A stretch of DNA of 64,000 nt, from positions 62,001 to 126,000 of the forward strand of contig JACRCV010000118.1 in assembly GCA_016218825.1 (NCBI GenBank), written 5' to 3'. Positions 1 through 64,000 of the stretch are shown here, piece by piece. The position numbers were made by a program, and so were the translations under genes. The notes below the pieces were generated by a model that ran no database searches, was not told where the DNA came from, and was given only the letters and a program-made list of their open reading frames with translations. Within the stretch, counting starts at the first letter, position 1. Every line of letters begins with the position of its first letter. The DNA comes from Deltaproteobacteria bacterium (lineage in GTDB: Bacteria; Myxococcota; XYA12-FULL-58-9).

Positions 1-3000
1 CTCACGTTGGCGGTCGTTGCTGTCGTCGCGGTCGTTGCGGTCGTTGCGGTCGGGGTCGCCGCCGCCGAGCCCGACGACGTCGGGCCCGAGAACCGCGTGC
101 CGGCGCCACCGCTCGACGGCACGCCGCCGGTCGTCGGTGTCACCGTCGAGGTGCCCGGAGACGTAACGCCGCTCGTCGCTCCGGCTGGCGGCGTCACCAC
201 CTGCTGGTTCTGCGGCTGCGGCGTGACCGTGTGCGGACCGCCGGAGATCGGGGTCTGCGGCTGCGGGGTGACCGTCCCTGGGCCACCCGGGATGGGAGTC
301 TGCGGCTCCGGCGTCACCGTCCCGGATCCGCCATCGGTCGGCGGGTTCGTCGGGTCCGTGGGCGGCTCGGTCGGCGGCTTTGTGGGGTCTTCGACCTTGC
401 CCCGATGCAGCCGGTCATACGCCTTCTGCACGTAGTCGACCGCGACCGTGACCACCGCGCCGGCCACGAAGCCGGTGCCGGCATCACCCACCGCGCCCTC
501 GATCAGCGTCTTGGTGCCGGCCTGCAGACCCTTGTCCCAGGTCCGGCCTTCCATGCCGCGCGCCAAGGCGCCGTAGACCACCGCCTGCTTGGCGCCGATC
601 ACGCCGCCGTTGACCGCCTTCAGCCAGATCGAGACGTCGGTCGGCAGCTTCGCGAACGCCTGCGCCCCGAAGTGCGCCAAGAGCCCGGCCGCCCCGCCCT
701 TGATCGCCTGCTTCAAGAGCTCGACCTTGTCGCGCTCGCCGGCGAGCATATAGGTGCCGGTCTTCACCGTAGCGCCGACGCCGAACAGGATCGCCGGTGA
801 CAGCTCCGGCGCGCTGATCATCGTCGCCGCCAACGCAATAGTCAGCGCGACGTTCGACACCATCTCGATGCGCTGACCCTTCAGCTGATCGTACTGCGAC
901 ACCCGCGCCAACAGCTCGCTGTAGGCGTAGCGCACCCGCTCCAGCTGCTGTTCGCTGGCCTCGCCCTTGTCGTTCTTGGCGAGGGTCGCGTCGCGCACCG
1001 CGGCCGCGACCTTGTCGGCGTAGACCTCGACGCCGGCGCCCTGCGGCCCGAGGAAGTCCATCACCATGCGCGAGAAGCCGTTGCCGCGGGCGTCGGTGAC
1101 CATGTCGCGCACGCTGTTGACGAAGACCGACTCCTTCATCCCCGCCTTGGCCGCGAACTGCGCCGGGCCGCCGGCAGCCTTGACCAGGTCTTGCAGGCCC
1201 TGCAGGCCGTCGCGCTGCGCGCCGGGGGTCCGCAAGTCGGCGTCGCCGAAGTTCTTCGCGATCCACTCGTCGACGTCGCCGATGTTCTGCTTGATCCAGG
1301 CGGTGACCACCGGATCGGTCTCGCCGGCGAGGTACGCCGAGATCATCAGGGCGAGCTCGTCGAAGTCGTGCGGCATCACCTGGGCGATGATCGTCGCGCG
1401 CCGGGTGTCCTGGCCCTTCAGCCCCTTGAGATCGTCGAGGAGCGGGTTCGGCCCGGTCTCGAGGTTGATCGCCTTGCCCGTGATCCGGGCGTACTCGGTC
1501 ATCGCCACGACCTTCTCGAGCGGCGACAGCTTGCCGAGGGTCTCCATGATCACGTCGTTCTCGGTCTTGCCGAACACCCCGAACAGGCCGGGCTCGTGCA
1601 TCGCGTAGACCAGGCGCTCCGCCGGCGTCAGCACGCCGTGCTCGGCGAGGATCGCGGCGCGCGACGGGATCTTGCGCCCATCCGGCAGCGTGATCTCGCG
1701 GCCGAGCTTCTCACCGACGTAGGCGTCGAGGTCCTTGTTCTTGGCGCGCTTGAGCTCGGCCTTGACGTCCCGCAGGAACGCCGCGCGCTGCGCCGCGCTC
1801 AAGTCGGGGCGGTCCAGGACCTCGTACACCGCGTGGTCCGCGGTCCCTGCCAGCCCGAGGAAGCCGGAGTCGAGGGCGTTGATGATCCGGAGCGCCGCGA
1901 CCTTCGGCGAATCGAACGACCGGCCGCGCAACACCTCGGCGGCCAGCGCCTCTTCGCACGAGCCGTTCGTGAGCGGCTCGTTGACGTCGATCAACATCTT
2001 GTCGGCGCGATCCGGATATTGGCGCTGATAGAACAGGCGGACGTCGTCGGCGGTGGGCTTGCCGAGCCGCGGCACGGCCTTCAGGTGCTGCCCCGAGGCG
2101 TCGGCGTCCGGCTGCAACAGCTTCAGAACCGCGACGGTGTCGTTCTGGGTCGTGACGCCCTCGCCGCCCAGGCGGAAGCTCGTCGCCACGTACTTGGTCA
2201 CGTTGTCGCGGACCCGCTTCTCGCGGGCCTGCTCCGCCGGCCGGGTCGCCGGATCGGCCATCAGCGCCGCGTTGGGGGTGTAGCTCAGGCCCTCGCACGC
2301 CGCCGCGAGGCGTTCCAGCCACAGCTGGCTGGAGTTGGTCTTGATGAGCCAGGGCTTCAGGTCCTCGTGCAGCCGGCGATAGAGCGCGGTCGCCCGGGCG
2401 CTGCCCTTCTCGCCGCCGTCGCCCTCCGACACCTCGCGCCAGAGCTTGTCGTTGACGTCTTTGTAGGCCGCGGCGACCTCGAGGAACTCCTCGGGCGACA
2501 GGGTCTCGAGCAGGCGGAAGATGCGCTCCTTGTCGTTGCCCCAGCCACGCACCGCTTCGCGGAGCTCGAAGGCGCGCAGGTACGGCACCGGCACCTGACC
2601 GTCGACGCGCGGCGAATTGAGCAGGAAATCGACCCGCTCTCGATCGACGTCGCCGAATACCTTGCCCCAGAACCCGGCGAGCTTGCCGCCGACGTCCGCG
2701 AGCTTGATCTTGTAGCTCGCCTGCAGCGACCTATCGAGGAGCTGCAGCTGGTTCTTGTCGCAGCTCGCGAGCAGCCGCTGGATCGCGGCGCCGTTCTTGC
2801 TCCAGCCCTTGAGATCCAACGCGACGATGTCGTGCGCCTGCAGCTCGCCGTACGGGTTCTTCGGGTTGAACTGGGCCTTGATGCGCAGCGCGTCGCAGGT
2901 CTCGCCGAACACGCCGTCGAGCTCCTTGACGAGCTTGGCGTAGAGCGCCTGCAGCGCCGCGTCACCGGTCGCCGGCTGGGCGCCCTTGGCGGTGCGCGCC

Positions 3001-3731
3001 GCGTACGCTTCGGCGACTGCGATCCGGTCTTGAATGCTCAGGCCGTGGGTGAGCTCCAGGATCTGGCGCTCGTTCCGGGTGCCGTTCCAGTTGCCGCCCA
3101 TCCAGTCATCGAGACGCCGGGCGACGCCCTCGGGCGTCCACGGCTCGGTGGTGCCCGGGATCAGGTCCGCGGCGGTGTGCGACCGAGGCGCCGTCAGGTT
3201 GAAGGGCGAGGCGCCTTTGGAGAACCCAGGCAGCTCGGGCACCGCTTCTCCGGGCGCGGCCGGCGCCGCGAACGCGGTCTTGGCGGCGCCCAAGGGCTTG
3301 AAGGCCGGCGCGCCGTCCTCGTAGACGTCCTTGACGTGGTAGGCCGGCTTGGCGAGCACCCGGCCGCGCAGATCGTCGACGGCGCTGGACGTCATCGGGC
3401 CGCCCGCGGTGCCGAGCCGCACCAGGCGCGCGAGCTCCTTGAGCCCGTCGGCGTGCGCGGCCATCTTCGGCGCGAGGTTCTTGCCGTCCCAGACCTGAAC
3501 GGCGGCGTCGAGGACCTCCTTCAAACGACCGAGGCCCGCGGCGTCCTTCGGCACCGGGCCGACGCCGGCGGCGCACAAGCCGAGGTAGGCCTTCTTCTGG
3601 ACGGCGTCGAGGCTCGACAACACGTTCAGCTGTCGCTCCGAGAGCGCGAGCGGCGCCGGCAGGCGTTGGTCGCGGTTGAAGCTCTCGACGATTGCAGGTT
3701 GAACTACGCGGTTGTCGCTGACGCGTGCCAT
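1..3731 (-). CDS. Giant annexin-like repeat protein, 3' end outside window (partial)
   Basis: One uninterrupted frame of over 1,240 codons starts at ATG 3731 and continues past the left edge. A GAGG ribosome-binding site lies 6 nt upstream. I see four copies of a motif resembling the annexin repeat, at about residues 200-245, 383-435, 610-660 and 704-750; each has a hydrophobic helix, a Gly-x-Gly-[TNK]-like turn, and a helix with Leu-Ser-x-x-[EQ]. Examples are REAVRGWGNDKERIFRLL and GVFGKTENDVIMETLGKL. A hydrophobic stretch near residues 954-990 could enter a membrane. From about residue 1125 the protein becomes Pro/Thr/Gly-rich with 15-residue repeats, then Ala-Thr low-complexity sequence. 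There is no N-terminal signal peptide. Annexins bind acidic phospholipids through calcium; the classic calcium-binding GxGT/acidic pattern is only partly kept, so membrane binding is inference. The overall role is unknown. Confidence 0.75.
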   Translation of the reverse strand, partial: MARVSDNRVVQPAIVESFNRDQRLPAPLALSERQLNVLSSLDAVQKKAYLGLCAAGVGPVPKDAAGLGRLKEVLDAAVQVWDGKNLAPKMAAHADGLKELARLVRLGTAGGPMTSSAVDDLRGRVLAKPAYHVKDVYEDGAPAFKPLGAAKTAFAAPAAPGEAVPELPGFSKGASPFNLTAPRSHTAADLIPGTTEPWTPEGVARRLDDWMGGNWNGTRNERQILELTHGLSIQDRIAVAEAYAARTAKGAQPATGDAALQALYAKLVKELDGVFGETCDALRIKAQFNPKNPYGELQAHDIVALDLKGWSKNGAAIQRLLASCDKNQLQLLDRSLQASYKIKLADVGGKLAGFWGKVFGDVDRERVDFLLNSPRVDGQVPVPYLRAFELREAVRGWGNDKERIFRLLETLSPEEFLEVAAAYKDVNDKLWREVSEGDGGEKGSARATALYRRLHEDLKPWLIKTNSSQLWLERLAAACEGLSYTPNAALMADPATRPAEQAREKRVRDNVTKYVATSFRLGGEGVTTQNDTVAVLKLLQPDADASGQHLKAVPRLGKPTADDVRLFYQRQYPDRADKMLIDVNEPLTNGSCEEALAAEVLRGRSFDSPKVAALRIINALDSGFLGLAGTADHAVYEVLDRPDLSAAQRAAFLRDVKAELKRAKNKDLDAYVGEKLGREITLPDGRKIPSRAAILAEHGVLTPAERLVYAMHEPGLFGVFGKTENDVIMETLGKLSPLEKVVAMTEYARITGKAINLETGPNPLLDDLKGLKGQDTRRATIIAQVMPHDFDELALMISAYLAGETDPVVTAWIKQNIGDVDEWIAKNFGDADLRTPGAQRDGLQGLQDLVKAAGGPAQFAAKAGMKESVFVNSVRDMVTDARGNGFSRMVMDFLGPQGAGVEVYADKVAAAVRDATLAKNDKGEASEQQLERVRYAYSELLARVSQYDQLKGQRIEMVSNVALTIALAATMISAPELSPAILFGVGATVKTGTYMLAGERDKVELLKQAIKGGAAGLLAHFGAQAFAKLPTDVSIWLKAVNGGVIGAKQAVVYGALARGMEGRTWDKGLQAGTKTLIEGAVGDAGTGFVAGAVVTVAVDYVQKAYDRLHRGKVEDPTKPPTEPPTDPTNPPTDGGSGTVTPEPQTPIPGGPGTVTPQPQTPISGGPHTVTPQPQNQQVVTPPAGATSGVTSPGTSTVTPTTGGVPSSGGAGTRFSGPTSSGSAAATPTATTATTATTATTANV
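6..54 (+). repeat. Short tandem repeat encoding Ala-Thr-Thr runs
   Basis: Imperfect 9-bp units of the type GGTCGTTGC/GGTCGTTGT repeat across this stretch. Read on the minus strand they encode repeated Ala-Thr-Thr in the C-terminal low-complexity part of the giant protein. Such tracts can change length by slippage. Confidence 0.6.
211..333 (+). repeat. 45-bp tandem repeats inside the giant protein gene
   Basis: Units begin at 211, 256 and 301, exactly 45 bp apart, each starting with TGCGGCT. On the minus strand they encode the 15-residue repeat GTVTPxPQTPIxGGP. The third unit is incomplete. They form a Pro/Thr-rich linker or stalk. Confidence 0.8.
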
Positions 3732-3878
3732 CGTGCACCTCGACTACGCTAGTGTCCGTCTACTCCTCACGGCCTCAGAACGGAAAACCGTAAGCACCAT
3801 CCCATTACCACAACCAGACTACCAAGAATCTACACCAATGTTCAACCACGGGTTGTTTCTCCCCCGGCCAAAATTCCC

Positions 3879-3908
3879 TTTACGTTCGGGGAAGATCGGT
3901 GCTAGACC
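3879..3908 (+). promoter_or_regulatory. Weak sigma-70-like promoter candidate for parA-like gene
   Basis: TTTACG at 3879-3884 and TAGACC at 3903-3908 are separated by 18 bp, about 100 bp before the parA-like start. Both boxes match the consensus only partly. The rest of 3732-4006 is noticeably less GC-rich than the flanking genes and lies between divergent genes. Confidence 0.25.
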
Positions 3909-4006
3909 CGTTCCGTCGCGGCGCGTCATGCGCGTGGCGGGATCGCGACGTTACCGCGGGTGACTCCCGAAGCCGGGGGCCGCCCGCCCGAAGCGGGAGG
4001 AATACG

Positions 4007-4918
4007 ATGGTCCTCGATTTGCGTGAGCGCATTGCCCACCGGCTGAAGACCCTGGTCGCGAGCCCGATGCCGCGCGGCGACAAGGCCGCGGTGACCCTCG
4101 CGATCGCCTCCAGCAAGGGCGGGGTCGGCAAGACCACGACCGCGGTCAGCCTGGCGGTGGGCCTCGCGCGTCGCGGCCTGAAGACCCTGCTCGTCGATCT
4201 CGATCCGCAGGCGCACGTGGCCGCCTCGCTGCAGAGCGACGTCGCCCCCGGGCAGCCGGCGCTCGCCGACGTCCTGACCGGCAAGCTGCGCGAGGTCCTG
4301 GAGGCGGCGCGCCGCTCCCGCTTCGCCAACCTCGACCTCGCGGGCTCCGAGAAGATCCTCGCCGAGACCGAGACCATCCTCGCCGCCAAGATCGGCAAGG
4401 AGCTGATCCTCGACGGCGCGCTCGCCGCGACCCGGTCGCACTACGACGCGGTGGTCATCGATTGTCCGCCGAACCTCGGCACCCTGACCTTGAACGCGCT
4501 GTGCGCCGCCGACTTCCTCTTGGTGCCGACCGACATGTCGGTCTTGGCGCTCGAGGGCGTCGGCGACATCCTCGCCGCGGTCGACACCGTGAGGAGCCGT
4601 CTCGGCCGCCACCTCGAGATCCTCGGGATCCTCGCGACCCGCGTCGACCGGCGCGCCACCCAGGTGAACGGCGCCATCGAGCAGAGCTTCGCCGATCTCT
4701 ACGGCGATCGGCTGATGGCCACCCGCGTGCCCGCGAGCTCGGCGGTCAACAAGGCGCACCTCGCCGGCAAGCCGATCTTCGAGTTCGCGCGCCACTCGCC
4801 GGCGGCCATTGCCTACGACGCGCTCACCGACGAGGTGGCAGGACGCCTCGGCCTCGCGGTCATGACGGTTCCGGCCGCGGCAACCGCCACGGCCAACGGC
4901 GCGCGCCTGGCGCCGTAG
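4007..4918 (+). CDS. ParA/MinD-type ATPase (orphan)
   Basis: This is a 303-residue ParA-family P-loop ATPase. The deviant Walker A motif KGGVGKTT is at residues 37-44, with Walker A' VDLDPQAH near residue 68 and the switch/Walker B sequence VVIDCPPNLG near 150. Such ATPases form dynamic dimers on DNA or surfaces and position plasmids, chromosomes, receptors or machines. No parB or parS-like site accompanies it, so a chromosome-partition role is not supported. The start is ATG 4007, preceded by GGGAGG with 6 nt spacing; an upstream in-frame ATG at 3899 would run through an unconserved basic extension and was rejected. The next gene follows after 16 nt and is probably co-transcribed. Confidence 0.88.
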   Translation: MVLDLRERIAHRLKTLVASPMPRGDKAAVTLAIASSKGGVGKTTTAVSLAVGLARRGLKTLLVDLDPQAHVAASLQSDVAPGQPALADVLTGKLREVLEAARRSRFANLDLAGSEKILAETETILAAKIGKELILDGALAATRSHYDAVVIDCPPNLGTLTLNALCAADFLLVPTDMSVLALEGVGDILAAVDTVRSRLGRHLEILGILATRVDRRATQVNGAIEQSFADLYGDRLMATRVPASSAVNKAHLAGKPIFEFARHSPAAIAYDALTDEVAGRLGLAVMTVPAAATATANGARLAP

Positions 4919-4934
4919 CGCCCTCACGTCCGGC

Positions 4935-6515
4935 ATGCGTGCGAGATGGCTCGCGCTCGTCGTGTGCTCTGCGGGCTGCGTCCCGCAGCCGCGCGGCCCG
5001 AGGCTCGACGAGGCGGGCAAGGTCGCGGCGCTGCGGCAGGCCACCGAATCGTTCTTGCACACCCAGGCGTCGTTGTCCTGGCAGCGCTGGCTGGACGGCG
5101 CGTCACTCGAGACCGGACCCGAGGTCGACGATCAAGCGTGGCTGTTCGCGCCGCCGACCATCGACATGCTGCGCCGCGCGATGCGCGTCGAGACCGACCG
5201 CGAGCGGCGCCGCGCCCTCCACCACCTGCACGCGCTTTTGGTCGGCGAGCACCTGAAGCTCGCGACCGTCGCCCTCGACCAGAGGCTGTGGGACCTGCAG
5301 CGTACCCGGGTTGCTGTCGACCAGCGCGAGACCAGCGCCCGCGATCTGTCTCAGACCCTCGCCGCCGAGCCGGATCCGCACGTGCGGCAGCGGCTGGCGA
5401 GCGCCGTGCACCAGGCCCTCGACGCCATGCCGGCGACCGTCCGGGCGCGCGAAGCGAAGCTCACGAGCAGCGCCCGCAACCTGGGCTACGACGACCGACT
5501 GCAGCTGTCGTCGGAGCTGCGCCATTATGACCTGCGGCCGACGGCAAAGCTCGCGAACGACCTCTTGGACCAGTCGGAGGCCCTCTACCTCCAGCTCGCC
5601 GCCGAGATCAGCGTCGTCGAGGCCGCGACCCCGTTGTCGCACCTGCGCCCCGCCGATCTGCCGGCGCTGTTCGCCGCCGGCCGCTACCGGGAGCTGTTCG
5701 CCGCCGACGGCCTGCTGCCCGCCATGCAGTCGACGTTGGCCGAGCTCGGCGTCAACCTCGACGACCTCCAGATCCACATCGACCTGCGACCGCTCGCCAA
5801 CAAGCACCCGCGCGCCGCCTGCTTTCCGGTGCGGATCCCGGACGACATCCGGGTGTCGGTGCGACCCGCGAGCGGCGCCGCCGACTACGCGGCGCTGTTC
5901 CACGAGATCGGCCACGCGCTGCAGTTCGCGATGACGAAGGCGCCCGCCTTCGAGCTCCAGGTGCTCGGCGACGCGTCGGCCGCCGAGGCCTATGCCTTCG
6001 TGTTCGAGTCGCTCACCGAGGATCCGGCGTGGCTCGCGGATCACATGGCGCTGGCCGAGCCGGCGCTCTCCGCGTTCGTGCGCCTCGCGGTGTTCAAGCG
6101 CCTGGTCGCGGTGCGGCGGCACGCGGCGCGCTTGTTGACCGAGGTCGCGCTGCAGACCGGACAGACGCGCGATCGCGACGCTACCTACCTCGCGCTCATG
6201 GCGCGCGCCTACGGGCTGCCGCCGGACGCCGCCACCCGCGTTCAGGCCACGACCGACATCGACCCCTTCGTCGAAGCCGCCGACTACCTGCGGGGCGCGG
6301 CGCTCGGCGCCTTGATCCGCGAGCGCCTGCGGCGAGAGCACGGCGCGCGCTGGTGGCACAGGCCGGAGGCCCTGGACGACCTGCGGGCGCTGTGGGCCGC
6401 GGGCCAAACCGAGACCGCCGACGAGCTGTGGGTGAAGCTCGACGGCCGCCGGCTCGGACCCGAGCCCTTGATGCGCCTCGCCGCAGAGCAGATCGTGATG
6501 AGCTCAACCCCCTGA
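4935..6515 (+). CDS. M3-like zinc metallopeptidase, putative lipoprotein
   Basis: This 526-residue protein begins with a short hydrophobic signal ending in SAG-Cys, a plausible though not ideal lipobox, so it may sit in the envelope. The zinc motif HEIGH is at residues 323-327 (second Glu as general base), followed by E351 in SAAEAYAFVFE, the spacing expected for the third ligand of M3 (thimet oligopeptidase/oligoendopeptidase F-like) enzymes. The preceding region is all alpha-helical in character, as in that family. Oligopeptide cleavage is inferred from the family; the substrate is unknown. It follows the ParA-like gene by 16 nt without a clear ribosome-binding site and may be translated by coupling. 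Confidence 0.75.
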   Translation: MRARWLALVVCSAGCVPQPRGPRLDEAGKVAALRQATESFLHTQASLSWQRWLDGASLETGPEVDDQAWLFAPPTIDMLRRAMRVETDRERRRALHHLHALLVGEHLKLATVALDQRLWDLQRTRVAVDQRETSARDLSQTLAAEPDPHVRQRLASAVHQALDAMPATVRAREAKLTSSARNLGYDDRLQLSSELRHYDLRPTAKLANDLLDQSEALYLQLAAEISVVEAATPLSHLRPADLPALFAAGRYRELFAADGLLPAMQSTLAELGVNLDDLQIHIDLRPLANKHPRAACFPVRIPDDIRVSVRPASGAADYAALFHEIGHALQFAMTKAPAFELQVLGDASAAEAYAFVFESLTEDPAWLADHMALAEPALSAFVRLAVFKRLVAVRRHAARLLTEVALQTGQTRDRDATYLALMARAYGLPPDAATRVQATTDIDPFVEAADYLRGAALGALIRERLRREHGARWWHRPEALDDLRALWAAGQTETADELWVKLDGRRLGPEPLMRLAAEQIVMSSTP

Positions 6516-6531
6516 GAAAGGACGGAGAACC

Positions 6532-6765
6532 ATGGCGGACCAAGACACTCCCACTCAAGACTCCGAAGAACCCGCGGCCGCGGCACCGCCAAGCCCGGCA
6601 GCCCCGGTGGGCCAGGAAACCCGGGTGGCGATGAACCTCGCCGGCATCCAGGGCGTCGAGCGGCGTCAGACCGCGATCAAGGTGGTCGTCGGCGTCATCG
6701 CGTTCATCGCTTTGATCGCGCTCCTCTACACCCTGTTCTCGGGTGGCGCGCCCGCGGAGCCCTGA
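6532..6765 (+). CDS. Small single-pass membrane protein of unknown function
   Basis: This 77-residue protein has an acidic, Pro/Ala-rich N-terminal half (residues 1-30) and one transmembrane segment near residues 47-68, ending in a short tail. It starts at ATG 6532 with a GGAG-type ribosome-binding site. The topology fits a tail-anchored or single-pass inner-membrane protein with a cytoplasmic N terminus. It is the last gene of the apparent parA-peptidase operon and is followed at once by a hairpin. No family is recognised. Confidence 0.65.
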   Translation: MADQDTPTQDSEEPAAAAPPSPAAPVGQETRVAMNLAGIQGVERRQTAIKVVVGVIAFIALIALLYTLFSGGAPAEP

Positions 6766-6774
6766 TAGCTCCTT

Positions 6775-6794
6775 CCGAACGACTCTTTGTTCGG
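6775..6794 (+). terminator. Hairpin after the small membrane protein gene
   Basis: The 6-bp stem CCGAAC/GTTCGG with an 8-nt loop starts 9 nt after the stop codon. There is no T-run, so it is only a candidate terminator. Confidence 0.35.
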
Positions 6795-6898
6795 GCGGTG
6801 GCGGCAAAGGCCTCTACACGGCCGCTGGCCGCCGTACGCGGGCCGTGGCCAACGGGCAAGGCGGCAACGCGCCACCTACGGCGGCAGCTCCGTCGCGG

Positions 6899-6922
6899 TC
6901 GTGCGGGGCCGGGACCGCACGA
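6899..6922. terminator. Hairpin between convergent genes
   Basis: A perfect 8-bp stem, TCGTGCGG/CCGCACGA, with an 8-nt loop lies between the end of the small membrane gene and the end of uup. It could stop transcription from either side; no U-tract is present. Confidence 0.4.
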
Positions 6923-6962
6923 ACAAGTAGTCAGAGGTGTCGGCCTTCGGCGTCGAAGCGAC

Positions 6963-8756
6963 CTACTGCTGCTTGGCTTCGAGCTCGGCCCAGCGGGCGT
7001 AGAGGCGGTCGACCTCCGCGTGCGCGGCCGCGAGCGCGGCCATGCGATCCGCGAGCGCGGCGGCGTTGCTGGCGAACGCTGGATCTTCGGCCTGGGACCG
7101 CGCCGCTGCCAACCGCTCCTCGGCGGCGAGGACCGCCGCCTCCATCCGCTCCCACTCGCGCTGCTCGAGATAGGTGAGCTTCTTGGGCTTCGGTCCCGAC
7201 GCCTCGGCCTTGGCCGCCTTCGGCCGCTCCCTGGCTTCGGCGCTCGAGCTCTGCCGCTCGGCCTCCCACTGCCGGTAGTCGGCGAGCCGGAGCACGCCAC
7301 CCTGACCGTCGAGGGCAAGGACGCCGGTCGCGACCCTGTCGATCAGGTGTCGATCGTGGGTCACGAGCACCAGGGCGCCGGAAAACGAGAGCAGCGACTC
7401 CTCGAGCACCTCGAGCGTCGGGATGTCGAGATCGTTGGTCGGCTCGTCCAGGACCAAGAGGTCGGCGGGCTTGAGCATCAAGCGCGCCAGCACCACCCGC
7501 GCCCGTTCGCCGCCCGACAGCCGCGAGACCGGCATCTCGAGCTGCTCGTCGCGGAACAGGAAACGCCGGGCCCACGACACCACGTGCACCGCGGTGTCGC
7601 GATACACGACGCTGTCAGCGTCGGGGGCGAGGGCGCGGCGCAGCGTCACTTCCGGATCGACGAGCTCGCGGTTCTGATCGAAGTAGACCACCCGCAGCCC
7701 GTCGACGCGGCGGATCACGCCGGCGTCCGGCTCGATCTCGCCCACGATCATCCGCAGCAAGGTCGTCTTGCCCGAGCCGTTCGCCCCCACCACCGCGAGC
7801 CGGGTGCCGGGAGAGAGCAGCAGGTCGAGGTCGCGGACGATGGCGCGCGGCGCGAAGCTCTTGCACAGCCCCTTGCAGCTCCACAGTGACTTGGTCTTGC
7901 GCTCCGAGGCGGCGAGCTCGAGCTGCACCGCGCCCGCCTGCCGCCGGGCCCGGCTGTCCTTGAGCTCGGCGATGCTCTCGACCGCCGCGTCGATACGGGC
8001 CTTCGACTTGCGGGTCCGCGCCTTGGCGCCGTGCCGCAGCCAATCGACCTCGCGCCGCACCCGGTTGGCGAGCGACTGCTCGTAGCTCGCCTGGTTGGCC
8101 AGGGTCCGGTCCTTGGCCTCGAGCAGATCGGCATACGAGCCCTCGACGCTGATCAAGCCGTCGGCGTAGATCCGATCGATGTCGAACATCCGCCGGCCGA
8201 CGTTCTGCAAGAAGTAGCGATCGTGGCTGACGACCACGAAGGCCTCGGGCTGCGACGTCAGCCAATCTTCCAGCCACAGCCGCGACTCGAGATCGAGGTG
8301 GTTCGTGGGCTCGTCGAGGAGCATGAGCTCGGGCTCGAGCGCCAACGCCTGCGCAATCGCGAGGCGCGTGCGCCAGCCGCCGGACAGAGTGTCGACCGCC
8401 GCCGCCGAAGCGACACCGACCTTGCCGAGCGCCACCGCGGCACGATGCTCGCGCACGTCCGACAGCCCAAGGTCGAGCACCGCGGCGACCGCGGCGAGGG
8501 CGGTCTTACCGGACGCGAACACCGGCCGCTGCGGCACGTAGCCCACCCGCAAGCCCTTCTTGCGCGTGCACTGGCCGGCGTCCGGCGCCTCGAGCCCGGC
8601 GAGGATCTTCAAGAGTGTCGACTTACCGGCGCCGTTCGGGCCCACCAGCCCGACGTGATCCCCCTCGTGCACCCCGAACGATAGGCCCGCGAAGAGCGGC
8701 CGGGCGCCATATGCCTTGGTGATGCCCTGGCAGCTGATGAGGACGGGCGCAGGCAT
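6963..8756 (-). CDS. uup: ABC-F ATPase Uup
   Basis: This 597-residue protein has two ABC ATPase domains and no membrane segments, the ABC-F layout. Domain 1 has Walker A GPNGAGKST, signature LSGGWRTR and Walker B LMLLDEPTNHLD; domain 2 has GANGSGKTT, LSGGERAR and LLVLDEPTNDLD. A charged linker joins them. The C terminus (about residues 520-597) is a Lys/Glu/Ala-rich coiled coil typical of Uup, which in E. coli binds DNA and ribosomes and affects precise transposon excision. ABC-F proteins act on the ribosome; resolution of stalled or branched structures is inferred from the family. The start is ATG 8756 with no clear ribosome-binding site; a 12-bp palindrome lies just upstream. Confidence 0.92.
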   Translation of the reverse strand: MPAPVLISCQGITKAYGARPLFAGLSFGVHEGDHVGLVGPNGAGKSTLLKILAGLEAPDAGQCTRKKGLRVGYVPQRPVFASGKTALAAVAAVLDLGLSDVREHRAAVALGKVGVASAAAVDTLSGGWRTRLAIAQALALEPELMLLDEPTNHLDLESRLWLEDWLTSQPEAFVVVSHDRYFLQNVGRRMFDIDRIYADGLISVEGSYADLLEAKDRTLANQASYEQSLANRVRREVDWLRHGAKARTRKSKARIDAAVESIAELKDSRARRQAGAVQLELAASERKTKSLWSCKGLCKSFAPRAIVRDLDLLLSPGTRLAVVGANGSGKTTLLRMIVGEIEPDAGVIRRVDGLRVVYFDQNRELVDPEVTLRRALAPDADSVVYRDTAVHVVSWARRFLFRDEQLEMPVSRLSGGERARVVLARLMLKPADLLVLDEPTNDLDIPTLEVLEESLLSFSGALVLVTHDRHLIDRVATGVLALDGQGGVLRLADYRQWEAERQSSSAEARERPKAAKAEASGPKPKKLTYLEQREWERMEAAVLAAEERLAAARSQAEDPAFASNAAALADRMAALAAAHAEVDRLYARWAELEAKQQ

Positions 8757-8762
8757 GGTATC

Positions 8763-8774
8763 GGGGCATGCCCC
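8763..8774. promoter_or_regulatory. Perfect 12-bp palindrome upstream of uup
   Basis: GGGGCATGCCCC sits 6 bp before the uup start codon, in its leader. It may be an operator or an RNA structure covering the start; no regulator is evident nearby. Confidence 0.3.
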
Positions 8775-8823
8775 AGCCTAAAGCGCGAGACAAGCCGGAA
8801 ACGGCATCGGTGCCACTCGAAGA

Positions 8824-8852
8824 TTGCCAACCCCAGAGCTTTTGCGTACCAA
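8824..8852 (+). promoter_or_regulatory. Promoter candidate for the OmpH-like gene
   Basis: TTGCCA (8824-8829), a 17-bp spacer and TACCAA (8847-8852) precede ATG 8859 by 6 nt, placing the expected transcription start at the initiation codon. The -10 box is imperfect: it lacks the final T of TAnnnT. Confidence 0.4.
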
Positions 8853-8858
8853 TGAGGG

Positions 8859-9362
8859 ATGCAGCAGCTAGCCGTCCTTCGCCTCGCCGATGTGGTCGCG
8901 AACAGCCAGCTGGGCCGTGACGCCGAGAAGGAGCTGCAGGCGCGCCTGGACGACGCCCGGGCGCGGGTCGCCGCCGCCGAGCGCAACGCGACGCTGGCCG
9001 AGGCCGAGGCCCGACGGGTCGCCGCCGATCCCCGCCAGGCCGCCGCCAAGACCCGAGAGGCGGCGCGACTGCGGCGCGAGGTGGCACACCTACAGCAAGA
9101 GAGCGAGATCGCTTTGAGCTCGCTGCGTCAGGACCTGCTCAACCAGGCCCTGGCCCAGATCCAACCGCTGGTCTCCGAGGTGGCGCGCGAGGTCGCGGCG
9201 AGCATCGTGCTCTTGGCGCCGAACCCGGGGCTTGCCCACTACGCGCCCGAGGTCGACATCACCGATCGCGTGCTGCAACGCCTGGGCGGGCCGGCGGCCG
9301 ACGCCGACCCCAAAGACGAGGCCAAGAAGAAGACGAGCGCACGGGGATCGACGGCCCGATGA
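8859..9362 (+). CDS. OmpH/Skp-like coiled-coil protein without visible signal peptide
   Basis: This 167-residue protein is mostly a long Ala/Glu/Arg coiled coil (about residues 20-95). It begins with VLRLADVVANSQLGRDAEKEL and ends with a PEVDITDRVLQRL segment, both matching the ends of the Skp/OmpH chaperone fold. Skp normally holds unfolded outer-membrane proteins in the periplasm and carries a signal peptide. Here an in-frame TGA directly precedes ATG 8859, so no signal peptide can be gained by moving the start upstream. The protein may be cytoplasmic or exported by another route. Its stop overlaps the start of the HExxH membrane protein (ATGA), so the two are translationally coupled and probably work together. 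Confidence 0.7.
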   Translation: MQQLAVLRLADVVANSQLGRDAEKELQARLDDARARVAAAERNATLAEAEARRVAADPRQAAAKTREAARLRREVAHLQQESEIALSSLRQDLLNQALAQIQPLVSEVAREVAASIVLLAPNPGLAHYAPEVDITDRVLQRLGGPAADADPKDEAKKKTSARGSTAR

Positions 9363-10720
9363 GCGACCCGTTCAAGGACCTGTTCGTCACCGCGAACTTC
9401 GGCATCGGCGCCGGGGGCTCGATGCTCGGCCTGTCGTTCCTCGGCCTGTCGGTGCGCCCGGCGCGGTCGAGCCCCGGAAACGACCCGTTCCTGGTGCCCG
9501 AAGACGGCCGCAAGGCGTGGGAGACCCTGGGCCTCGCGGCGCTCGGCACCGTCGGCACCGGCATGCTGATCCGCGCCCTGAAGAACCCCAACGAGTCGGC
9601 GACCAAGCCCAAGGACCTGCTGCTCGACGGCCTGGTGGGCCTGCAGCTCGGCTCGGGGCTCGTCGGCGACCCGCGCGCCGAGGCGTTCTTCTTGAGCGGC
9701 ATCGTCAGCCTGCCGCTGCAGTGGCTCAACTACCGCCGCGACCCGTCGTGGGACTATCGCGTCGGGATGCTGACCCAGGGCGCGGTCGGCGTGGCGCGCG
9801 AACAGCTCGGCGGCCAATGGATCCCGAACCAAGGCTGGCGCGTGAACCCACAGGTGCCGAAAGAGACCGAGACCGTGTTCGGCGAGCTGATCGGCAACGC
9901 CGCCGCCGAGATCGCGCTCGACGCGGTCTCCTACGGGCTCGGCAACTCGCTCGCGGCGCTGGCGCAGGGCACGACAAGACCGAGGGAGCTCGGTGCCCGT
10001 GCCCTCCAGGGCGCGGCGTACGGCGGCGCCGAGGCGCTCTTGACCACGCTCTCTCTCGGCCCGGCGGTCCGCATCAGGCCCGAGACCATGGCCGCGGCGC
10101 TGAAGATCGACGGCCTCACCGGCCCCGACGTCGCCGACGTCGCCAACCACACCACCTTCCGCGCCGGCGCGCTGATCTTGGGCCTGCCGATCGCCGGCAT
10201 CACCCTCGGTCCGAACGTCTCCCTGGACCCGACCGAGCTCAACAACCCCGTGCTCATCGCCCACGAGCTCATCCACCGCGACCAGATGGCCGGCGCCACC
10301 TCGGCGGCCGGCCCGGGCACGGTGCGCGAAGGCCACGGCGTGTTGTCGTTCTATGGCCAGTACCTCGTCTGGTCGGCCCAGAACACCTACATCAACAACC
10401 CCTTCGAGCGCGAGGCCTACCACTTCGCGGACCACCGCAGCTACGTCGGCAGCCCGGCGGTCTCGACCGAGAGCCACGGCGACGTCATCGGCATGGGCGC
10501 CGGCATGCTGCTCTTCGGCGGCGGCAGCCTGCTGATGGCGCCAAAGCCCCGCCATCCGGCGACCGCGCCCGCCGCGGCCTCGACGCCGACACCCGACCCC
10601 GCCACGGCCGGGATCTCCGCGGCCGAGCCCGCGACGACCGAATCCGCCACGACCGCGCCCGCCACGACCGCGCCCGCCGCGGGTGACACCCCTCCGGACC
10701 CGACCCGCGGCGAGCCCTGA
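9359..10720 (+). CDS. HExxH-motif membrane-associated protein, putative metalloprotease
   Basis: This 453-residue protein has an N-terminal region with several Gly/Ala/Leu-rich hydrophobic stretches (about residues 10-40, 55-75, 90-125), a central part with the zinc-peptidase-like motif HELIH at residues 302-306, and a downstream NPFEREAYHFADH at 347-359 whose Glu could be the third zinc ligand. This HExxH plus NPxExxA arrangement resembles the DUF4157-type motif found in many secreted effectors and toxins; that likeness is by eye. The C-terminal 90 residues are Pro/Ala/Thr-rich with short ATTAP repeats. Its start overlaps the OmpH-like gene by 4 bp. The substrate and the cellular location are unknown. 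Confidence 0.6.
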   Translation: MSDPFKDLFVTANFGIGAGGSMLGLSFLGLSVRPARSSPGNDPFLVPEDGRKAWETLGLAALGTVGTGMLIRALKNPNESATKPKDLLLDGLVGLQLGSGLVGDPRAEAFFLSGIVSLPLQWLNYRRDPSWDYRVGMLTQGAVGVAREQLGGQWIPNQGWRVNPQVPKETETVFGELIGNAAAEIALDAVSYGLGNSLAALAQGTTRPRELGARALQGAAYGGAEALLTTLSLGPAVRIRPETMAAALKIDGLTGPDVADVANHTTFRAGALILGLPIAGITLGPNVSLDPTELNNPVLIAHELIHRDQMAGATSAAGPGTVREGHGVLSFYGQYLVWSAQNTYINNPFEREAYHFADHRSYVGSPAVSTESHGDVIGMGAGMLLFGGGSLLMAPKPRHPATAPAAASTPTPDPATAGISAAEPATTESATTAPATTAPAAGDTPPDPTRGEP

Positions 10721-10769
10721 GGCCGGGATCCCGACCCGTCGCCGCGTGGCCCATCGGCTCGGAGGCTGG

Positions 10770-10799
10770 TTGTCCTCGAATACGGATCACTGCTAGCTT
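10770..10799 (+). promoter_or_regulatory. Promoter candidate for outer-membrane protein gene
   Basis: TTGTCC (10770-10775), an 18-bp spacer and TAGCTT (10794-10799) end 6 nt before ATG 10806. No ribosome-binding site intervenes, which suggests a leaderless transcript. Confidence 0.45.
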
Positions 10800-10805
10800 C
10801 CGCCG

Positions 10806-12323
10806 ATGCTCGCCCTCGTGTCGCTCGCGGTCATGCCGCTCGGCGTGGCGCTGGCGCCAACCGACGACGGCCTGATGGTCGCCGCCGACGCCCGGCTGAG
10901 CCTCACCGCCTCGGATGACAACCTCGCGGCCGGCGCTGACGGTCAGTCCCGCGGCGGACTCTTCAGCGTCCCGCCGATGCGGCTCTCATTCGACGACCTC
11001 GAGAAGCACGACGTCGCCTACGACCGCGACCTGCGCCTGATGCTGCTCGCGGAGGCCCCCGAGACCAGCGGCGCACCCGGCTTCTACCTGGGCGTCCTGC
11101 CGACGCTCTCGCTCGCCAAGACGGCCGCTCCGGCAGCGCTCGCCTGGGCCGACGCCTCGACCTACTTCGGCGTTCGCAAGAGCTTCACGTTCGGCGAGCT
11201 TTCGCTCACCGCGTTCCCTCTCTCCGGCGACCAGCTCCGCATCGGCTACACGAACCAGACCTCGTGGGCCATCGGCGCCCAGAAGACCGGTGCCGCCCCC
11301 GGCGCCCGCCTGGAGTGGACCGGTTTTGGGGGCTACGGGTTCGTCGCCGCCGCCGCGTCCCCGCGTCCGATGGTGCAGCGGGATGGCACGGTTGAAGAAG
11401 ACACCGCGTGGAGCCTGGCGTCGGGCCTCGGGTGGCGGTTGTTCGCTGCGCTGTACGCGGACCTCGAGGCGGTGACGGCAATGCGCGGCAACATCGACAA
11501 ACCTGAGCTCCGCATCCCTGGGGTAGAGCCGGTGCAATGGCGGACCCACGGAGGCGCGGCACGCTTGGCGTGGGCGGACGGCGTCGCGCTCGCGACCCCG
11601 GTCTCCTACAGCCCCCTCGACAACGACCTGTTCGCATTCGACTCCCTGACCGGTGCCGCCGAGCCGTGGCGCGGCCGGCTGGCGTACTCGGCGGTCGGCA
11701 CCGCGACCCTGCTGTGGCAAGACCTCCAAGACCCTCAGGATCCTTCGGCCATCGCCTGGCAGCGCGCCCTCGCCGCGAGCGTCATCTCGAAGGTCCATTA
11801 CGGCCGGTTCGGCGGCGCCATCCTCGCCGCCTACCGCGACCTGTCCTTCATCCTCTTCGATGTCCCTTCAACCCCGAACTACGTCTCGTTCCCCAAGGCG
11901 TGGCGGATCTACCCCGAGGTGCGCGCCGCGGCGCGGGGCTCCGCGGCCTTCCGCGCCGGCGACGTCGAGCTGTCGGCCGCGCTCGAAGCGGGCGTGCGTT
12001 GGCCGGCTTGGGTGAAGAACCAGCCGGCAGCGACGGGGCCGAACCCGAGCCTGTCGTTCGACAACGTCATGCTTTGGAACAGCGCGAGCGAGATCGAGAT
12101 CCTCGACGTCGGCGACCGGGTACGACCGGTCCCGGAGGCCAAGCTGTCGCTCGTCGCGCGCTTCAACGAGTGGGCGGGCGCTGCCGTCGAGGTGTTGGAG
12201 CGTTACGACCGCAACCAACGCCAGCGGGTCTACGACATGCAGGGCAGCGCGGAGGTGGCGCGGCTGCAGTCGTTGCCGCCCAACCGCTTCGGGCTCAACG
12301 TGCTGCTGCGCGCCAGGATTTGA
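10806..12323 (+). CDS. Predicted outer-membrane/secreted protein of unknown function
   Basis: This 505-residue protein starts with a short signal peptide (LALVSLAVMPLGVALA) directly at ATG 10806. The mature part has many alternating Tyr/Trp/Leu-rich strands with short Asp/Gly/Pro turns, such as LRIGYTNQTSWAIGA and GRFGGAILAAYRDLSFILF, which is the pattern of a transmembrane beta-barrel. The last residues (VLLRARI) do not carry the usual terminal Phe. No family is recognised. It is followed by about 200 bp without a convincing gene (12324-12520). Confidence 0.6.
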   Translation: MLALVSLAVMPLGVALAPTDDGLMVAADARLSLTASDDNLAAGADGQSRGGLFSVPPMRLSFDDLEKHDVAYDRDLRLMLLAEAPETSGAPGFYLGVLPTLSLAKTAAPAALAWADASTYFGVRKSFTFGELSLTAFPLSGDQLRIGYTNQTSWAIGAQKTGAAPGARLEWTGFGGYGFVAAAASPRPMVQRDGTVEEDTAWSLASGLGWRLFAALYADLEAVTAMRGNIDKPELRIPGVEPVQWRTHGGAARLAWADGVALATPVSYSPLDNDLFAFDSLTGAAEPWRGRLAYSAVGTATLLWQDLQDPQDPSAIAWQRALAASVISKVHYGRFGGAILAAYRDLSFILFDVPSTPNYVSFPKAWRIYPEVRAAARGSAAFRAGDVELSAALEAGVRWPAWVKNQPAATGPNPSLSFDNVMLWNSASEIEILDVGDRVRPVPEAKLSLVARFNEWAGAAVEVLERYDRNQRQRVYDMQGSAEVARLQSLPPNRFGLNVLLRARI

Positions 12324-12520
12324 CCGCGCGCCGACCCTTCAGGCAGGCGTCCCACAGTCGGCGGGAGGATTCGGGGCCCGGGCGGGCGCCAGCTTTGCCA
12401 ACAGCAGCCCGGCGCCGACGACCCGGCCCTCCTCGAGCACACCCAGACCCACCTTCCCCGGGGGCGGGATCGGCGATACATGCAATGCCCGACCGCAGAA
12501 GCCCAAGGCAAGGTGCGAGG

Positions 12521-13720
12521 ATGACCGAGCAACGCAGCCCAGTGTTTCTCACCCGAGTAGCACTCAAGAACTACCGCAGCATCGCAGCTTGCGACTTTAG
12601 CCTCGGGCCCCTCACGTTCCTCGTCGGCGCCAACGGCTCCGGCAAGAGCAACTTTCTCGACGCGCTGCGTCTGGTCACCGACTCGCTGTTGAGCTCCCTC
12701 GACCACGCCCTCAGAGAACGCGGCGGCATCCAGGAGGTGCGTCGCCGCTCGAGCGGACATCCGACCAACTTCGGGGTGCGCTTGAGCTTCCTGCTGAAAG
12801 ACGGCCGCAGCGGCACATTCGCTTTCGAAGTCGGGGCCCGGCCCCGTGGCGAGTTCGTCGTCAAGCAAGAGGAGTGCTCGGTCGGCCAGGATCGGTACGT
12901 TGTTCGGGAGGGCAATCTAGTGCACCCCGTCGGAGGAGTATTCCCGCCGGTCGTCGCCGATCGTCTCTACCTCGTGAACGCCGCGGGCCTGCCACAGTTC
13001 CGGCCGGTGTTCGATGCCCTGTCGCACATGGGCTTCTACAACATCAATCCGGCCCAGATCCGAAAGCTCCAGTCCCCGGACCGCGGCGACGTCCTGGCGC
13101 GGGACGGCGCGAACCTCGCAAGCCTGGTGGGGCGCTTGGAGCGCGCGGACAGTGCCGCGTTGAAGGAGCGAGTCGCGGAGTACCTCGCCCAGGTGGTCCC
13201 CGGAGTTGTTGGCTTCGAGCAAAAGCGCGTGGGTCACATGGAGACCATTGAATTTCGCCAAACCGTCGAAGCCTCGGCAGACGCGTGGCGATTCCCGGCG
13301 ATCAACATGTCCGACGGTACCTTGCGCGTTCTGGCGGTACTTGTCGGGTTGTTCCAGGCGGGCGCCGATCGCCGGGTGCCGCTCGTCGGCCTCGAGGAGC
13401 CCGAGACCGCGCTGCACCCCGCCGCCGCCGGTGTGCTCCGGGACTGCATCGTCGAAGCGAGTCGCGGTGTTCAAGTCATCGTCACGAGTCACAGCGCTGA
13501 GCTCTTGGACGACACCAAGGTCACAGATGAACAACTTCGCGCGGTCGAGGCGACCGGCGGCCGCACCAAGATCGCCCGGGTCGACGAGGCGGCACGGTCC
13601 GCCCTGCACGAACGCCTGTACACCGCCGGCGAGCTCCTACGCGCCAACCAACTCCTCCCGGATGCCAACGCGGTTGTAGATCCACACCAACTCCGGCTGT
13701 TCGACGAGGGCGAGGCATGA
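12521..13720 (+). CDS. AAA ATPase (AAA_21/OLD-like), partner of TOPRIM-like protein
   Basis: This 399-residue ATPase starts at ATG 12521. N-terminal FLTRVALKNYRSI is followed by Walker A GANGSGKSN (36-44), an SMC/OLD-like signature NMSDGTLRVLAV near residue 262, Walker B VGLEEPETALHP near 290 and the switch TSHSAELLD near 325. This is the AAA_21 class of SMC-like ATPases found as sensors in defence systems such as PARIS, Septu, Gabija and AbiL. Its stop overlaps the start of a TOPRIM-like gene by 4 bp, so a two-protein complex is likely. An upstream in-frame reading to 11537 lies on top of the outer-membrane protein gene in another frame and is rejected. The flanking genes are unrelated. Confidence 0.82.
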   Translation: MTEQRSPVFLTRVALKNYRSIAACDFSLGPLTFLVGANGSGKSNFLDALRLVTDSLLSSLDHALRERGGIQEVRRRSSGHPTNFGVRLSFLLKDGRSGTFAFEVGARPRGEFVVKQEECSVGQDRYVVREGNLVHPVGGVFPPVVADRLYLVNAAGLPQFRPVFDALSHMGFYNINPAQIRKLQSPDRGDVLARDGANLASLVGRLERADSAALKERVAEYLAQVVPGVVGFEQKRVGHMETIEFRQTVEASADAWRFPAINMSDGTLRVLAVLVGLFQAGADRRVPLVGLEEPETALHPAAAGVLRDCIVEASRGVQVIVTSHSAELLDDTKVTDEQLRAVEATGGRTKIARVDEAARSALHERLYTAGELLRANQLLPDANAVVDPHQLRLFDEGEA

Positions 13721-14313
13721 AGCTCGGCGTGATCGTGGAGGGGCACGGCGATGCAACCGCGGTGCCCCTGCTGTTGCGGCGCATCGCGGTCGATTTGCAG
13801 TTTCCGGATCCTCTCGAGATCGCGCGGCCGTTTCGTTTGCCGCGCGGCAAGATCCTGAAGGGGCCGGAGCTACAACGTTGCGTCGAGATCGTCGCCCGCC
13901 AAGTTGGTTCGTCCCAACCCATCCTCGTGCTGTTGGACGCTGACGAGGATTGCCCGGCCGAGATCGGACCGCGACTCGCGGCCTTGGCCGCCGCGCAGAG
14001 GTCGGACCGATCCCTTGCCGTGATCTTGGCGAAGCGGGAGTTCGAGTCGTGGCTCGTCGCCGGCGCCTCGTCTCTTGCCGGCCACCGCGGTCTTCCGGAT
14101 GCTCTCCCCTATTCCCAGGATCCTGAGGGGCTTCGCGACCCGAAGGGTTGGCTCGGCGAAAAGCTACCGAACGGCTACAGCGAGACCATCGACCAGCCGG
14201 CGCTCGCCGCATGCCTCGACTGGCGACTGGCGTGCCGGGCGGCCTCGTTCGCCAAGTTGGTTCGCGATCTCTGTCGCCTGCTGGGGATAGCCCCGCCACC
14301 TGAGGCCGCGTGA
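13717..14313 (+). CDS. DUF4276-like/TOPRIM-like protein, putative defence effector
   Basis: This 198-residue protein has the TOPRIM-style acidic layout: an N-terminal Glu in VIVEGHGDATAVPLLLRR (residues 5-22), a DxD in VLLDADEDCP near residue 71, and a conserved-looking KREFESWLVAG near 107. These match the DUF4276 family, which commonly follows an AAA_21 ATPase. TOPRIM effectors in comparable pairs (AriB of PARIS, OLD nucleases) cut DNA or RNA. Nuclease activity here is inference. The gene begins within the stop codon of the ATPase gene (ATGA) and is the last gene before a convergent operon. Confidence 0.72.
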   Translation: MKLGVIVEGHGDATAVPLLLRRIAVDLQFPDPLEIARPFRLPRGKILKGPELQRCVEIVARQVGSSQPILVLLDADEDCPAEIGPRLAALAAAQRSDRSLAVILAKREFESWLVAGASSLAGHRGLPDALPYSQDPEGLRDPKGWLGEKLPNGYSETIDQPALAACLDWRLACRAASFAKLVRDLCRLLGIAPPPEAA

Positions 14314-14363
14314 CCCCAACGAGACGGGTAGAATGCCCTCACGTCGATTTCTGCGTCTACGCG

Positions 14364-14879
14364 TCAATGCGACTTCTGAGCCCGCGGCTCCGGCGGCGGA
14401 CTGACGAGCACGGTGCGAACCTGGCCCGAGAGCTCCTCGGCGAGCGCCTGCAGGAACTCGGCCTCGAGCTCGCCTTTGGCCCCGGCCGCCGGCGCCACGA
14501 ACGCGGCATCACGCGCCCCGGCTTGCGCCAGACAGGTGAAGGCGTTCTTGACGACACCGCGCATCAACGCCCGATCCGCCTTCGCGGCCTCGCCCAACCC
14601 GAACAGAAACACCCGCCGCCGCTTGTTGCGTCCCTCGCCCGGCAAGAGCACCACCTCGCCGCCCTTGCCCTCGACGTGGCCGCGCTCGAGGGCGCGCGAC
14701 AGCCGGCCGCTCAGCCGCCAATCGAGCACCTGGGCGGCGCCGAACAACGGCCGGACGTCGGCGAAACAGAAGACCGCGAACGACTCGACCGCCATCGTGT
14801 CGATGGCCTTGAGGTCGGTCGCGATGACCGGCAGCGCGCTCGCGGCGTCCGGCGCCAGCGGCGGCAACACCGGGCTCAT
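14364..14879 (-). CDS. M17 aminopeptidase N-terminal-domain-like protein
   Basis: This 171-residue protein resembles the N-terminal (macro-like) domain of M17 leucyl aminopeptidases: an alternating beta/alpha pattern with FAVFCFADVRPL, VVLLPGEGRNKRRRVFLFGLG and later AFVAPAA. The catalytic two-metal domain of M17 enzymes is absent, so peptidase activity is unlikely; a ligand-binding or regulatory role is possible. It is the last gene of the ribE-ribBX-ribH-nusB operon and overlaps nusB by 4 bp (ATGA). Confidence 0.6.
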   Translation of the reverse strand: MSPVLPPLAPDAASALPVIATDLKAIDTMAVESFAVFCFADVRPLFGAAQVLDWRLSGRLSRALERGHVEGKGGEVVLLPGEGRNKRRRVFLFGLGEAAKADRALMRGVVKNAFTCLAQAGARDAAFVAPAAGAKGELEAEFLQALAEELSGQVRTVLVSPPPEPRAQKSH

Positions 14880-15340
14880 GACTTGGCCGCCTCGCCGCCG
14901 GCCTTGCCTCCACCGGCGGGCTCGCGTCCGAACTGGTCGAGCACCCCGTTGATGAAGGCCACCGACTCACCGCCGCCGAAGCGCCGGGCGATCTCCAGGG
15001 CCTCGTTGATGGCGACCGTGCGCGGCACGTCGGGACAGTGGAGGATCTCGTAGGCCGCGAGCCGGATGAGGTTCTTGTCGACCTTGTCCATGCGCGACAG
15101 CTTCCAGTGGTGCGAGACCTTGGCGATCGCGGCGTCGAGCGCCGCGACCGCGCCCGCGACCCCGTGCGCCAGCCGCTCGGCGTACTCGCGCTCGTCGGCC
15201 GAGACCTCCTCGAAGCTGTCCCAGTAGCGATCAATGGCGGCGCTCACCTGCTCGCGGGTCACCGCCTTGACGTCGAGCTCCGCCTGCACGTCCAGCTGGT
15301 ACAGGATCTGCAAAGCGCACTCTCGGGCGCGTCGACGCAT
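14876..15340 (-). CDS. nusB: Transcription antitermination factor NusB
   Basis: This 154-residue all-helical protein matches NusB: RRRARECALQILYQLDV at the N terminus, and DKNLIRLAAYEIL, VAINEALEIARRFGGGES and FINGVLDQF in the C-terminal half. NusB binds boxA RNA with NusE (S10) and supports antitermination on rRNA operons. The length is typical apart from a short Gly/Lys tail. ATG 15340 is used because it starts the conserved part; an upstream extension would overlap ribH. Its position directly after ribH is the common bacterial arrangement. Confidence 0.95.
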   Translation of the reverse strand: MRRRARECALQILYQLDVQAELDVKAVTREQVSAAIDRYWDSFEEVSADEREYAERLAHGVAGAVAALDAAIAKVSHHWKLSRMDKVDKNLIRLAAYEILHCPDVPRTVAINEALEIARRFGGGESVAFINGVLDQFGREPAGGGKAGGEAAKS

Positions 15341-15348
15341 GCGGCGCC

Positions 15349-15840
15349 CTACCGCCCCGCGGCTTTGAGGGTGCGCATCAGCTGCGCCATCTCGATCGCG
15401 GTCACCGCGGCGTCGAAGCCCTTGTTGCCGCCCTTGGTGCCGGCGCGCTCCACCGCCTGCTCCAGGGTGTCGGTCGTCAGGACGCCGAAGGCCACCGGCA
15501 GGCCCGATTCCCAGGCGGCCTCGGCGATGCCGCGGGTGACCTGGGTCGCGACGTAGTCGAAGTGCGGCGTGCCGCCGCGCATCACCGCGCCCAGGCAGCA
15601 AACGGCGTCGTACTTGCCGCTTTGCGCCAGGCGCTTGGCGACGAGCGGCATCTCGAAGGTGCCCGGGGTGTAGGCCACGTCGACCCCGGCCATGTCGACG
15701 TCGTGGCGCCGGAACGCGTCGAGGGCGCCGTCCAACAGCTTCTGGGTGATGAACTCGTTGAAGCGGCTGACGACGATGGCGAACTTGAGCCCGGCGCCCA
15801 CCAGGTTGCCTTCGAAAGATCGTCCGAGATTCTCTGCCAT
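15349..15840 (-). CDS. ribH: 6,7-dimethyl-8-ribityllumazine synthase
   Basis: This 163-residue protein is lumazine synthase, which condenses 5-amino-6-ribitylaminouracil with 3,4-dihydroxy-2-butanone 4-phosphate in the penultimate step of riboflavin synthesis. Visible motifs are VSRFNEFIT (substrate pocket), the TPGTFEMP loop, [14 protein letters not shown] with the catalytic His, and [12 protein letters not shown]. It starts at ATG 15840 with GGAG 6 nt upstream, 10 nt after the ribBX stop, and precedes nusB by 8 nt. The enzyme usually forms pentamers or 60-subunit capsids. Confidence 0.97.
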
Positions 15841-15850
15841 GATAGCTCCG

Positions 15851-17029
15851 TTAGCGCCGCGGATCGGCGTTGCCGCCCACGACCTTGAGGTTGCCGGTCG
15901 GCACCACGGTGACCCGCGCGACTTGCAGCGGCACCACCTCGGTCACGTGAAGGCCGAAGCCTTCGATCCCCTTGAGCCGTTTCGGGTTGTTGGACAACAG
16001 ACGAATGTGGGTCAGCCCGAGCTCGCGCAGGATCTGGGAGCCGAGGCCGATGTCGCGCAGGGCGCTCTGCGGCGGGTTGGCGGTGGTCTCGACGCGCTCG
16101 CCGACCTCGTTGATGCGGCGATCGAGGGGCACCTCGTCGACGGCGCGATCGATGCAGAGCAACACGCCGCAGCCCTCGTCACAGATCCGCGCCATCGCCG
16201 CGCCGAGCAGCTGGCGGTCGTTGCTGAACAGATCGCCGAAGACGCTGCTCAAGCTGTAGCCGGCGTGCACCCGGACCACCGGCGCCGGCACCGCAGAGAG
16301 GTCGCCCTTCACCACCACCAGGTGCTGGCGCAGGTCGATGGTCGAGCTGTAGGCGCAGAGCGTGACCGTGCCCCACTGCGGGTGCGTGACCTCGCGCGAC
16401 ACCAGGCGGCGCACCAGGGTCTCCATCCGCAGGCGGTACTCGATGAGGTCGGCGATGCTGACGATCAACAGCTGGTGCTCGCGGGCGAAGCGCTCGAGGT
16501 CGGGCAGGCGCGCCATCGAGCCGTCGTCGGTCATGATCTCGCAGATCACCCCGGCCGGCTCGAGCCCGGCGAGGCGCGCCAGATCCACCGCGCCCTCGGT
16601 CTGACCGGTGCGCACCAACACCCCGCCGGGTTGCGCCCTGAGCGGGAACACGTGGCCGGGGCGGACGAGGTCGGCGGCGGCGGCGTGCGGCGCCACCGCG
16701 GCGCGAATCGTCGTCGCCCGATCCGCGGCGCTGATGCCGGTCGACACCCCGTGGCGCGCCTCGATCGACACCGTAAACGCGGTGCCGAAGGTGCTGGTGT
16801 TGTTGGCCACCATCAGCGGCAGATCGAGCTGGGCGATGCGGCGGTCGGTGAGCGCCAGACACACGAGGCCGCGGCCGTACTTCGCCATGAAGTTCACAGC
16901 CTCGGGCGTCACCTTCTCGGCCGCCAGGCACAGGTCGCCTTCGTTCTCGCGGTCTTCGTCGTCGACGAGGATCACCATCCGCCCAGCGCGGATCTCGTCG
17001 ATCGCATGCTGGACGGTCTCCAAGGTCAT
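15851..17029 (-). CDS. ribBX: DHBP synthase fused to a degenerate GTP cyclohydrolase II domain (RibBX-like)
   Basis: This 392-residue protein has two parts. Residues 1-205 are an intact 3,4-dihydroxy-2-butanone 4-phosphate synthase (RibB): [10 protein letters not shown] with the acidic metal ligands, and the [16 protein letters not shown] and [10 protein letters not shown] motifs. Residues 206-392 correspond to RibA but lack its key features. The zinc-binding CxxxD...RCDCG segment is replaced by [20 protein letters not shown], and the RQEGRGIGL catalytic stretch reads [14 protein letters not shown]. Only the distal [17 protein letters not shown] phosphate-binding part is kept. This matches the RibBX variant described in proteobacteria, which has only RibB activity. 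It overlaps ribE by 4 bp. A complete ribA lies at 61935-62780. Confidence 0.9.
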
Positions 17030-17685
17030 AGAAACCCCTTATCTTTCAGGTACTCCACAGTCAAGCCGCCGCCTTGGTCCGAGCCCCCGGCGATCCCCAC
17101 CGTCGTCTTCAGGACCCGCGCCACGTAGCGCACCAACACGTCGGCCTCCAGGTTCAGCGCCGTGCCCGCGCGCGCCTCGCCGAGCGTGGTCTTCGCGACG
17201 GTGTGCGGCACCAGCGCCACGAAGATCTCGTCGCCGTTCACCTCGGTGACGGTCAACGACACCCCGGCGATCGCGATCGAGCCGCGGGGCGCACACAGCG
17301 CCGCGACCTCGGGCGCCCCGGCGACACCCAGATAGAGGGCGCTCTCCTTCATGCGCCGGGTACGCACCCGGCCGACCGCGTCGACGTGACCCATGACCAG
17401 GTGGCCGTCGAGCCTGCCGCTCGCGGCCAGGGCCCGCTCGAGGTGCACGCCGTCCCCCGCCTTGAGCGCACCCAAGGTCGTGCGCGCCAGGGTCTCGTCG
17501 GCGGCCTCGAAGCTCAGGGTGTCGGCGTCCGTCGCCACCACCGTCAGGCAGCAGCCGTCGATCGCCACCGAGTCGCCGATCTTCACCTCGGCGGCCGGGA
17601 TCGACGACCGGATCGTGAGACGGCGCGGCGCGCTGCCCGAGGCTCGAACCACCCTGCCGACGGTTTCGACGAGACCGGTGAACAT
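17026..17685 (-). CDS. ribE: Riboflavin synthase alpha subunit
   Basis: This 219-residue protein is riboflavin synthase, which dismutates two lumazines into riboflavin. It begins with the invariant MFTGLVE and contains two lumazine-binding barrels (about 1-97 and 98-195). These show GDSVAIDGCCLTVV and GHLVMGHVDAVG in the first, and GVSLTVTEVNGDEIFVALVPHT in the second. The C terminus forms the trimerisation helix. It overlaps ribBX by 4 bp and follows an unknown secreted-protein gene by 9 nt. No FMN riboswitch is visible: there is no leader space ahead of it. ribD, often first in such operons, is missing here. Confidence 0.95.
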   Translation of the reverse strand: MFTGLVETVGRVVRASGSAPRRLTIRSSIPAAEVKIGDSVAIDGCCLTVVATDADTLSFEAADETLARTTLGALKAGDGVHLERALAASGRLDGHLVMGHVDAVGRVRTRRMKESALYLGVAGAPEVAALCAPRGSIAIAGVSLTVTEVNGDEIFVALVPHTVAKTTLGEARAGTALNLEADVLVRYVARVLKTTVGIAGGSDQGGGLTVEYLKDKGFL

Positions 17686-17694
17686 CGGCCGACA

Positions 17695-18999
17695 CTAATC
17701 ACGCGCCGCCTTCGGCGACAAGGCGCGCGAGGTGGTCACCGCCTCGAGGTGCAGCTCGTCGCCGTGCCAGAGCAGCCGCAGCCGGGTGTCGGCGAGCGCC
17801 GCCGCCAGCGCGCCGGCGTCGGGACGCGAGCGCCCGGTCGCCTGCAGCCAAACCGGGAGGAGCTCGCCGTTGACCGCCGCGGTCGCCACCGCCTCGCCCG
17901 ATGCCGCGGGCGCCGCCGCGACCTTGCGCTTCAGGTAGGCCGAGAGCGCGGCCTTCGAGGTCGCGACCACCAACACCGCCGGCCGCTCCCGAGCCGTGGC
18001 TGCTCGTACCGCGAGGGCCAAGAACGGCTCCTCTGCCCGCCGCCGGTGGGCGACGGACAGCGTCCGGCCTTCGGGGCCGTCCGTCGCGGCGAAACGCAGA
18101 TCGGGGAGCAGCGCCGTGAGCACCTGGGTGTAGCGCTCGCACAGGGTCAGCACCGCGAAGGGATCGGCGAGCTCGGCGGCGACCACCAGATCCAAGCGCT
18201 CACCCTTGGTCCGCGACAGATAGGCCAAGGTCGGCCGGCCGTCGTCGCCCAGCGCCCGATCGAGGCTCAAGCGCAGCTCGTCTTCGATGCCTTGGAGCTG
18301 TGCGGTCGCCAGGGTCACCTGCAGCGCGTCCAGCTGCGCCAAGACCTTCTGCGCCACCGCCCACAGCCGCGCCGGCCGCAGCATCACCCGGCCCCAGGCG
18401 AGCGCCGCGGTCGGGACCTCGGTCGGGCGGATCGCCGGCGCCGGGGGCCCGAGCGCGTCGAGGATACCGGCGTGCGGCGACCGGACGGTCACGCGGAGAT
18501 CGGCCACCAGGCGCCCGTCGTGGTCGCGGCGGCCGGCGAGGGTCACGACGCCGAGCCCCTCGAGCCCGAGGCGACGGATCCGGCCGGAGAAGCGCGCGCC
18601 GTCCGGGGTGCGGGCGAGAAGCCCATAGAGCCGCTGGACCTGCAGGACGCCGTAGAACAGCGCACCGGGCGCCGCCTTCGCCAGCGCCTGCCGTTCTGCC
18701 GCGAGAACACCCTGGGTGCCGTTCGTCCCGCGTGCCTCCGGGCCGGCGAAGGGCGCGAGCCGGCGCGCCGCGGGATCCCGGTAGACGCCGAAGAGGAGGT
18801 CGCCGCCACCCTCCCCCGTCTCGTCCTGCCGCAGCGCCTCCGGCCACAGCGCCAGCACCACGGGCGCGAGCGGATCGCCGGCCTTCGCCGCCGCGGTCAA
18901 CCACGAGCGCGTCGCGGCCAACACCGCGACCGCGTCGTCCCCCGGGATCTCCGCCGGGGACGGCATCGACAGGCACGCGAGGACGACCCAGCCGACCAT
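17695..18999 (-). CDS. Secreted protein of unknown function
   Basis: This 434-residue protein starts at ATG 18999 with a signal peptide (VGWVVLACLSMPSPA). An upstream frame to 19182 was rejected because it would overlap the divergent gene and hide the signal peptide. The mature part is Ala/Leu/Arg-rich, with beta-like segments such as ERLDLVVAAELADPFAVL and ERPAVLVVATSKAALSAYL. The overall layout suggests a two-domain fold with a long N-terminal helix. No family is recognised. It is first in the transcription unit that continues into ribE 9 nt later, so it is probably co-expressed with riboflavin synthesis, although a functional link is unproven. Confidence 0.6.
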   Translation of the reverse strand: MVGWVVLACLSMPSPAEIPGDDAVAVLAATRSWLTAAAKAGDPLAPVVLALWPEALRQDETGEGGGDLLFGVYRDPAARRLAPFAGPEARGTNGTQGVLAAERQALAKAAPGALFYGVLQVQRLYGLLARTPDGARFSGRIRRLGLEGLGVVTLAGRRDHDGRLVADLRVTVRSPHAGILDALGPPAPAIRPTEVPTAALAWGRVMLRPARLWAVAQKVLAQLDALQVTLATAQLQGIEDELRLSLDRALGDDGRPTLAYLSRTKGERLDLVVAAELADPFAVLTLCERYTQVLTALLPDLRFAATDGPEGRTLSVAHRRRAEEPFLALAVRAATARERPAVLVVATSKAALSAYLKRKVAAAPAASGEAVATAAVNGELLPVWLQATGRSRPDAGALAAALADTRLRLLWHGDELHLEAVTTSRALSPKAARD

Positions 19000-19006
19000 G
19001 GTGACA

Positions 19007-19036
19007 ACGCTAGCGGGACCGCGACGGGATTGCCAC
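19007..19036 (-). promoter_or_regulatory. Promoter candidate for the secreted protein/rib operon
   Basis: On the minus strand GTGGCA (19036-19031), an 18-bp spacer and TAGCGT (19012-19007) end 7 nt before ATG 18999, with no ribosome-binding site between. This suggests a leaderless mRNA for the operon. Confidence 0.45.
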
Positions 19037-19069
19037 CGGCAACCCATCGGTGCCAGAGTCGGGATCCAA

Positions 19070-19726
19070 ATGTCGAAGACGTCGAAGAGCCGGCGAAGCA
19101 AGCATGAGCCCAGACCCTTGTCGCCGAAGGTCGGGCGGGCGTTGCAGCTCGCCTTCGAGCTCCACCGCCGCCAGCTCCGCAAGGGCAGCGGCGTGCCCTA
19201 CCTCGCGCACCTGCTCGGGGTCGCGAGCACCGCGATGCGCTACGGCGCGACCGAATCCGAGGCCATCGCGGCGCTGTTGCACGACGCCATCGAAGATCAG
19301 GGGGGCAAGAAGACCCGCGCCCGGCTGCGGCGCCTGTTCGGCGCCCGGGTGACGGGCATCGTCGACGAGTGCACCGACACCGACCTCGTGCCCAAGCCCC
19401 CGTGGCGGGCGCGCAAAGAGGCCTACATCCGCCACCTCGCCTCGGCCTCGAAGAGCGCGTTGTTGGTGTCGGCCGCGGACAAGCTCGACAACGCCCGCGA
19501 CCTCCTCGCGGACCACAAGGCGGTCGGCGACGCGCTCTGGGAGCGCTTCGCGGGCGGCAAGGCCGGGACGCTGTGGTACTACCGCAGCCTGATCACCGCG
19601 TTTCGCCGCGCCGCTGCTCCGGAGGCGCTGGTCAACGAGCTCGACCTCGTCGTCACCCAGATCGAGCGCCGCGTCGCAGGGTCTCAGCCTTCGACGAAGA
19701 GGATCGCCGCCACCACCAGGCCGTAG
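19070..19726 (+). CDS. HD-domain hydrolase, SpoT/MESH1-like small alarmone hydrolase
   Basis: This 218-residue protein is a single HD_4-type hydrolase domain. It shows YLAHLLGVAS (first metal His region), the HD pair in AALLHDAIEDQGG, and the downstream Asp in SAADKLDNARDLL. The order and spacing match the ppGpp hydrolase domain of SpoT/Rel and the stand-alone MESH1-type enzymes. No synthetase, TGS or ACT domain follows. Degradation of (p)ppGpp or a related nucleotide is inference. The start at ATG 19070 was preferred because earlier codons lie in the divergent promoter region. Its last 43 bp overlap the convergent TSUP gene. Confidence 0.78.
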   Translation: MSKTSKSRRSKHEPRPLSPKVGRALQLAFELHRRQLRKGSGVPYLAHLLGVASTAMRYGATESEAIAALLHDAIEDQGGKKTRARLRRLFGARVTGIVDECTDTDLVPKPPWRARKEAYIRHLASASKSALLVSAADKLDNARDLLADHKAVGDALWERFAGGKAGTLWYYRSLITAFRRAAAPEALVNELDLVVTQIERRVAGSQPSTKRIAATTRP

Positions 19727-20436
19727 CTCACCACCACCCCCCGCAGCACCGTCGGCGACAGGCGCTGCGCGAAGCAGGCGCCGGCGAAGCCGCCGGCGAG
19801 CGAAGCGACCGCCATCAGCAAGCCCTCCGGCAGCGCCACCACGCCCGCCGCCAAAAAGACGATCGCGGCGGCGCCGTTCGTCAAGAGCGAGAACAGGACC
19901 TTGAGCGCGTTCGCGCCCTGGAGGTTGTCGGGCATGAAGCTGCCGAGCACCGCCAGCATCAGGATGCCGATGCCGGCCCCGAAGTAGCCGCCGTAGACCG
20001 CGACCAGGAGCTGCGCGGCGACGAGCCAGCAGGCGCCGCCCCGGATCCCGCGCGGCTGGCGCGCCGCCACCAAGCGCGCGACCGCGTCCTGAGCGGCCAA
20101 GAGAGCGCAGGCGAACAGGATCAACCACGGCACCACCGCGCGAAACACCGCCTCGCCGGCGTGAAACAGCAGCACCGAGCCCACGAGGCCGCCGAAGAGC
20201 GACGGCAGCGCCAGCCGCAGCGCCTGCCGGCGCTCGCCGTAGATCAGGCGGCGGTAGGCCCACGCCGACGACACCGTCCCCGGCCAGATGGCGATGGTGT
20301 TGGTGGCGTTCGCGACCACCGACGGCAGCCCGCAATGAAGCAGCGCCGGAAAAGTGATCAGCGAGCCGCCGCCGGCGACCGCGTTCACGGCTCCGGCCGC
20401 GAAGCCGGCGACCGCGAGCAACAGGTAGTCCTGCAT
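19684..20436 (-). CDS. TSUP/TauE-SafE family permease
   Basis: This 250-residue membrane protein has about eight hydrophobic segments and the TSUP hallmark early loop AGAVNAVAGGGSLITFPALL, with a second-half copy near YGGYFGAGIGILMLAVLG. The family exports sulfite, sulfoacetate and other small anions across the inner membrane; the substrate here is unknown. The start is ATG 20436, 7 nt after a TAGGCT -10 box and without a ribosome-binding site. The upstream in-frame extension to 20553 is not conserved in character. It is divergent from the SDR gene, with an inverted repeat between them. Confidence 0.85.
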   Translation of the reverse strand: MQDYLLLAVAGFAAGAVNAVAGGGSLITFPALLHCGLPSVVANATNTIAIWPGTVSSAWAYRRLIYGERRQALRLALPSLFGGLVGSVLLFHAGEAVFRAVVPWLILFACALLAAQDAVARLVAARQPRGIRGGACWLVAAQLLVAVYGGYFGAGIGILMLAVLGSFMPDNLQGANALKVLFSLLTNGAAAIVFLAAGVVALPEGLLMAVASLAGGFAGACFAQRLSPTVLRGVVVSYGLVVAAILFVEG

Positions 20437-20443
20437 CGCCACG

Positions 20444-20472
20444 AGCCTACCGCAACCTCTCCGGGCTGCGAA
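20444..20472 (-). promoter_or_regulatory. Promoter candidate for the TSUP gene
   Basis: On the minus strand TTCGCA (20472-20467), a 17-bp spacer and TAGGCT (20449-20444) end 7 nt before ATG 20436. Confidence 0.45.
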
Positions 20473-20520
20473 TGCCTCGCGGCTGTGCTCGCAGGGCGAT
20501 CGAGTTCTCGACTTGGACCG

Positions 20521-20553
20521 ATGTTGCCCACCCCACCCGGGGGCGGGCAACAT
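20521..20553. repeat. Long inverted repeat between TSUP and SDR genes
   Basis: ATGTTGCCC-A-CCCC pairs with GGGG-C-GGGCAACAT around a 5-nt centre: 13 of 14 positions pair. It lies about 40 bp upstream of the SDR start and 85 bp upstream of the TSUP start, so it may be an operator or RNA hairpin. There is no T-run. Confidence 0.7.
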
Positions 20554-20591
20554 GCCTTGCGAGGTTCGCGCGAGTCTGCCAAGTAGACCTG

Positions 20592-21422
20592 ATGAGCCTC
20601 CAAGACCGCGTCGTCTTCATCACCGGCGCCTCCCGCGGCGTCGGCAAGGCCTGCGCGCTGGCCGCCGCCCGCGCCGGCGCCCACGTGGTGGTCGCCGCCA
20701 AGACCACCGAGCCGCACCCGAAGCTCCCGGGCACGATCCACGAGACCGCCCGCGAGGTGGAGGCGCTCGGTCGCAGGGCGTTGCCGTTGAAGCTCGACGT
20801 CCGCGACGCCGACGCCTGCGCCGCGGCCATCGAGGCGACGGTCGCCGAATTCGGCCGCATCGACGCCCTGGTGAACAACGCCGGGGCGCTGTGGTGGGCC
20901 GATGTCGTGAAGACCCCGATGAAGCGCTTCGACCTCATCATGGGCGTCAACGTCCGCGCCGCGTTCGCGCTGTCGCAGGCGGCGCTGCCGCACATGATCA
21001 AGGCGGGCTACGGTCGCATCGTGATGATGTCGCCGCCGGTCGCCGCCGACGCGGTCGCGCATCACGGCGCTTACGCGGTCAGCAAGTTCGGCATGACCAT
21101 GATCGCGCGGGCGATCGCCGACGAGCACCGCGAGCACGGCATCAGCGCCAACGCCCTGTGGCCGGCGACCTTGATCGAGAGCTCGGCGACCGAGGTCTTC
21201 CTCTCCGGCGTCGACCGCTCGCTGTGGCGCAAGGCCGACGTCCTCGCCGACGCCACCGTGCTGCTCCTGCAGCAGGAGCCGAGCGCCTACAGCGGCGCGG
21301 CGCTCATCGACGAGGACCTGCTGCGCGCCGCCGGGGTCACCGACTTCGCCAAGTACCGCCTGGTGCCGGACAAGGAGCCGCCCCCTTTCCGCTTCAAGGA
21401 TATTCCGCCGCTGTCGGCCTGA
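20592..21422 (+). CDS. Short-chain dehydrogenase/reductase, HSDL2-like
   Basis: This 276-residue protein is a classical SDR with the Rossmann motif TGASRGVGKA (residues 10-19), NNAG, and catalytic YAVSK with the Ser in VMMSPP. The signature region, MSPPVAADAVAHHGAYAVSK followed by ISANALWPATLIESSA, is close to the HSDL2 subfamily of peroxisomal/mitochondrial SDRs, for which the substrate is uncertain. The C-terminal SCP2 domain of animal HSDL2 is absent. NADP(H)-dependent oxidoreduction of a lipid-like substrate is inference. ATG 20592 starts the conserved domain; no clear ribosome-binding site precedes it. Its end overlaps the convergent MFS gene by 29 bp. Confidence 0.85.
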   Translation: MSLQDRVVFITGASRGVGKACALAAARAGAHVVVAAKTTEPHPKLPGTIHETAREVEALGRRALPLKLDVRDADACAAAIEATVAEFGRIDALVNNAGALWWADVVKTPMKRFDLIMGVNVRAAFALSQAALPHMIKAGYGRIVMMSPPVAADAVAHHGAYAVSKFGMTMIARAIADEHREHGISANALWPATLIESSATEVFLSGVDRSLWRKADVLADATVLLLQQEPSAYSGAALIDEDLLRAAGVTDFAKYRLVPDKEPPPFRFKDIPPLSA

Positions 21423-22644
21423 GCTCGGCGGCGTTCGCCGGCTTCACGGGCGCCGGCACCAAGACCGCGAGGGCGACCACCGCCAGCACCGCGAACAGCG
21501 CCGAGCCGACAAAAGCGACGCGGCCGCCGAGGTGGTCCCAGACCCAGCCGAAGGTGGTGCTGGAGACCAACGCCGCGACCCCGACCGCGAGGTTGTAGGC
21601 GCCGAACGCCTTGCCGAGCCGCCGGCCGCCGGCGAGCTCGGCGACGAGCGCCTTCTCCGCGCCCTCGACCAGGCCGTGCGAGGTGCCGTAGATCGCGGTC
21701 ACCCCGAACAAGACCGGCAACGAGCCGACGAGACCGACCGCGCCCCAGGTGAGCGCGTAGACGCTCCAGCCGAGCATCAACGCCCGCTTCTTGCCGACCC
21801 GATCGGAGAGGCGGCCGCCGCGGGTGCCGGTCGCCGCCTTGACCAGGTGCAACAGCAACCAGAGCATCGGCGTCAGCGCCGGCGACGCGCCGAGCTCCAT
21901 CGCCTTGACGAGCAGGAAGGCGTCAGTGGCGTTGGCGATCGCAAACAGGATCACCGCCAAGAGCCCGCGGCGCAGCGCCGGCGGCAAAGGCGCAGCCTCG
22001 ACCCCGGTCGCGTCACGCTTCGGCGCCGCGCGCCGCGGCTCCGGCGTCAACACCAGCGCCAGCATCGCCAGGACCCCGGGCACCGCGGCGACGACGAACA
22101 CCTGTCGCATGGTGTGCAGGGTCACGCCGGACGTACCCGTCCCCAGGAGCCACAACAGCCCCGACGCCAGCATGGTGCCGAGCGCGGCGCCGGCGTGGTC
22201 CATCGCGCGATGAAACCCGAAGGCCCGCCCACGGATCGCCGCATCGGTGGCGCCGGCGATCAGCGCGTCGCGCGGGCTCGAGCGCACCCCTTTGCCGACC
22301 CGATCCGCGATCCGCACCGCGAGCACGTGCCACGGCGCCGCGGCCAACGCCACGAGCGGCCGGGCCACCGTCGACACGCCGTAGCCGAAGAGCACCAGCG
22401 GCTTCAAGGTCGGCCGGCGATCGGCGACGAGGCCGACGAAGTACTTCAACAGGCTCGCGACCAGATCGGCCACACCTTCGACCACCCCGACCCAGACGTG
22501 CGCCGCGCCGAGCGCGGCGAGGAACGCCGGCAAGAGCGGGAAGATCGCGTCGCTCGACAGGTCGGTGAGAAGGCTCACGAGCCCGAGACCGATCACGGTC
22601 GCCGGCAGCCGCCCGCCGGCGTCCTGGGGCGCTTCGGCCCTCAC
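21394..22644 (-). CDS. MFS transporter
   Basis: This protein of about 416 residues has around 12 hydrophobic segments in two halves and MFS-type cytoplasmic loops: GLVADRRPTLKPLVLFGYG after TM2, RIADRVGKGVRSSPRD in the first half, and GRLSDRVGKKRALMLGW in the second. The RVGKGVRSSPRDALI stretch is common in a broad, poorly characterised MFS clade. The substrate is unknown. I chose GTG 22644 because it overlaps the cinA stop as GTGA, the same coupling as pgpA; GTG 22659 is an alternative. It is the last gene of the radical SAM-pgpA-cinA operon. Confidence 0.82.
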   Translation of the reverse strand: MRAEAPQDAGGRLPATVIGLGLVSLLTDLSSDAIFPLLPAFLAALGAAHVWVGVVEGVADLVASLLKYFVGLVADRRPTLKPLVLFGYGVSTVARPLVALAAAPWHVLAVRIADRVGKGVRSSPRDALIAGATDAAIRGRAFGFHRAMDHAGAALGTMLASGLLWLLGTGTSGVTLHTMRQVFVVAAVPGVLAMLALVLTPEPRRAAPKRDATGVEAAPLPPALRRGLLAVILFAIANATDAFLLVKAMELGASPALTPMLWLLLHLVKAATGTRGGRLSDRVGKKRALMLGWSVYALTWGAVGLVGSLPVLFGVTAIYGTSHGLVEGAEKALVAELAGGRRLGKAFGAYNLAVGVAALVSSTTFGWVWDHLGGRVAFVGSALFAVLAVVALAVLVPAPVKPANAAELRPTAAEYP

Positions 22645-23888
22645 CGCTCGTCCTGCCACAGACCGAGGGCGTGCTGGCGCACGAGCTCGAGCGCCGCGTA
22701 GGCCGCGACCAGCTTGTTGCCGCGCCGGTCGAAGGGCAAGCGCAGCACCTTGGTGACCTCGAGACCGGGACCGATCGCCGCGACGTGCACCGTGCCGACC
22801 GGCTTATGCGGCGTGCCCCCGGAGGGGCCGGCGATGCCGCTGATCGCGACCGCGTAGGTGCTGCCGGCCTTCGCGCGCACGCCCTTCGCCATCGCGACGA
22901 CTGTCGCCTCGCTCACCGCGCCGTGGATCGCGAGAGTCTGCGCCTCGACGCCGAGCATCTCGCGCTTGGCGCGGTCGCTGTAGGTCACGGTCCCGAGTAG
23001 GAAGACCTCGCTCGCCCCGGGGACGTCGGTGAGCAGGTCGCACACCAGCCCGCCGGTGCACGACTCGGCCACCGCCAGCGTCGCCTTGGCGGCAAAGAGC
23101 GCGCCCACCACCGTGGCCGCGAACGACTCCTCGCGCATCGAGAACAGGTGGACGCCGAGCCGCTCGCGCGCCAGCTCGGCGGCGAGATCGAGCTCGGCTG
23201 CGGCCTCGGGTGGGGCGACGAACACCACGTGGATCTCGGGGAACTTGACCTGAAACGCCGTCCGCACCCGCGGACAGCGCACCGCGACCTCCTGCAGGCG
23301 CGCGTCGACCTCGGCCTCGATGAGCCCGTAGCTCGAGAAGTGCCGCCGGCCCCAACCGCCGGCCTCGGCCGCGAGCGGCGCCACCACCGCGTCGCCGATC
23401 ATCCGATCGAACTCGTGCGGCACGCCGGGCGCGGCGACGAAGGAGCAGCCCGAGAGCTCCATCCTGAACCCGGGCGCGGAGCCGACGCTGTTGACGAGCA
23501 GCGTCGCGCCCTCGGGACGGTCCGCCTGCTTCAGCTGGTTGGCGCCGACCGCGCGGCCGCGCTTCGTCAGCCAGGCGCGGATCTTCGCGGCGGTCTCCGG
23601 ATCGCGGGCGAGCGGCACCCCGGCGAGCTTGGCGAACGCCGCCGCGGTGAGATCGTCGGCCGTGGGACCGAGCCCGCCGCTGACGACGCACAACGTCGTC
23701 CGGCGCGCGATCACCGCCTCGACCTCGCGGACGATGGCGTCGACGTCGTCGGTGATCGTGGTGACCTGCGCCAGGCGCCGCCCGAGGCCGGCGAGCGCCC
23801 GGCCGAAGCGCGTGCTGTTGGTGTCGCTGACCCGGCCGTCCAAGAGCTCGTCGCCGATCACCAGCATCTCGATGCGCGCCACGCTCAT
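22641..23888 (-). CDS. cinA: CinA family protein (nicotinamide-nucleotide amidase type)
   Basis: This 415-residue protein has the two usual parts. Residues 1-170 form a MoCF_biosynth-like domain (IEMLVIGDELLDGRVSDTNS, VVSGGLGPTADDLT), called COG1058, with pyrophosphatase activity in studied members. Residues 260-415 are the CinA/PncC domain (AVAESCTGGL, AISGIAGPSGGTPHKPVGTV), which deamidates nicotinamide mononucleotide. It probably cleans up and recycles pyridine nucleotides. The start ATG 23888 overlaps the pgpA stop by one base (TGATG). pgpA-cinA is a common gene pair in proteobacteria. Confidence 0.93.
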   Translation of the reverse strand: MSVARIEMLVIGDELLDGRVSDTNSTRFGRALAGLGRRLAQVTTITDDVDAIVREVEAVIARRTTLCVVSGGLGPTADDLTAAAFAKLAGVPLARDPETAAKIRAWLTKRGRAVGANQLKQADRPEGATLLVNSVGSAPGFRMELSGCSFVAAPGVPHEFDRMIGDAVVAPLAAEAGGWGRRHFSSYGLIEAEVDARLQEVAVRCPRVRTAFQVKFPEIHVVFVAPPEAAAELDLAAELARERLGVHLFSMREESFAATVVGALFAAKATLAVAESCTGGLVCDLLTDVPGASEVFLLGTVTYSDRAKREMLGVEAQTLAIHGAVSEATVVAMAKGVRAKAGSTYAVAISGIAGPSGGTPHKPVGTVHVAAIGPGLEVTKVLRLPFDRRGNKLVAAYAALELVRQHALGLWQDER

Positions 23889-24358
23889 CACCACCAACCT
23901 CCGTAGAGCGCCCGGCCGAGGTGCATGAGAGCGCAGGCGACCGCGCCGGCGGCGACGTCGTCGAGGACCACCCCCAAGGCGCCCCCGACCCCGCGGTCGA
24001 TAGCACGGATCGGCGGCGGCTTGGTCATGTCGAGCACCCGGAAGAGCACGAACGCCGCCAGGATCTCGGGCCAGCGGAACGGGACCCCGATCGCGGCGAC
24101 CAAGAGCCCCGCGACCTCGTCGATGACGATGCGCTGCACGTCGTGCTCGCCATAGATCCCTTCCGCCAGGTGCGCGACGCCGATCGCGGCCCCGGTGAAG
24201 ATCGCCGCCACCGCGGCGAAAGGCAACCACGCGAGCGACGACAGCGCCCACCACAGGGGGATCGCGGCGAGGGTGCCCCAGGTGCCGGGGGCGAGCGGCA
24301 GATAGCCGAGCCCGAACGCCGACGACAACGACAGCACCAAGAGCCGCCGAGGTCTCAC
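23888..24358 (-). CDS. pgpA: Phosphatidylglycerophosphatase A
   Basis: This 156-residue inner-membrane protein matches PgpA. It has LPLAPGTWGTLAA near the N terminus, IDEVAGLLVA in the middle and the C-terminal LDDVAAGAVACALMHLGR. It removes the phosphate of phosphatidylglycerophosphate to make phosphatidylglycerol. It begins at GTG 24358 inside the preceding stop (GTGA). There are four hydrophobic segments, and the length is typical. Confidence 0.92.
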   Translation of the reverse strand: MRPRRLLVLSLSSAFGLGYLPLAPGTWGTLAAIPLWWALSSLAWLPFAAVAAIFTGAAIGVAHLAEGIYGEHDVQRIVIDEVAGLLVAAIGVPFRWPEILAAFVLFRVLDMTKPPPIRAIDRGVGGALGVVLDDVAAGAVACALMHLGRALYGGWW

Positions 24359-25818
24359 GCGATCCTCCCGAGGCCGCGCCCGAAGACGGCGCGTTTGACC
24401 GCGGCGAAGCTGCCCCCTGCCTGCCAGGCGTCGAACAACGCCAGCCCGGTGTCGCGCGTGCCGGTCGCGACCAGGTGCTCGATCGCCGCCCAGCGGCCGC
24501 TGGCGGCCCCGAGGGTGGCGACGCCGAAGAGATCCTGGCGAAGCTTCTTCAGGCGGCGCTCGGCCTCGGCGACCCCGACGAAGGGCGCATGGGCGAGCGG
24601 GGTGTTGGGCTTGGGCACGAACACCGAGGCGCCGACCGCGAGCTTGCCGTAGGGGCCGAGGATCCGCTTGAGCTCGCGGGCGAGGCCGGCGAACTCCTCG
24701 AGGTCGCGGTCGGTCTCGTCCGGGGTGCCGACCATCACGTAGATCTTCAGCTGCGTGACCTCGGCCGCCACCGCCAACGTCGCCGCCTGCCGCAGGTGGT
24801 CGGCGTGGATGTGCTTGTCGAGCGCGCTGCGGAGCGCCTCCGAGGCGCCGTCGGCCGCGATCGTCAGCGTCCGGTTGCCGCCGGCGACCAGCGCCTCGAC
24901 GAGCGGCTCGGTCACCCGATCGGCGCGCAAGGACGACAGGCCGACGCCGTGGCCGCGATCCACCAGGGCTTCGACCAGCGACACCAGCTCCGGATGATCG
25001 GAGACCGCGGCGCCGACGAGCCCGACGCGGGGGGCGTTCTCCGGGATCGCTTCGAGGATGCGGGTCTTCGGCACGACGCGCATCCCCTGCCGGCCGCTCC
25101 TGCGCATCAGGCAGAAGGTACAACCGCGCGAGCAGCCGCGCGCCGCCTCGACCAGGAACATCTGCGGCAAGGCCGAGTGCGAGGTCCAGATCGCGGCCTT
25201 GGCCGGCAGCGCGGTGTCGTCACAGCGGTTCAACGGTGGCGGCCGGTCGCCCTGGAGCGCCGGGACCATCAGCCCGGGGATCGCGGCGAGCCGTTGGCGC
25301 TGCGCCTCGCGACTGTCGCTCTGAAACACCGCGTCGCACAGCGGTCCGAGGCTGGGCTCGGCCTCGCCCATCACCACCGCGTCGACGAAGGGCAACAAGG
25401 GTCGCGGGTTGACGAAGGTCAACGGACCGCCGGCCAACACCAGCGGCTGGCGGCCGTCGCGCTCGGCCGCGAGCAGCGGCAGCCCCATGCGGGCCAGGCA
25501 GGTCAGGAGCCCGAAGAGCTCGAGCTCGTAGGCGACCGAGAAAGCGATCACCGCGGCGTCGGCGGCGGGCCGCAGGCTCTCGTAGGTCACGATCAGATCG
25601 CGATCGGAGTCGTCCTCCGGCAAGAAGGCGCGCTCGGCGACGGTGTCGTCCTGGGCGTTCAACAGGCGATACACCGTCTGGAAGCCCAACGACGACATCG
25701 CGACCGGGTACGGGCTCGGGTAGACGAGCGTCAGGCGGCGCCGCCCTTCGCCCCCTACTCGCCCAACCTCGGCCGCGAGGCGCTCGCTGATCAACTGCTG
25801 TGTGGCGCGCGACAACAT
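24355..25818 (-). CDS. Radical SAM protein with N-terminal B12-binding-like domain
   Basis: This protein of about 487 residues has an N-terminal alpha/beta domain (about 20-190) of the kind that binds cobalamin in this class, including VAFSVAYELELFGLLTCL-like strands and LVLAGGPLTFVNPRP, but without an obvious DxHxxG. The radical SAM core follows, with the iron-sulfur motif CSRGCTFC in EAARGCSRGCTFC. YVMVGTPDETDRDLEEF and ASVFVPKPNTP resemble TIGR03936-like proteins of unknown substrate. The start is uncertain: ATG 25818 begins the conserved part; ATG 25848 and 25896 are in frame. It heads the operon continuing into pgpA with a 4-bp overlap. Confidence 0.85.
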   Translation of the reverse strand: MLSRATQQLISERLAAEVGRVGGEGRRRLTLVYPSPYPVAMSSLGFQTVYRLLNAQDDTVAERAFLPEDDSDRDLIVTYESLRPAADAAVIAFSVAYELELFGLLTCLARMGLPLLAAERDGRQPLVLAGGPLTFVNPRPLLPFVDAVVMGEAEPSLGPLCDAVFQSDSREAQRQRLAAIPGLMVPALQGDRPPPLNRCDDTALPAKAAIWTSHSALPQMFLVEAARGCSRGCTFCLMRRSGRQGMRVVPKTRILEAIPENAPRVGLVGAAVSDHPELVSLVEALVDRGHGVGLSSLRADRVTEPLVEALVAGGNRTLTIAADGASEALRSALDKHIHADHLRQAATLAVAAEVTQLKIYVMVGTPDETDRDLEEFAGLARELKRILGPYGKLAVGASVFVPKPNTPLAHAPFVGVAEAERRLKKLRQDLFGVATLGAASGRWAAIEHLVATGTRDTGLALFDAWQAGGSFAAVKRAVFGRGLGRIA

Positions 25819-26039
25819 GAGGAAGGCGGCGACTGCCGGCGACCGCATCCTACCTGCCCCGACCTCGGCGACACCAGCCTCCGCCAACCCGAACACCGCA
25901 CAAAATGCGGCGACCGCGACCTCGACGTCAGCCGCTGACTCGCCGCGTCATCGTCGCCGGAAGAAACTTCAATCTTCTCACCCGGTTGTACAGTGGTCGG
26001 CCGGGCATCGTTCTTGCTCGAATTCCATTGGGTTTTCAG

Positions 26040-27599
26040 GTGTTGATCAAACGATTTGACCGCGGCGTGTGCGCCGGCCTCCTCTTGATGGCTGGGTGTG
26101 GTGGCGTCGCGTTCGGGGTTCCGAGCGCCAAAGAGCCGAGTGCGACCGCGAAGATCGACCTGCCGCCTTTGTCGAGCGCCGGCGCCGACCGCGAGATCTT
26201 GCGCGGCCTCCCGGCGGCGCTGAACGGCCTCGGGACCAGCCACCCGCTGCATCGCGCCTTCTCGGTGCGTTGGACGCAGCAGGGCGGCGAGCCGGTGTTC
26301 TTGTCGAGCGACACCGCGTTGTGCCCGACCTTCGTACCGCCGCTCGAAGAGCAAGACCTGAGCTTCGCCCTCACCGCCGACGACGGGATCTTGCAGACCC
26401 GCGACGAGGTGGTGTTGCGCATCCGCCGCGAGCTGCACCTCGCCGCGCCGCGGATCGCCGCCGGCCCGGACCGGATGCTCGCCTACGACGACCCGCCGAC
26501 CCCGCAGCAGCAGGACCTCGCGACCACGCCGGCCGCGGACGTCACCGCGACCTGGGAAGAGACGGTGGCAGCGCGAGCGCCGAGCGCGCCGCCGCCGGAT
26601 CCGGACGCGGTGGCGCCGAGGATCTTCAAGCTGACCGGCGAGCGCGGCGGACTGGCCTCGGCACCGGACTATCTGCTGCTCTACCCGTTCTCGAGCACGA
26701 TGATGGGGTACCAGGCACCGGTCGCGAGCCTCGCCGGGCCGCAGATGCTGACCCCGGGAGAGGCCTTCGCGCTCGACGCCGGCGGCAGCGCCGACCCGAA
26801 CGGCGACCGCGTCCGCCTGCGCTGGGAGGAGGAGAGCGCGCTGCCCACCTGCCTCGACCTCGGTGACCGCGAACAAGCGTCGCTGTCGGCGCCGGCCGCG
26901 CCCCAGGAGATCGCGTTCCGGGTGTTCGCGAGCGACGGCTGGCTGGAGTCGGGCCCGGAGGAGGTGGCGACCGTGGTCAGCGCCGGCCAGAACCAGAGCG
27001 CGCCGGTCGTGAGCCCCGGCGCCGATCAACGCACCCGCGCCGGCCGCACCGTCCGCCTCGACGCGATGGGGGGCTCCCCTGCCGGCACCTCGACCGGTGC
27101 GACGCGGACCTACACCTGGACCCAGACGATCGGTCAAGCAGTGGCGCTCGCCTACGCCCACGACGGCCAGGTGGCAGAGCTCGTCGCCCCCGACGTCCGC
27201 GACACCCTGGCGTTCGCGGTGCACGCCAAGGTCGACGGCATCGAGGGCCCGCCGGCGGTGATCGCGGTCACCGTCGTCGACGACACCGACAATCGTGTCC
27301 CGGCGGTCTACCTGTCGGCGTCGTCGCTGACACCGAAGGTCGGCGCCGAGGTGCTGGTGAGCGCGCGGCTGCTGGACCCGGAGCACGACCCCATCCTCCT
27401 CGTGACCTGGAAGCAGCTCGAAGGCAGCCGCGTGGATCTGGTCCCGGTCCTCGCCCCCGATCTCGCGACCGGCGCCGACGCCGCGGCGACCTTCGTCGCG
27501 CCGCAGAGCCTGACGCCTTTGACCATCGAGGTCGCGGCCTGCGACGATCACGCCGGCTGCGGCAGCGCCCACGTCTCGATCAGCCCGATCGCGCCCTGA
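26040..27599 (+). CDS. Lipoprotein with PKD/Ig-like repeats, function unknown
   Basis: This protein of about 519 residues shows a lipoprotein signal: a basic start (LIKRFDRG), a hydrophobic core and the lipobox LMAG-Cys. No ATG precedes it at a sensible place, so GTG 26040 (or TTG 26043) is the likely start; an in-frame ATG at 25905 would add 45 residues that spoil the signal. A TACAGT box at 25989-25994 may be its -10. After a linker, three PKD/Ig-like modules follow (around DAGGSADPNGDRVRLRWEE, VRLDAMGGSPAGTST and SARLLDPEHDPILLVTW), as in secreted adhesive or structural proteins. The flanking hairpins at 27683-27820 could end its transcript. Confidence 0.65.
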   Translation: MLIKRFDRGVCAGLLLMAGCGGVAFGVPSAKEPSATAKIDLPPLSSAGADREILRGLPAALNGLGTSHPLHRAFSVRWTQQGGEPVFLSSDTALCPTFVPPLEEQDLSFALTADDGILQTRDEVVLRIRRELHLAAPRIAAGPDRMLAYDDPPTPQQQDLATTPAADVTATWEETVAARAPSAPPPDPDAVAPRIFKLTGERGGLASAPDYLLLYPFSSTMMGYQAPVASLAGPQMLTPGEAFALDAGGSADPNGDRVRLRWEEESALPTCLDLGDREQASLSAPAAPQEIAFRVFASDGWLESGPEEVATVVSAGQNQSAPVVSPGADQRTRAGRTVRLDAMGGSPAGTSTGATRTYTWTQTIGQAVALAYAHDGQVAELVAPDVRDTLAFAVHAKVDGIEGPPAVIAVTVVDDTDNRVPAVYLSASSLTPKVGAEVLVSARLLDPEHDPILLVTWKQLEGSRVDLVPVLAPDLATGADAAATFVAPQSLTPLTIEVAACDDHAGCGSAHVSISPIAP

Positions 27600-27682
27600 G
27601 CCGACAAAACGAGAGCTCTCGGATCGCAGCAAGGGTTCTGGTCAGCGAGCGAAACACTACCGCGCCAGGGGGGACGGAAGGG

Positions 27683-27705
27683 GCGGGCCGCGGGTGGCGG
27701 CCCGC
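27683..27705. terminator. Strong hairpin between convergent lipoprotein and ftsZ
   Basis: A perfect 9-bp stem, GCGGGCCGC/GCGGCCCGC, with a 5-nt loop lies in the 260-bp non-coding gap. It could terminate the dcw operon and the lipoprotein transcript; no U-tract is visible. Confidence 0.5.
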
Positions 27706-27800
27706 AGACTCCGAAGCGACGCAGGCGAGAGCCGAACCGTGGACGCCAGAGGCGCCGCGGAGGAGGCCGAGCGCGGCAGCGCGAGCCTGGAGGAGACCCG

Positions 27801-27820
27801 CCGCCGGCGAGAGCCGGCGG
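27801..27820. terminator. GNRA-capped hairpin downstream of ftsZ
   Basis: CCGCCGGC and GCCGGCGG form a perfect 8-bp stem closed by GAGA, 40 bp after the ftsZ stop. It is a likely transcript 3' end structure for the dcw operon. Confidence 0.5.
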
Positions 27821-27859
27821 GGCGCCCAAGACAGGCCAACATGTGATGGAAGGAGGACG

Positions 27860-29011
27860 TTAAGGCGCCGGCTCGACCTTCTTGCGCATGAACGCCGGGA
27901 TGTCGTACTCGCTGTCGCCGACGTCTTGGACGTCGGGCGGGTGAACCTTGGCGAGCTTCTCCGCCTCCCAGCGGTTGCGGATCACGGTCGGGATGTCGTG
28001 GGTGTCCTTGGCGACCGGCAGGTTGTGGACGTTCTCGCCCAGGGTCTTCTCGGCGCGCTCGAAGCCGGTGGCGATCACCGTGACCTTGATCGCGTCGCCC
28101 ATGCTCTCGTCGACGACCGCCCCGAAGATGATGTTGGCGTCGTCGTCGGCGGCCTCGTGGATCAGGGCGCTGGCGGCGTTGATCTCGTGCAGCGTGATCC
28201 CCGGTCCGCCGGTGACGTTGATCAACACCCCGGTCGCGCCCTCGATGCTGACCTCTTCCAAGAGCGGCGAGCTCACCGCCTGGGTCGCGGCGGCCACCGC
28301 CCGCCCTTCGCCGCTGGCCCGCCCGGTGCCCATCAGCGCCATCCCCTGATCCGACATGATGGTGCGGACGTCGGCGAAGTCGACGTTGACGATGCCGTGG
28401 AAGGTGATCAGGTCGGAGATGCCCTGCACCGCGTTCAACAGCACCTCGTCGGCCTTCTTGAACGCCTCCATCATCGAGGTCTGCTCGTCGGTGATCGCCA
28501 AGAGCTTCTGGTTCGGGATGATGATCAGGGTGTCGACCGATTCCTTCAGGGCGAGGATGCCGGCCTCGGCGTGCCGCCGCCGGCGGTTGCCCTCGAAGAA
28601 GAACGGCGTGGTGACGACGCCGACGGTCAACGCCCCGACCGAGCGCGCGATCTGCGCCAGGATCGGCGCGGCGCCGGTGCCGGTGCCGCCGCCCATGCCG
28701 GCGGTGATGAACACCATGTCGGCGCCCTCGAGCGACGCCGCGATCTGCTCGCGGTCCTCGAGCGCCGCCTCGCGCCCGACCTCGGGGTTGGCGCCGGCGC
28801 CCAAGCCCTTGGTCAGGGTCTGGCCGATCTGGATCTTCACCGGCGCCAGGTTGTTGGCGAGCGCCTGGCGATCGGTGTTCGCCGCCAAGAACTCGATGCC
28901 GTGAATGTTGGCCTCGATCATCGTGTTGATGGCGTTGCCGCCGCCGCCGCCGACGCCGATGACCTTGATCAGGGCGTCGTGCGTCGTGGTCTCGTCGAGC
29001 TCGATCATCAT
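27860..29011 (-). CDS. ftsZ: Cell division protein FtsZ
   Basis: This 383-residue tubulin homologue polymerises with GTP into the Z ring at the division site. The N-terminal nucleotide fold starts with [18 protein letters not shown], the tubulin signature [10 protein letters not shown] lies near residue 110, and the synergy T7 loop includes [11 protein letters not shown]. The C-terminal conserved peptide [10 protein letters not shown], which binds FtsA, is present after a short linker. The start is the first of two adjacent ATGs (29011), with GGAGGG 5 nt upstream. ftsA lies 47 bp upstream, the only sizeable gap within the cluster. Confidence 0.98.
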
Positions 29012-29058
29012 GGGTACCCTCCAGTCACTTTCTCGGGGCGCGCACCCCGAAGATGGTT

Positions 29059-30288
29059 TTAGAAAATCTCTCCGAGCCACGACCGCATGCGGCTCTTGAC
29101 CTTGCCGTAGACGTTCTCTTCCCGAACCTTGAAGTAGCGGCTCTCCTCGTGATCCCGACCGTAGAGGACCAGACCGACGCCGGTGGCGTAGATCGGGCTC
29201 TTCACCACGTCGACGAGGCCGCCGACCCCCGCCGGCATCCCGAGCCGCACCGGCAGGCCGAGGATGTCCTCGGCGAGCTCCGGCATGCCGCGCAGCAGGG
29301 TGGCGCCGCCGGTGATCACCACGCCGCTCGCCAAGAGATCCTCGTAGCCGGTGCGCTGGATCTCCTGGTGCACCAACGAGAACATCTCCTCCACCCGAGG
29401 CTCGATGATCTCGGTCAGGATCTGCTTCGACAACGTCCGCGGCTTGCGGCCGCCGACGCTCGGGACTTCGATGGTCTCCTCCTTGTCGACCATCCCCGCC
29501 ATCGCGCAGCCGTGCTTCTGCTTGATCTGCTCGGCGTCCTCGAGCGGCGTGCGCAGGCCCACGGCGATGTCCGAGGTGATGTGATCGCCGCCGACCGCGA
29601 CCACCGAGGTGTGGACGATGCTGCCCTCGCTCCAGATCGCGATGTCGGTCGTGCCGCCGCCGATGTCGATCAGCGCCACGCCGAGATCCTTCTCGTCTTG
29701 CGACAACACCGACTCCGACGACGCCAGCTGCTCGAGGACGATGTCCGCGACCGTCAGGCCGCAGCGCTGGGCGCACTTGACGATGTTCTGGGCGCTGGTG
29801 ACCGCGCCGGTGACGATGTGGACCTTGGCCTCGAGGCGCACGCCGCTCATCCCGAGCGGCTCGCGGATGCCGTCCTGCTCGTCGATGATGTACTCCTGCG
29901 GCAGGATGTGGATCACCTCGCGGTCCAAGGGGATGGCGATGGCGCGCGCCGCGTCGATCACCCGCTCGACGTCGGCCTGCATCACCTCGCGGTCCTTCAC
30001 CGCGACGATGCCGTGGGAGTTGAAGCCCTTGATGTGGCCGCCGGCGATACCGGCATAGACGTGCGAGATCTCGCAGCCGGCCATCAGCTCCGCCTCCTCG
30101 ATCGCGCTCTTGATCGAGCTCACCGTGGCCTCGATGTTGATCACCACGCCCTTCCGCAGGCCCTTCGAAGGGTGGGTGCCGATGCCGACGATGTCGACCC
30201 GTCCGCCTTCGGCCACCTCGCCGACGATCGCGCAGATCTTGGTCGTGCCGATATCGAGACCGACAATCAAATCTCCAACTTGTGCCAT
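29059..30288 (-). CDS. ftsA: Cell division protein FtsA
   Basis: This 409-residue actin-fold ATPase tethers FtsZ to the membrane. It shows the phosphate-1 motif [17 protein letters not shown], phosphate-2 [14 protein letters not shown] and an adenosine motif [16 protein letters not shown]. The last 11 residues ([10 protein letters not shown]) form the amphipathic membrane-targeting helix. The ribosome-binding site GAGG lies across the ftsQ stop region, 3 bp separating the genes. Confidence 0.97.
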
Positions 30289-30291
30289 GGC

Positions 30292-31194
30292 TCACCTCGC
30301 CTTTGCGATGAAGGTTGCATCTGCTTTCTCGGATGAGTCCCGCAGTCGTGCCGTGACCCGACCGGGGTTCTTGAGCCCGTCGACCCGCAAAACCTCGGGC
30401 TCGCGGTGGTGCTGCCTCAATCGTGCGAGCGCGGCGCTCGCGGTCTTCAGACGGTCGAAGGGACTGAGGCCCAGGTAGACGCGCATGCCGGCGGCCGACT
30501 GCAGCCCGGGGCGGGTCACGACGCTGAAGCCCAGATCGGCGTCCCAGTGCAGCTCCTCGAGGCGGCCGAAGCTCGCGGCCTCGGCGTCGATGGCGCGCGC
30601 CAGCTGAACCGCGTCCTCGATGCGGGCGGCGACGAGCTGCGGCCGGCTCGCGACCTCGTCACGGCCGATGCCGGTCAAGACCGGCAGGACGATGCCGTCC
30701 TCGGCGCTCAGGCGCTTGAAGATCTGACCGTCCGCGCCCGCGAGGTAGAGCTCGCCGAGGGCGACGACGAGCGCCGGCTCGTACTCGACGAGCGTCACGA
30801 AGACCCGATCCGGGAGCCGCCGCCGCACCGACGCCTTCTGCACCCACGGGTGCCGGCGCAACCGCAGCGCCGCGCCGTCCAGATCGGCCTGCAGGATGGC
30901 GTCGCCGAGCTTGACGCCGGCGTAGGCCGCGACCTCCTCGCGCCGCACCCGGCTGTTGCCCTTGACCTCGATGCTGTGCACCGCGAGCCGCTCGCTGCCG
31001 GCGAGCGCCTCGAAGCCGAAGCGCACCCCGACGACGCCGCCGCAGAACGCGGCGATCCCTACCAGGTACGGCACCAAGCCGCTCGCGCCTTGCACCAGCC
31101 CGCAAGACGACGACGGCGACACCGTCAACCGCGAGGCGGTGCGGCGGTTCTTCCGCGACCCGATCCGATGCCGGGACGTCGTTTGCCTTCTCAT
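30292..31194 (-). CDS. ftsQ: Cell division protein FtsQ
   Basis: This 300-residue bitopic protein has a basic cytoplasmic tail, one membrane segment (about residues 38-60) and a POTRA domain ([41 protein letters not shown]) followed by the FtsQ beta domain. It links early and late divisome proteins (FtsL, FtsB). ATG 31194 overlaps the murB stop (ATGA). Confidence 0.93.
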
Positions 31195-32147
31195 GGCTGC
31201 CCACCTTCGGCGAAGTCGCCGACGAGACGGAGCTCGAGCTCCAGGCTGACGCCGGCGTGTGCCAGCACCCGGCGCTGCACCTCGCGGATCAAACGCAGGA
31301 CGTCGGCCGCGCTCGCCTCGCCGGTGTTGACGATGAAGTTGGCGTGGCGCTCCGACACCTCGGCGCCGCCCTCCTTCAGCCCCTTGCAGCCCGCCGCCTC
31401 GATCAGCTGCCCGGCGAACCGGCCCGGGGGGTTCTTGAACACCGAGCCGGCGCTCGCCTGGTGCAGCGGTTGGGTCGCGCGCCGCCTGTCGACGGCCGCG
31501 TGCACCCGGGCGCCGATCACCTCGGGAAGGTCGGCGCGCAGGTCGAGCTCGACGGCGACGAGGATCGCGCCCTGCGGGAAGGCGCTGTGACGATACCCGA
31601 ACCCGGCCGCGGCGGCGTCGATCCAGCGGCGCGCCCCGGCCTCGAGCACCTGCACCCGGCGCACCGCGGCGCCGATCTCGCCCTCGCGGCCGCCGGCGTT
31701 CATCACCAGGGCGCCACCGATCGAGCCCGGCACCCCGGCCAACATCTCCAGCCCCGAGAGCCCGAGGCGCGCCGCCCGTCGCAGGGTCTTGGCGCTGCTG
31801 GTCGCGGCGCCCACCTCGAGGACCGCGCCGCCCGTCGCGTTCGGATCGGCACGGACGTAGTCGAACCCCGCCCCCAGGCGCAGCGCGACCCCGGCGACGC
31901 CGCGATCCGACACCAGCAGGTTGCTGCCACCACCGAGGACCAAGAGCGGCAGCGCGTGCCGCCGACAACGCTCCACGACCTCGGTCAGCGCCGCGAGGGT
32001 CTCGGCGACGACGACCAGCTGCGCCGGGCCGCCGATCTCGAAGGTCGTCAGCGGACCGAGGGGCACCGCCTCCGTTACCGTGGCGCCGCCGACGTCGGCG
32101 AACAGCGCGCCCTTCGCCGCTGGTTGAGTCTCCGGGGCCACGCTCAC
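31191..32147 (-). CDS. murB: UDP-N-acetylenolpyruvoylglucosamine reductase
   Basis: This 318-residue FAD enzyme reduces UDP-GlcNAc-enolpyruvate to UDP-MurNAc. Motifs are [13 protein letters not shown] (FAD), [21 protein letters not shown], and the proton donor Ser in [12 protein letters not shown], with the final Glu region [11 protein letters not shown]. The short loop before GSVFKNP and the missing Tyr-loop resemble type II MurB. GTG 32147 overlaps the murC stop. Confidence 0.95.
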
Positions 32148-33547
32148 CTCCCGGCCGCCGACGGCTCGGCGCCGCCCCTGAGGTAGACCAACAGCTCTTC
32201 GCCCGCCTGCCAGATGTTGCCGGCTCCGAGGGTCAGCACCAGATCTCCCGGCTGGACCAGGCTCGCGAGTCGGGTCGCGACCCCGGCGACGTCGCCGACG
32301 TACTCGACCTGCTGGTGGCCGTGCCGGCGCACCACGTCCACGAGCTTGGTGGCGCTCACCCCGGGAATCGCGGGCTCGCTCGCCGCGTAGATGTCGGTCA
32401 CCAGCAAGACGTTCGAGGCGTTGAACGCCGAGGCGAAGTCAGCGAGCAGATCGCGGGTGCGCGTGTAACGGTGCGGCTGAAACGCCACCACCAGGCGGCG
32501 GTTGTAGGCCTCCCGCGCCGCCTGCAGCGTCGCGCGGATCTCGGCCGGATGGTGACCGTAGTCGTCGGCGACCAGCACGTCGCCGGCGGTGCCCTTGATC
32601 TCGAAGCGCCGCCCGACCCCCTCGAAGCCGGCGAGCGCCGCGGCCGCGGTGGCGAAGGGAATGCCCACCTCTTCGGCGACCGCCAAAGCCGCGAGGGCGT
32701 TCAGCACGTTGTGCCGGCCGATCATGTTGAGGCGCACCCGTCCGAGGCCGGCGCCGCGACGCTTGACGTCGAAGGCGATGCCGCCCTCGGCCACCTCGAC
32801 GTTCTCGGCGACGTAGTCGGCCTGCTGGCTCAGACCGTAGGTGATGTGGCGCTTGTCGACTCGGGGCAGCATGCCCTGGACGGTCGGGTGATCGAGGCAG
32901 AGGACCGCGACGCCGTAGAACGGGATCTTGTTCACGAAGTCGACGAACCCATCGACGATCTGGCTCAAGCCGCCGGTCCAGTGGTCGAGGTGCTCGGCGT
33001 CGATGTTGGTCACGACGGCGATCGTCGGCATCAGCTTCAGGAACGAGCCGTCGCTCTCGTCGGCCTCGGCGACCAGGTAGTCGCCGGCGCCGAGCCGGGC
33101 GTTGGAGCGGATCGACCGCAGCCGGCCGCCGATCACCATCGTCGGATCCAGGCCGCCCTGCTCCAGGATCGTGGCGATGAGCGAGGTGGTGGTGGTCTTG
33201 CCGTGGGTGCCGGCGATCGCGATGCCGTACTTCAGGCGCATCAGCTCGGCGAGCATCTCGGCGCGCGGGATCACCGGAATCCCGCGCTGCCGCGCCTCGA
33301 CGACCTCCGGGTTGTCGGCGCGCACCGCGCTCGACACCACGACCACGTCGGCGTCGCCGACGTGGGCCGCGTCGTGGCCGGCGAACACCGTCACCCCCAG
33401 ACCCTGCAGCCGCGCGGTGAGCGGCGTCGGGTGGGCGTCCGAGCCCCGCACGTCGTAGCCGAGGTTCTGCAGGACCTCGGCGATGCCGCTCATGCCGATG
33501 CCGCCGATGCCGACGAAGTGCAGGCGATGGGCGCGATCCCGGAACAT
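32144..33547 (-). CDS. murC: UDP-N-acetylmuramate--L-alanine ligase
   Basis: This 467-residue Mur ligase adds L-Ala to UDP-MurNAc. The N-terminal Rossmann region contains [14 protein letters not shown], the ATP loop is [13 protein letters not shown], and the C-terminal domain includes [10 protein letters not shown] and [12 protein letters not shown] 33547 directly abuts the murG stop with no spacer. Confidence 0.97.
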
Positions 33548-34651
33548 CTAGCTCGGCCTCCTTCCGGATGACGCCGCCGGCGAAGCGACGCCTTCGAGCG
33601 CGGTGACGATGGTCGCGGCGCTGTCCGGTTGGCCGTAGCGGTGCGCCGCCGCCGCCATCGCCCGCAGGCGCTCGGGCTCGCGGGCGAGCGCGGCGACGAG
33701 CTCGGTCAAACGGCCGCAGCTCATCTCGGCCTGCGGCAGGTGCACCGCGCCGCCGGCCGCGGCGAGCGCCCGGGCGTTGGCGCTCTGGTGATCGTCGACC
33801 GCGAACGGGAACGGCACGAGGATCGCGGGACGACCGCAGACCGCGAGCTCGGCGATGGTGCTGGCGCCGGCGCGGCACAAGACGAGATCGGCTTCGTCGT
33901 AGGCCGTCGCCATGTCGTCGATGAACGGCAACACCCGCGGCCCTTGGACGCCGGCCGCGGCGTAAGCCGCGCGCACCCGCTCGCAATCGGCGCCGCCGGT
34001 CTGGTGAGTGATCTCGAGCGCCACGCCCTGCGCCTCGAGGGCGGCCGCGGCGCCGATCATCACCTCGTTCAAGGCCCGCGCCCCCTGCGAGCCGCCAAAC
34101 ACCAAGAGCTTCAGGGGCCGATGCGGGGCGTACGCCGAGCCCCGCACCCGCAACAGGTCGGCGCGCACCGGGTTGCCGACCACGGTGACCTTGTCGGCCG
34201 GGAGCCCGGTCGGCGGCAGCCCCGCGAGGACGCGACGCGCGAGGCGCCCGAGGACCCGGTTCGTGAAGCCCGGCACCGCGTTCTGCTCCATCACCACACA
34301 CGGCACGCCCAACAGCCGCGCCGCCAACACCGCCGGCCCGGCGGCATAGCCGCCGACGCTGACCGCGACCTGCGGCCGGAAGCCGCGCACGAGCCGGAGC
34401 GCCCCGAACAGAGCGCCCGGCAGGCGCAGCAACCCCAGGCACAGCCCCAAGAGGCCGGTGCGCCGCAGCCCGGAGACCGGCAACAGCGCCAGCTCGAAGC
34501 CGGCCTTCGGCACCGCCTTGACCTCGAGGCCGCGCGCGGTGCCGACGAACAGCACCCGCGCCGCAGGGTCACGACGGCGCACCTCCTCTGCCACCGCGAT
34601 CCCCGGGAACAGATGGCCGCCGGTGCCGCCGCCCGCGATCAAGACGTCCAT
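33548..34651 (-). CDS. murG: Lipid II synthase (GlcNAc transferase)
   Basis: This 367-residue GT28 glycosyltransferase adds GlcNAc to lipid I on the inner membrane surface. It shows the N-terminal IAGGGTGGHLFPGIAVAEE loop, the second G-loop VFGGSQGARALNEV, and the donor site CRAGASTIAELAVCGRPAILVP. ATG 34651 overlaps the ftsW stop (TGATG). Confidence 0.97.
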   Translation of the reverse strand: MDVLIAGGGTGGHLFPGIAVAEEVRRRDPAARVLFVGTARGLEVKAVPKAGFELALLPVSGLRRTGLLGLCLGLLRLPGALFGALRLVRGFRPQVAVSVGGYAAGPAVLAARLLGVPCVVMEQNAVPGFTNRVLGRLARRVLAGLPPTGLPADKVTVVGNPVRADLLRVRGSAYAPHRPLKLLVFGGSQGARALNEVMIGAAAALEAQGVALEITHQTGGADCERVRAAYAAAGVQGPRVLPFIDDMATAYDEADLVLCRAGASTIAELAVCGRPAILVPFPFAVDDHQSANARALAAAGGAVHLPQAEMSCGRLTELVAALAREPERLRAMAAAAHRYGQPDSAATIVTALEGVASPAASSGRRPS

Positions 34652-35862
34652 CACGTCGCCGCCTCCCAGGCCGCGACCCCGCGACCATCCCTCTCCACCC
34701 GCATCACGAGCCCGAGCGCCACCAGGGTAAGGACGAGGTTGGAGCCGCCGTAGCTGATGAGCGGCAGCGGCAGCCCCTTGGTCGGCAACAGCCCGGTCGC
34801 GACCAGGAGGTTGAACACCGCCGGCACCCCGAGCAGCATCGTCGCGCCCACCGCGAGGTAGGCGTCGAAGCCGGTCGCCGCGCGCCGCCCCGCCTCCAGG
34901 CCGCGCCAGATCACGATCCCGAAGGCCCCGACCAGCGCCACGACGCCGACGAGCCCGAGCTCCTCGCCGAGGATGGCGAAGATGAAGTCGGTGTGCGCCT
35001 CGGGGAGGAAGAACAGCTTGTGCTTGCCCTCGCCCAGGCCGACGCCAAACACCCCGCCCGAGCCGATCGAGATCAGCGCCTCGGTCACCTGGTAGCCGAT
35101 CGTCGAGCGATACGCCCACGGATCGATGAAGCTCAACAGGCGTTGCAGCCGGAAGGGCGTGCCGACGACCAGGTGATAGAAGACCGGCAACGCCGCGAGG
35201 CCGATGAGCCCGAGGGTGCGCAACCGCAACCCCGCCATGAACACCATCATGCCGACGATGATCTCGATCACCAGCGCCGTGCCCAAGTCCGGCTCGGCCA
35301 AGATCAACAGCACCGGCACCTGAGCGAGCGCCACCGGCACCAGCAGACTCTGCCGGGCCTCGGGGCTCTGGGAGTCTCGTCGCGCCAGCATCGCCGCCAT
35401 CATCAGGACGACCGCGACCTTGGCCACCTCCGACGGCTGAAAGCCGACGCCGGCGACCGTGAGCCAACGACGGGCGCCGCCCGCCAGGTGGCCGATGCCG
35501 GGGATCAAGACGATGGCGCACAGGAACAACGAGACCGCGAGGAACAACCCGGCGCGGCGGTGCAAGAGCTCCGCCGAGGTCCGGGTCGCGACCCACAGGC
35601 CGACGAGCCCCAACACCGCCCAGCCGAGCTGTAAGCGCAAGAAATGCTCGGCGTCCTGATACGTGCGGGCCGCGAACACCGAGCTCGACGAGTACACCAG
35701 CACGATGCCGATGCCGACGAGCGCCGCCACCGCGCCGACGAGCCAGACGCACAGCGGCAGACCCTTTCGCCCACCGCCGTGCCCCCGCGACTCCTCCCGC
35801 GCCATCGCCGCCATCGATCGCGACGTGCTGTCTCGACGCGAACGCACCACCGGCGTGCTCAT
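34651..35862 (-). CDS. ftsW: SEDS glycosyltransferase FtsW
   Basis: This 403-residue protein has about ten membrane segments after a basic cytoplasmic tail. SEDS motifs are GGARRWLTVAGVGFQPSE, the catalytic-Asp loop AEPDLGTALV and the C-terminal PLPLISYGGSNLVLTL. FtsW polymerises lipid II at the septum with FtsI. ATG 35862 overlaps the murD stop (ATGA). Confidence 0.97.
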   Translation of the reverse strand: MSTPVVRSRRDSTSRSMAAMAREESRGHGGGRKGLPLCVWLVGAVAALVGIGIVLVYSSSSVFAARTYQDAEHFLRLQLGWAVLGLVGLWVATRTSAELLHRRAGLFLAVSLFLCAIVLIPGIGHLAGGARRWLTVAGVGFQPSEVAKVAVVLMMAAMLARRDSQSPEARQSLLVPVALAQVPVLLILAEPDLGTALVIEIIVGMMVFMAGLRLRTLGLIGLAALPVFYHLVVGTPFRLQRLLSFIDPWAYRSTIGYQVTEALISIGSGGVFGVGLGEGKHKLFFLPEAHTDFIFAILGEELGLVGVVALVGAFGIVIWRGLEAGRRAATGFDAYLAVGATMLLGVPAVFNLLVATGLLPTKGLPLPLISYGGSNLVLTLVALGLVMRVERDGRGVAAWEAAT

Positions 35863-37277
35863 CGCTTGCCTCCCGCGAGGTCGTGCACCAGGCGCTTGAA
35901 CTCTCGGCCGCGGTGCTTGTAGTCGGTGAACTCGTCGAAGCTCGAGCACGCCGGCGCCAGGAGCACCACGTCGCCGGGGACGGCGAGCGAGACCGCGGCC
36001 GTGAACGCCGACCGCATGCCGGCACAGCGGCTGACCTGCAGGTTGGGCGCGAACGCCGCGGCCAACAACTCCTGGGCCTCGCCGAACGCGATCACCGCCT
36101 TCACCTTGCCGGCGGCGGTCTGCACCAGCCGGCGGTAGCCGGCGCCCTTGTCCCGTCCACCGGCGAGCAGCACCACCGGTCGGTCCATCGCCATGAGCGC
36201 CACCGCCGCGGCGTCGTCGTTGGTAGCCTTGCTGTCGTTGATGTAGCGCACGCCGCCGACGTCGGCGACCAGCTCCAGGCGATGCTCGAGGCCGGTGAAC
36301 TCCTGGTAGGCGCGGCTGAGCCTGGCGCCGGTCTCCGGCCGCAAGACCCCGAGCCCGTAGGCCGCGAGCAGCGCCGCGAGCGCGTTCTCCCGATTGTGAC
36401 GACCGAAGAGTCGGGGATGGGCGAGATCCATCTGACCGAGCGACGCGAGCCCGGCGGTCGGCGTCAGGACGTCGCCGCGGAGGTAGGCGCCGTCCCCCGG
36501 GAGCTGTTGCCTGGTGGTGGAGAACCACAGCGCCCGACCGCGCACGACGCTCGCCATCGCGACCACTCGCGGGTCGTCGGCGCTCAAGACCGCGACGCCG
36601 TCTTGGTCCATGTTCTCGAGCAGGCGGCGCTTGGTGAGCGCGTAGCTGTCGACGTCGGGGTAGCGATCGAAGTGGTCCGGGGTGACGTTGAGCATCACGC
36701 CGACGTCGGCGCGGAAGCGATAGGCGGTCTCGAGCTGGAAGCTCGACAGCTCGATCACCGCGATCGCGGCCGGCGTGCCGCTCGCGACCCAGCCGGCGAT
36801 CGGCTCGCCGAGGTTGCCGCCGACGAAGGTCTTCGCCCCGGAGGCGGTGACCAGCGCCCCCAACAGCGCCGTCGTCGTGCTCTTGCCGTTGGTGCCGGTG
36901 ATCGCCGCGACCTTCGCCGGGAGGGGGTGCACGAGCTCGAGCTCGCCGCAGATCGGCACGCCGCGGTCGCGCGCCGCCGCCACCGCCGCCTGGCGCGGAT
37001 CGGCGCCGGGGGAAACGACGACCAGGTCGACGTCGGCGAAGGTGGACGGTCCCATCGGTCCGATACGCAGCTCGACGCCGCGCGCCGCGAGATCATCTTG
37101 GGCCGCCGCCGGCTTGAGGTCGGCGCCCACCACCCTGGCGCCACGAGTCACGAGCAGGGCCGCCATCGCCCGCCCGGCGATCCCGAGGCCCAAGACCCCG
37201 ACGCGCCGGCCGCAGGGCGCGCTCAGGATCTCGTCGAGGCGACGCATCGCCTCCGGGCTCGAGTCGATGCGCGTCAT
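35859..37277 (-). CDS. murD: UDP-MurNAc-L-Ala--D-glutamate ligase
   Basis: This 472-residue Mur ligase adds D-Glu. It has an N-terminal VGVLGLGIAGRAMAALL Rossmann motif, the ATP loop ITGTNGKSTTTALLG, the metal/substrate region VTPDHFDRY, and INDSKATNDDAA in the C-terminal part. ATG 37277 overlaps mraY (ATGA). Confidence 0.97.
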   Translation of the reverse strand: MTRIDSSPEAMRRLDEILSAPCGRRVGVLGLGIAGRAMAALLVTRGARVVGADLKPAAAQDDLAARGVELRIGPMGPSTFADVDLVVVSPGADPRQAAVAAARDRGVPICGELELVHPLPAKVAAITGTNGKSTTTALLGALVTASGAKTFVGGNLGEPIAGWVASGTPAAIAVIELSSFQLETAYRFRADVGVMLNVTPDHFDRYPDVDSYALTKRRLLENMDQDGVAVLSADDPRVVAMASVVRGRALWFSTTRQQLPGDGAYLRGDVLTPTAGLASLGQMDLAHPRLFGRHNRENALAALLAAYGLGVLRPETGARLSRAYQEFTGLEHRLELVADVGGVRYINDSKATNDDAAAVALMAMDRPVVLLAGGRDKGAGYRRLVQTAAGKVKAVIAFGEAQELLAAAFAPNLQVSRCAGMRSAFTAAVSLAVPGDVVLLAPACSSFDEFTDYKHRGREFKRLVHDLAGGKR

Positions 37278-38422
37278 CTGAGCTTCAACGTCGCGAGGCC
37301 TACGAGCGCCAGCATGATGGAGACAACCCAGAAACGGACGATGATCTTGGGCTCGGGCCAGCCCTTGAGCTCGAAGTGATGGTGGATCGGCGCCATCTTG
37401 AAGATGCGCTTGCCGGTGAGCTTGAAGCTCGCCACCTGCAGGATGACGCTCAACGCCTCGGCGACGAAGACGCCGTGGACGATGACGCTCAGGAACTCGT
37501 TCTTGGTCAAGACCGCGATGGCGCCGAGCGCGCCGCCGAGCGCCAGCGAGCCGACGTCCCCCATGAAGACCGACGCCGGGAAGGTGTTGAACCACAGAAA
37601 GCCGATGCCGGCGCCGGCGATGCCGCCGCAGAGCACCGCGAGCTCGGCGGTGCCCTCGACGTGCGGGATGTTGAGGTACTGCGCGACGTTGAAGTCGACC
37701 CAGACGCCGTTGGTGTTGAAGACCAGCACCAAACCGGCGGCGTACGCCAAGACCGCGAAGGTCACGGCGCTGACGATCGTCGGACCGATCGCCAGCCCGT
37801 CGAGGCCGTCGGTGAGGTTCACCGCGTGCGAGGTCCCGAGGACCACGAGGAGCGCGAACGGCAGGTAGAGCCAACCGATGTCGGGGCTGAACCACTTCAC
37901 CGCGACGAACGGCACCGACAGCCGGGTGTCGAACACCGCGGCGACCCCGCCGATGGCGCCGTCCTTCAACAGCAGCAGGGCGCCGGCGACGAGCGCGAAC
38001 ACCAGCGTCTGGTAGAGGAGCTTCTTCTTGCCCGCGAGACCCTTGGAGTCGAGGTGCTTCACCTTGCGGTAGTCGTCGACGAAGCCGATGGCGCCGAAGC
38101 CGACGAGGATCGCCAGCACCGCCCAGACCGAGTGGTTGGCGAGATCGGCCCACAGCAGGGTCGACACCACGACCGCGATCAGGATGAAGAGGCCACCCAT
38201 CGTCGGCGTGCCGCGCTTCTTCTGGTGCTGCTCGGGCGTGTCCTCGCGCACGTTGCTGGCGCCGTTCTGGCGCTCGCGCAACAGCTCGATGAAGCGCGGG
38301 AACAGCCACAACGTCAGCACCAGCGCGGTGAGCGCCGCGCTCGGGATCCGGAAGCTCGGGTAGAGGAAGACGCGGAAGGGGCCGACCGTCTCTCGGAATG
38401 CGGTGAACAGGTGGTAGAACAT
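37274..38422 (-). CDS. mraY: Phospho-MurNAc-pentapeptide translocase
   Basis: This 382-residue integral membrane enzyme transfers phospho-MurNAc-pentapeptide to undecaprenyl phosphate to form lipid I. Motifs are KRGTPTMGG, FVDDYRKV with the catalytic Asp pair, NLTDGLDGLA and the cytoplasmic PIHHHFELKGWPE. There are about ten membrane segments. The start overlaps the murF stop by one base. Confidence 0.98.
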   Translation of the reverse strand: MFYHLFTAFRETVGPFRVFLYPSFRIPSAALTALVLTLWLFPRFIELLRERQNGASNVREDTPEQHQKKRGTPTMGGLFILIAVVVSTLLWADLANHSVWAVLAILVGFGAIGFVDDYRKVKHLDSKGLAGKKKLLYQTLVFALVAGALLLLKDGAIGGVAAVFDTRLSVPFVAVKWFSPDIGWLYLPFALLVVLGTSHAVNLTDGLDGLAIGPTIVSAVTFAVLAYAAGLVLVFNTNGVWVDFNVAQYLNIPHVEGTAELAVLCGGIAGAGIGFLWFNTFPASVFMGDVGSLALGGALGAIAVLTKNEFLSVIVHGVFVAEALSVILQVASFKLTGKRIFKMAPIHHHFELKGWPEPKIIVRFWVVSIMLALVGLATLKLR

Positions 38423-39837
38423 CAGGCACTACGTCCTTCCAGGTGCGCGACGACGCGCTCCATCCGCATGCCGCGCGAGCCCTTCACCAGGACCCAGTCG
38501 CCGGCCGTGAGCACGCGGTCGAGGGTCTGGCACAGCTCCGCGAGCGAGCCGCAGTGGCTGGCGTGTGCCCCCGCCTCGGTGGCGCCGCGGGCGATCTCGG
38601 CGGCGTGCTCGCCGACGGTCAGCACCAGGTGGACACCGGAGACCGCCGCGGCTTTGCCGACGCCGTAGTGGAGGGCCGGGGCGTCCGGCCCGAGCTCCAG
38701 CATGTCGGAGAGCACCGCGACCCGGCGGCCTTGGCTCAGCTGCGCCAGCGCCAGGAACGCCGCCTGCATCGACGCCGGGTTGGCGTTGTAGGTGTCGTCG
38801 ATCAGGTGGATGCCCTTGGCCTCGATGCGCACCGCCCGCAGCCGGCCGCCGGGCACGACGACGCCCCCGATCGCGGCCTGGATCTCGCCCGCCGTCAGCC
38901 CCAGCGCCAACGCCCCGGCCACCGCAGCGGCGGCGTTCATCGCGTTGTGGGCGCCGACGAGCGGGATCGTGAGCCGGCACGGCCGGCCGAGGACCTCCAG
39001 ATCGACGCTGCTGGTCTCTCCTCGCAGCCGCTGGCCGACGACGCGAACGTCCGCGGCCCGGCTGCTGCCGAAGGTCAGCCGCTTGCGCGCCCCGAGCAAC
39101 GGCACCGCCACCGCGGCCAGCACCGGATCGTCGGCGTTGACGACCGCCGTCGCCTCGGGCGACAACCCGGTGTACAGCTCCCCCTTGGCGCGGCCGACGT
39201 CGGCGACCGTACCGAGCCCCGACAGATGCGCCGGCCCGACGTTGGTGATCACGCCGACGGTGGGCGCGGCGATCTCGGTGAGGCGGGCGATCTCGCCCGG
39301 CGCGCTCATGCCCATCTCGAGCACCGCGGCCCACGCCGCGGTCGGCCAGGCGAGCATCGTCAGCGGCAGACCGACGAGGTTGTTGAGGTTACCGGTCGTC
39401 TTGTGCACCGGGCCGCGCGCCGACAGCGCGGCGTACAGCAGCTCCTTCGTGGTCGTCTTGCCGTTGGAGCCGGTGACCGCGACCAGCGGTCGCCCGATGC
39501 GCCGCCGCACCTCGCGGGCGATGTCGCCGAGCGCCGTGAGCGTGTCTCTCACCACCAGCCGCGGGACCGACACCGCGCCGAGGTCGGCGCTGCCGCGCTC
39601 GTCGACCAGCACCGCGCGCGCCCCGGCGTTGACCGCCGCGGCGACGAAGGCGTGGCCGTCGAAGCGCTCGCCCCGCAACGCCACGAACAGGGACGCGGGC
39701 GGTAGGGACCTGGTGTCGGTCCCTACCGCCTCGACGCTCACCGGGAGCGCCCCTCCGACAATCTGCGCCTCGGCGGCTCGCGCAAGCGCGCCGAGATCCC
39801 ATGCTGCCATCTTCCCTACTTTCTGCTCGGCCTTCAC
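38422..39837 (-). CDS. murF: UDP-MurNAc-tripeptide--D-Ala-D-Ala ligase
   Basis: This 471-residue Mur ligase adds the D-Ala-D-Ala dipeptide. The ATP loop is AVTGSNGKTTTKELL; other motifs are TNVGPAHLSGLGT and DDTYNANPASMQAAF. GTG 39837 overlaps the murE stop (GTGA); ATG 39810, nine codons later, fits the family N terminus better and is the alternative start. Confidence 0.96.
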   Translation of the reverse strand: MKAEQKVGKMAAWDLGALARAAEAQIVGGALPVSVEAVGTDTRSLPPASLFVALRGERFDGHAFVAAAVNAGARAVLVDERGSADLGAVSVPRLVVRDTLTALGDIAREVRRRIGRPLVAVTGSNGKTTTKELLYAALSARGPVHKTTGNLNNLVGLPLTMLAWPTAAWAAVLEMGMSAPGEIARLTEIAAPTVGVITNVGPAHLSGLGTVADVGRAKGELYTGLSPEATAVVNADDPVLAAVAVPLLGARKRLTFGSSRAADVRVVGQRLRGETSSVDLEVLGRPCRLTIPLVGAHNAMNAAAAVAGALALGLTAGEIQAAIGGVVVPGGRLRAVRIEAKGIHLIDDTYNANPASMQAAFLALAQLSQGRRVAVLSDMLELGPDAPALHYGVGKAAAVSGVHLVLTVGEHAAEIARGATEAGAHASHCGSLAELCQTLDRVLTAGDWVLVKGSRGMRMERVVAHLEGRSA

Positions 39838-41363
39838 CTCTTCTGGCGATTCGATTCCGGTTCTGGAGACGGTTGATAGCCGGCGGCCGCGAGCGCCCGC
39901 GCCGCGTGCACCCGGTCGTCGAAGGGACGCTTCGTCGTCCCCACCTGCTGATAGGTCTCGTGGCCCTTGCCGGCGATCAGCACCACGTCACCGGGGCGGG
40001 CGGCGCCGCCCCCGCGCTCGATGGCCTTGGCGCGATCCGCCTCGACCAGATAGCCCCGAGTCTCGACCCGGTCGCTCGTCGCCGCGCCGGCGCGATCGCA
40101 CCCGGCGACGATCGCGGCGAGGATCGCCTGCGGCGCTTCGCTGCGCGGATTGTCGCTCGTGACCACGGTCCAATCGGCGAGCCGCGCCGCGGTCTCGCCC
40201 ATGACCGGCCGCTTGTGCGGATCGCGATCGCCGCCGCACCCAAAGACGCAGATCAGCCGCCCCCGGCAGAGCTCGCGCACCGTAGCGAGCGCCTTGGCGA
40301 GCGCGTCGGGGGTGTGGGCGTAATCGACGAGCACCACCGGGCCGCCCGCGGCCGGCACCCGGTCCAGTCGCCCCGGGACCCGGGCGAGCGCCGCGACGCC
40401 GTCGCGGATGGCAGCGGCCGGGATCTTGAGGGCCACGGCGGCGGCGACCGCGCCGACCACGTTCGCGGCGTTGAAGCGCCCGACCAACGGCGAGTGGATC
40501 GACAGCGGCACGCCCCGGCAACGGACGTCCACGTCGATGCCGTCCGCCGACAGCCGCAGGTTGGTGACCCGCACCGAGGCGGCGGCGTTGTTCGCGAGGC
40601 TGAAGCCGAGGACTTGGTCGGCCGGCAGACCACCGGCGAGGCTCGCGACCTTCGGGTCGTCGAGGTTCAACACCGCGGCGCCGTCCGCCTTCAGCCGCTC
40701 GGTGAACAGGCGCGCCTTCGCTGCGAAGTAGCGCTCGAGATCACCATGGTAGTCGAGGTGATCGTGGGTGAGGTTGGTGAAGATGCCGACGTCGAAGTCG
40801 ACCCCGGCCACCCGCTCCTGCGCCAGGGCGTGCGAGCTCACCTCCATCGCCACCGCGCGGACACCGGCGTCGCGCATCGCGGCGAGCAGACGCAGCAGGT
40901 CCACCGACTCCGGCGTCGTCATCCCGGTCGCGGCGTCGTTGCCGGCGAAGCGGGTGCCGAGGGTGCCGATGATGCCGGGCCGCATCCCGGCCGCGGCCAA
41001 TACGCTCTCCAGCAGATGGACGGTGGTGGTCTTGCCGTTGGTGCCGGTCACGCCGACCGTCTGCATCGCCGCCGCCGGGTCGGCGAAGAAGCGCCGCCCG
41101 ATCTGGGCGAGGCTTTGGCGGCTGTTCGGCACCGCGATGGTGGTGGCGGAGCCGACGTCGACCGGCCGCTCGCAGAGCACCGCGACCGCGCCTTTGGCGA
41201 TCGCCGCCGGCACGTGCGCGTGGCCGTCCGCCTGGACGCCGACCAGCGCCGCGAACAGCGCGCCCGGCTCCACCCGGCGCGAGTCGTAGGCGAGCGACCG
41301 CACCTCGACGTCCGGTCCGGTGACCACCGCCTCGATGCCCTGTGTCAGCTCGCGCACCTTCAC
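39834..41363 (-). CDS. murE: UDP-MurNAc-dipeptide--meso-diaminopimelate ligase
   Basis: This 509-residue Mur ligase has the ATP loop VTGTNGKTTTVHLLE, MEVSSHAL and THDHLDYHG. The residue-specific motif DNPRSE indicates meso-diaminopimelate rather than lysine, which supports a Gram-negative-type wall. It starts at GTG 41363 with GAGG 5 nt upstream and lies 7 nt after ftsI. Confidence 0.97.
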   Translation of the reverse strand: MKVRELTQGIEAVVTGPDVEVRSLAYDSRRVEPGALFAALVGVQADGHAHVPAAIAKGAVAVLCERPVDVGSATTIAVPNSRQSLAQIGRRFFADPAAAMQTVGVTGTNGKTTTVHLLESVLAAAGMRPGIIGTLGTRFAGNDAATGMTTPESVDLLRLLAAMRDAGVRAVAMEVSSHALAQERVAGVDFDVGIFTNLTHDHLDYHGDLERYFAAKARLFTERLKADGAAVLNLDDPKVASLAGGLPADQVLGFSLANNAAASVRVTNLRLSADGIDVDVRCRGVPLSIHSPLVGRFNAANVVGAVAAAVALKIPAAAIRDGVAALARVPGRLDRVPAAGGPVVLVDYAHTPDALAKALATVRELCRGRLICVFGCGGDRDPHKRPVMGETAARLADWTVVTSDNPRSEAPQAILAAIVAGCDRAGAATSDRVETRGYLVEADRAKAIERGGGAARPGDVVLIAGKGHETYQQVGTTKRPFDDRVHAARALAAAGYQPSPEPESNRQKR

Positions 41364-41370
41364 CTTCGCC

Positions 41371-43350
41371 TCATTGGTTCGCCAGGTTCAGACGCAGGCG
41401 CAGACCGCCGGCGCGCGCCGCACCCGGCGACGGATCTTGGCTCACCACCCTGCCGCTGCCGACCATCTCCAGGTTCAACCCGGCGCCGAGCTGGGCATAG
41501 ACCCCCAGCACCTCGCGCGAGGTCATGCCCAAGAACGACGGCACCGTCCCGGGCGGCGCCACTTTCCGGCCGGCCGGAAGCGGCGGTCGGTTGTCGACCA
41601 GGGTGCTCTCGGCCGCGACCGGCGGCGCGACCGCTGCCGGCGGCGGGCCCGCCTGGCCCTCGGAGGGCACGACCCCGAGGAAACGCATCGTGCTCAGGCC
41701 GATCGACGCGAACACCGGCGCCGCGACCGCACCGCCGGTGTGGACGTCCTCGGGCTCGTCGATCGCGACCACGATGACCACCCGGGGCGCCTCGGCGGGG
41801 AGGTAGCCGGCGAACACCGCGACGTAGCGATCGGCGCTGTAGCCCCCGGCGACCGGATCCGGCTTCTGCGCCGTGCCGGTCTTGCCGGCGACCCGATAGC
41901 CGGGCACCCGCGCCAACAACCCGGTGCCGTCGGCGCTGACGACCTTCTCCAACATCCCGGTCACTCGCGCCGCGGTCTTCTCGGCAAGCACGCGCCGCTC
42001 GGCGCGCACCGGCGGCGTCTCCACGGCGCCGTCGGGACGCAACACCGCCTGGATCAGCGTCGGCGGCAGATAACGGCCGTCGGCCGCCAGGACGCGATAC
42101 GCGGCGCCGAGCTGCAGCGCGTTGACCGCGACTCCGTGACCGAACGAGATCGTCGCGGTCGACACCGTCGACCAGGTTTCGGCCGGGCGCAGCAGGCCTG
42201 CCACTTCGCCGGGGAGCTCGACACCGGAGCGCTCGCCGAAGCCGAAGGTCCGGAGCGCCGCGGCGAGGCGGTCCCGGCCGAGGTTGGCGCCGATCTTGGC
42301 GGCGCCGATGTTGGAGGACTTCGCGAGGATGTCGGCGACGCTCAGCCAGCCGTGCGGCTTGGTGTCGCGGATCGTGTGATCGGCGACGCGCATCGCCCCG
42401 TTCTCGCAGAAGAGGGTAGCGCCCGGCTCGATGGCGCGCGCCTCGAGGGCCGCGGCGACGACGATGGGCTTCAGCGACGACCCCGGCTCGAACAGGTCGG
42501 TCACCGCCCGGTTGCGGCGCGTCTGGGCGTCGCTCTGCGCCGCCTGGTTGGGATTGAACGCCGGCACCGTGGCCAGCGCCAGCACCTCGGCGGTGCCGAC
42601 GTCGAGCACCACCGCGATCCCGCCTTTGGCGTGCGCCGCGCGGACCCCCGCCTCGAGCTCGGTCTGGGTGCTGTGCTGCACCCGAAGATCGAGGGTCAGG
42701 CGCAGATCCGAGCCGTCGGTGCGGCGCTCCGGATCGACGCTCCCCTTCAGGACCGCCTTGCCGCGCGCGTCCCGTACCGTCGGCACGACCTGCGGCTCGC
42801 CGGCGAGATCCGGGTCGAAGATGCGCTCGATGCCCTCGAGGCCGTGACCGTCGACGCCGACGAACCCCAACAGGTGAGCGGCGACCTCGCGGTTCGGGTA
42901 GAAGCGGCGCGACTCCTTGGTGATGCCGACGCCGTCCTGGTGCAGCGCCGTGACCTGGGCGGCGATCTCCGGGGTCACCTGGCGCTTCAGCCACACGAAC
43001 AGCCGATCCCCGGCGAGCCGCTGATAGACCGAGTCGAGATCCAGACCGAGCACCGGCGCCAATCGCCGCGCCGCGGTGCGCGGATCGACGACCGCCGCCG
43101 GGTTCGCGAACACCGACGGCACGTCGACCGAGATCGCGAGCGGCTTGCCGTGACGATCGTAGACCTGGCCGCGACGCGCCGGCAGTCGCAGATCGCTCAG
43201 GTACTCGCCGCGCGCCAAGGCGGTGAGCGTGTCGTGCTCGAGAACCTGCAGCTGCACGGTCCGACCGACGACCAGCGCCAGGCCGGCGAACAGCACCACC
43301 GCGAGAAAGCGGCCGCGCGCGGCGAAGCGCCGCCGGTCGTGCCCGGTCAT
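41371..43350 (-). CDS. ftsI: Septal transpeptidase FtsI (PBP3-like) with PASTA domain
   Basis: This 659-residue class B penicillin-binding protein has a short cytoplasmic tail, one membrane segment (about 12-32), a dimerisation region (ARRGQVYDRHGKPLA) and the transpeptidase triad: SxxK in PGSSLKP near 290, SxN in AKSSNIG near 345 and KTG in AGKTGTAQK near 490. A single PASTA domain (TVPSFLGMTSREVLGVYAQL onward) ends the protein. PASTA is typical of Spo VD/Gram-positive PBPs and of deltaproteobacterial FtsI. It cross-links septal peptidoglycan made by FtsW. ATG 43350 overlaps ftsL (ATGA). Confidence 0.96.
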   Translation of the reverse strand: MTGHDRRRFAARGRFLAVVLFAGLALVVGRTVQLQVLEHDTLTALARGEYLSDLRLPARRGQVYDRHGKPLAISVDVPSVFANPAAVVDPRTAARRLAPVLGLDLDSVYQRLAGDRLFVWLKRQVTPEIAAQVTALHQDGVGITKESRRFYPNREVAAHLLGFVGVDGHGLEGIERIFDPDLAGEPQVVPTVRDARGKAVLKGSVDPERRTDGSDLRLTLDLRVQHSTQTELEAGVRAAHAKGGIAVVLDVGTAEVLALATVPAFNPNQAAQSDAQTRRNRAVTDLFEPGSSLKPIVVAAALEARAIEPGATLFCENGAMRVADHTIRDTKPHGWLSVADILAKSSNIGAAKIGANLGRDRLAAALRTFGFGERSGVELPGEVAGLLRPAETWSTVSTATISFGHGVAVNALQLGAAYRVLAADGRYLPPTLIQAVLRPDGAVETPPVRAERRVLAEKTAARVTGMLEKVVSADGTGLLARVPGYRVAGKTGTAQKPDPVAGGYSADRYVAVFAGYLPAEAPRVVIVVAIDEPEDVHTGGAVAAPVFASIGLSTMRFLGVVPSEGQAGPPPAAVAPPVAAESTLVDNRPPLPAGRKVAPPGTVPSFLGMTSREVLGVYAQLGAGLNLEMVGSGRVVSQDPSPGAARAGGLRLRLNLANQ

Positions 43351-43646
43351 CGCCGCTCCTTGGCGTCTTTGGCCGGCGACGCCGCGAGCACCTGCTCGGC
43401 GCCGGGTGGCACCAGGCCGAGCTTGACCGCCAGGCGGCTCAAGTGATCGAGCGACTTCTCCGACGCCAGCTCGACCTCGAGCTGCTGCCGCAGGCGCACC
43501 AGCTCGGTGCGCCGGCCCATCTCCTCCGACAGCTGGTAACCGGTCTGCACCGCGTCGTTGTGGACCCAAACCCGGAACAACCCGACCGCGACCAACAACA
43601 TCGCCAAAGACGCCCACATCAGCCTGCGCCCCAAACCCGTGAGCAT
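43347..43646 (-). CDS. ftsL: Cell division protein FtsL
   Basis: This 99-residue bitopic protein has a membrane segment (about residues 9-27) followed by a coiled coil (LSEEMGRRTELVRLRQQLEV), the normal FtsL layout and length. It forms a complex with FtsQ and FtsB/DivIC. ATG 43646 overlaps the rsmH stop by one base (TGATG). A longer in-frame reading to 43925 overlies rsmH and is rejected. Confidence 0.88.
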   Translation of the reverse strand: MLTGLGRRLMWASLAMLLVAVGLFRVWVHNDAVQTGYQLSEEMGRRTELVRLRQQLEVELASEKSLDHLSRLAVKLGLVPPGAEQVLAASPAKDAKERR

Positions 43647-44602
43647 CACGAGCCCCTCGGCAATCTTTGCGCGACGCGCATGCGCGCGCTCGCGGCGCGC
43701 GGATTCGACGCCGACTCTGCGACCGTGGGCCGGACGGCGCGCCCCCCCAGGAGCTTCAGGGTCGGGACGAGCCCGCAGCGACAGACAGGCAAGGCGGGAG
43801 GGCAGCGGCAGGGATTGGCGGCTCTGCGCAGCGCGCTCTTCACCGCGCGATCTTCGAGGGAGTGGAAGCTGATCACGATCACGACGCCGTTGTCGGCAAG
43901 GATCTGCGGCACCACGTCGAGCCACGATTGAATCTCCTCGAGCTCCTGGTTGACGTACATTCGCAGCGCTTGGAAGGTGCGGGTGGCGGGATCGAGCCCG
44001 TCCTTGCTCTTCGGCACCACGCGCCGCACCAGCGCCGCGAGCGCGTCGGTCGTCTGCGGCCGCGCCTCGTGGATGGCGCGCGCCACCCTGGTCGCGTAGC
44101 GCTCCTCGCCGAGGTCGCGGATGATGGCGGCGAGCGTCTGCAGGTCGAGCTCGCCCAAGAGCTCGGCCACCGGCCGCCCGGCGCTCGGATCCATCCGCAT
44201 GTCGAGCGGTGCGGCGCTCCTGAACGAGAAGCCGCGCGCCGGGTGATCGAGCTGGTGCGACGAGACCCCGAGATCGGCGAGCAGCAGATCCGCGGTCGAC
44301 AGGCCGCGGGCGCCCAACGTCTGCACGATCTCCGACAGCCGGCTGTGTGCGACCGCCGCCCGGGAGCCGAACGCCGCGAGCCGCGCCGACGCCGCCTGCA
44401 CCGCGGCCGGATCGCGGTCGAGCCCCAAGAGCTCCGCCTCTTTGAGCGCGGTGAGGAGCGCCGCCGCGTGCCCGCCGCCGCCGACCGTCGCGTCGACGAT
44501 GCGCCGCGGCCGGTGCGCCAGAGCGATGTCGACCACCTCGGCCTCGAGGACCGGCTTGTGGGCGAAGCCCGAGGCGTGCTCGTTCGGCACCAAGGTTCGC
44601 AT
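43646..44602 (-). CDS. rsmH: 16S rRNA (cytosine1402-N4)-methyltransferase
   Basis: This 318-residue SAM methyltransferase (MraW) modifies C1402 in the ribosomal P site. It has HKPVLEAEVVDIA at the N terminus, the SAM-binding DATVGGGGHAAALL, LLADLGVSSHQLD, FSFRSAAPLDMRMD, QALRMYVNQELEE and FHSLEDRAVK. ATG 44602 overlaps mraZ (TGATG). Confidence 0.97.
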   Translation of the reverse strand: MRTLVPNEHASGFAHKPVLEAEVVDIALAHRPRRIVDATVGGGGHAAALLTALKEAELLGLDRDPAAVQAASARLAAFGSRAAVAHSRLSEIVQTLGARGLSTADLLLADLGVSSHQLDHPARGFSFRSAAPLDMRMDPSAGRPVAELLGELDLQTLAAIIRDLGEERYATRVARAIHEARPQTTDALAALVRRVVPKSKDGLDPATRTFQALRMYVNQELEEIQSWLDVVPQILADNGVVIVISFHSLEDRAVKSALRRAANPCRCPPALPVCRCGLVPTLKLLGGRAVRPTVAESASNPRAASARMRVAQRLPRGS

Positions 44603-45078
44603 CAGAGGCCGTGCTCCGTGAGGGCGCGGGCGATGGCGTCGCGGTTCACCCGCGAGCTCAACGACTGCTCGGTCCACAGCTCTTTGGCCCAGATCTCGAT
44701 GGTCGTGACCATGCCGGCCCAGACCAGATCGCGGTTGAGCCCGGCGTACTCGCGCAGCATCGGCGGCAAGAGCAGCCGGCCGTGCCGGTCGACCGTGCAC
44801 TCGCTGGCGCCGGCGACGTAGATCCGCTTCAGCTGCACCACCGCCGGGTCGAACTGCGACAAGGCCGCGAGCTTGGTCTCGAACGCCTGCCACTCCGGGA
44901 GCGGATACGCGACCAGACACCGGTCGATGCCCGTGGTCACGATCAGGCGCGCCTCGCGCGCCTTCACCCCGTCGCCGTTCGCCTCCCGCTCCATGCGCGC
45001 CAGCACTTCGCGGAACCGCACCGGCAGGCTCGTTCGGCCCTTGGTGTCGACACTGTGCTCGAACAGCCCCCGAAACAC
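44602..45078 (-). CDS. mraZ: Transcriptional regulator MraZ
   Basis: This 158-residue protein has two AbrB/SpoVT-like DNA-binding halves: FRGLFEHSVDTKGRTSLPVRFRE at its start and ASECTVDRHGRLLLPPMLREYAGL in the second half, the DxxGR...P motif of MraZ. It forms a ring-shaped oligomer that binds repeats upstream of its own operon and usually represses dcw. It starts at GTG 45078 with GGAG 8 nt upstream. The binding array at 45099-45155 fits autoregulation. Confidence 0.95.
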   Translation of the reverse strand: MFRGLFEHSVDTKGRTSLPVRFREVLARMEREANGDGVKAREARLIVTTGIDRCLVAYPLPEWQAFETKLAALSQFDPAVVQLKRIYVAGASECTVDRHGRLLLPPMLREYAGLNRDLVWAGMVTTIEIWAKELWTEQSLSSRVNRDAIARALTEHGL

Positions 45079-45098
45079 TGTCGCGCTCCGTCCTTCTT

Positions 45099-45155
45099 GA
45101 TCCCGTTACGATCCGGGCCGATCAAACTTGATCCAACTCGATCCAATCTGATCCA
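45099..45155 (-). promoter_or_regulatory. Phased repeat array, probable MraZ boxes
   Basis: GATC occurs six times, at 45099, 45110, 45120, 45130, 45140 and 45150, nearly one per helical turn. On the minus strand the three promoter-proximal copies read TTGGATC, then TTTGATC, CCGGATC and CGGGATC. MraZ binds short TGG-rich repeats with a 10-bp period between promoter and mraZ; these lie just there. Confidence 0.75.
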
Positions 45156-45168
45156 AAATTTACCACCG

Positions 45169-45196
45169 AATTTACCCAAAGCCGGGTGCGAGTCAA
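45169..45196 (-). promoter_or_regulatory. Sigma-70-like promoter of the dcw operon
   Basis: On the minus strand TTGACT (45196-45191), a 16-bp spacer and TAAATT (45174-45169) precede the repeat array. It lies in unusually AT-rich sequence, about 90 bp upstream of mraZ. Confidence 0.65.
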
Positions 45197-45510
45197 GAGG
45201 TTTTGAGACTTTGTTTAACCAAAACATGAGGATGCATGGACGTGAGCATTGCTGGCCATCACAACAACACTCAACATGGATAGCCGCATCTATTCGGGAC
45301 GATACAGCAACAACACCGATGTTATTTATCAACTTATGTAAGGACTCGGCGGGCATCACGGCGGACTCCCGCGCGTACGGCGCACGATGGGTGTGGCGAC
45401 GACCGGGGGTGTTGCGCCCCTCGGGGTGAACGGTGGTGCCCCGGTGCACGGGCTCCGGGACGAAACGCCTGCGCACCGACATCGGCGCTCCGCTCGCGCC
45501 GGGTGCATGG
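45197..45510. other. AT-richer non-coding region between dcw and YfhO-like gene
   Basis: No supported gene lies here. The stretch 45197-45350 is clearly poorer in GC than any coding region of the window and may hold additional promoter or regulatory elements for mraZ. The part 45350-45510 is GC-rich and featureless to me. Confidence 0.5.
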
Positions 45511-45516
45511 TAGAGT
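45511..45516 (+). promoter_or_regulatory. -10 box candidate for the YfhO-like gene
   Basis: TAGAGT lies 6 nt before GTG 45523 with no ribosome-binding site between. No convincing -35 box is visible. Confidence 0.3.
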
Positions 45517-45522
45517 CCCCGC

Positions 45523-47901
45523 GTGCTGCCGGCTCTGACGCCAACGCCCGCCCCGACAGCGGCAAGGAGACACCGACGCGACGTGCGCTCGGCCCTGGTC
45601 CTCGCCGGCGCCGCCACCTTTATAGTGTCGATCGCGCCGATCCTCGCCGGCTGGTACTACCACGGCCTCGACCTGACCCGCGTCGACCTCGGGCTGTTGT
45701 GCGCGGTGCAGGACCAACTGCAGCGGGGCGAAAGCCTCTGGCTGTCGCGCTACCTCGGGGGCGGCGGGCCGCTGTTCGCCCGCCCTGACACCTTGCTCCT
45801 CTATCCGCCGCGCTGGCCGGCGTTCCTGATGCCACCGGACCTCGGCGCCGCCTGGGGCGTCGTCTTCCACCTCACGGCGGCCGCGGTCGCCACGACTTAC
45901 TTGTGCAGCACGTTCCCGGTGCGCCCGAGCATCGCCGCGATCGCCGGCGGCTGCTTCGTCTTGTCCGGCACGGTGCTCGATCTGATCCTGCACGCCAACT
46001 ACATCGTCGCCGCGGCCTGGGTGCCGCTGGCGTGGGCGGCGACGCGCGCCTATCTCCGCTGCCGTGGACGCCGGTTCCATCTACTCACGGTCGGTACGAG
46101 CCTGGCGTTGTTGCTCCTGGGCGGCGAACCACAGGCGTTCGGGATCGCGACCGCGCTCTGCGCTTACGAGAGCGGCGCGGCGCTCATCCGTCACGGTCGC
46201 GCCCGGCTCAGGAAGGTGGCGCTCGGCGTCGCGACGGTCGGCGCCGCCTTCCTGCTCGGGATGAGCCAGTGGCTGGCGACGCTCGCCGAGATGCGCCTGA
46301 CGCCGCGCGGCGCGAGCCTGTCAGCAGACCAGATCTTCGCCTGGCCCTTCGAGCCGCTCACCTGGGCCGCGGTCCTCTGGCCGGGCTTTCTGACCGAGCC
46401 GGCGCGCCCGTACACCCATCTGTGGGCGATCTTCCAGGGCGCGATGGGGCCGTCGTTTCCGTGGAATCGCCAGCCCTACCTCGGGCCGCTGTTCGTCGGC
46501 TGCCTCGTGGCCGGCATGTTCTCACCGCGCTCCCGGCGCGCCGCGGTGGTGGTGCTCGCGGCGTTGTTGCTGGCGCTCGGTGACCGGACGCCGGTGCTGC
46601 CGCTCGCCGCGAAGCTGCTGCCGGGGATCAGCCTGTTCCGCTACCCGGCCAAGTACCTCGTGGTCATGACCCTCGCGGCGGTGGTCGTCGTCGGCGTGTT
46701 CTTGACCCGCCTGGCGCGAGACCGGGCGGCCCGGCGCCAGCTTGGCGTCGCGGCGCTGACGCTCGTCACCTTTGAAGGCGGGGTCTGGTGTTGGCTTCGC
46801 GCCCACGCCGACCTCCTCGACCGGACGGCGGCGGCGGTGCCGGCGGGGGTCGACATCGCGACGCTGCCGCCGCTCAGCACGCTCGTCGAGTCGATGCTGG
46901 TGCAATCGGCGACGCCGCTGGTGCTGGCGCTGGCGCTCTTGGCGATGCCCCGGGCCGCGCGGTTGCGACCCCACGTGGGGTTGCTGATCCTCGCCGATCT
47001 CGCGGTCGCGGCGCCGGCGGCGCTGTTCATCGGCCCGAGCCTCGCCGACCTCACCTCGCCGTTTGCCTCCAACCTCGAGAACCCGGTGCTGTGCGTCGAT
47101 CCGAAGGTGCGCGGCCGCGCGTTCCAGAACGACGCGGTCTACTCCCGCTGGGGAGACCTGGTCGTGTTGCGCGCGCTGCCCGACTCCGAGACCAGCGCCT
47201 GCGACCACGTCGTCACCGCGGTGCCCTACTCGGCGCTCACGAGCTCGATGGCCCAGCACCTGGAGCGCGGCCTGTCGCACCGCCGCGCCGCCGCGGCCCG
47301 GGCGTTGGGCTGCACACACTTCTTGAGCGAGCGGCCGCCGATCGAAGGCACCACCACCCCGCTCCCTTCGACCGCGCCCTGGGTCGAGGGCTACGAGGCC
47401 CTGACCCGCGCTCGCCTCAACGGCGTCGACGACCCGTTGCCGCCGCAGTTCTCGGTGCACCACCCCACCGTCGTCCACGGCGACCTGAAGCTGGTACGCG
47501 CGCTCAGCGCCACCCGCGACGCGGCTGCCGCGGCGCGAATCGTCGACGACCCCCTCGCCCACCTCCCCGAGGGCTCGGCCCTCCCCGAGGGCGCGGCGGT
47601 CACCGGCGTCGAGGTGGTCAGAACGGCGGCGGACGCCATCACCCTGACGGCCTCGGGCAGCGGCGGCGGCGTGCTCGGGGTCAGGAGCGCCTTCCTCGTC
47701 GGCTGGCGCGCCTTTCAAGGCGATGCCGAGCTGCCCACGGTTCGGATCGCGGGCACCCACCTCGGTGTCGTGGTCGCCGACGTCGGCCGCGGCGCCGTGA
47801 CGCTCCGCTACCGCCCGCCGCGGCTGTTCGCGGCCGGCGCCTTGGGGCTCGTCGGGCTCGGCCTCTTGATCGCGCTCAGCGTCGTCGGTCGTCGCTCGTG
47901 A
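45523..47901 (+). CDS. YfhO-like large membrane protein (GT-C type)
   Basis: This 792-residue protein has about ten to twelve membrane segments in residues 25-510 and a soluble C-terminal domain, followed by a last membrane segment near 765-785. Early acidic loops (YYHGLDLTRVDLG, RDYLGGGGPLFARPD-like) and the LFRYPAKYLVVMTLA segment resemble bacterial YfhO and related GT-C glycosyltransferase-like proteins, which modify cell-surface polymers with lipid-linked sugars. Catalytic activity is inference. It starts at GTG 45523. Its end overlaps the convergent RNase D gene by 26 bp. Confidence 0.7.
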   Translation: MLPALTPTPAPTAARRHRRDVRSALVLAGAATFIVSIAPILAGWYYHGLDLTRVDLGLLCAVQDQLQRGESLWLSRYLGGGGPLFARPDTLLLYPPRWPAFLMPPDLGAAWGVVFHLTAAAVATTYLCSTFPVRPSIAAIAGGCFVLSGTVLDLILHANYIVAAAWVPLAWAATRAYLRCRGRRFHLLTVGTSLALLLLGGEPQAFGIATALCAYESGAALIRHGRARLRKVALGVATVGAAFLLGMSQWLATLAEMRLTPRGASLSADQIFAWPFEPLTWAAVLWPGFLTEPARPYTHLWAIFQGAMGPSFPWNRQPYLGPLFVGCLVAGMFSPRSRRAAVVVLAALLLALGDRTPVLPLAAKLLPGISLFRYPAKYLVVMTLAAVVVVGVFLTRLARDRAARRQLGVAALTLVTFEGGVWCWLRAHADLLDRTAAAVPAGVDIATLPPLSTLVESMLVQSATPLVLALALLAMPRAARLRPHVGLLILADLAVAAPAALFIGPSLADLTSPFASNLENPVLCVDPKVRGRAFQNDAVYSRWGDLVVLRALPDSETSACDHVVTAVPYSALTSSMAQHLERGLSHRRAAAARALGCTHFLSERPPIEGTTTPLPSTAPWVEGYEALTRARLNGVDDPLPPQFSVHHPTVVHGDLKLVRALSATRDAAAAARIVDDPLAHLPEGSALPEGAAVTGVEVVRTAADAITLTASGSGGGVLGVRSAFLVGWRAFQGDAELPTVRIAGTHLGVVVADVGRGAVTLRYRPPRLFAAGALGLVGLGLLIALSVVGRRS

Positions 47902-49060
47902 GCAGCGAGAAGATCGGATCGATGAACAACGGCGCGCGCCACCCCTGCAGCTCCGGCACCGCCTCGACCTCGGCGCGGGTGGCGGGCGGCGACCGCGCCA
48001 GATCCTCGAGGACCGCGTTGCCGAGCGCCACCTCCGGATCGACCTGCAACGCCGCCGCTTGATTGAGCCGCAGCTCGCGCAGCGCCTCGAAGCGATGGCG
48101 GGCGGCCGGGTCGAGGAAGCGGCCGGAGCGTCGCCGCGGCCGCCGGTCGCGCGGCGGCTTGTCGACGACCGGGGTCGCCTTCTTCAGCGCCTGCAGGATC
48201 TCCCGCCCGAAGCGACCGATCCCGGCACGGCGCAGCCCGGGACGCGGCTGGAAATCGTCCAGGCTCTCGGGCGGCAGGGTGGCCAAGTCGATGAGCAAGC
48301 GATCGCCGAACACCTTGAACGGCGGCCGGTCGAGCCGCTCCGCGATCCCTTCGCGCAGCAGGTAGAGCGCCCGCACCCGGCCGAGCACCGGCGGCGACAG
48401 CGACCGGATCCCGGCCATGCGCCAGAACCCCGCCGGATCCGGACCGTAGGTCCGTGGCGTCGCGCGCGCCGCAACCTCGGGCAGCCGGCGGAACTCCTCC
48501 AGCGCCCAGGACAACCGGCCGCGCGCCTCGAGCTCCTGCCGCAACAGCGCCGCGAGCTCGGGGAGAAAATGGGTGTCGAAGCGGGCGTAGGCCAGCTGCT
48601 CCTCGGAGAGCGGCCGCCGGGTCCAGTCGGAGCGCTGCAGGCGCTTGTTGGCCTCGAACCCAAAGCGCTGCTTCAGGATCGCGGCCAGGCCGAAGTTCCG
48701 CTCCCCGAGCAGGCGGCTGGCGAGCATGGTGTCGAAGATGCCGTGGACCTCGAAGCCGAAGTCGCGCCGCAGACAGATCAGGTCATAGCAGGCGTCATGG
48801 AAGATCTTGGTGCGTGACGGATCGGCGAACAGCGGCCCGAGCGCCCCCAGATCCTTGAGCGCCAGCGGATCGAGGATGGCGTCGTCGCCGGCCGCCGTCA
48901 TCTGGATCAGGCAGACCTTCTCGCGGTAGTGGTGGAACGAATCGCTCTCGGTGTCCACCGCCACGGCGCTGGCAGCGGCCGAGCGCTCGACCCACTGCGA
49001 CAACCCGTCCGTGGTGTCGATATATCGCGGCAACAAGAGCTCGGTCACTGCTCCCTTCAT
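47876..49060 (-). CDS. rnd: Ribonuclease D
   Basis: This 394-residue 3'-5' exoribonuclease has the DEDDy catalytic residues: DTE in AVAVDTESDSFHHYREK, Asp in IFHDACYDLICLRRDFG, and YxxxD in LAYARFDTHFL. Two HRDC domains follow (about 205-290 and 320-390), the latter in ARHRFEALRELRLNQAAA. RNase D trims tRNA and other stable RNA 3' ends. ATG 49060 follows the upstream lipoprotein stop by 5 nt in the same direction; the in-frame extension to 49240 overlies that gene and is rejected. Confidence 0.93.
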   Translation of the reverse strand: MKGAVTELLLPRYIDTTDGLSQWVERSAAASAVAVDTESDSFHHYREKVCLIQMTAAGDDAILDPLALKDLGALGPLFADPSRTKIFHDACYDLICLRRDFGFEVHGIFDTMLASRLLGERNFGLAAILKQRFGFEANKRLQRSDWTRRPLSEEQLAYARFDTHFLPELAALLRQELEARGRLSWALEEFRRLPEVAARATPRTYGPDPAGFWRMAGIRSLSPPVLGRVRALYLLREGIAERLDRPPFKVFGDRLLIDLATLPPESLDDFQPRPGLRRAGIGRFGREILQALKKATPVVDKPPRDRRPRRRSGRFLDPAARHRFEALRELRLNQAAALQVDPEVALGNAVLEDLARSPPATRAEVEAVPELQGWRAPLFIDPIFSLLTSDDRRR

Positions 49061-49065
49061 ATACG

Positions 49066-50277
49066 CTAAGGCCGCTTCCCAGACCAGGTCCCCACGAGGT
49101 CGGCGCCGATCAGCAGCTGGAAGTGGCCGTTGTCGATGATCCCCGGGTCCGGAGGCGGGTTGCCGAGCCTGTCGGCGACGCCGTCGGCGGGGGCGAGATC
49201 GAGCGCCTTGGCCTTCTGGTCGAACTCCATCACCTCCCAATCGACGGTGATCCCGAGCAACAGGTCGGTGACTTGCTGCAGAACCTCGGTCCGCGCCAGC
49301 ACGCAGGCGCCGCCGACCGCGGGCTGGGCGCCGCAGATCCCGAGGTTGTTACACAGGAACTGCTCGACCCCGGCCTGCACCCCGGCGCAGTTGACGAGGG
49401 CGGTCAGCGCCGCGTTGAGGTCGGGGTACTGGTTGTGGGTGGCGATCCGCACCAGTTGGTTGATCACGTAGAGCACGAACTGCGAGATCTGCATCTCGAC
49501 CTGCCGGCCCGGGAACGCCAACTGGTCGCCGATGAGCGTGCCGGCAAAGGGCCGGGCGCGCGCGCCGATGGTGCCGAAGTTGGTCACCACCTGGTTGAGC
49601 GGCACCGACACCGCGGCACAGCCGGGCCACCCCGGGTCGCTCTCGCCCAACGGACAGTTGTCGATGACCGTCACGTAGCCCCAGGTCCAGACCTCGTTGC
49701 CGGACACTTGCGTCGGCTGGGTCGCGTTGTGTTGCAGGCTCATCGCCCCGACGACCTTCAGGTCCTGAAAGAGGTGCACCACCTCGTTGAGGATGTGGAC
49801 GACGTCCCCCACCCACGCCGGGATGTAGGACAGGATAATGGCGGTGATGATGTCGCCGGCGATCGGCAGATCGACGATGGTCGAGTTGCCGAGCAACACC
49901 TGGTCGATGAAGTCGATCTCGGTGCCGAGGCCCGCGAGCGGCCCGAGATAGTCGGAGAGATCCAGGTGATACTCGGTCAGCCACTGCCCGGTAACCCGGA
50001 GCGTCGCCGGAGGTGGATTGCCTCCGCCACCTCCACCGCCGCCGCCACCACCGCCGCCCCCGCCCCCGCCCCCGCCCCCGGGGTCGGTGGGATCGGGCGC
50101 GACGCACGCGCCGGCTTTGCACTGTTGCCCACTCGGGCAGTCGACGCTGGTAGTGCAGGGGGGCGCGCCTTCCGGGCCGACCTCCACGTTGCCGGAGCCG
50201 AGGCCGTGCAGCGAGTCGTCGCCGCACGCCGCCGCCAGCATCAACGGAATCAGCAGCAGGCCAGGTCTACATCTCAC
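49066..50277 (-). CDS. Lipoprotein with polyglycine tract, function unknown
   Basis: This 403-residue protein starts at GTG 50277 with AGGAGG 5 nt upstream. It has a lipoprotein signal ending in LAAA-Cys and a small Cys-rich module (CTTSVDCPSGQQCKAGACV) of the kind often seen near the N terminus of myxobacterial secreted proteins. An uninterrupted run of 20 glycines follows (from about residue 67). The remaining 300 residues contain hydrophobic helices (IAGDIITAIILSYIPAWVG) and conserved-looking Cys pairs, and match no family I recognise. It is divergent from the PHP lipoprotein gene. Confidence 0.7.
   Translation of the reverse strand: MRCRPGLLLIPLMLAAACGDDSLHGLGSGNVEVGPEGAPPCTTSVDCPSGQQCKAGACVAPDPTDPGGGGGGGGGGGGGGGGGGGGNPPPATLRVTGQWLTEYHLDLSDYLGPLAGLGTEIDFIDQVLLGNSTIVDLPIAGDIITAIILSYIPAWVGDVVHILNEVVHLFQDLKVVGAMSLQHNATQPTQVSGNEVWTWGYVTVIDNCPLGESDPGWPGCAAVSVPLNQVVTNFGTIGARARPFAGTLIGDQLAFPGRQVEMQISQFVLYVINQLVRIATHNQYPDLNAALTALVNCAGVQAGVEQFLCNNLGICGAQPAVGGACVLARTEVLQQVTDLLLGITVDWEVMEFDQKAKALDLAPADGVADRLGNPPPDPGIIDNGHFQLLIGADLVGTWSGKRP
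50020..50079 (-). repeat. Trinucleotide repeat encoding 20 consecutive glycines
   Basis: Twenty GGN codons, mostly GGC/GGG/GGT, form a 60-bp tract that is prone to slippage and in-frame length change. Confidence 0.85.
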
Positions 50278-50485
50278 GACTGCCTCCTCGAACGTCGTCT
50301 CCAGCCACGCGCCCGGAAGCGCCGCTCAGTTCGCGCCGGGGCGCCTCGGAGCTCCACGACCCGAGACATCCCTGGGATCAGTATCGGCGGGGACACCGGG
50401 CTGTTTCTCGTGATGCAACGAGAGTGGACGCCTGCAGACGCGTCGCGTCATCGCGGGTCGCGCGACCCACCGGCGCCTTCCGTGC

Positions 50486-50515
50486 GTGACAACCGGCGCG
50501 GGCACGGGCTAAGGT
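50486..50515 (+). promoter_or_regulatory. Promoter candidate for the PHP lipoprotein
   Basis: GTGACA (50486-50491), an 18-bp spacer and TAAGGT (50510-50515) end 7 nt before ATG 50523, suggesting a leaderless mRNA. The rest of 50278-50485 shows no gene. Confidence 0.45.
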
Positions 50516-50522
50516 GCACCCG

Positions 50523-53426
50523 ATGCACCCGGTCCCGCTCGCGGTAATCGTAGCCCTTTGTACCCTCGGCTGTAGTCTCGAACGCCCCGCGGCCGGGATC
50601 ATCGACGACGACAACGCCGATTCGATCCTCCTTCGTGGCCCGTTGGCGGCGGGGACGATCGGCGACTACTTCCTCAGAAACGATCGCCTGGTTGCCATCG
50701 TTCAGAAGCCGGGCCGGATCTTCGGCCCCGGACCGTACGGCGGCAACCTGATCGACGTCGGCGCGACCGAGCGGCGGGACGACCCCCTGAACGAGGCGAT
50801 CCCGTTCATGCAGCTCGGGCTCACCGCCAACTTCACCTCGGTGCGCGTCGTCGACGACGGCTCGGCGGGCGGGCCGGCGGTGATCGAGGCCGAGGGCGAA
50901 GACGCGATCTGGGACTTCATCAACATCCAGACGCTGTCGCCGCTGTTGCGCTACGAGACCGACGAGAACGGCAACGCCGTCGGCCTCTTGAAGTTCGATC
51001 CGAGCGCCGACCTGCCGCTGTCGCTGCGCGCCCGCTACAGCCTCGGCAAGCACGACACCCACGTCGAGGCGCGCTACTTCATCCGCAACACCGGTGCCGT
51101 AAAGATCGACTTGCACCCGGGTTTCGCGATCGCGATGCCGGGCGCGGTCGAGCCGTTCACCCCCGGGCGCGGCTTCGACGATCCGGGAGTGGATCTCTCG
51201 GACCCGCTGTCGGCGCTGACGATGGAGATGGACACGCCGTTCATGGCCTACCAGGGCGACGGCTACGCCCTCGGGGTGCACAGCGTCGACTTCTTGGACG
51301 CCGCGGCGGTGAAGAGGCTGGCGGTGGGCGTCGTCGGCATGGCGGTGGTGATGGTCGGCGACAAGAACCTGTTGAGCGTGCTCGACGTCAAGGGGCCGTT
51401 GGTCCTGGCGCCCGGCGAAGAGCGCGGCCTGGGGTTCGACCTGGTGCTCGGCCGCGACGTCGGCGACGTGCGGACCTGGGTGGCGGCGAAGAGCGGCGAC
51501 CCGACCGCCGTCGGTGAGCTCCAAGGCACGGTCGTCGAGCGCGGCGGCGGCGCCGTCCCGGGCGCGCGCGTCGCCCTCCTCGATCTCCAAGACGGCGACG
51601 TCCTGCTGTCGTTCGTCGCCGACCGGGACGGCCGTTTCGGCGGCAAGGTGCCGGCGGGCAGCTACCACATCGCCGCCGACGACCTCGCGCGCCTCCCGGA
51701 CCCGGGCCGGCAAGTGACCATCACCGCGGGCGCGGTCACCTCGATGCCGATCGAGCTCGCCCCCCCGGGGCACGTCGCGATCGAGGTCCAGTCGGCGAAC
51801 GCCGTCGACCAGAGCGCGCTCGCCTTCACGCCGTGCCGGCTGCTCCTCATCGGCCAGGGGTATGCGCGCGACGGCGGCCTCTGCGGCCCCGGCCCGTGCA
51901 CCGGGAACGTTCCATTCCGCCACGGCAAGCGCTTCGAGCTCGGCGCGCCGACCCCCTACGCCGCCCACCTGCTCCACTGCAGCACCGGACTCGGTCCCGA
52001 GGCGGCGCTCGCGGTGGTGCCCGGCAAGTACCTGGCGGTGGTCAGCCGGGGTCCGGAGTACGACACCGTCGTGCGCCTGCTCGACGTCGCCGCCGGCGCC
52101 ACCGTGACGGTCGCCGGCGTCCTGCACCGGGTCGTCGACTCGAAGGGCTACGTCGCCGGCGATTTCCACGTGCACCAGCTCCCGTCGCTCGACTCGGTGG
52201 TCGAGCTCGAGCAGCGCCTCGCGAGCGTGGTCGCGGCCGGCATCGAGTTCTTCGCGACCACCGATCACGACGTGGTCAGCGATCTGCGGCCGCTGGTGGC
52301 GCTCCTCGGCCTCACCGACCAGGTCGAGACGATCCCGGGCGTCGAGGTCAGCACCATCGATCTCGGCCACTTCAACGGCTACCCGATCGAGCCCAGGGCC
52401 GGGATGCAGAACGGCGATCCACCCGACTGGGCCGGAGGTCGCGCCCGTCCTAGCCCCGGCGAGCTCTTCGACCGCATGCGGCTGCGGGGCGCCGAGGTCG
52501 TCCAGGTGAACCACCCGCGCATGCGCCGCTCGTACTTCGACGCCATCGGCATGAAGGTCGACCTCGAGGGCGGCACGATCTACCACGACCCGAGGGTGGC
52601 GCCGTCGCCCGAGCTGATGCACATGGCGCCGGGCTCGGCGCTGTTCTCGCCGAACTTCGACACCCTCGAGATCTACAACGGCCTGGCGCAGGGCTCCGCC
52701 GAGGCGGCGATGCGCGATTGGTTCAACCTCCTGTCGATGGGCTTGCGGCCCACCGGCGTCGCGGTGAGCGACACCCACGGGGTGTTCAACCGCAACCCCG
52801 GAGAGCCGCGGACCTACATCGCCGCCAAAGACGACCGGCCGCCGTTCGCGTCGGTGTCGGAGCTATTGCAGAACCTCAAGGCCGGCCACGTGTTCGGCTC
52901 GAGCGGCCCGCAGCTCACGGCCGTCCTCAGCGCCGGCGACCAGAGCGCGACCTTCGGCGACCTCCTGACGCCCGCGACCTTGCCGCTCCGCCTCGACATC
53001 CACGTCGAGACCGCGACCTGGTACGGCGTCAGCGCCGCCGAGATCTTCATCACCCAGACCTACGCCGACCAGAGCGGCGACTCGTCGACGCTGGCGCTGT
53101 CGCCGACCTTGACGCTGCCGCTCGCCGGCCTCGAGGTGACGCGCGCCAACGGCGGCGTCGGCAAGATCTACGACGCGAGCGTCGATCTGGACGCTCTCCA
53201 GCTCCCGGAAGGCGACGGTTGGATCGTCGTCCGGGTGCGGGGTGTCGGCTGGAGCCTGTATCCGGTCTGCCTCTCCGGGGGGAACGTGACGTTCGATCCG
53301 GCCGCCACCACGCCGGAGACCTTCGCGGTGCTCTCGGGCGGCAGCGAGCCGTTCGCGTTCGGCAACCCGATCTTCTTCGACCGCAACGCCAACGGCGTCT
53401 ATGACCCGCCATTCCCGATGCGCTAG
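50523..53426 (+). CDS. PHP-domain phosphoesterase-like lipoprotein (CehA/McbA-like)
   Basis: This 967-residue protein has a lipoprotein signal ending in TLG-Cys. Residues 20-310 form a beta-rich domain; near 335-420 is a carboxypeptidase-regulatory-like module (LQGTVVERGGGAVPGARVAL, then GRFGGKVPAGSYHI). The PHP metal motifs follow: HxH in AGDFHVHQLPS near 550, DHD in FFATTDHDVVSDL, Glu in IPGVEVS, His in VNHPRMRR, and DxH in VAVSDTHGVF near 745. All metal ligands appear present. PHP/CehA proteins hydrolyse phosphoesters or similar bonds; the substrate is unknown. ATG 50523 is preferred; GTG 50514 adds three residues. Confidence 0.82.
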   Translation: MHPVPLAVIVALCTLGCSLERPAAGIIDDDNADSILLRGPLAAGTIGDYFLRNDRLVAIVQKPGRIFGPGPYGGNLIDVGATERRDDPLNEAIPFMQLGLTANFTSVRVVDDGSAGGPAVIEAEGEDAIWDFINIQTLSPLLRYETDENGNAVGLLKFDPSADLPLSLRARYSLGKHDTHVEARYFIRNTGAVKIDLHPGFAIAMPGAVEPFTPGRGFDDPGVDLSDPLSALTMEMDTPFMAYQGDGYALGVHSVDFLDAAAVKRLAVGVVGMAVVMVGDKNLLSVLDVKGPLVLAPGEERGLGFDLVLGRDVGDVRTWVAAKSGDPTAVGELQGTVVERGGGAVPGARVALLDLQDGDVLLSFVADRDGRFGGKVPAGSYHIAADDLARLPDPGRQVTITAGAVTSMPIELAPPGHVAIEVQSANAVDQSALAFTPCRLLLIGQGYARDGGLCGPGPCTGNVPFRHGKRFELGAPTPYAAHLLHCSTGLGPEAALAVVPGKYLAVVSRGPEYDTVVRLLDVAAGATVTVAGVLHRVVDSKGYVAGDFHVHQLPSLDSVVELEQRLASVVAAGIEFFATTDHDVVSDLRPLVALLGLTDQVETIPGVEVSTIDLGHFNGYPIEPRAGMQNGDPPDWAGGRARPSPGELFDRMRLRGAEVVQVNHPRMRRSYFDAIGMKVDLEGGTIYHDPRVAPSPELMHMAPGSALFSPNFDTLEIYNGLAQGSAEAAMRDWFNLLSMGLRPTGVAVSDTHGVFNRNPGEPRTYIAAKDDRPPFASVSELLQNLKAGHVFGSSGPQLTAVLSAGDQSATFGDLLTPATLPLRLDIHVETATWYGVSAAEIFITQTYADQSGDSSTLALSPTLTLPLAGLEVTRANGGVGKIYDASVDLDALQLPEGDGWIVVRVRGVGWSLYPVCLSGGNVTFDPAATTPETFAVLSGGSEPFAFGNPIFFDRNANGVYDPPFPMR

Positions 53427-53442
53427 CCGCGCCCCGGGCTGC

Positions 53443-53448
53443 TATACT
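53443..53448 (+). promoter_or_regulatory. -10 box candidate for the MYXO-CTERM-like lipoprotein
   Basis: TATACT lies 6 nt before ATG 53455. No ribosome-binding site and no clear -35 box is present; the gene could also be read through from the PHP gene 28 bp upstream. Confidence 0.35.
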
Positions 53449-53454
53449 CTGACG

Positions 53455-55863
53455 ATGGCAAAAGGCCGCCCCCTCTACCCCCTGGTGCTCGCGGCGCTCA
53501 CCGCCTGCCAGGGCTCGCCCTCGGGTTGCGCCGGCTGCGCCGGCGCGCCGTCGACCCCGTATCCCGCGCCGCCCCCGGCAGGCGGCGAGGTCGTGCCGGG
53601 CGGCGTCAGCCTCCGGCTCACCGAGACCCTGTTGCGCTTCCTCGAAGGGCAGCTGCCGGCCCTCGCCGCCAACGTGCTCCAGGTCGCCGGCGACCGCGGC
53701 GTCTACCCGCTCGACGAGACCCTGCTCGACCCGGCCACCGCCCCGGTCTACTTGCGCGACGGCTGCATCGGCGAGCCGGACGCGCCGTGCGTGGCGCGCA
53801 CCAATCCGGCCGCCGAGCTCGGCCCGACCCACCTGTCGACTTTGGGCTTCGACCTGCCGGCGCTGGCGACCGCGCTTTCGATCGAGTGGCTCGATGCCGA
53901 CGGCAGCGGGCGCCCGGGGGTGCGGATCTCGGCGTCGAACGTCGACGTCTTCGTCGATCTCGCGGTGGTCACCAACCTGCCGAGCATCGGCACCGCGGCC
54001 TGCCACGTGCGGGACACCCCCGGCTACGCGGGGATGCGGGTCGCGAGGCTGGCCTTCGATCTCCGCCTCGGCGTCGATGCGACGAGCGGCCGGCCGCGGT
54101 TCGCGAGCAGCGCCGAGAACGTCGTCGTCGACCTGGGCGACCAGACCGACGACTCGGCGCTGCACCTGACCGTCAGCCCGTGCGACGGCGTCAACGACAC
54201 GAGCTGCGACGACCCGCGCTGCCACGGCGCCTACGGTCCCTATCCCGCGGGGAGCTGCGTCGACGTCTGCGGTCTCTTGGATCTGTTCGCCGAGCTCGGC
54301 GGCTTCATCAGCAACGTCTTGCGCCCGGTCCTGACCGCGATGGGGCCGGCGGTCGCGACCGCGATCTCCGACGCGCTGACGCAGGGGCTCGCCGTAGCCC
54401 CCCTCGCCCTCGAGACCCAGATCGACGCGGCCCAGATCCTGCCGTCGATCTTCCCGGCCGCCACGCCGCTCGCGGTGGCGGCGCTCGTCGCTGACCGCCT
54501 CGACGTCCGCGGCCCCGCACCGGGCCGGGGCCTGGAGATCCCGCTCGACACCGGCACCGCGGCGCTCACCCCCGCCGCCTGCGCCGCCGGCGTCGCCCCG
54601 CCCGACCTTGCGGCGATGATCGGCGCGCCACCGCCGTTTACCGGCTTCGTCGAGGTCCTGGATCCGGCGAGCGGCGCGAGCCACTTCGAGGCCTATCATC
54701 TGGTGGCGAGCCTCGCCCTGGCACCACTGCAACAGGCGTTGTTCGCGAGCTTCCAGGGCGGGCTGCTCTGCTTTGACCTGACCGCCGACCAGGCGAGCGC
54801 GCTGACGAACGGCGCCATCGAGCTCAACGCCGGCATGCTGATGAACTTCGATTCCCGATTGGCGGGGATCGCCGAGCCCGAGTCACCGCTCGCCTTGAGC
54901 TTCCTCGCCACCCGCGCGCCGACCGTGAGGCTCGGCGCCGGCGGCATGGTCGGCGACGGCGTCCAGGACCCGCTCGTCGAGATCGTGGTCGACGACCTGC
55001 AGGTGGACATCTTCGTGTTCCAGGACGACGAGCTCGTGCGCCTGGCCGGCATCGTCGCCGACGTCGTGGTCCGCTTGAGCGTCGATCGCGGCGCCGCCTC
55101 TCTCGATCTCCTGGTGGACGGCATCAGCCTCGTCGACAGCCGCCAGCTCTACAACGAGCTCGCCCCGGGCGCCGACCTGTCCCGCCTGATGGAGATGGTC
55201 GTGGACCTCGCGGTGTCGCAGCTGCTCGCCGGCGGCCAGCGGATCCCGCTCGCGGCCTCGAGCCTGCTCGGCGCGCCCTTCGGCACGCCCCTGTACCTGC
55301 ACGTCAGCGCCGTCCGCCGCGACCTCGGCGACACCGGGGTCCCGTTCCTGTCGTTCTACGCCACGGTGTGCGACGAGCCCGCGACCCTCAACCCTGACGA
55401 CCCTACCTGCTTCGTCCTGAAGCGCGCCCCGGCGCCGATTGTCTTGGTCGCGACGCCGACTCCCGGCCCGCTCTACGCCGGCGGCGCCGTCGTCGTCGAC
55501 GTCGAGGCCACGCCGCGCGCCGCCTCGCCGTATGCCTACCAAGTGAGCGTCGACGGCGGGCCGTGGAGCAGCTTCCGCCTCGCCGCCGCCGGCAGACTCG
55601 AGGTGAAGAGTCCGCGCTTGAACGTCGCCGGCCGGCACCTGCTGGCGCTCAAAGCGCGCCGGGTCGGCGACCCGAGCCGCGAGAGCGCCACGCGCATCGT
55701 CACCGTCGACCTCACGCCGCCGCCGGCCCCCCCCGAGCCCGTGCCCGTCCCAGCCGACGCCGCAGGCCCGCTCGAGGTCTCGTCAAGCTGCCGCGCCGCG
55801 GCGCTGCCCTGGTGGGCCGGCCTCGCGGCATGCGCCTCGGCCTGGCGGCGCCGCCGCCCTTAG
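53455..55863 (+). CDS. Large secreted protein with lipobox and MYXO-CTERM-like tail
   Basis: This 802-residue protein has a signal peptide with a lipobox-like LTA-Cys, then a Cys/Gly-rich segment. The body is long and beta-rich with paired cysteines and Asp-rich loops (for example DGVNDTSCDDPRCHG), and an Ig-like stretch near the end (YQVSVDGGPWSSF). The C terminus reads SSCRAAALPWWAGLAACASAWRR: a Cys, a hydrophobic helix and an Arg cluster, like the MYXO-CTERM sorting tail. No family is recognised for the body. It follows the PHP lipoprotein by 28 bp in the same direction. Its stop codon overlaps that of the convergent gene. Confidence 0.7.
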   Translation: MAKGRPLYPLVLAALTACQGSPSGCAGCAGAPSTPYPAPPPAGGEVVPGGVSLRLTETLLRFLEGQLPALAANVLQVAGDRGVYPLDETLLDPATAPVYLRDGCIGEPDAPCVARTNPAAELGPTHLSTLGFDLPALATALSIEWLDADGSGRPGVRISASNVDVFVDLAVVTNLPSIGTAACHVRDTPGYAGMRVARLAFDLRLGVDATSGRPRFASSAENVVVDLGDQTDDSALHLTVSPCDGVNDTSCDDPRCHGAYGPYPAGSCVDVCGLLDLFAELGGFISNVLRPVLTAMGPAVATAISDALTQGLAVAPLALETQIDAAQILPSIFPAATPLAVAALVADRLDVRGPAPGRGLEIPLDTGTAALTPAACAAGVAPPDLAAMIGAPPPFTGFVEVLDPASGASHFEAYHLVASLALAPLQQALFASFQGGLLCFDLTADQASALTNGAIELNAGMLMNFDSRLAGIAEPESPLALSFLATRAPTVRLGAGGMVGDGVQDPLVEIVVDDLQVDIFVFQDDELVRLAGIVADVVVRLSVDRGAASLDLLVDGISLVDSRQLYNELAPGADLSRLMEMVVDLAVSQLLAGGQRIPLAASSLLGAPFGTPLYLHVSAVRRDLGDTGVPFLSFYATVCDEPATLNPDDPTCFVLKRAPAPIVLVATPTPGPLYAGGAVVVDVEATPRAASPYAYQVSVDGGPWSSFRLAAAGRLEVKSPRLNVAGRHLLALKARRVGDPSRESATRIVTVDLTPPPAPPEPVPVPADAAGPLEVSSSCRAAALPWWAGLAACASAWRRRRP

Positions 55864-58379
55864 CCGCCGAACGGCCGAAACAGCAGCAACACCACTTGCA
55901 CCGCCACGATCACGGTCACCAGGGTCGTGACCGCCATCACCCCACCGAGGCTGATGCGCCACAACACGGTCGCCAGCGTCCACGGCGCCGCCGGGCGCGT
56001 GCGGGCTCGGAAGCGCTCCCCGAAGCTCCCGACCCACTGCGACGCGGCGTGCCCGAACCGCTGCAGCTCGCCGCGCCGAAAGGCGTGGACCGCGACCGCG
56101 GCCAACACCACGAGGACGACGAGCGCCACGTGCCCCAGCCAAACGACCGGCCCCACGGTCACGATGCCCAGCGCCAAGCCGCCCGCCGCGCGCCGCCGTC
56201 GTGCCGTCCTGAGGCGGACATCCTGCAGCCACCACGACAGCCCCAACAGCAACAGCAGCGCGCCGCCGAGCAGCAACGGCAGGCGCAGCCATCCGAGCAG
56301 ATGCCAGAAGCTCACGGTCACCGGCTGGGCCGCGGCGAGCCAGTAGCGCTGGTAGTGCAGCTGGACGCCGCTCTCCGGGAGCTTGATCCGCACCGGCATC
56401 GCGCCGCTGTCGGCAGAGGCGATCGCGTGCTCGGCCGGACCGCCACCCCCGTGCCCGCCCCCCGCGGCGGGCGCGGCGTTCGCCTGGTGCGCCTGGTGCC
56501 AGCTCGCGGTGCGCGCGATCCCCTGCGCCTCGATGTCCCCCTGCGGCCGGCTGTAGATCTGGTTGGCCGGCACGTAGAGCGTCCACGCCAACGACGCCGC
56601 CGGCAGCTCGAGCGCCGGCAGCTCCAGCGCCACGCGACCGAACCGACCCAGGGCCGACTGCGCTCGACTCAACACCACGACCACGGTGAACGGCTCGAGG
56701 CGCTCGCCGCCGCGCGAGCGCGACAGCGGCAGGCGGAGCTGCCCCGAGGCGTCGCGACTCGGCTTGACCGGCTCGCCGTCCAAGAGCGTCGAGCGCACCT
56801 CGGTGCCCTCGGGCAACGTGATGCCCAAGCTCGGCAGCAGGCGGTTGCGCAGCGTGATGCGCAGATCGGTGAGCACCTGACCGTCCGCGGCCACGACCGA
56901 CGTGGCCCGCACCCGGTCGATCGACGCCGACGCCGGCTCCCGCTCCGGCAGCCGCACGGCGCGCAGCGAGATCGCGGCGCCGCCACCGTGGTAGCGGTAG
57001 GCGCGCAGAATCGGGCTCACCGCCGATTGCGTCACCTCGGGCGGCAGCTGGCGCACGTCGATCGCCAGCGCCTCCTTTCGCGCCACCTCTTGCAGCTGCA
57101 TCTTCCCCGGCACCTCGACCGCCAAGTAGCCCTGCTCGCGCTCGACCCCGAGCGGGTGCAACAGCGGCACCGCGAGCTCGTCGCCGCCGCCGGCGCTCCG
57201 CCGCCGAAGTCGCAGCGAGATCTCGTAGCCGTTGCGGATCGGAAACGCGGTCTCGCCGCGCACCAAGAGGCCGCCGGCCGCCGGCTCGGTCTCGTAACGG
57301 AAGGCGCCCTCGCCCTCCGCCGACACCACGCTCATTCCGGCCGGCACCATGATCTGGAACTCCTTGGCGCCGGCGTAGAGGATGGTGTAGCGCACCACCG
57401 CGAACAGCTCGACCGAGCTCTCGTCAATCGACAACAGGCTCAGGGTCTCGGCGTACATCCGCCGCTCGCGGCCCTCGGTCTCGCCGATGTCGCGGAACCC
57501 GACCAGGTGAACGCGGGTCGTCGGCCGCAGGGTCGCGCTGAGCACCGTGGTGTTGCCGACGCTTCGCACCTCGGAGCGCACCGCCGCGCTCAGACGCGGC
57601 TCGAGACCGGCGACCGGGAAGCGGCACTCGAAGGTCGTCACCGGCGTCCGCGGCACCAGGAAGTCGTACTCGATCGACCCCCGCGGGCCGCGCGCCGGAA
57701 CCCACAGGTCGAGCACCAGCGTCACCTCGCCGACCCGGTTGGTGACCCAGACCTGATAGCCATTCTGGCGCGCCATCGTCAGCGCCGCCCCGGCGGCGGT
57801 CGCCCGTGCCACGACGACGTCGTCGCCGACGAGCGGCACCGCCTTGTAGCGCCCCGCCTGCCCGAGGGTGACCTGCAGCTGCATCCGCAGGCTCAGGCCA
57901 CCGTCCTTCGCCACGCCGGTGTAGCCCGCGGCCCCCAACACCACCGCCGGCCCGAGCTGTTTGGCGGCCCGCTCGCGCAGGCCGTTCAAGCGCTCGCGCA
58001 CCGCGGCATACTGCCGCAGCGGCACCTCGACCGTCGCCGCCGCGACGTTGCCGCTACCCTGCAGGGCGATCTCGTTGAAGCTGCGGATCTGGGCCTTTTG
58101 CAGCGGCGCCGCGTTCTGCCGCATCAGATCGTCGAAGCTCTGATCGGCTTGGCTGGCCCGGACCGCGGCGCGGCTGCGCTCCTGCTCGTCCTGCTCCGCC
58201 TGCTGATCTTGCTCCGCCGGCTCCGGAATCGAAAGGTCGACGTCCGGCTCGTAGCCCGAGCTGTCGCGGACCTCGCCGAAGTCATCCGCGTCCTCCTCTG
58301 CCCGAAGCGAGGCGCCGTCCGCGCCGAGCGTCAAGACCGCGACCCAGAACGACACACGGACGAGACGGGCGCTACTCAT
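55860..58379 (-). CDS. Large envelope membrane protein, paralogue of the upstream gene
   Basis: This 839-residue protein has an N-terminal signal peptide, an acidic Gln/Asp/Glu-rich segment (about 28-75), a long beta-rich periplasmic region and about four C-terminal membrane helices (from about 685). It shares colinear segments with the neighbouring gene: ITLRNRLLPSLGITLPEGTEV corresponds to LRLRNNTRQYLRVLFPKGAV, and ALELPALELPAASLAWTLYVP to ATLELPALDVDSMQAVWHLYLP. Thus the two arose by tandem duplication. Unlike its partner it has no LysM domain. It overlaps the upstream gene by 8 bp. No known family is recognised. Confidence 0.72.
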   Translation of the reverse strand: MSSARLVRVSFWVAVLTLGADGASLRAEEDADDFGEVRDSSGYEPDVDLSIPEPAEQDQQAEQDEQERSRAAVRASQADQSFDDLMRQNAAPLQKAQIRSFNEIALQGSGNVAAATVEVPLRQYAAVRERLNGLRERAAKQLGPAVVLGAAGYTGVAKDGGLSLRMQLQVTLGQAGRYKAVPLVGDDVVVARATAAGAALTMARQNGYQVWVTNRVGEVTLVLDLWVPARGPRGSIEYDFLVPRTPVTTFECRFPVAGLEPRLSAAVRSEVRSVGNTTVLSATLRPTTRVHLVGFRDIGETEGRERRMYAETLSLLSIDESSVELFAVVRYTILYAGAKEFQIMVPAGMSVVSAEGEGAFRYETEPAAGGLLVRGETAFPIRNGYEISLRLRRRSAGGGDELAVPLLHPLGVEREQGYLAVEVPGKMQLQEVARKEALAIDVRQLPPEVTQSAVSPILRAYRYHGGGAAISLRAVRLPEREPASASIDRVRATSVVAADGQVLTDLRITLRNRLLPSLGITLPEGTEVRSTLLDGEPVKPSRDASGQLRLPLSRSRGGERLEPFTVVVVLSRAQSALGRFGRVALELPALELPAASLAWTLYVPANQIYSRPQGDIEAQGIARTASWHQAHQANAAPAAGGGHGGGGPAEHAIASADSGAMPVRIKLPESGVQLHYQRYWLAAAQPVTVSFWHLLGWLRLPLLLGGALLLLLGLSWWLQDVRLRTARRRRAAGGLALGIVTVGPVVWLGHVALVVLVVLAAVAVHAFRRGELQRFGHAASQWVGSFGERFRARTRPAAPWTLATVLWRISLGGVMAVTTLVTVIVAVQVVLLLFRPFGG

Positions 58380-60834
58380 GGCCCACCTCCGTGCGACCCT
58401 GCCGGCGCCACCAGACGACGCCGATGAGCGCGAGCGTCAGGGTCGACAACAGCAGCGGCAAGATCAACGCCAACGACAGATAGACCAACGTCACCACCAA
58501 GACGCCGAGGTTCGACAACGTCAGCACGTCGACGACCCGCCACGGGGACTCGAAGAGCTGGCGCCCGCGCCCGACGGCCAGCGGCACCTGCGCCCGCAGC
58601 ACCACGACCAAGAACGCCAGATCCACGCCCCAGAGGATCCGCCGGTGCATCCCCAGGAAGTAGTAGGCCAAGAACAACAGCACGCCGAGCGCCGCCACCG
58701 CCGCCGGCCAGTACCGGCGCCGCTCGGGCCGCAGGAGCAACAACAACGCGGTCCCGAAGGCCACGACGAACGCGCCCCATCGGAAGATCGGTGCCAGATC
58801 GCGATCGACGTAGGTCAACGTCAGGTGCGGCGTCTCCCGCGACAGCGCCACCCGCCGGAAGCGATAGCGGTCGCCGACCAGCGGGAAGCTGGACAGCACC
58901 ATCCGCCCTTCTTCCTTCAGGCCGGCCTCGGCCTGGTAGATCCCTTTGCGCTGCACCAGGATCGATTGGTAACGACCGCCGGCCCAGGCGTCGCGCACCC
59001 AGAGGGCGCGGCGCAGGAAGTCGCGCACCCGCCGAAATGGATCGTAACGGATCGCGGAGTACTGGGTGAGGTTGCCCGAAAACGCGATCGGATCGATGGC
59101 GTGCGGCAAGTAGAGGTGCCAGACCGCCTGCATGCTGTCGACGTCGAGCGCCGGCAGCTCGAGTGTGGCTCGACCGACGCCGCCGAGCGCCGGGTGCCGG
59201 CGCTTGTACGCCAGCTCGACCACGAAGCTCGACTCCTGCACCGTGCCCTTCTTCGCCGGGATCCGCAGCGCCGCCCCGGGCTGCAGATCCATCGCCGACG
59301 AGATCTCGGCGGTGTTACGGTCGAGGATCGCCTGCCAGCCGTTCGGGTCCGAGTAGTAGAAGTTGGCGATGCCGGAGAGGGTCTCGCCCTCCGCGACCAC
59401 GTGGGTGTGCTCGCCCGCGGCACCCAGCCGCTCGCTCTGCCGCAGCGGCAACAGCAGCGCCTCGGCGTCGGGGCTGTCGGTCGCCACCGCCGGCCGAACC
59501 GGGTGGCCGTCGATCAGCGAGTGCGTGAGCACCGCGCCTTTGGGGAACAGGACGCGCAGGTACTGCCGGGTGTTGTTCCGCAGCCGCAGCTTGATCTTGG
59601 TGAGCTCGGCGCCGTCCTCGATCAGCACCGTCGACGCCTGAACCTCGTCGATCAAGGTCGACAACAGCTCCACGGTCTGCAGCCTCGCGATCCGGACCGC
59701 GAGCGCCGGTGGGGCCGAAAACGCGAAGCCCTGCAGGATCGGGCTCGTCGTCAGATCGATGAGCGCCCGCGGCAGATCGACGACCTCGACCGCCTCGGCG
59801 TCCTTGACGACGCTCGCCTCGATGCTCAGCCCCGCCGGCCCCTGGATGCCGACCGCGCCGGACATCGCGGTGCCGATGAGCGGCAGCGGCAACGACAGCG
59901 GCGTCGGTTTGTCGACCTCGAGCGGGAACTGGAATCGAACCCGGAGGTGAATCTCGGTCTCGACCAGGTAGCGCAGCAGGATCGCCAGGCGCCCGCCGTC
60001 CTTCGCCTCGGTGTACCACTGCAGCACCGCATCGCCGTCGACCGCGGTGACCTCGACCTGGCCGGGGAGCTGCAGATCGACGCGATCGACCTCTCCTTCT
60101 TGGAGGCGCAGATCCAACGCCAGGACTCCCGCCATCAGGGTCTCCTCGGCGGCGAACAGCACGTTCAGGCGCGCCTCCATCTTGGCGGCGCTGCGGCTCT
60201 TGTGCGACAGACGGCGGTTCCAGGTCAGATCCACGCGCCCGGAGGCGTCGGTCTGCCCCTCGAGGACCGTGCCCGCCGCCAGCCGCTCTTGGCCCACGAG
60301 CACCCCGGCGCCGAGCCGGGCCTCGATGTCGACCTCGGGCACCAACACCCGAAGATGGGTGGGCCCGCCCTCCGGCAGCTCGAAGCGCAGCCGGCGCGCG
60401 AAGCGGTCCTGCTCCTTGCCCCAGAGGAAGCGGACGCTCAGCGTGTTCCTCCCCGGCCGTTCGACGCCGACCGTGTACAGCCGCCCTTCCTTGAGCAACG
60501 AGGTCCGCTGGCCGTTCAAGCGCACCTCCTCCACCGCGGCGGCGGCGTCGAGCACCGGTACCCGCACGTGACCCGAGTCGACGTTCGGGACCTCGAAGAT
60601 CGCGGTCAGGGTGGCGCTGAACAACCCTTTGCGCAGCACGCCCTCGACGCGGCGATCGATGCTCAACACCGTGACCGGCGGCCGCGCCGCGCGGCTCGCG
60701 GTCTCGAGCTCCTGCAGCATCGCCTCCCAGGTGGCGGCCGGCAGCGTCGCCTTGCCGTCCTCGGCGGCGGCGGCCGAGCCCGCAAAGAGCGACAGCGTCA
60801 GGAGCGAGACGTACGGCAACGACGACGTGTGCAT
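58372..60834 (-). CDS. Large envelope membrane protein with internal LysM domain
   Basis: This 820-residue protein has a cleavable signal (LLTLSLFAGSAAA), a beta-rich periplasmic region and about five C-terminal membrane helices (from about 690). A LysM domain lies in the middle at about 476-526 (VVAEGETLSGIANFYYSDPN through LQPGAALRIPA), so the periplasmic part probably contacts peptidoglycan. The rest is homologous to the downstream gene, with which it overlaps by 8 bp. A complex of the two in the inner membrane is inferred. The start ATG 60834 has a promoter candidate 38 bp upstream. Confidence 0.75.
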   Translation of the reverse strand: MHTSSLPYVSLLTLSLFAGSAAAAEDGKATLPAATWEAMLQELETASRAARPPVTVLSIDRRVEGVLRKGLFSATLTAIFEVPNVDSGHVRVPVLDAAAAVEEVRLNGQRTSLLKEGRLYTVGVERPGRNTLSVRFLWGKEQDRFARRLRFELPEGGPTHLRVLVPEVDIEARLGAGVLVGQERLAAGTVLEGQTDASGRVDLTWNRRLSHKSRSAAKMEARLNVLFAAEETLMAGVLALDLRLQEGEVDRVDLQLPGQVEVTAVDGDAVLQWYTEAKDGGRLAILLRYLVETEIHLRVRFQFPLEVDKPTPLSLPLPLIGTAMSGAVGIQGPAGLSIEASVVKDAEAVEVVDLPRALIDLTTSPILQGFAFSAPPALAVRIARLQTVELLSTLIDEVQASTVLIEDGAELTKIKLRLRNNTRQYLRVLFPKGAVLTHSLIDGHPVRPAVATDSPDAEALLLPLRQSERLGAAGEHTHVVAEGETLSGIANFYYSDPNGWQAILDRNTAEISSAMDLQPGAALRIPAKKGTVQESSFVVELAYKRRHPALGGVGRATLELPALDVDSMQAVWHLYLPHAIDPIAFSGNLTQYSAIRYDPFRRVRDFLRRALWVRDAWAGGRYQSILVQRKGIYQAEAGLKEEGRMVLSSFPLVGDRYRFRRVALSRETPHLTLTYVDRDLAPIFRWGAFVVAFGTALLLLLRPERRRYWPAAVAALGVLLFLAYYFLGMHRRILWGVDLAFLVVVLRAQVPLAVGRGRQLFESPWRVVDVLTLSNLGVLVVTLVYLSLALILPLLLSTLTLALIGVVWWRRQGRTEVGHE

Positions 60835-60871
60835 CGGACACCCCCAGGCGCGAGCGTTATGACGCGACGCG

Positions 60872-60901
60872 ACGCTAGCAGGGTGACGACCAACGCCGCA
60901 A
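60872..60901 (-). promoter_or_regulatory. Promoter candidate for the LysM-protein operon
   Basis: On the minus strand TTGCGG (60901-60896), an 18-bp spacer and TAGCGT (60877-60872) lie about 37 nt before ATG 60834. Confidence 0.45.
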
Positions 60902-60915
60902 CCGCCCCGCCACCG

Positions 60916-61932
60916 TCAGGCGGAACGGTGCCCTTCGAGCCACGCCGAGATGGCCGGCCAGACCTCTTGCGGCGCGTGTTTGCCGACGATCAGATCGAAA
61001 TGGCCGTATTCTTCGCTGTCGCCGTGCTCGCGCCCGAAGATCCGGAGCTCGGGTTTGCCGCCCAACACCGAGGCCAGATGTGCCACCGCGGCCGCCGGCG
61101 CCTGCAGGTCGCGGCTCCCGCCCAAGACCAAGGTCGGGATCCGGTAGCTCCCCAGGTGCTCGCGCACCTTGGTGCCGTCGTCGAGCGCCAGCCCGGCGTC
61201 GCCGAGCACCCCGGCGAGGCTCATCAACAGTGACGTCGGGATCGCGTGGAAACCGATGGCGTGCAGCCGCCGCGCCATCGCCGGCTCGAGGTTCTCCGGC
61301 CAGTAGCTGAACGCCTCGGCCAGGTCGATCACGCCGCGACCCGCGAGCGGTGCGAGCCAGCTCATCAACGTGCCGTAGGGGACGAAGGGCATCGTCTGCA
61401 GCAGACCCTTCGCGGGCAACAGCCAGCGAAACGCCGAAGCCCCGAGGCGGTAGTCGATGGCCGAGCCCAACATGATCCCGGAGCTGACCGGCGCCGCGGG
61501 CGTCAGGATCCCGTGGCAGAGCAACAGCAGACCGCCCATGCTGTGGCCAACCCAATGGATCGCCTGCCGACCGGTGACCCGGCGGATGGTCGCGAGAAAC
61601 GCCGGCAGATCCCGGCGCAGGCAGTCGTCGAAACGCCAATGCCACCCAGGCCGAGCGCTGTCGCCGGCGCCGCGCAGCTCGGGCAAGAAACAGTCGAAGC
61701 CCCGGCCCGCGAGGTACGCCGCGAGCGATCGGCCCGGGAAATTGAAGGTGTGACGGTTCGCCGACAGCCCGTGCAACAACATGACCACCGGCCCGGGCTC
61801 GCCCTCGGGATGAACGCGGTGCAACGCCAGGCGGACGCCGTCGTCGGTGACGACCTCGAAACGCCCGCCCGGCGTCGGTGGCACGCCCAGGAGCGGACCC
61901 CACGGACGAAGCAACAGCGACCGCAAACCCAT
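60916..61932 (-). CDS. Alpha/beta hydrolase
   Basis: This 338-residue protein has the oxyanion region VVMLLHGLSANRHTF, the nucleophile elbow GHSMGG near residue 130, the acid near GGSRDLQAP and the catalytic His in YGHFDLIVG. The pattern is that of esterases/lipases of the LIPA or triacylglycerol-type group, without a signal peptide. The substrate is unknown. It starts at ATG 61932 with a strong AGGAGG that lies within the end of ribA, 2 nt separating the genes, so the two are coupled. Confidence 0.85.
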   Translation of the reverse strand: MGLRSLLLRPWGPLLGVPPTPGGRFEVVTDDGVRLALHRVHPEGEPGPVVMLLHGLSANRHTFNFPGRSLAAYLAGRGFDCFLPELRGAGDSARPGWHWRFDDCLRRDLPAFLATIRRVTGRQAIHWVGHSMGGLLLLCHGILTPAAPVSSGIMLGSAIDYRLGASAFRWLLPAKGLLQTMPFVPYGTLMSWLAPLAGRGVIDLAEAFSYWPENLEPAMARRLHAIGFHAIPTSLLMSLAGVLGDAGLALDDGTKVREHLGSYRIPTLVLGGSRDLQAPAAAVAHLASVLGGKPELRIFGREHGDSEEYGHFDLIVGKHAPQEVWPAISAWLEGHRSA

Positions 61933-61934
61933 CC

Positions 61935-62780
61935 CTACCTCCTGGTGGCCGACTTGCGACCGCGCGCCGCGCCGCTGAGCGCCGCAACCGCGATCAAGTG
62001 ACCGTGCCGACGTTTGGCCTTCAGGTAGCGAGCATTGTGGCGGCTCACCCCGACCACGAGCGGCACCTGCTTCGCGACCTCGACGCCCATCTCTTCCAGC
62101 GCCCGGCGCTTCAGCGGGTTGTTGCCGAGCAACCGGACCGAAGCGCCGGAGCCGCGAAAGTAGTTGATGAGCCGCGCCGCATCGGAGAAGTCGCGCGAGT
62201 CGACCGGCAATCCGAGGCGGACGTTGGCCTCGTAGGTGTCGTGGCCGGCGTCCTGCAGCAGGTAGGTGATCGCCTTGGCCCACAGCCCGATGCCACGGCC
62301 CTCGTGCCCCGCCATGTAGATCAGCGCCCCGCGCCGCGCCTTGACGATCGCCTCGAGCGCGGCGGCGAGCTGCGGTCCGCAGTCGCAGCGCAGCGAGCCG
62401 AAGACGTCGCCGGTCAGGCAGTTCGAGTGCACCCGCACCAGCGGCGCCGCAGCGGCGGCGAAGTCGCCGTAGACCAAGATCGAGCTCACCGCCATGAACT
62501 CGGAGAGCAGGCTGTAGATGCCGCGCGGGCCGCTCTGCCGCACCTCGGCGACCACGGCCTCGATGCGCGTCAGATCGGCGTTGCGCACCCACGCGTACCA
62601 CTGGAAGGTCCGCTCCTTCGCGCCGACGCGGATCGGCAGCGGGATCGGCCCGACGACGCTCAAGAACGGCGCCGCACCTTTCTTGACCGCGGCGAGCGCC
62701 CGACCCTGCTCGTCGAGGAAGAAGAGCTTGCCGTCCTCTTGCAGCTCGCGCTTGATGCTCGGATCAATGTAGGCAAACAT
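61935..62780 (-). CDS. ribA: GTP cyclohydrolase II (complete, stand-alone)
   Basis: This 281-residue protein opens the first step of riboflavin synthesis by converting GTP to diaminopyrimidine phosphate, formate and pyrophosphate. About 80 N-terminal residues of unknown role precede the GCH2 domain. The domain has the zinc site VRVHSNCLTGDVFGSLRCDC, the catalytic AGHEGRGIGLWAK, YEANVRLGLPVDSRDF and LLGNNPLKRRAL. All residues missing from the ribBX fusion at 15851-17029 are present here. Its promoter is at 62827-62855. A GAGG lies 11 nt upstream of ATG 62780. Confidence 0.95.
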   Translation of the reverse strand: MFAYIDPSIKRELQEDGKLFFLDEQGRALAAVKKGAAPFLSVVGPIPLPIRVGAKERTFQWYAWVRNADLTRIEAVVAEVRQSGPRGIYSLLSEFMAVSSILVYGDFAAAAAPLVRVHSNCLTGDVFGSLRCDCGPQLAAALEAIVKARRGALIYMAGHEGRGIGLWAKAITYLLQDAGHDTYEANVRLGLPVDSRDFSDAARLINYFRGSGASVRLLGNNPLKRRALEEMGVEVAKQVPLVVGVSRHNARYLKAKRRHGHLIAVAALSGAARGRKSATRR

Positions 62781-62826
62781 CGGGACTGCGACCTCACAGC
62801 GGCGGTCGGGCCGTCGCGGCGCGCGG

Positions 62827-62855
62827 AGTCTAGGGCGACCCCGGCTGCTCGGCAA
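62827..62855 (-). promoter_or_regulatory. Promoter of ribA
   Basis: On the minus strand TTGCCG (62855-62850), a 17-bp spacer and TAGACT (62832-62827) lie about 46 nt before ATG 62780. It is among the best consensus matches in the window. Confidence 0.5.
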
Positions 62856-62938
62856 GCCGCTCGACAAACAAAGGTTGCGTTGCCTCCGACATCGGGCAAC
62901 GATGGCGACCGCAACCGCGTTCGGCAAGGAGCAACGCC

Positions 62939-63568
62939 GTGACCAAAGCCCCCCGGCGACGTCGATCCGAATCGGCGTCGCGGCGACAGCAGCAGGCGAC
63001 GCGCGCGATCCGCGCCCTCCTCCAAGGTCTGGGCGTCAGCCTCGCCGGCGAGCTCAAAGGCACGCCGGCCCGCGCCGCTTCCCTCTGGGTCGAGCACCTG
63101 CTCGCCGGTGAGGGGCTCGACCCGAAGGAGGTCCTCGGCCGCGGCAGCAAGACGCGCTCCCGATCCCCGGTGTCGCTGTTCGACGTCGGCGTCCACCTGG
63201 TCTGCCCGCACCATCTGACGGTGGCCTTCGGCGAGGCCCACGTCGCCTATCTGCCGCGGACCCGCGTCGCCGGCTTCGGTGCGCTCGCCCGCCTGGTCCG
63301 CGCCTGCACCGCGCGCCTGGCGCTGCAGGAGGACGCCACCCAGCTGATCGCCGACACCCTCGTCCTGCACCTCGGCGCCGTCGCGGCGGTCGTCGTCATC
63401 GACGCGCTGCATCCGTGTCACAACGTGCCGCACGCCCGCTCGCACCGCGCCCGCGCGGTCACCTGGGGCATCGCCGGCGACAAGGCCGCGGCCGACTCCC
63501 TCGCCCGCCTGCTCGCCGGACCCGAGCCCGGCGCCAAGGACGACTGCGGCTGCGACGGCTGTGCCTGA
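62939..63568 (+). CDS. Divergent FolE-like (GTP cyclohydrolase I fold) protein
   Basis: This 209-residue protein shows the T-fold of GTP cyclohydrolase I: TPARAASLWVEHLLAGEGLDP, VCPHHLTVAFGEAHVAYLP, ARLALQEDATQLIADTL and VIDALHPCHNV. The zinc ligands of FolE (the Cys and second His of CxHH, and the Cys of HxC) are kept. Several catalytic and GTP-binding features are not: CEHH is CPHH, GLSK is GFGA, and the ARG motif after HxC is absent. The reaction is therefore likely different from FolE. The C terminus is Cys-rich (DDCGCDGCA). It starts at GTG 62939 with AAGGAG 7 nt upstream, is divergent from ribA and precedes a RibD-type reductase by 1 nt. Confidence 0.78.
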   Translation: MTKAPRRRRSESASRRQQQATRAIRALLQGLGVSLAGELKGTPARAASLWVEHLLAGEGLDPKEVLGRGSKTRSRSPVSLFDVGVHLVCPHHLTVAFGEAHVAYLPRTRVAGFGALARLVRACTARLALQEDATQLIADTLVLHLGAVAAVVVIDALHPCHNVPHARSHRARAVTWGIAGDKAAADSLARLLAGPEPGAKDDCGCDGCA

Positions 63569-63569
63569 G

Positions 63570-64000
63570 ATGCCGCGCCCCGTCGTCAGACTGAACATGG
63601 CGATGACCGTCGACGGCAAGACGGCCTCGGCGGCGCGCGAGGCCGGCCGCTTCACCTCCGCCGCGGACCTCGCGCGGATGCAGGAGCTGCGCGCCGACGC
63701 CGACGCGGTGCTGGTGGGCGCCGAGACCGTGCGCCGCATCGATCCCCCGCTCTCGGTGGTTGACCCGGCGCTGCGGCAGCGGCGCCGTGACCGCGGCAAG
63801 AGCGAGCACCCGATGCAGTTGGTCTTGAGCGCGAGCGGCGACCTGCCGCCCACCTGCCGGGCGCTCTCCGAGCCCGCGGCCGCACCCCGGGTGCTCGTCA
63901 CCGGCGCCGACCCGCTGCGCCTCTTGCAGCCGCTCGCAAACGGCGTCGAGCACTGGCGACTCGGCAAGGGGACGGTCGATCTCCAAGAGCTCATGGGCCG
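63570..64000 (+). CDS. RibD C-terminal-type reductase, 3' end outside window (partial)
   Basis: The 143 visible residues match the DHFR-like RibD_C domain that reduces the ribosylaminopyrimidine in riboflavin synthesis: RLNMAMTVDGKTASA at the N terminus, then LRADADAVLVGAETVRR and PPLSV. There is no deaminase domain before it. It starts at ATG 63570, 1 nt after the FolE-like stop, so they form one operon. It could be a bona fide riboflavin reductase or a pterin/dihydrofolate-type reductase serving the FolE-like product; the available sequence does not decide this. Confidence 0.85.
   Translation, partial: MPRPVVRLNMAMTVDGKTASAAREAGRFTSAADLARMQELRADADAVLVGAETVRRIDPPLSVVDPALRQRRRDRGKSEHPMQLVLSASGDLPPTCRALSEPAAAPRVLVTGADPLRLLQPLANGVEHWRLGKGTVDLQELMG

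Follow-up and report, generated by a model that had tools for sequence, protein, structure and literature searches.

The folE-like gene of the 64,000-nucleotide stretch of DNA analysed here (the window; Table 1) probably encodes the GTP cyclohydrolase I that its genome uses, diverged in sequence yet still functional, and its residues place it in a CPHH/GFG subfamily of FolE that spans the Myxococcota. GTP cyclohydrolase I catalyses the first step of folate and queuosine synthesis from GTP. The same odd version of the enzyme is found in nearly all FolE-carrying Myxococcota, usually as the sole copy, which argues for a normal job carried out with a rebuilt active site. The evidence gathered for the query consists of homology, a fold prediction, the residue pattern, the sole copy, the presence of the downstream genes, the clade and the synteny, and it is from these that we infer the activity, substrate and product of the protein, the roles of its individual residues and those of both neighbouring reductases.

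Table 1. Features of the folE-like locus; positions are those of the window unless a locus name is given.
Feature	Position	Strand	Evidence or remark
folE-like gene, predicted CPHH-type GTP cyclohydrolase I	62939..63568	+	PF01227; AF2 model; 209 aa, GTG start at 62939, stop codon at 63566-63568
C89-P90-H91-H92 (E. coli C110-E111-H112-H113): Glu to Pro, rest kept	63203..63214	+	alignment
G112-F113-G114-A115 (E. coli G133-L134-S135-K136): triphosphate-site Ser and Lys gone	63272..63283	+	alignment
Q130-E131 (E. coli Q151-E152): guanine recognition intact	63326..63331	+	alignment; human E183 role, PMC7750480
H158-P-C160-H161-N-V-P-H165-A-R167-S-H169 loop	63410..63445	+	alignment
Stand-alone RibD_C (DHFR-like) reductase, operon gene 2	63570..64000 (window end; to 64274)	+	PF01872
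SDR, operon gene 3	L034:10277-11074		beyond window
GTP cyclohydrolase II (ribA) paralogue, divergent	61935..62780	-	PF00925; alignment
AAGGAG Shine-Dalgarno-like sequence	62926..62931	+	7 nt ahead of folE-like GTG
Divergent intergenic region, 158 bp	62781..62938	.	without Rfam match

The Pfam domain GTP_cyclohydroI (PF01227) covers residues 22-182 of the 209-residue protein (E=5.2e-31; 107.9 bits, cut-off 27), and no other Pfam family was matched at E<=0.1, QueF and QueF-like families included; PF00925 (RibA) was matched by the neighbouring gene alone. The NCBIfam cut-offs for FolE were missed (112.5 vs 162 for NF006826 and 76.5 vs 181.6 for TIGR00063), and that of NF006826 was passed by some CPHH relatives, e.g., those of G049 and G016. 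A phmmer search against the PDB returned exclusively GTP cyclohydrolase I chains. The AlphaFold2 model, built with 34 aligned proteins, had a pLDDT of 92.6 and a pTM of 0.86, and when it was compared with the PDB by Foldseek the top matches were all GTP cyclohydrolase I (best E 1.6e-17), with TM scores by query length of mostly 0.7-0.8. Thus, the predicted structure has the FolE fold; confidence is lower in some parts of the model, the loop past Cys160 included (pLDDT 77). Riboswitch control of the gene was rejected, as Rfam gave no match in the upstream intergenic region, including the THF, FMN and preQ1 riboswitches.

Residues are numbered here by E. coli FolE, checked against NC_000913.3 and counted without the initiator Met. 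In this enzyme we take C110, H113 and C181 to be the zinc ligands, H112 and H179 to be catalytic, and S135, K136 and R185, together with R65 and R139, to form the triphosphate cradle. By alignment, the query resembles FolE (GCYH-IA, PF01227, EC 3.5.4.16) in its predicted fold, in the three zinc ligands C110, H113 and C181, and in H112, H179, Q151-E152, R65 and R139, and differs from it by E111P, L134F, S135G, K136A and the loss of R185, the position of which is taken by Pro; of the cradle, only R65 and R139 are retained. Within the loop, H158 corresponds to E. coli His179 and C160 to the zinc ligand Cys181, the ARG motif that contains R185 is gone, and the segment past Cys181 is rebuilt with three histidines and one arginine. 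The alignment therefore bears out what the first-pass annotation had read from the letters, namely C-P-H-H for C-E-H-H, GFGA for GLSK and no ARG past the HPC cysteine, with every zinc ligand remaining. In human GCH1, R216 contacts the beta and gamma phosphates and E183 serves in guanine recognition (PMC7750480); by a 31-residue offset, R216 would be the equivalent of E. coli R185, and E183 that of E152.

We compared these positions between 30 Myxococcota CPHH proteins and 17 FolEs from outside the clade, drawn from other bacteria, phages, one halovirus and two Myxococcota. S135, K136, R139, H179, R185 and R65 were each found in 17/17 of the outside proteins, and E111 in 16/17, the halovirus having Ala. 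Among the CPHH proteins, C110, H112, H113, E152 and C181 were invariant (30/30), with Q151 in 29/30 and R65 in 27/30. Pro stood at E111 in all 30 and Gly at S135 in 25/30, K136 was Lys in just one, R139 and R185 varied, and H179 was replaced by Gln in 17/30, the query retaining His. His161, His165, Arg167 and His169, and Trp176 further on, have been gained in the query's order (7/8 or 8/8 proteins). Judged from these sequences, base recognition and the metal site are retained in the CPHH clade and the triphosphate cradle appears eroded or rebuilt. Three small-genome Myxococcota of family f20 (L052, L063 and L064, in G032, G046 and G035) have a FolE with CEHA or CEHT, in which the zinc ligand His113 is gone, GAG is found and the loop past the zinc Cys is shortened; folK is nonetheless present. 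On sequence, the f20 proteins look to depart from FolE even more strongly than the query does.

The changes in the query are common to a clade and not private to one gene. In our sample of 58 Myxococcota genomes, of which the query's (G000) is 6.54 Mb in size and 96.5% complete, PF01227 was present in 40/58 and the CPHH type in 36/58. Canonical CEHH copies were found in G052 and G020 and CEHA/CEHT copies in the three f20 members, and every other PF01227 protein examined in the 58 genomes was C-P-H-H, mostly with GFG. When the seven diagnostic columns were removed before maximum-likelihood analysis, the 30 CPHH proteins were still split off by one branch (support 100/99), with the query's order as a subclade of them (98/96 and 99/94 in two trees). 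The phylogenetic check that had been proposed for the gene thus assigns it to a separate clade of PF01227, apart from the sampled CEHH FolEs, so that the refuting outcome named with it, a position inside ordinary FolE, was not obtained. A scan of genome contigs with the query as a single protein returned its two nearest relatives and nothing else. The presence of CPHH FolE on plasmids was rejected, plasmid matches being <60% identical and the fetched ones CEHH, and an open-access literature search found nothing relevant on CPHH or myxobacterial FolE.

A CPHH folE was found in 8/8 genomes of the query's order, and CPHH is the sole GCYH-I in 31/53 folK+ genomes. It is the sole GCYH-I beside folK in G001, G002, G003, G005 and G007 of the order, and in G004 and G006 it is present with folK absent. 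FolE2 (GCYH-IB), for which the query has no PF02649 match in Pfam, would share the proposed function of the query, and its distribution within the Myxococcota is nearly exclusive of that of CPHH: it was found in 12/58 genomes and together with CPHH in 2 only (Fisher one-sided p=5e-4 over the 58 genomes, relatedness ignored). Such a distribution is what one expects when a single enzyme fills a pathway step, and FolE and FolE2 provide the precedent (PMC1971073). G004 (L115, L116 and L117) has FolE2 and a CPHH FolE without folK, its PTPS matches are weak with no clear QueD, and it misfits a simple folate/queuosine explanation. Six genomes (G011, G013, G017, G019, G033 and G038) are folK+ yet have neither PF01227 nor FolE2; gaps in the assemblies, salvage of pterins or a GTP cyclohydrolase I of an unknown kind could explain this, and the phylum may therefore hold an unknown GCYH-I.

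For the query's own genome, the first-pass annotation had suggested a new reaction on GTP or on a riboflavin or pterin intermediate, and a search for a canonical folE as a check. We found neither another PF01227 protein nor a FolE2 in this 96.5%-complete genome, so that a canonical folE or folE2 elsewhere in it was rejected, and this outcome counts against the new reaction. The genome encodes folB (C25:12107-12433) and queD (C25:12457-12801; NCBIfam QueD 100.8 vs 89.25), with a gap of ~24 nt between the domain hits, and also folK (C70) and folP (C35). The usual substrate of QueD is dihydroneopterin triphosphate. Since folB, queD, folK and folP are accompanied by a sole FolE candidate, something must make dihydroneopterin triphosphate, and the proposal of a new reaction found no support.

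Further evidence against it comes from related CPHH enzymes encoded directly downstream of queD. This arrangement, with both genes on the same strand, was found in 8 genomes, with 26-172 nt between the domain hits. All 8 of the adjoining queD genes carry the PTPS-I motif CxxxHGH, the three operonic QueDs tested passed the NCBIfam QueD cut-off, and an SDR gene lies downstream in 4 of the 8 loci (L046, L057, L058 and L060, in G020, G037, G042 and G051). G020 also holds a separate canonical folB-folE-folK operon (L045), which suggests two pterin routes in one cell.

Nor does the C-P-H-H motif argue for a new reaction. Scanning viral contigs turned up a CPHH FolE in 20 of phage origin (L134-L153, IMG/VR), some with queC-queD-queE-folE preQ0 operons; the gene order is queC-queD-queE-folE in L164, and in L156 queC and queE lie upstream of folE. 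These phage proteins share C-P-H-H with the query and are placed close to the myxococcal clade by the phylogeny, and one common phage and myxococcal CPHH group is not rejected by the AU test (p=0.077). Unlike the myxococcal clade, they retain the other residues almost throughout: among 13 distinct phage CPHH FolEs, S135, K136 and H179 were found in 13/13, and R139 and R185 in 12/13. Because they are otherwise canonical and some stand in preQ0 operons, Glu111 to Pro alone marks no new function; the change is compatible with a preQ0-pathway FolE.

On the sole-copy and synteny evidence, the reaction of the query is most likely predicted to be that of GTP to dihydroneopterin triphosphate. Zinc held by Cys89, His92 and Cys160 would activate water and open the guanine imidazole ring of GTP at C8, with His91 and His158 acting as acid/base and the guanine held by Gln130-Glu131; after the loss of formate, an Amadori rearrangement and ring closure would give 7,8-dihydroneopterin triphosphate. 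The triphosphate would be held differently, Ser135, Lys136 and Arg185 being gone and the R65 and R139 equivalents remaining, and the role of the lost residues may have passed to Arg167 and to the histidines that are specific to the order in the rebuilt loop. The product would feed QueD for queuosine and FolB, FolK and FolP for folate, and the co-operonic RibD_C reductase and SDR may be pterin/dihydrofolate reductases.

The same residues can be read further. There is a small chance that the CPHH/GFG clade represents, in functional terms, a third type of GTP cyclohydrolase I, one that would bind or process its nucleotide differently, without the canonical triphosphate cradle and perhaps on GDP, GMP or guanosine. 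In the query's order, the loop of H161, H165, R167 and H169 would then bind phosphate or a second metal, and the naturally occurring H179Q proteins of the clade would either finish the reaction through another acid/base or release a formamidopyrimidine. We also consider it rather unlikely that specificity is altered such that the ring is opened on GDP, GMP or guanosine, or that the reaction stops at the formamidopyrimidine intermediate. In favour of this, the residues for guanine and zinc persist where S135, K136 and R185 do not, and R139 too is lost in relatives; the loop of His161, His165, Arg167 and His169 that replaces the ARG loop is specific to the order; the human equivalent of R185 is the one in contact with the beta and gamma phosphates (PMC7750480); and some archaeal PTPS-III enzymes may use a monophosphate (PMC5041015). 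The Gln179 members are likelier candidates for a stop at formamidopyrimidine than the query is. E. coli His179 mutants form formamidopyrimidine triphosphate according to the title of a work cited in PMC7750480. Against altered specificity, the query retains H179, R65 and R139, and its rebuilt loop still has basic residues. The adjoining or co-occurring QueDs, moreover, score over the NCBIfam cut-off, and their usual substrate points to dihydroneopterin triphosphate as the product.

The gene orders raise the question of purpose. In a pterin-cofactor route, leading by way of PTPS and SDR to a tetrahydrobiopterin- or monapterin-like compound, the reaction would be the same, with RibD_C and SDR as pterin reductases. 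The order QueD/PTPS-FolE-SDR in the four genomes named above would fit this, as would FolE-RibD_C-SDR in G000 and G001 and the separation of the canonical operon of G020 from its CPHH operon. We regard such a dedicated route as improbable: the operonic PTPS has CxxxHGH of PTPS-I and not the PTPS-II motif CxxxxxHGH of biopterin synthesis, and CPHH is the sole GCYH-I in most genomes, where it must therefore serve folate and queuosine too. A FolE-like pseudoenzyme, dead in catalysis or with a regulatory role, as the loss of residues otherwise invariant in FolE might imply, is very improbable given zinc ligands and a catalytic His112 that are invariant across 30 diverse proteins and a single copy kept in 8/8 genomes of the order.

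The functional GTP cyclohydrolase I that we favour would share its operon with two reductases. The RibD_C ATG lies at 63570, 1 nt after the folE-like stop, and the full-length protein matches TIGR00227 (E=1.6e-39); the SDR reaches none of the NCBIfam cut-offs shown. The order folE - RibD_C - SDR occurs in G000 and G001, folE - RibD_C occurs in G006, and RibD_C adjoins folB in G005 and G016; besides the window and L034, the loci concerned are L113, L114, L040 and L035. In a tree, the stand-alone RibD_C proteins fall outside the bifunctional RibD clade (support 100/100). DHFR (PF00186) is absent from G000, G001, G005, G006 and G016, and is absent from 38/58 genomes, so that co-occurrence of RibD_C with the absence of DHFR is weak evidence when taken alone. 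The SDR FolM acts as a dihydrofolate reductase, and proteins of the PF01872 family are similar to DHFR (PMC1971073); M. tuberculosis Rv2671 is a functional analogue of DHFR according to a title cited in PMC10530724. The present case shares with Rv2671 and FolM that RibD_C and SDR reductases adjoin a pterin gene where the genome lacks DHFR, and differs in that the SDR lies below the cut-offs shown. Because the genome lacks DHFR, we propose both by analogy as candidate dihydrofolate/pterin reductases.

The other neighbour is one of three PF00925 genes in G000 and a paralogue, not the main ribA; a second GTP cyclohydrolase II paralogue lies on the same contig, at 15929-16381 of the window, and elsewhere the genome encodes a complete RibD (C28) and a further RibA with a higher score (C92). 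The neighbouring protein is extended at its N-terminus, carries YMAGHEGR, which includes one inserted residue, and has HSNC and GNNP for HSEC and TNNP. Being on the minus strand, its gene is divergent and probably outside the folE operon. In the other members of the order, no such paralogue was seen next to folE (the contig of G001 stops too early to show it). A conserved ribA-folE pairing shared with family f7 was rejected, as the RibAs beside the f7 CPHH folE are without the YMAGHEGR and GNNP variants and the pairing therefore looks independent. The earlier description of the gene as lying between ribA and a RibD-type reductase thus holds for the reductase and needs correcting for ribA, that gene being a divergent paralogue that probably lies outside the folE operon; the broader description of a FolE-fold protein with altered GTP-site residues in a pterin/flavin-type neighbourhood was borne out. 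That the query acts on the RibA product in riboflavin metabolism, as the adjoining GCH II paralogue and RibD_C reductase and the order ribA - folE-like - ribD_C might imply, was rejected as highly improbable on account of the divergent position of this order-atypical paralogue, the variants missing from f7, the separate RibD and RibA of the genome, and the stand-alone RibD_C proteins, which group apart from the RibD clade and adjoin folE or folB in five genomes that lack DHFR.

It appears that folate and queuosine synthesis in most of a bacterial phylum depends on a CPHH FolE lacking residues that each of the 17 other sampled FolEs retains, and more than half of the clade members compared (17/30) even have Gln for His179. 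The subfamily bears on the question of which residues of the active site are indispensable to GTP cyclohydrolase I, and residue-based annotation would wrongly label such genomes folE-negative or the gene non-functional. The stand-alone RibD_C reductase and the SDR are candidates for the dihydrofolate reductase that is missing from many bacteria.
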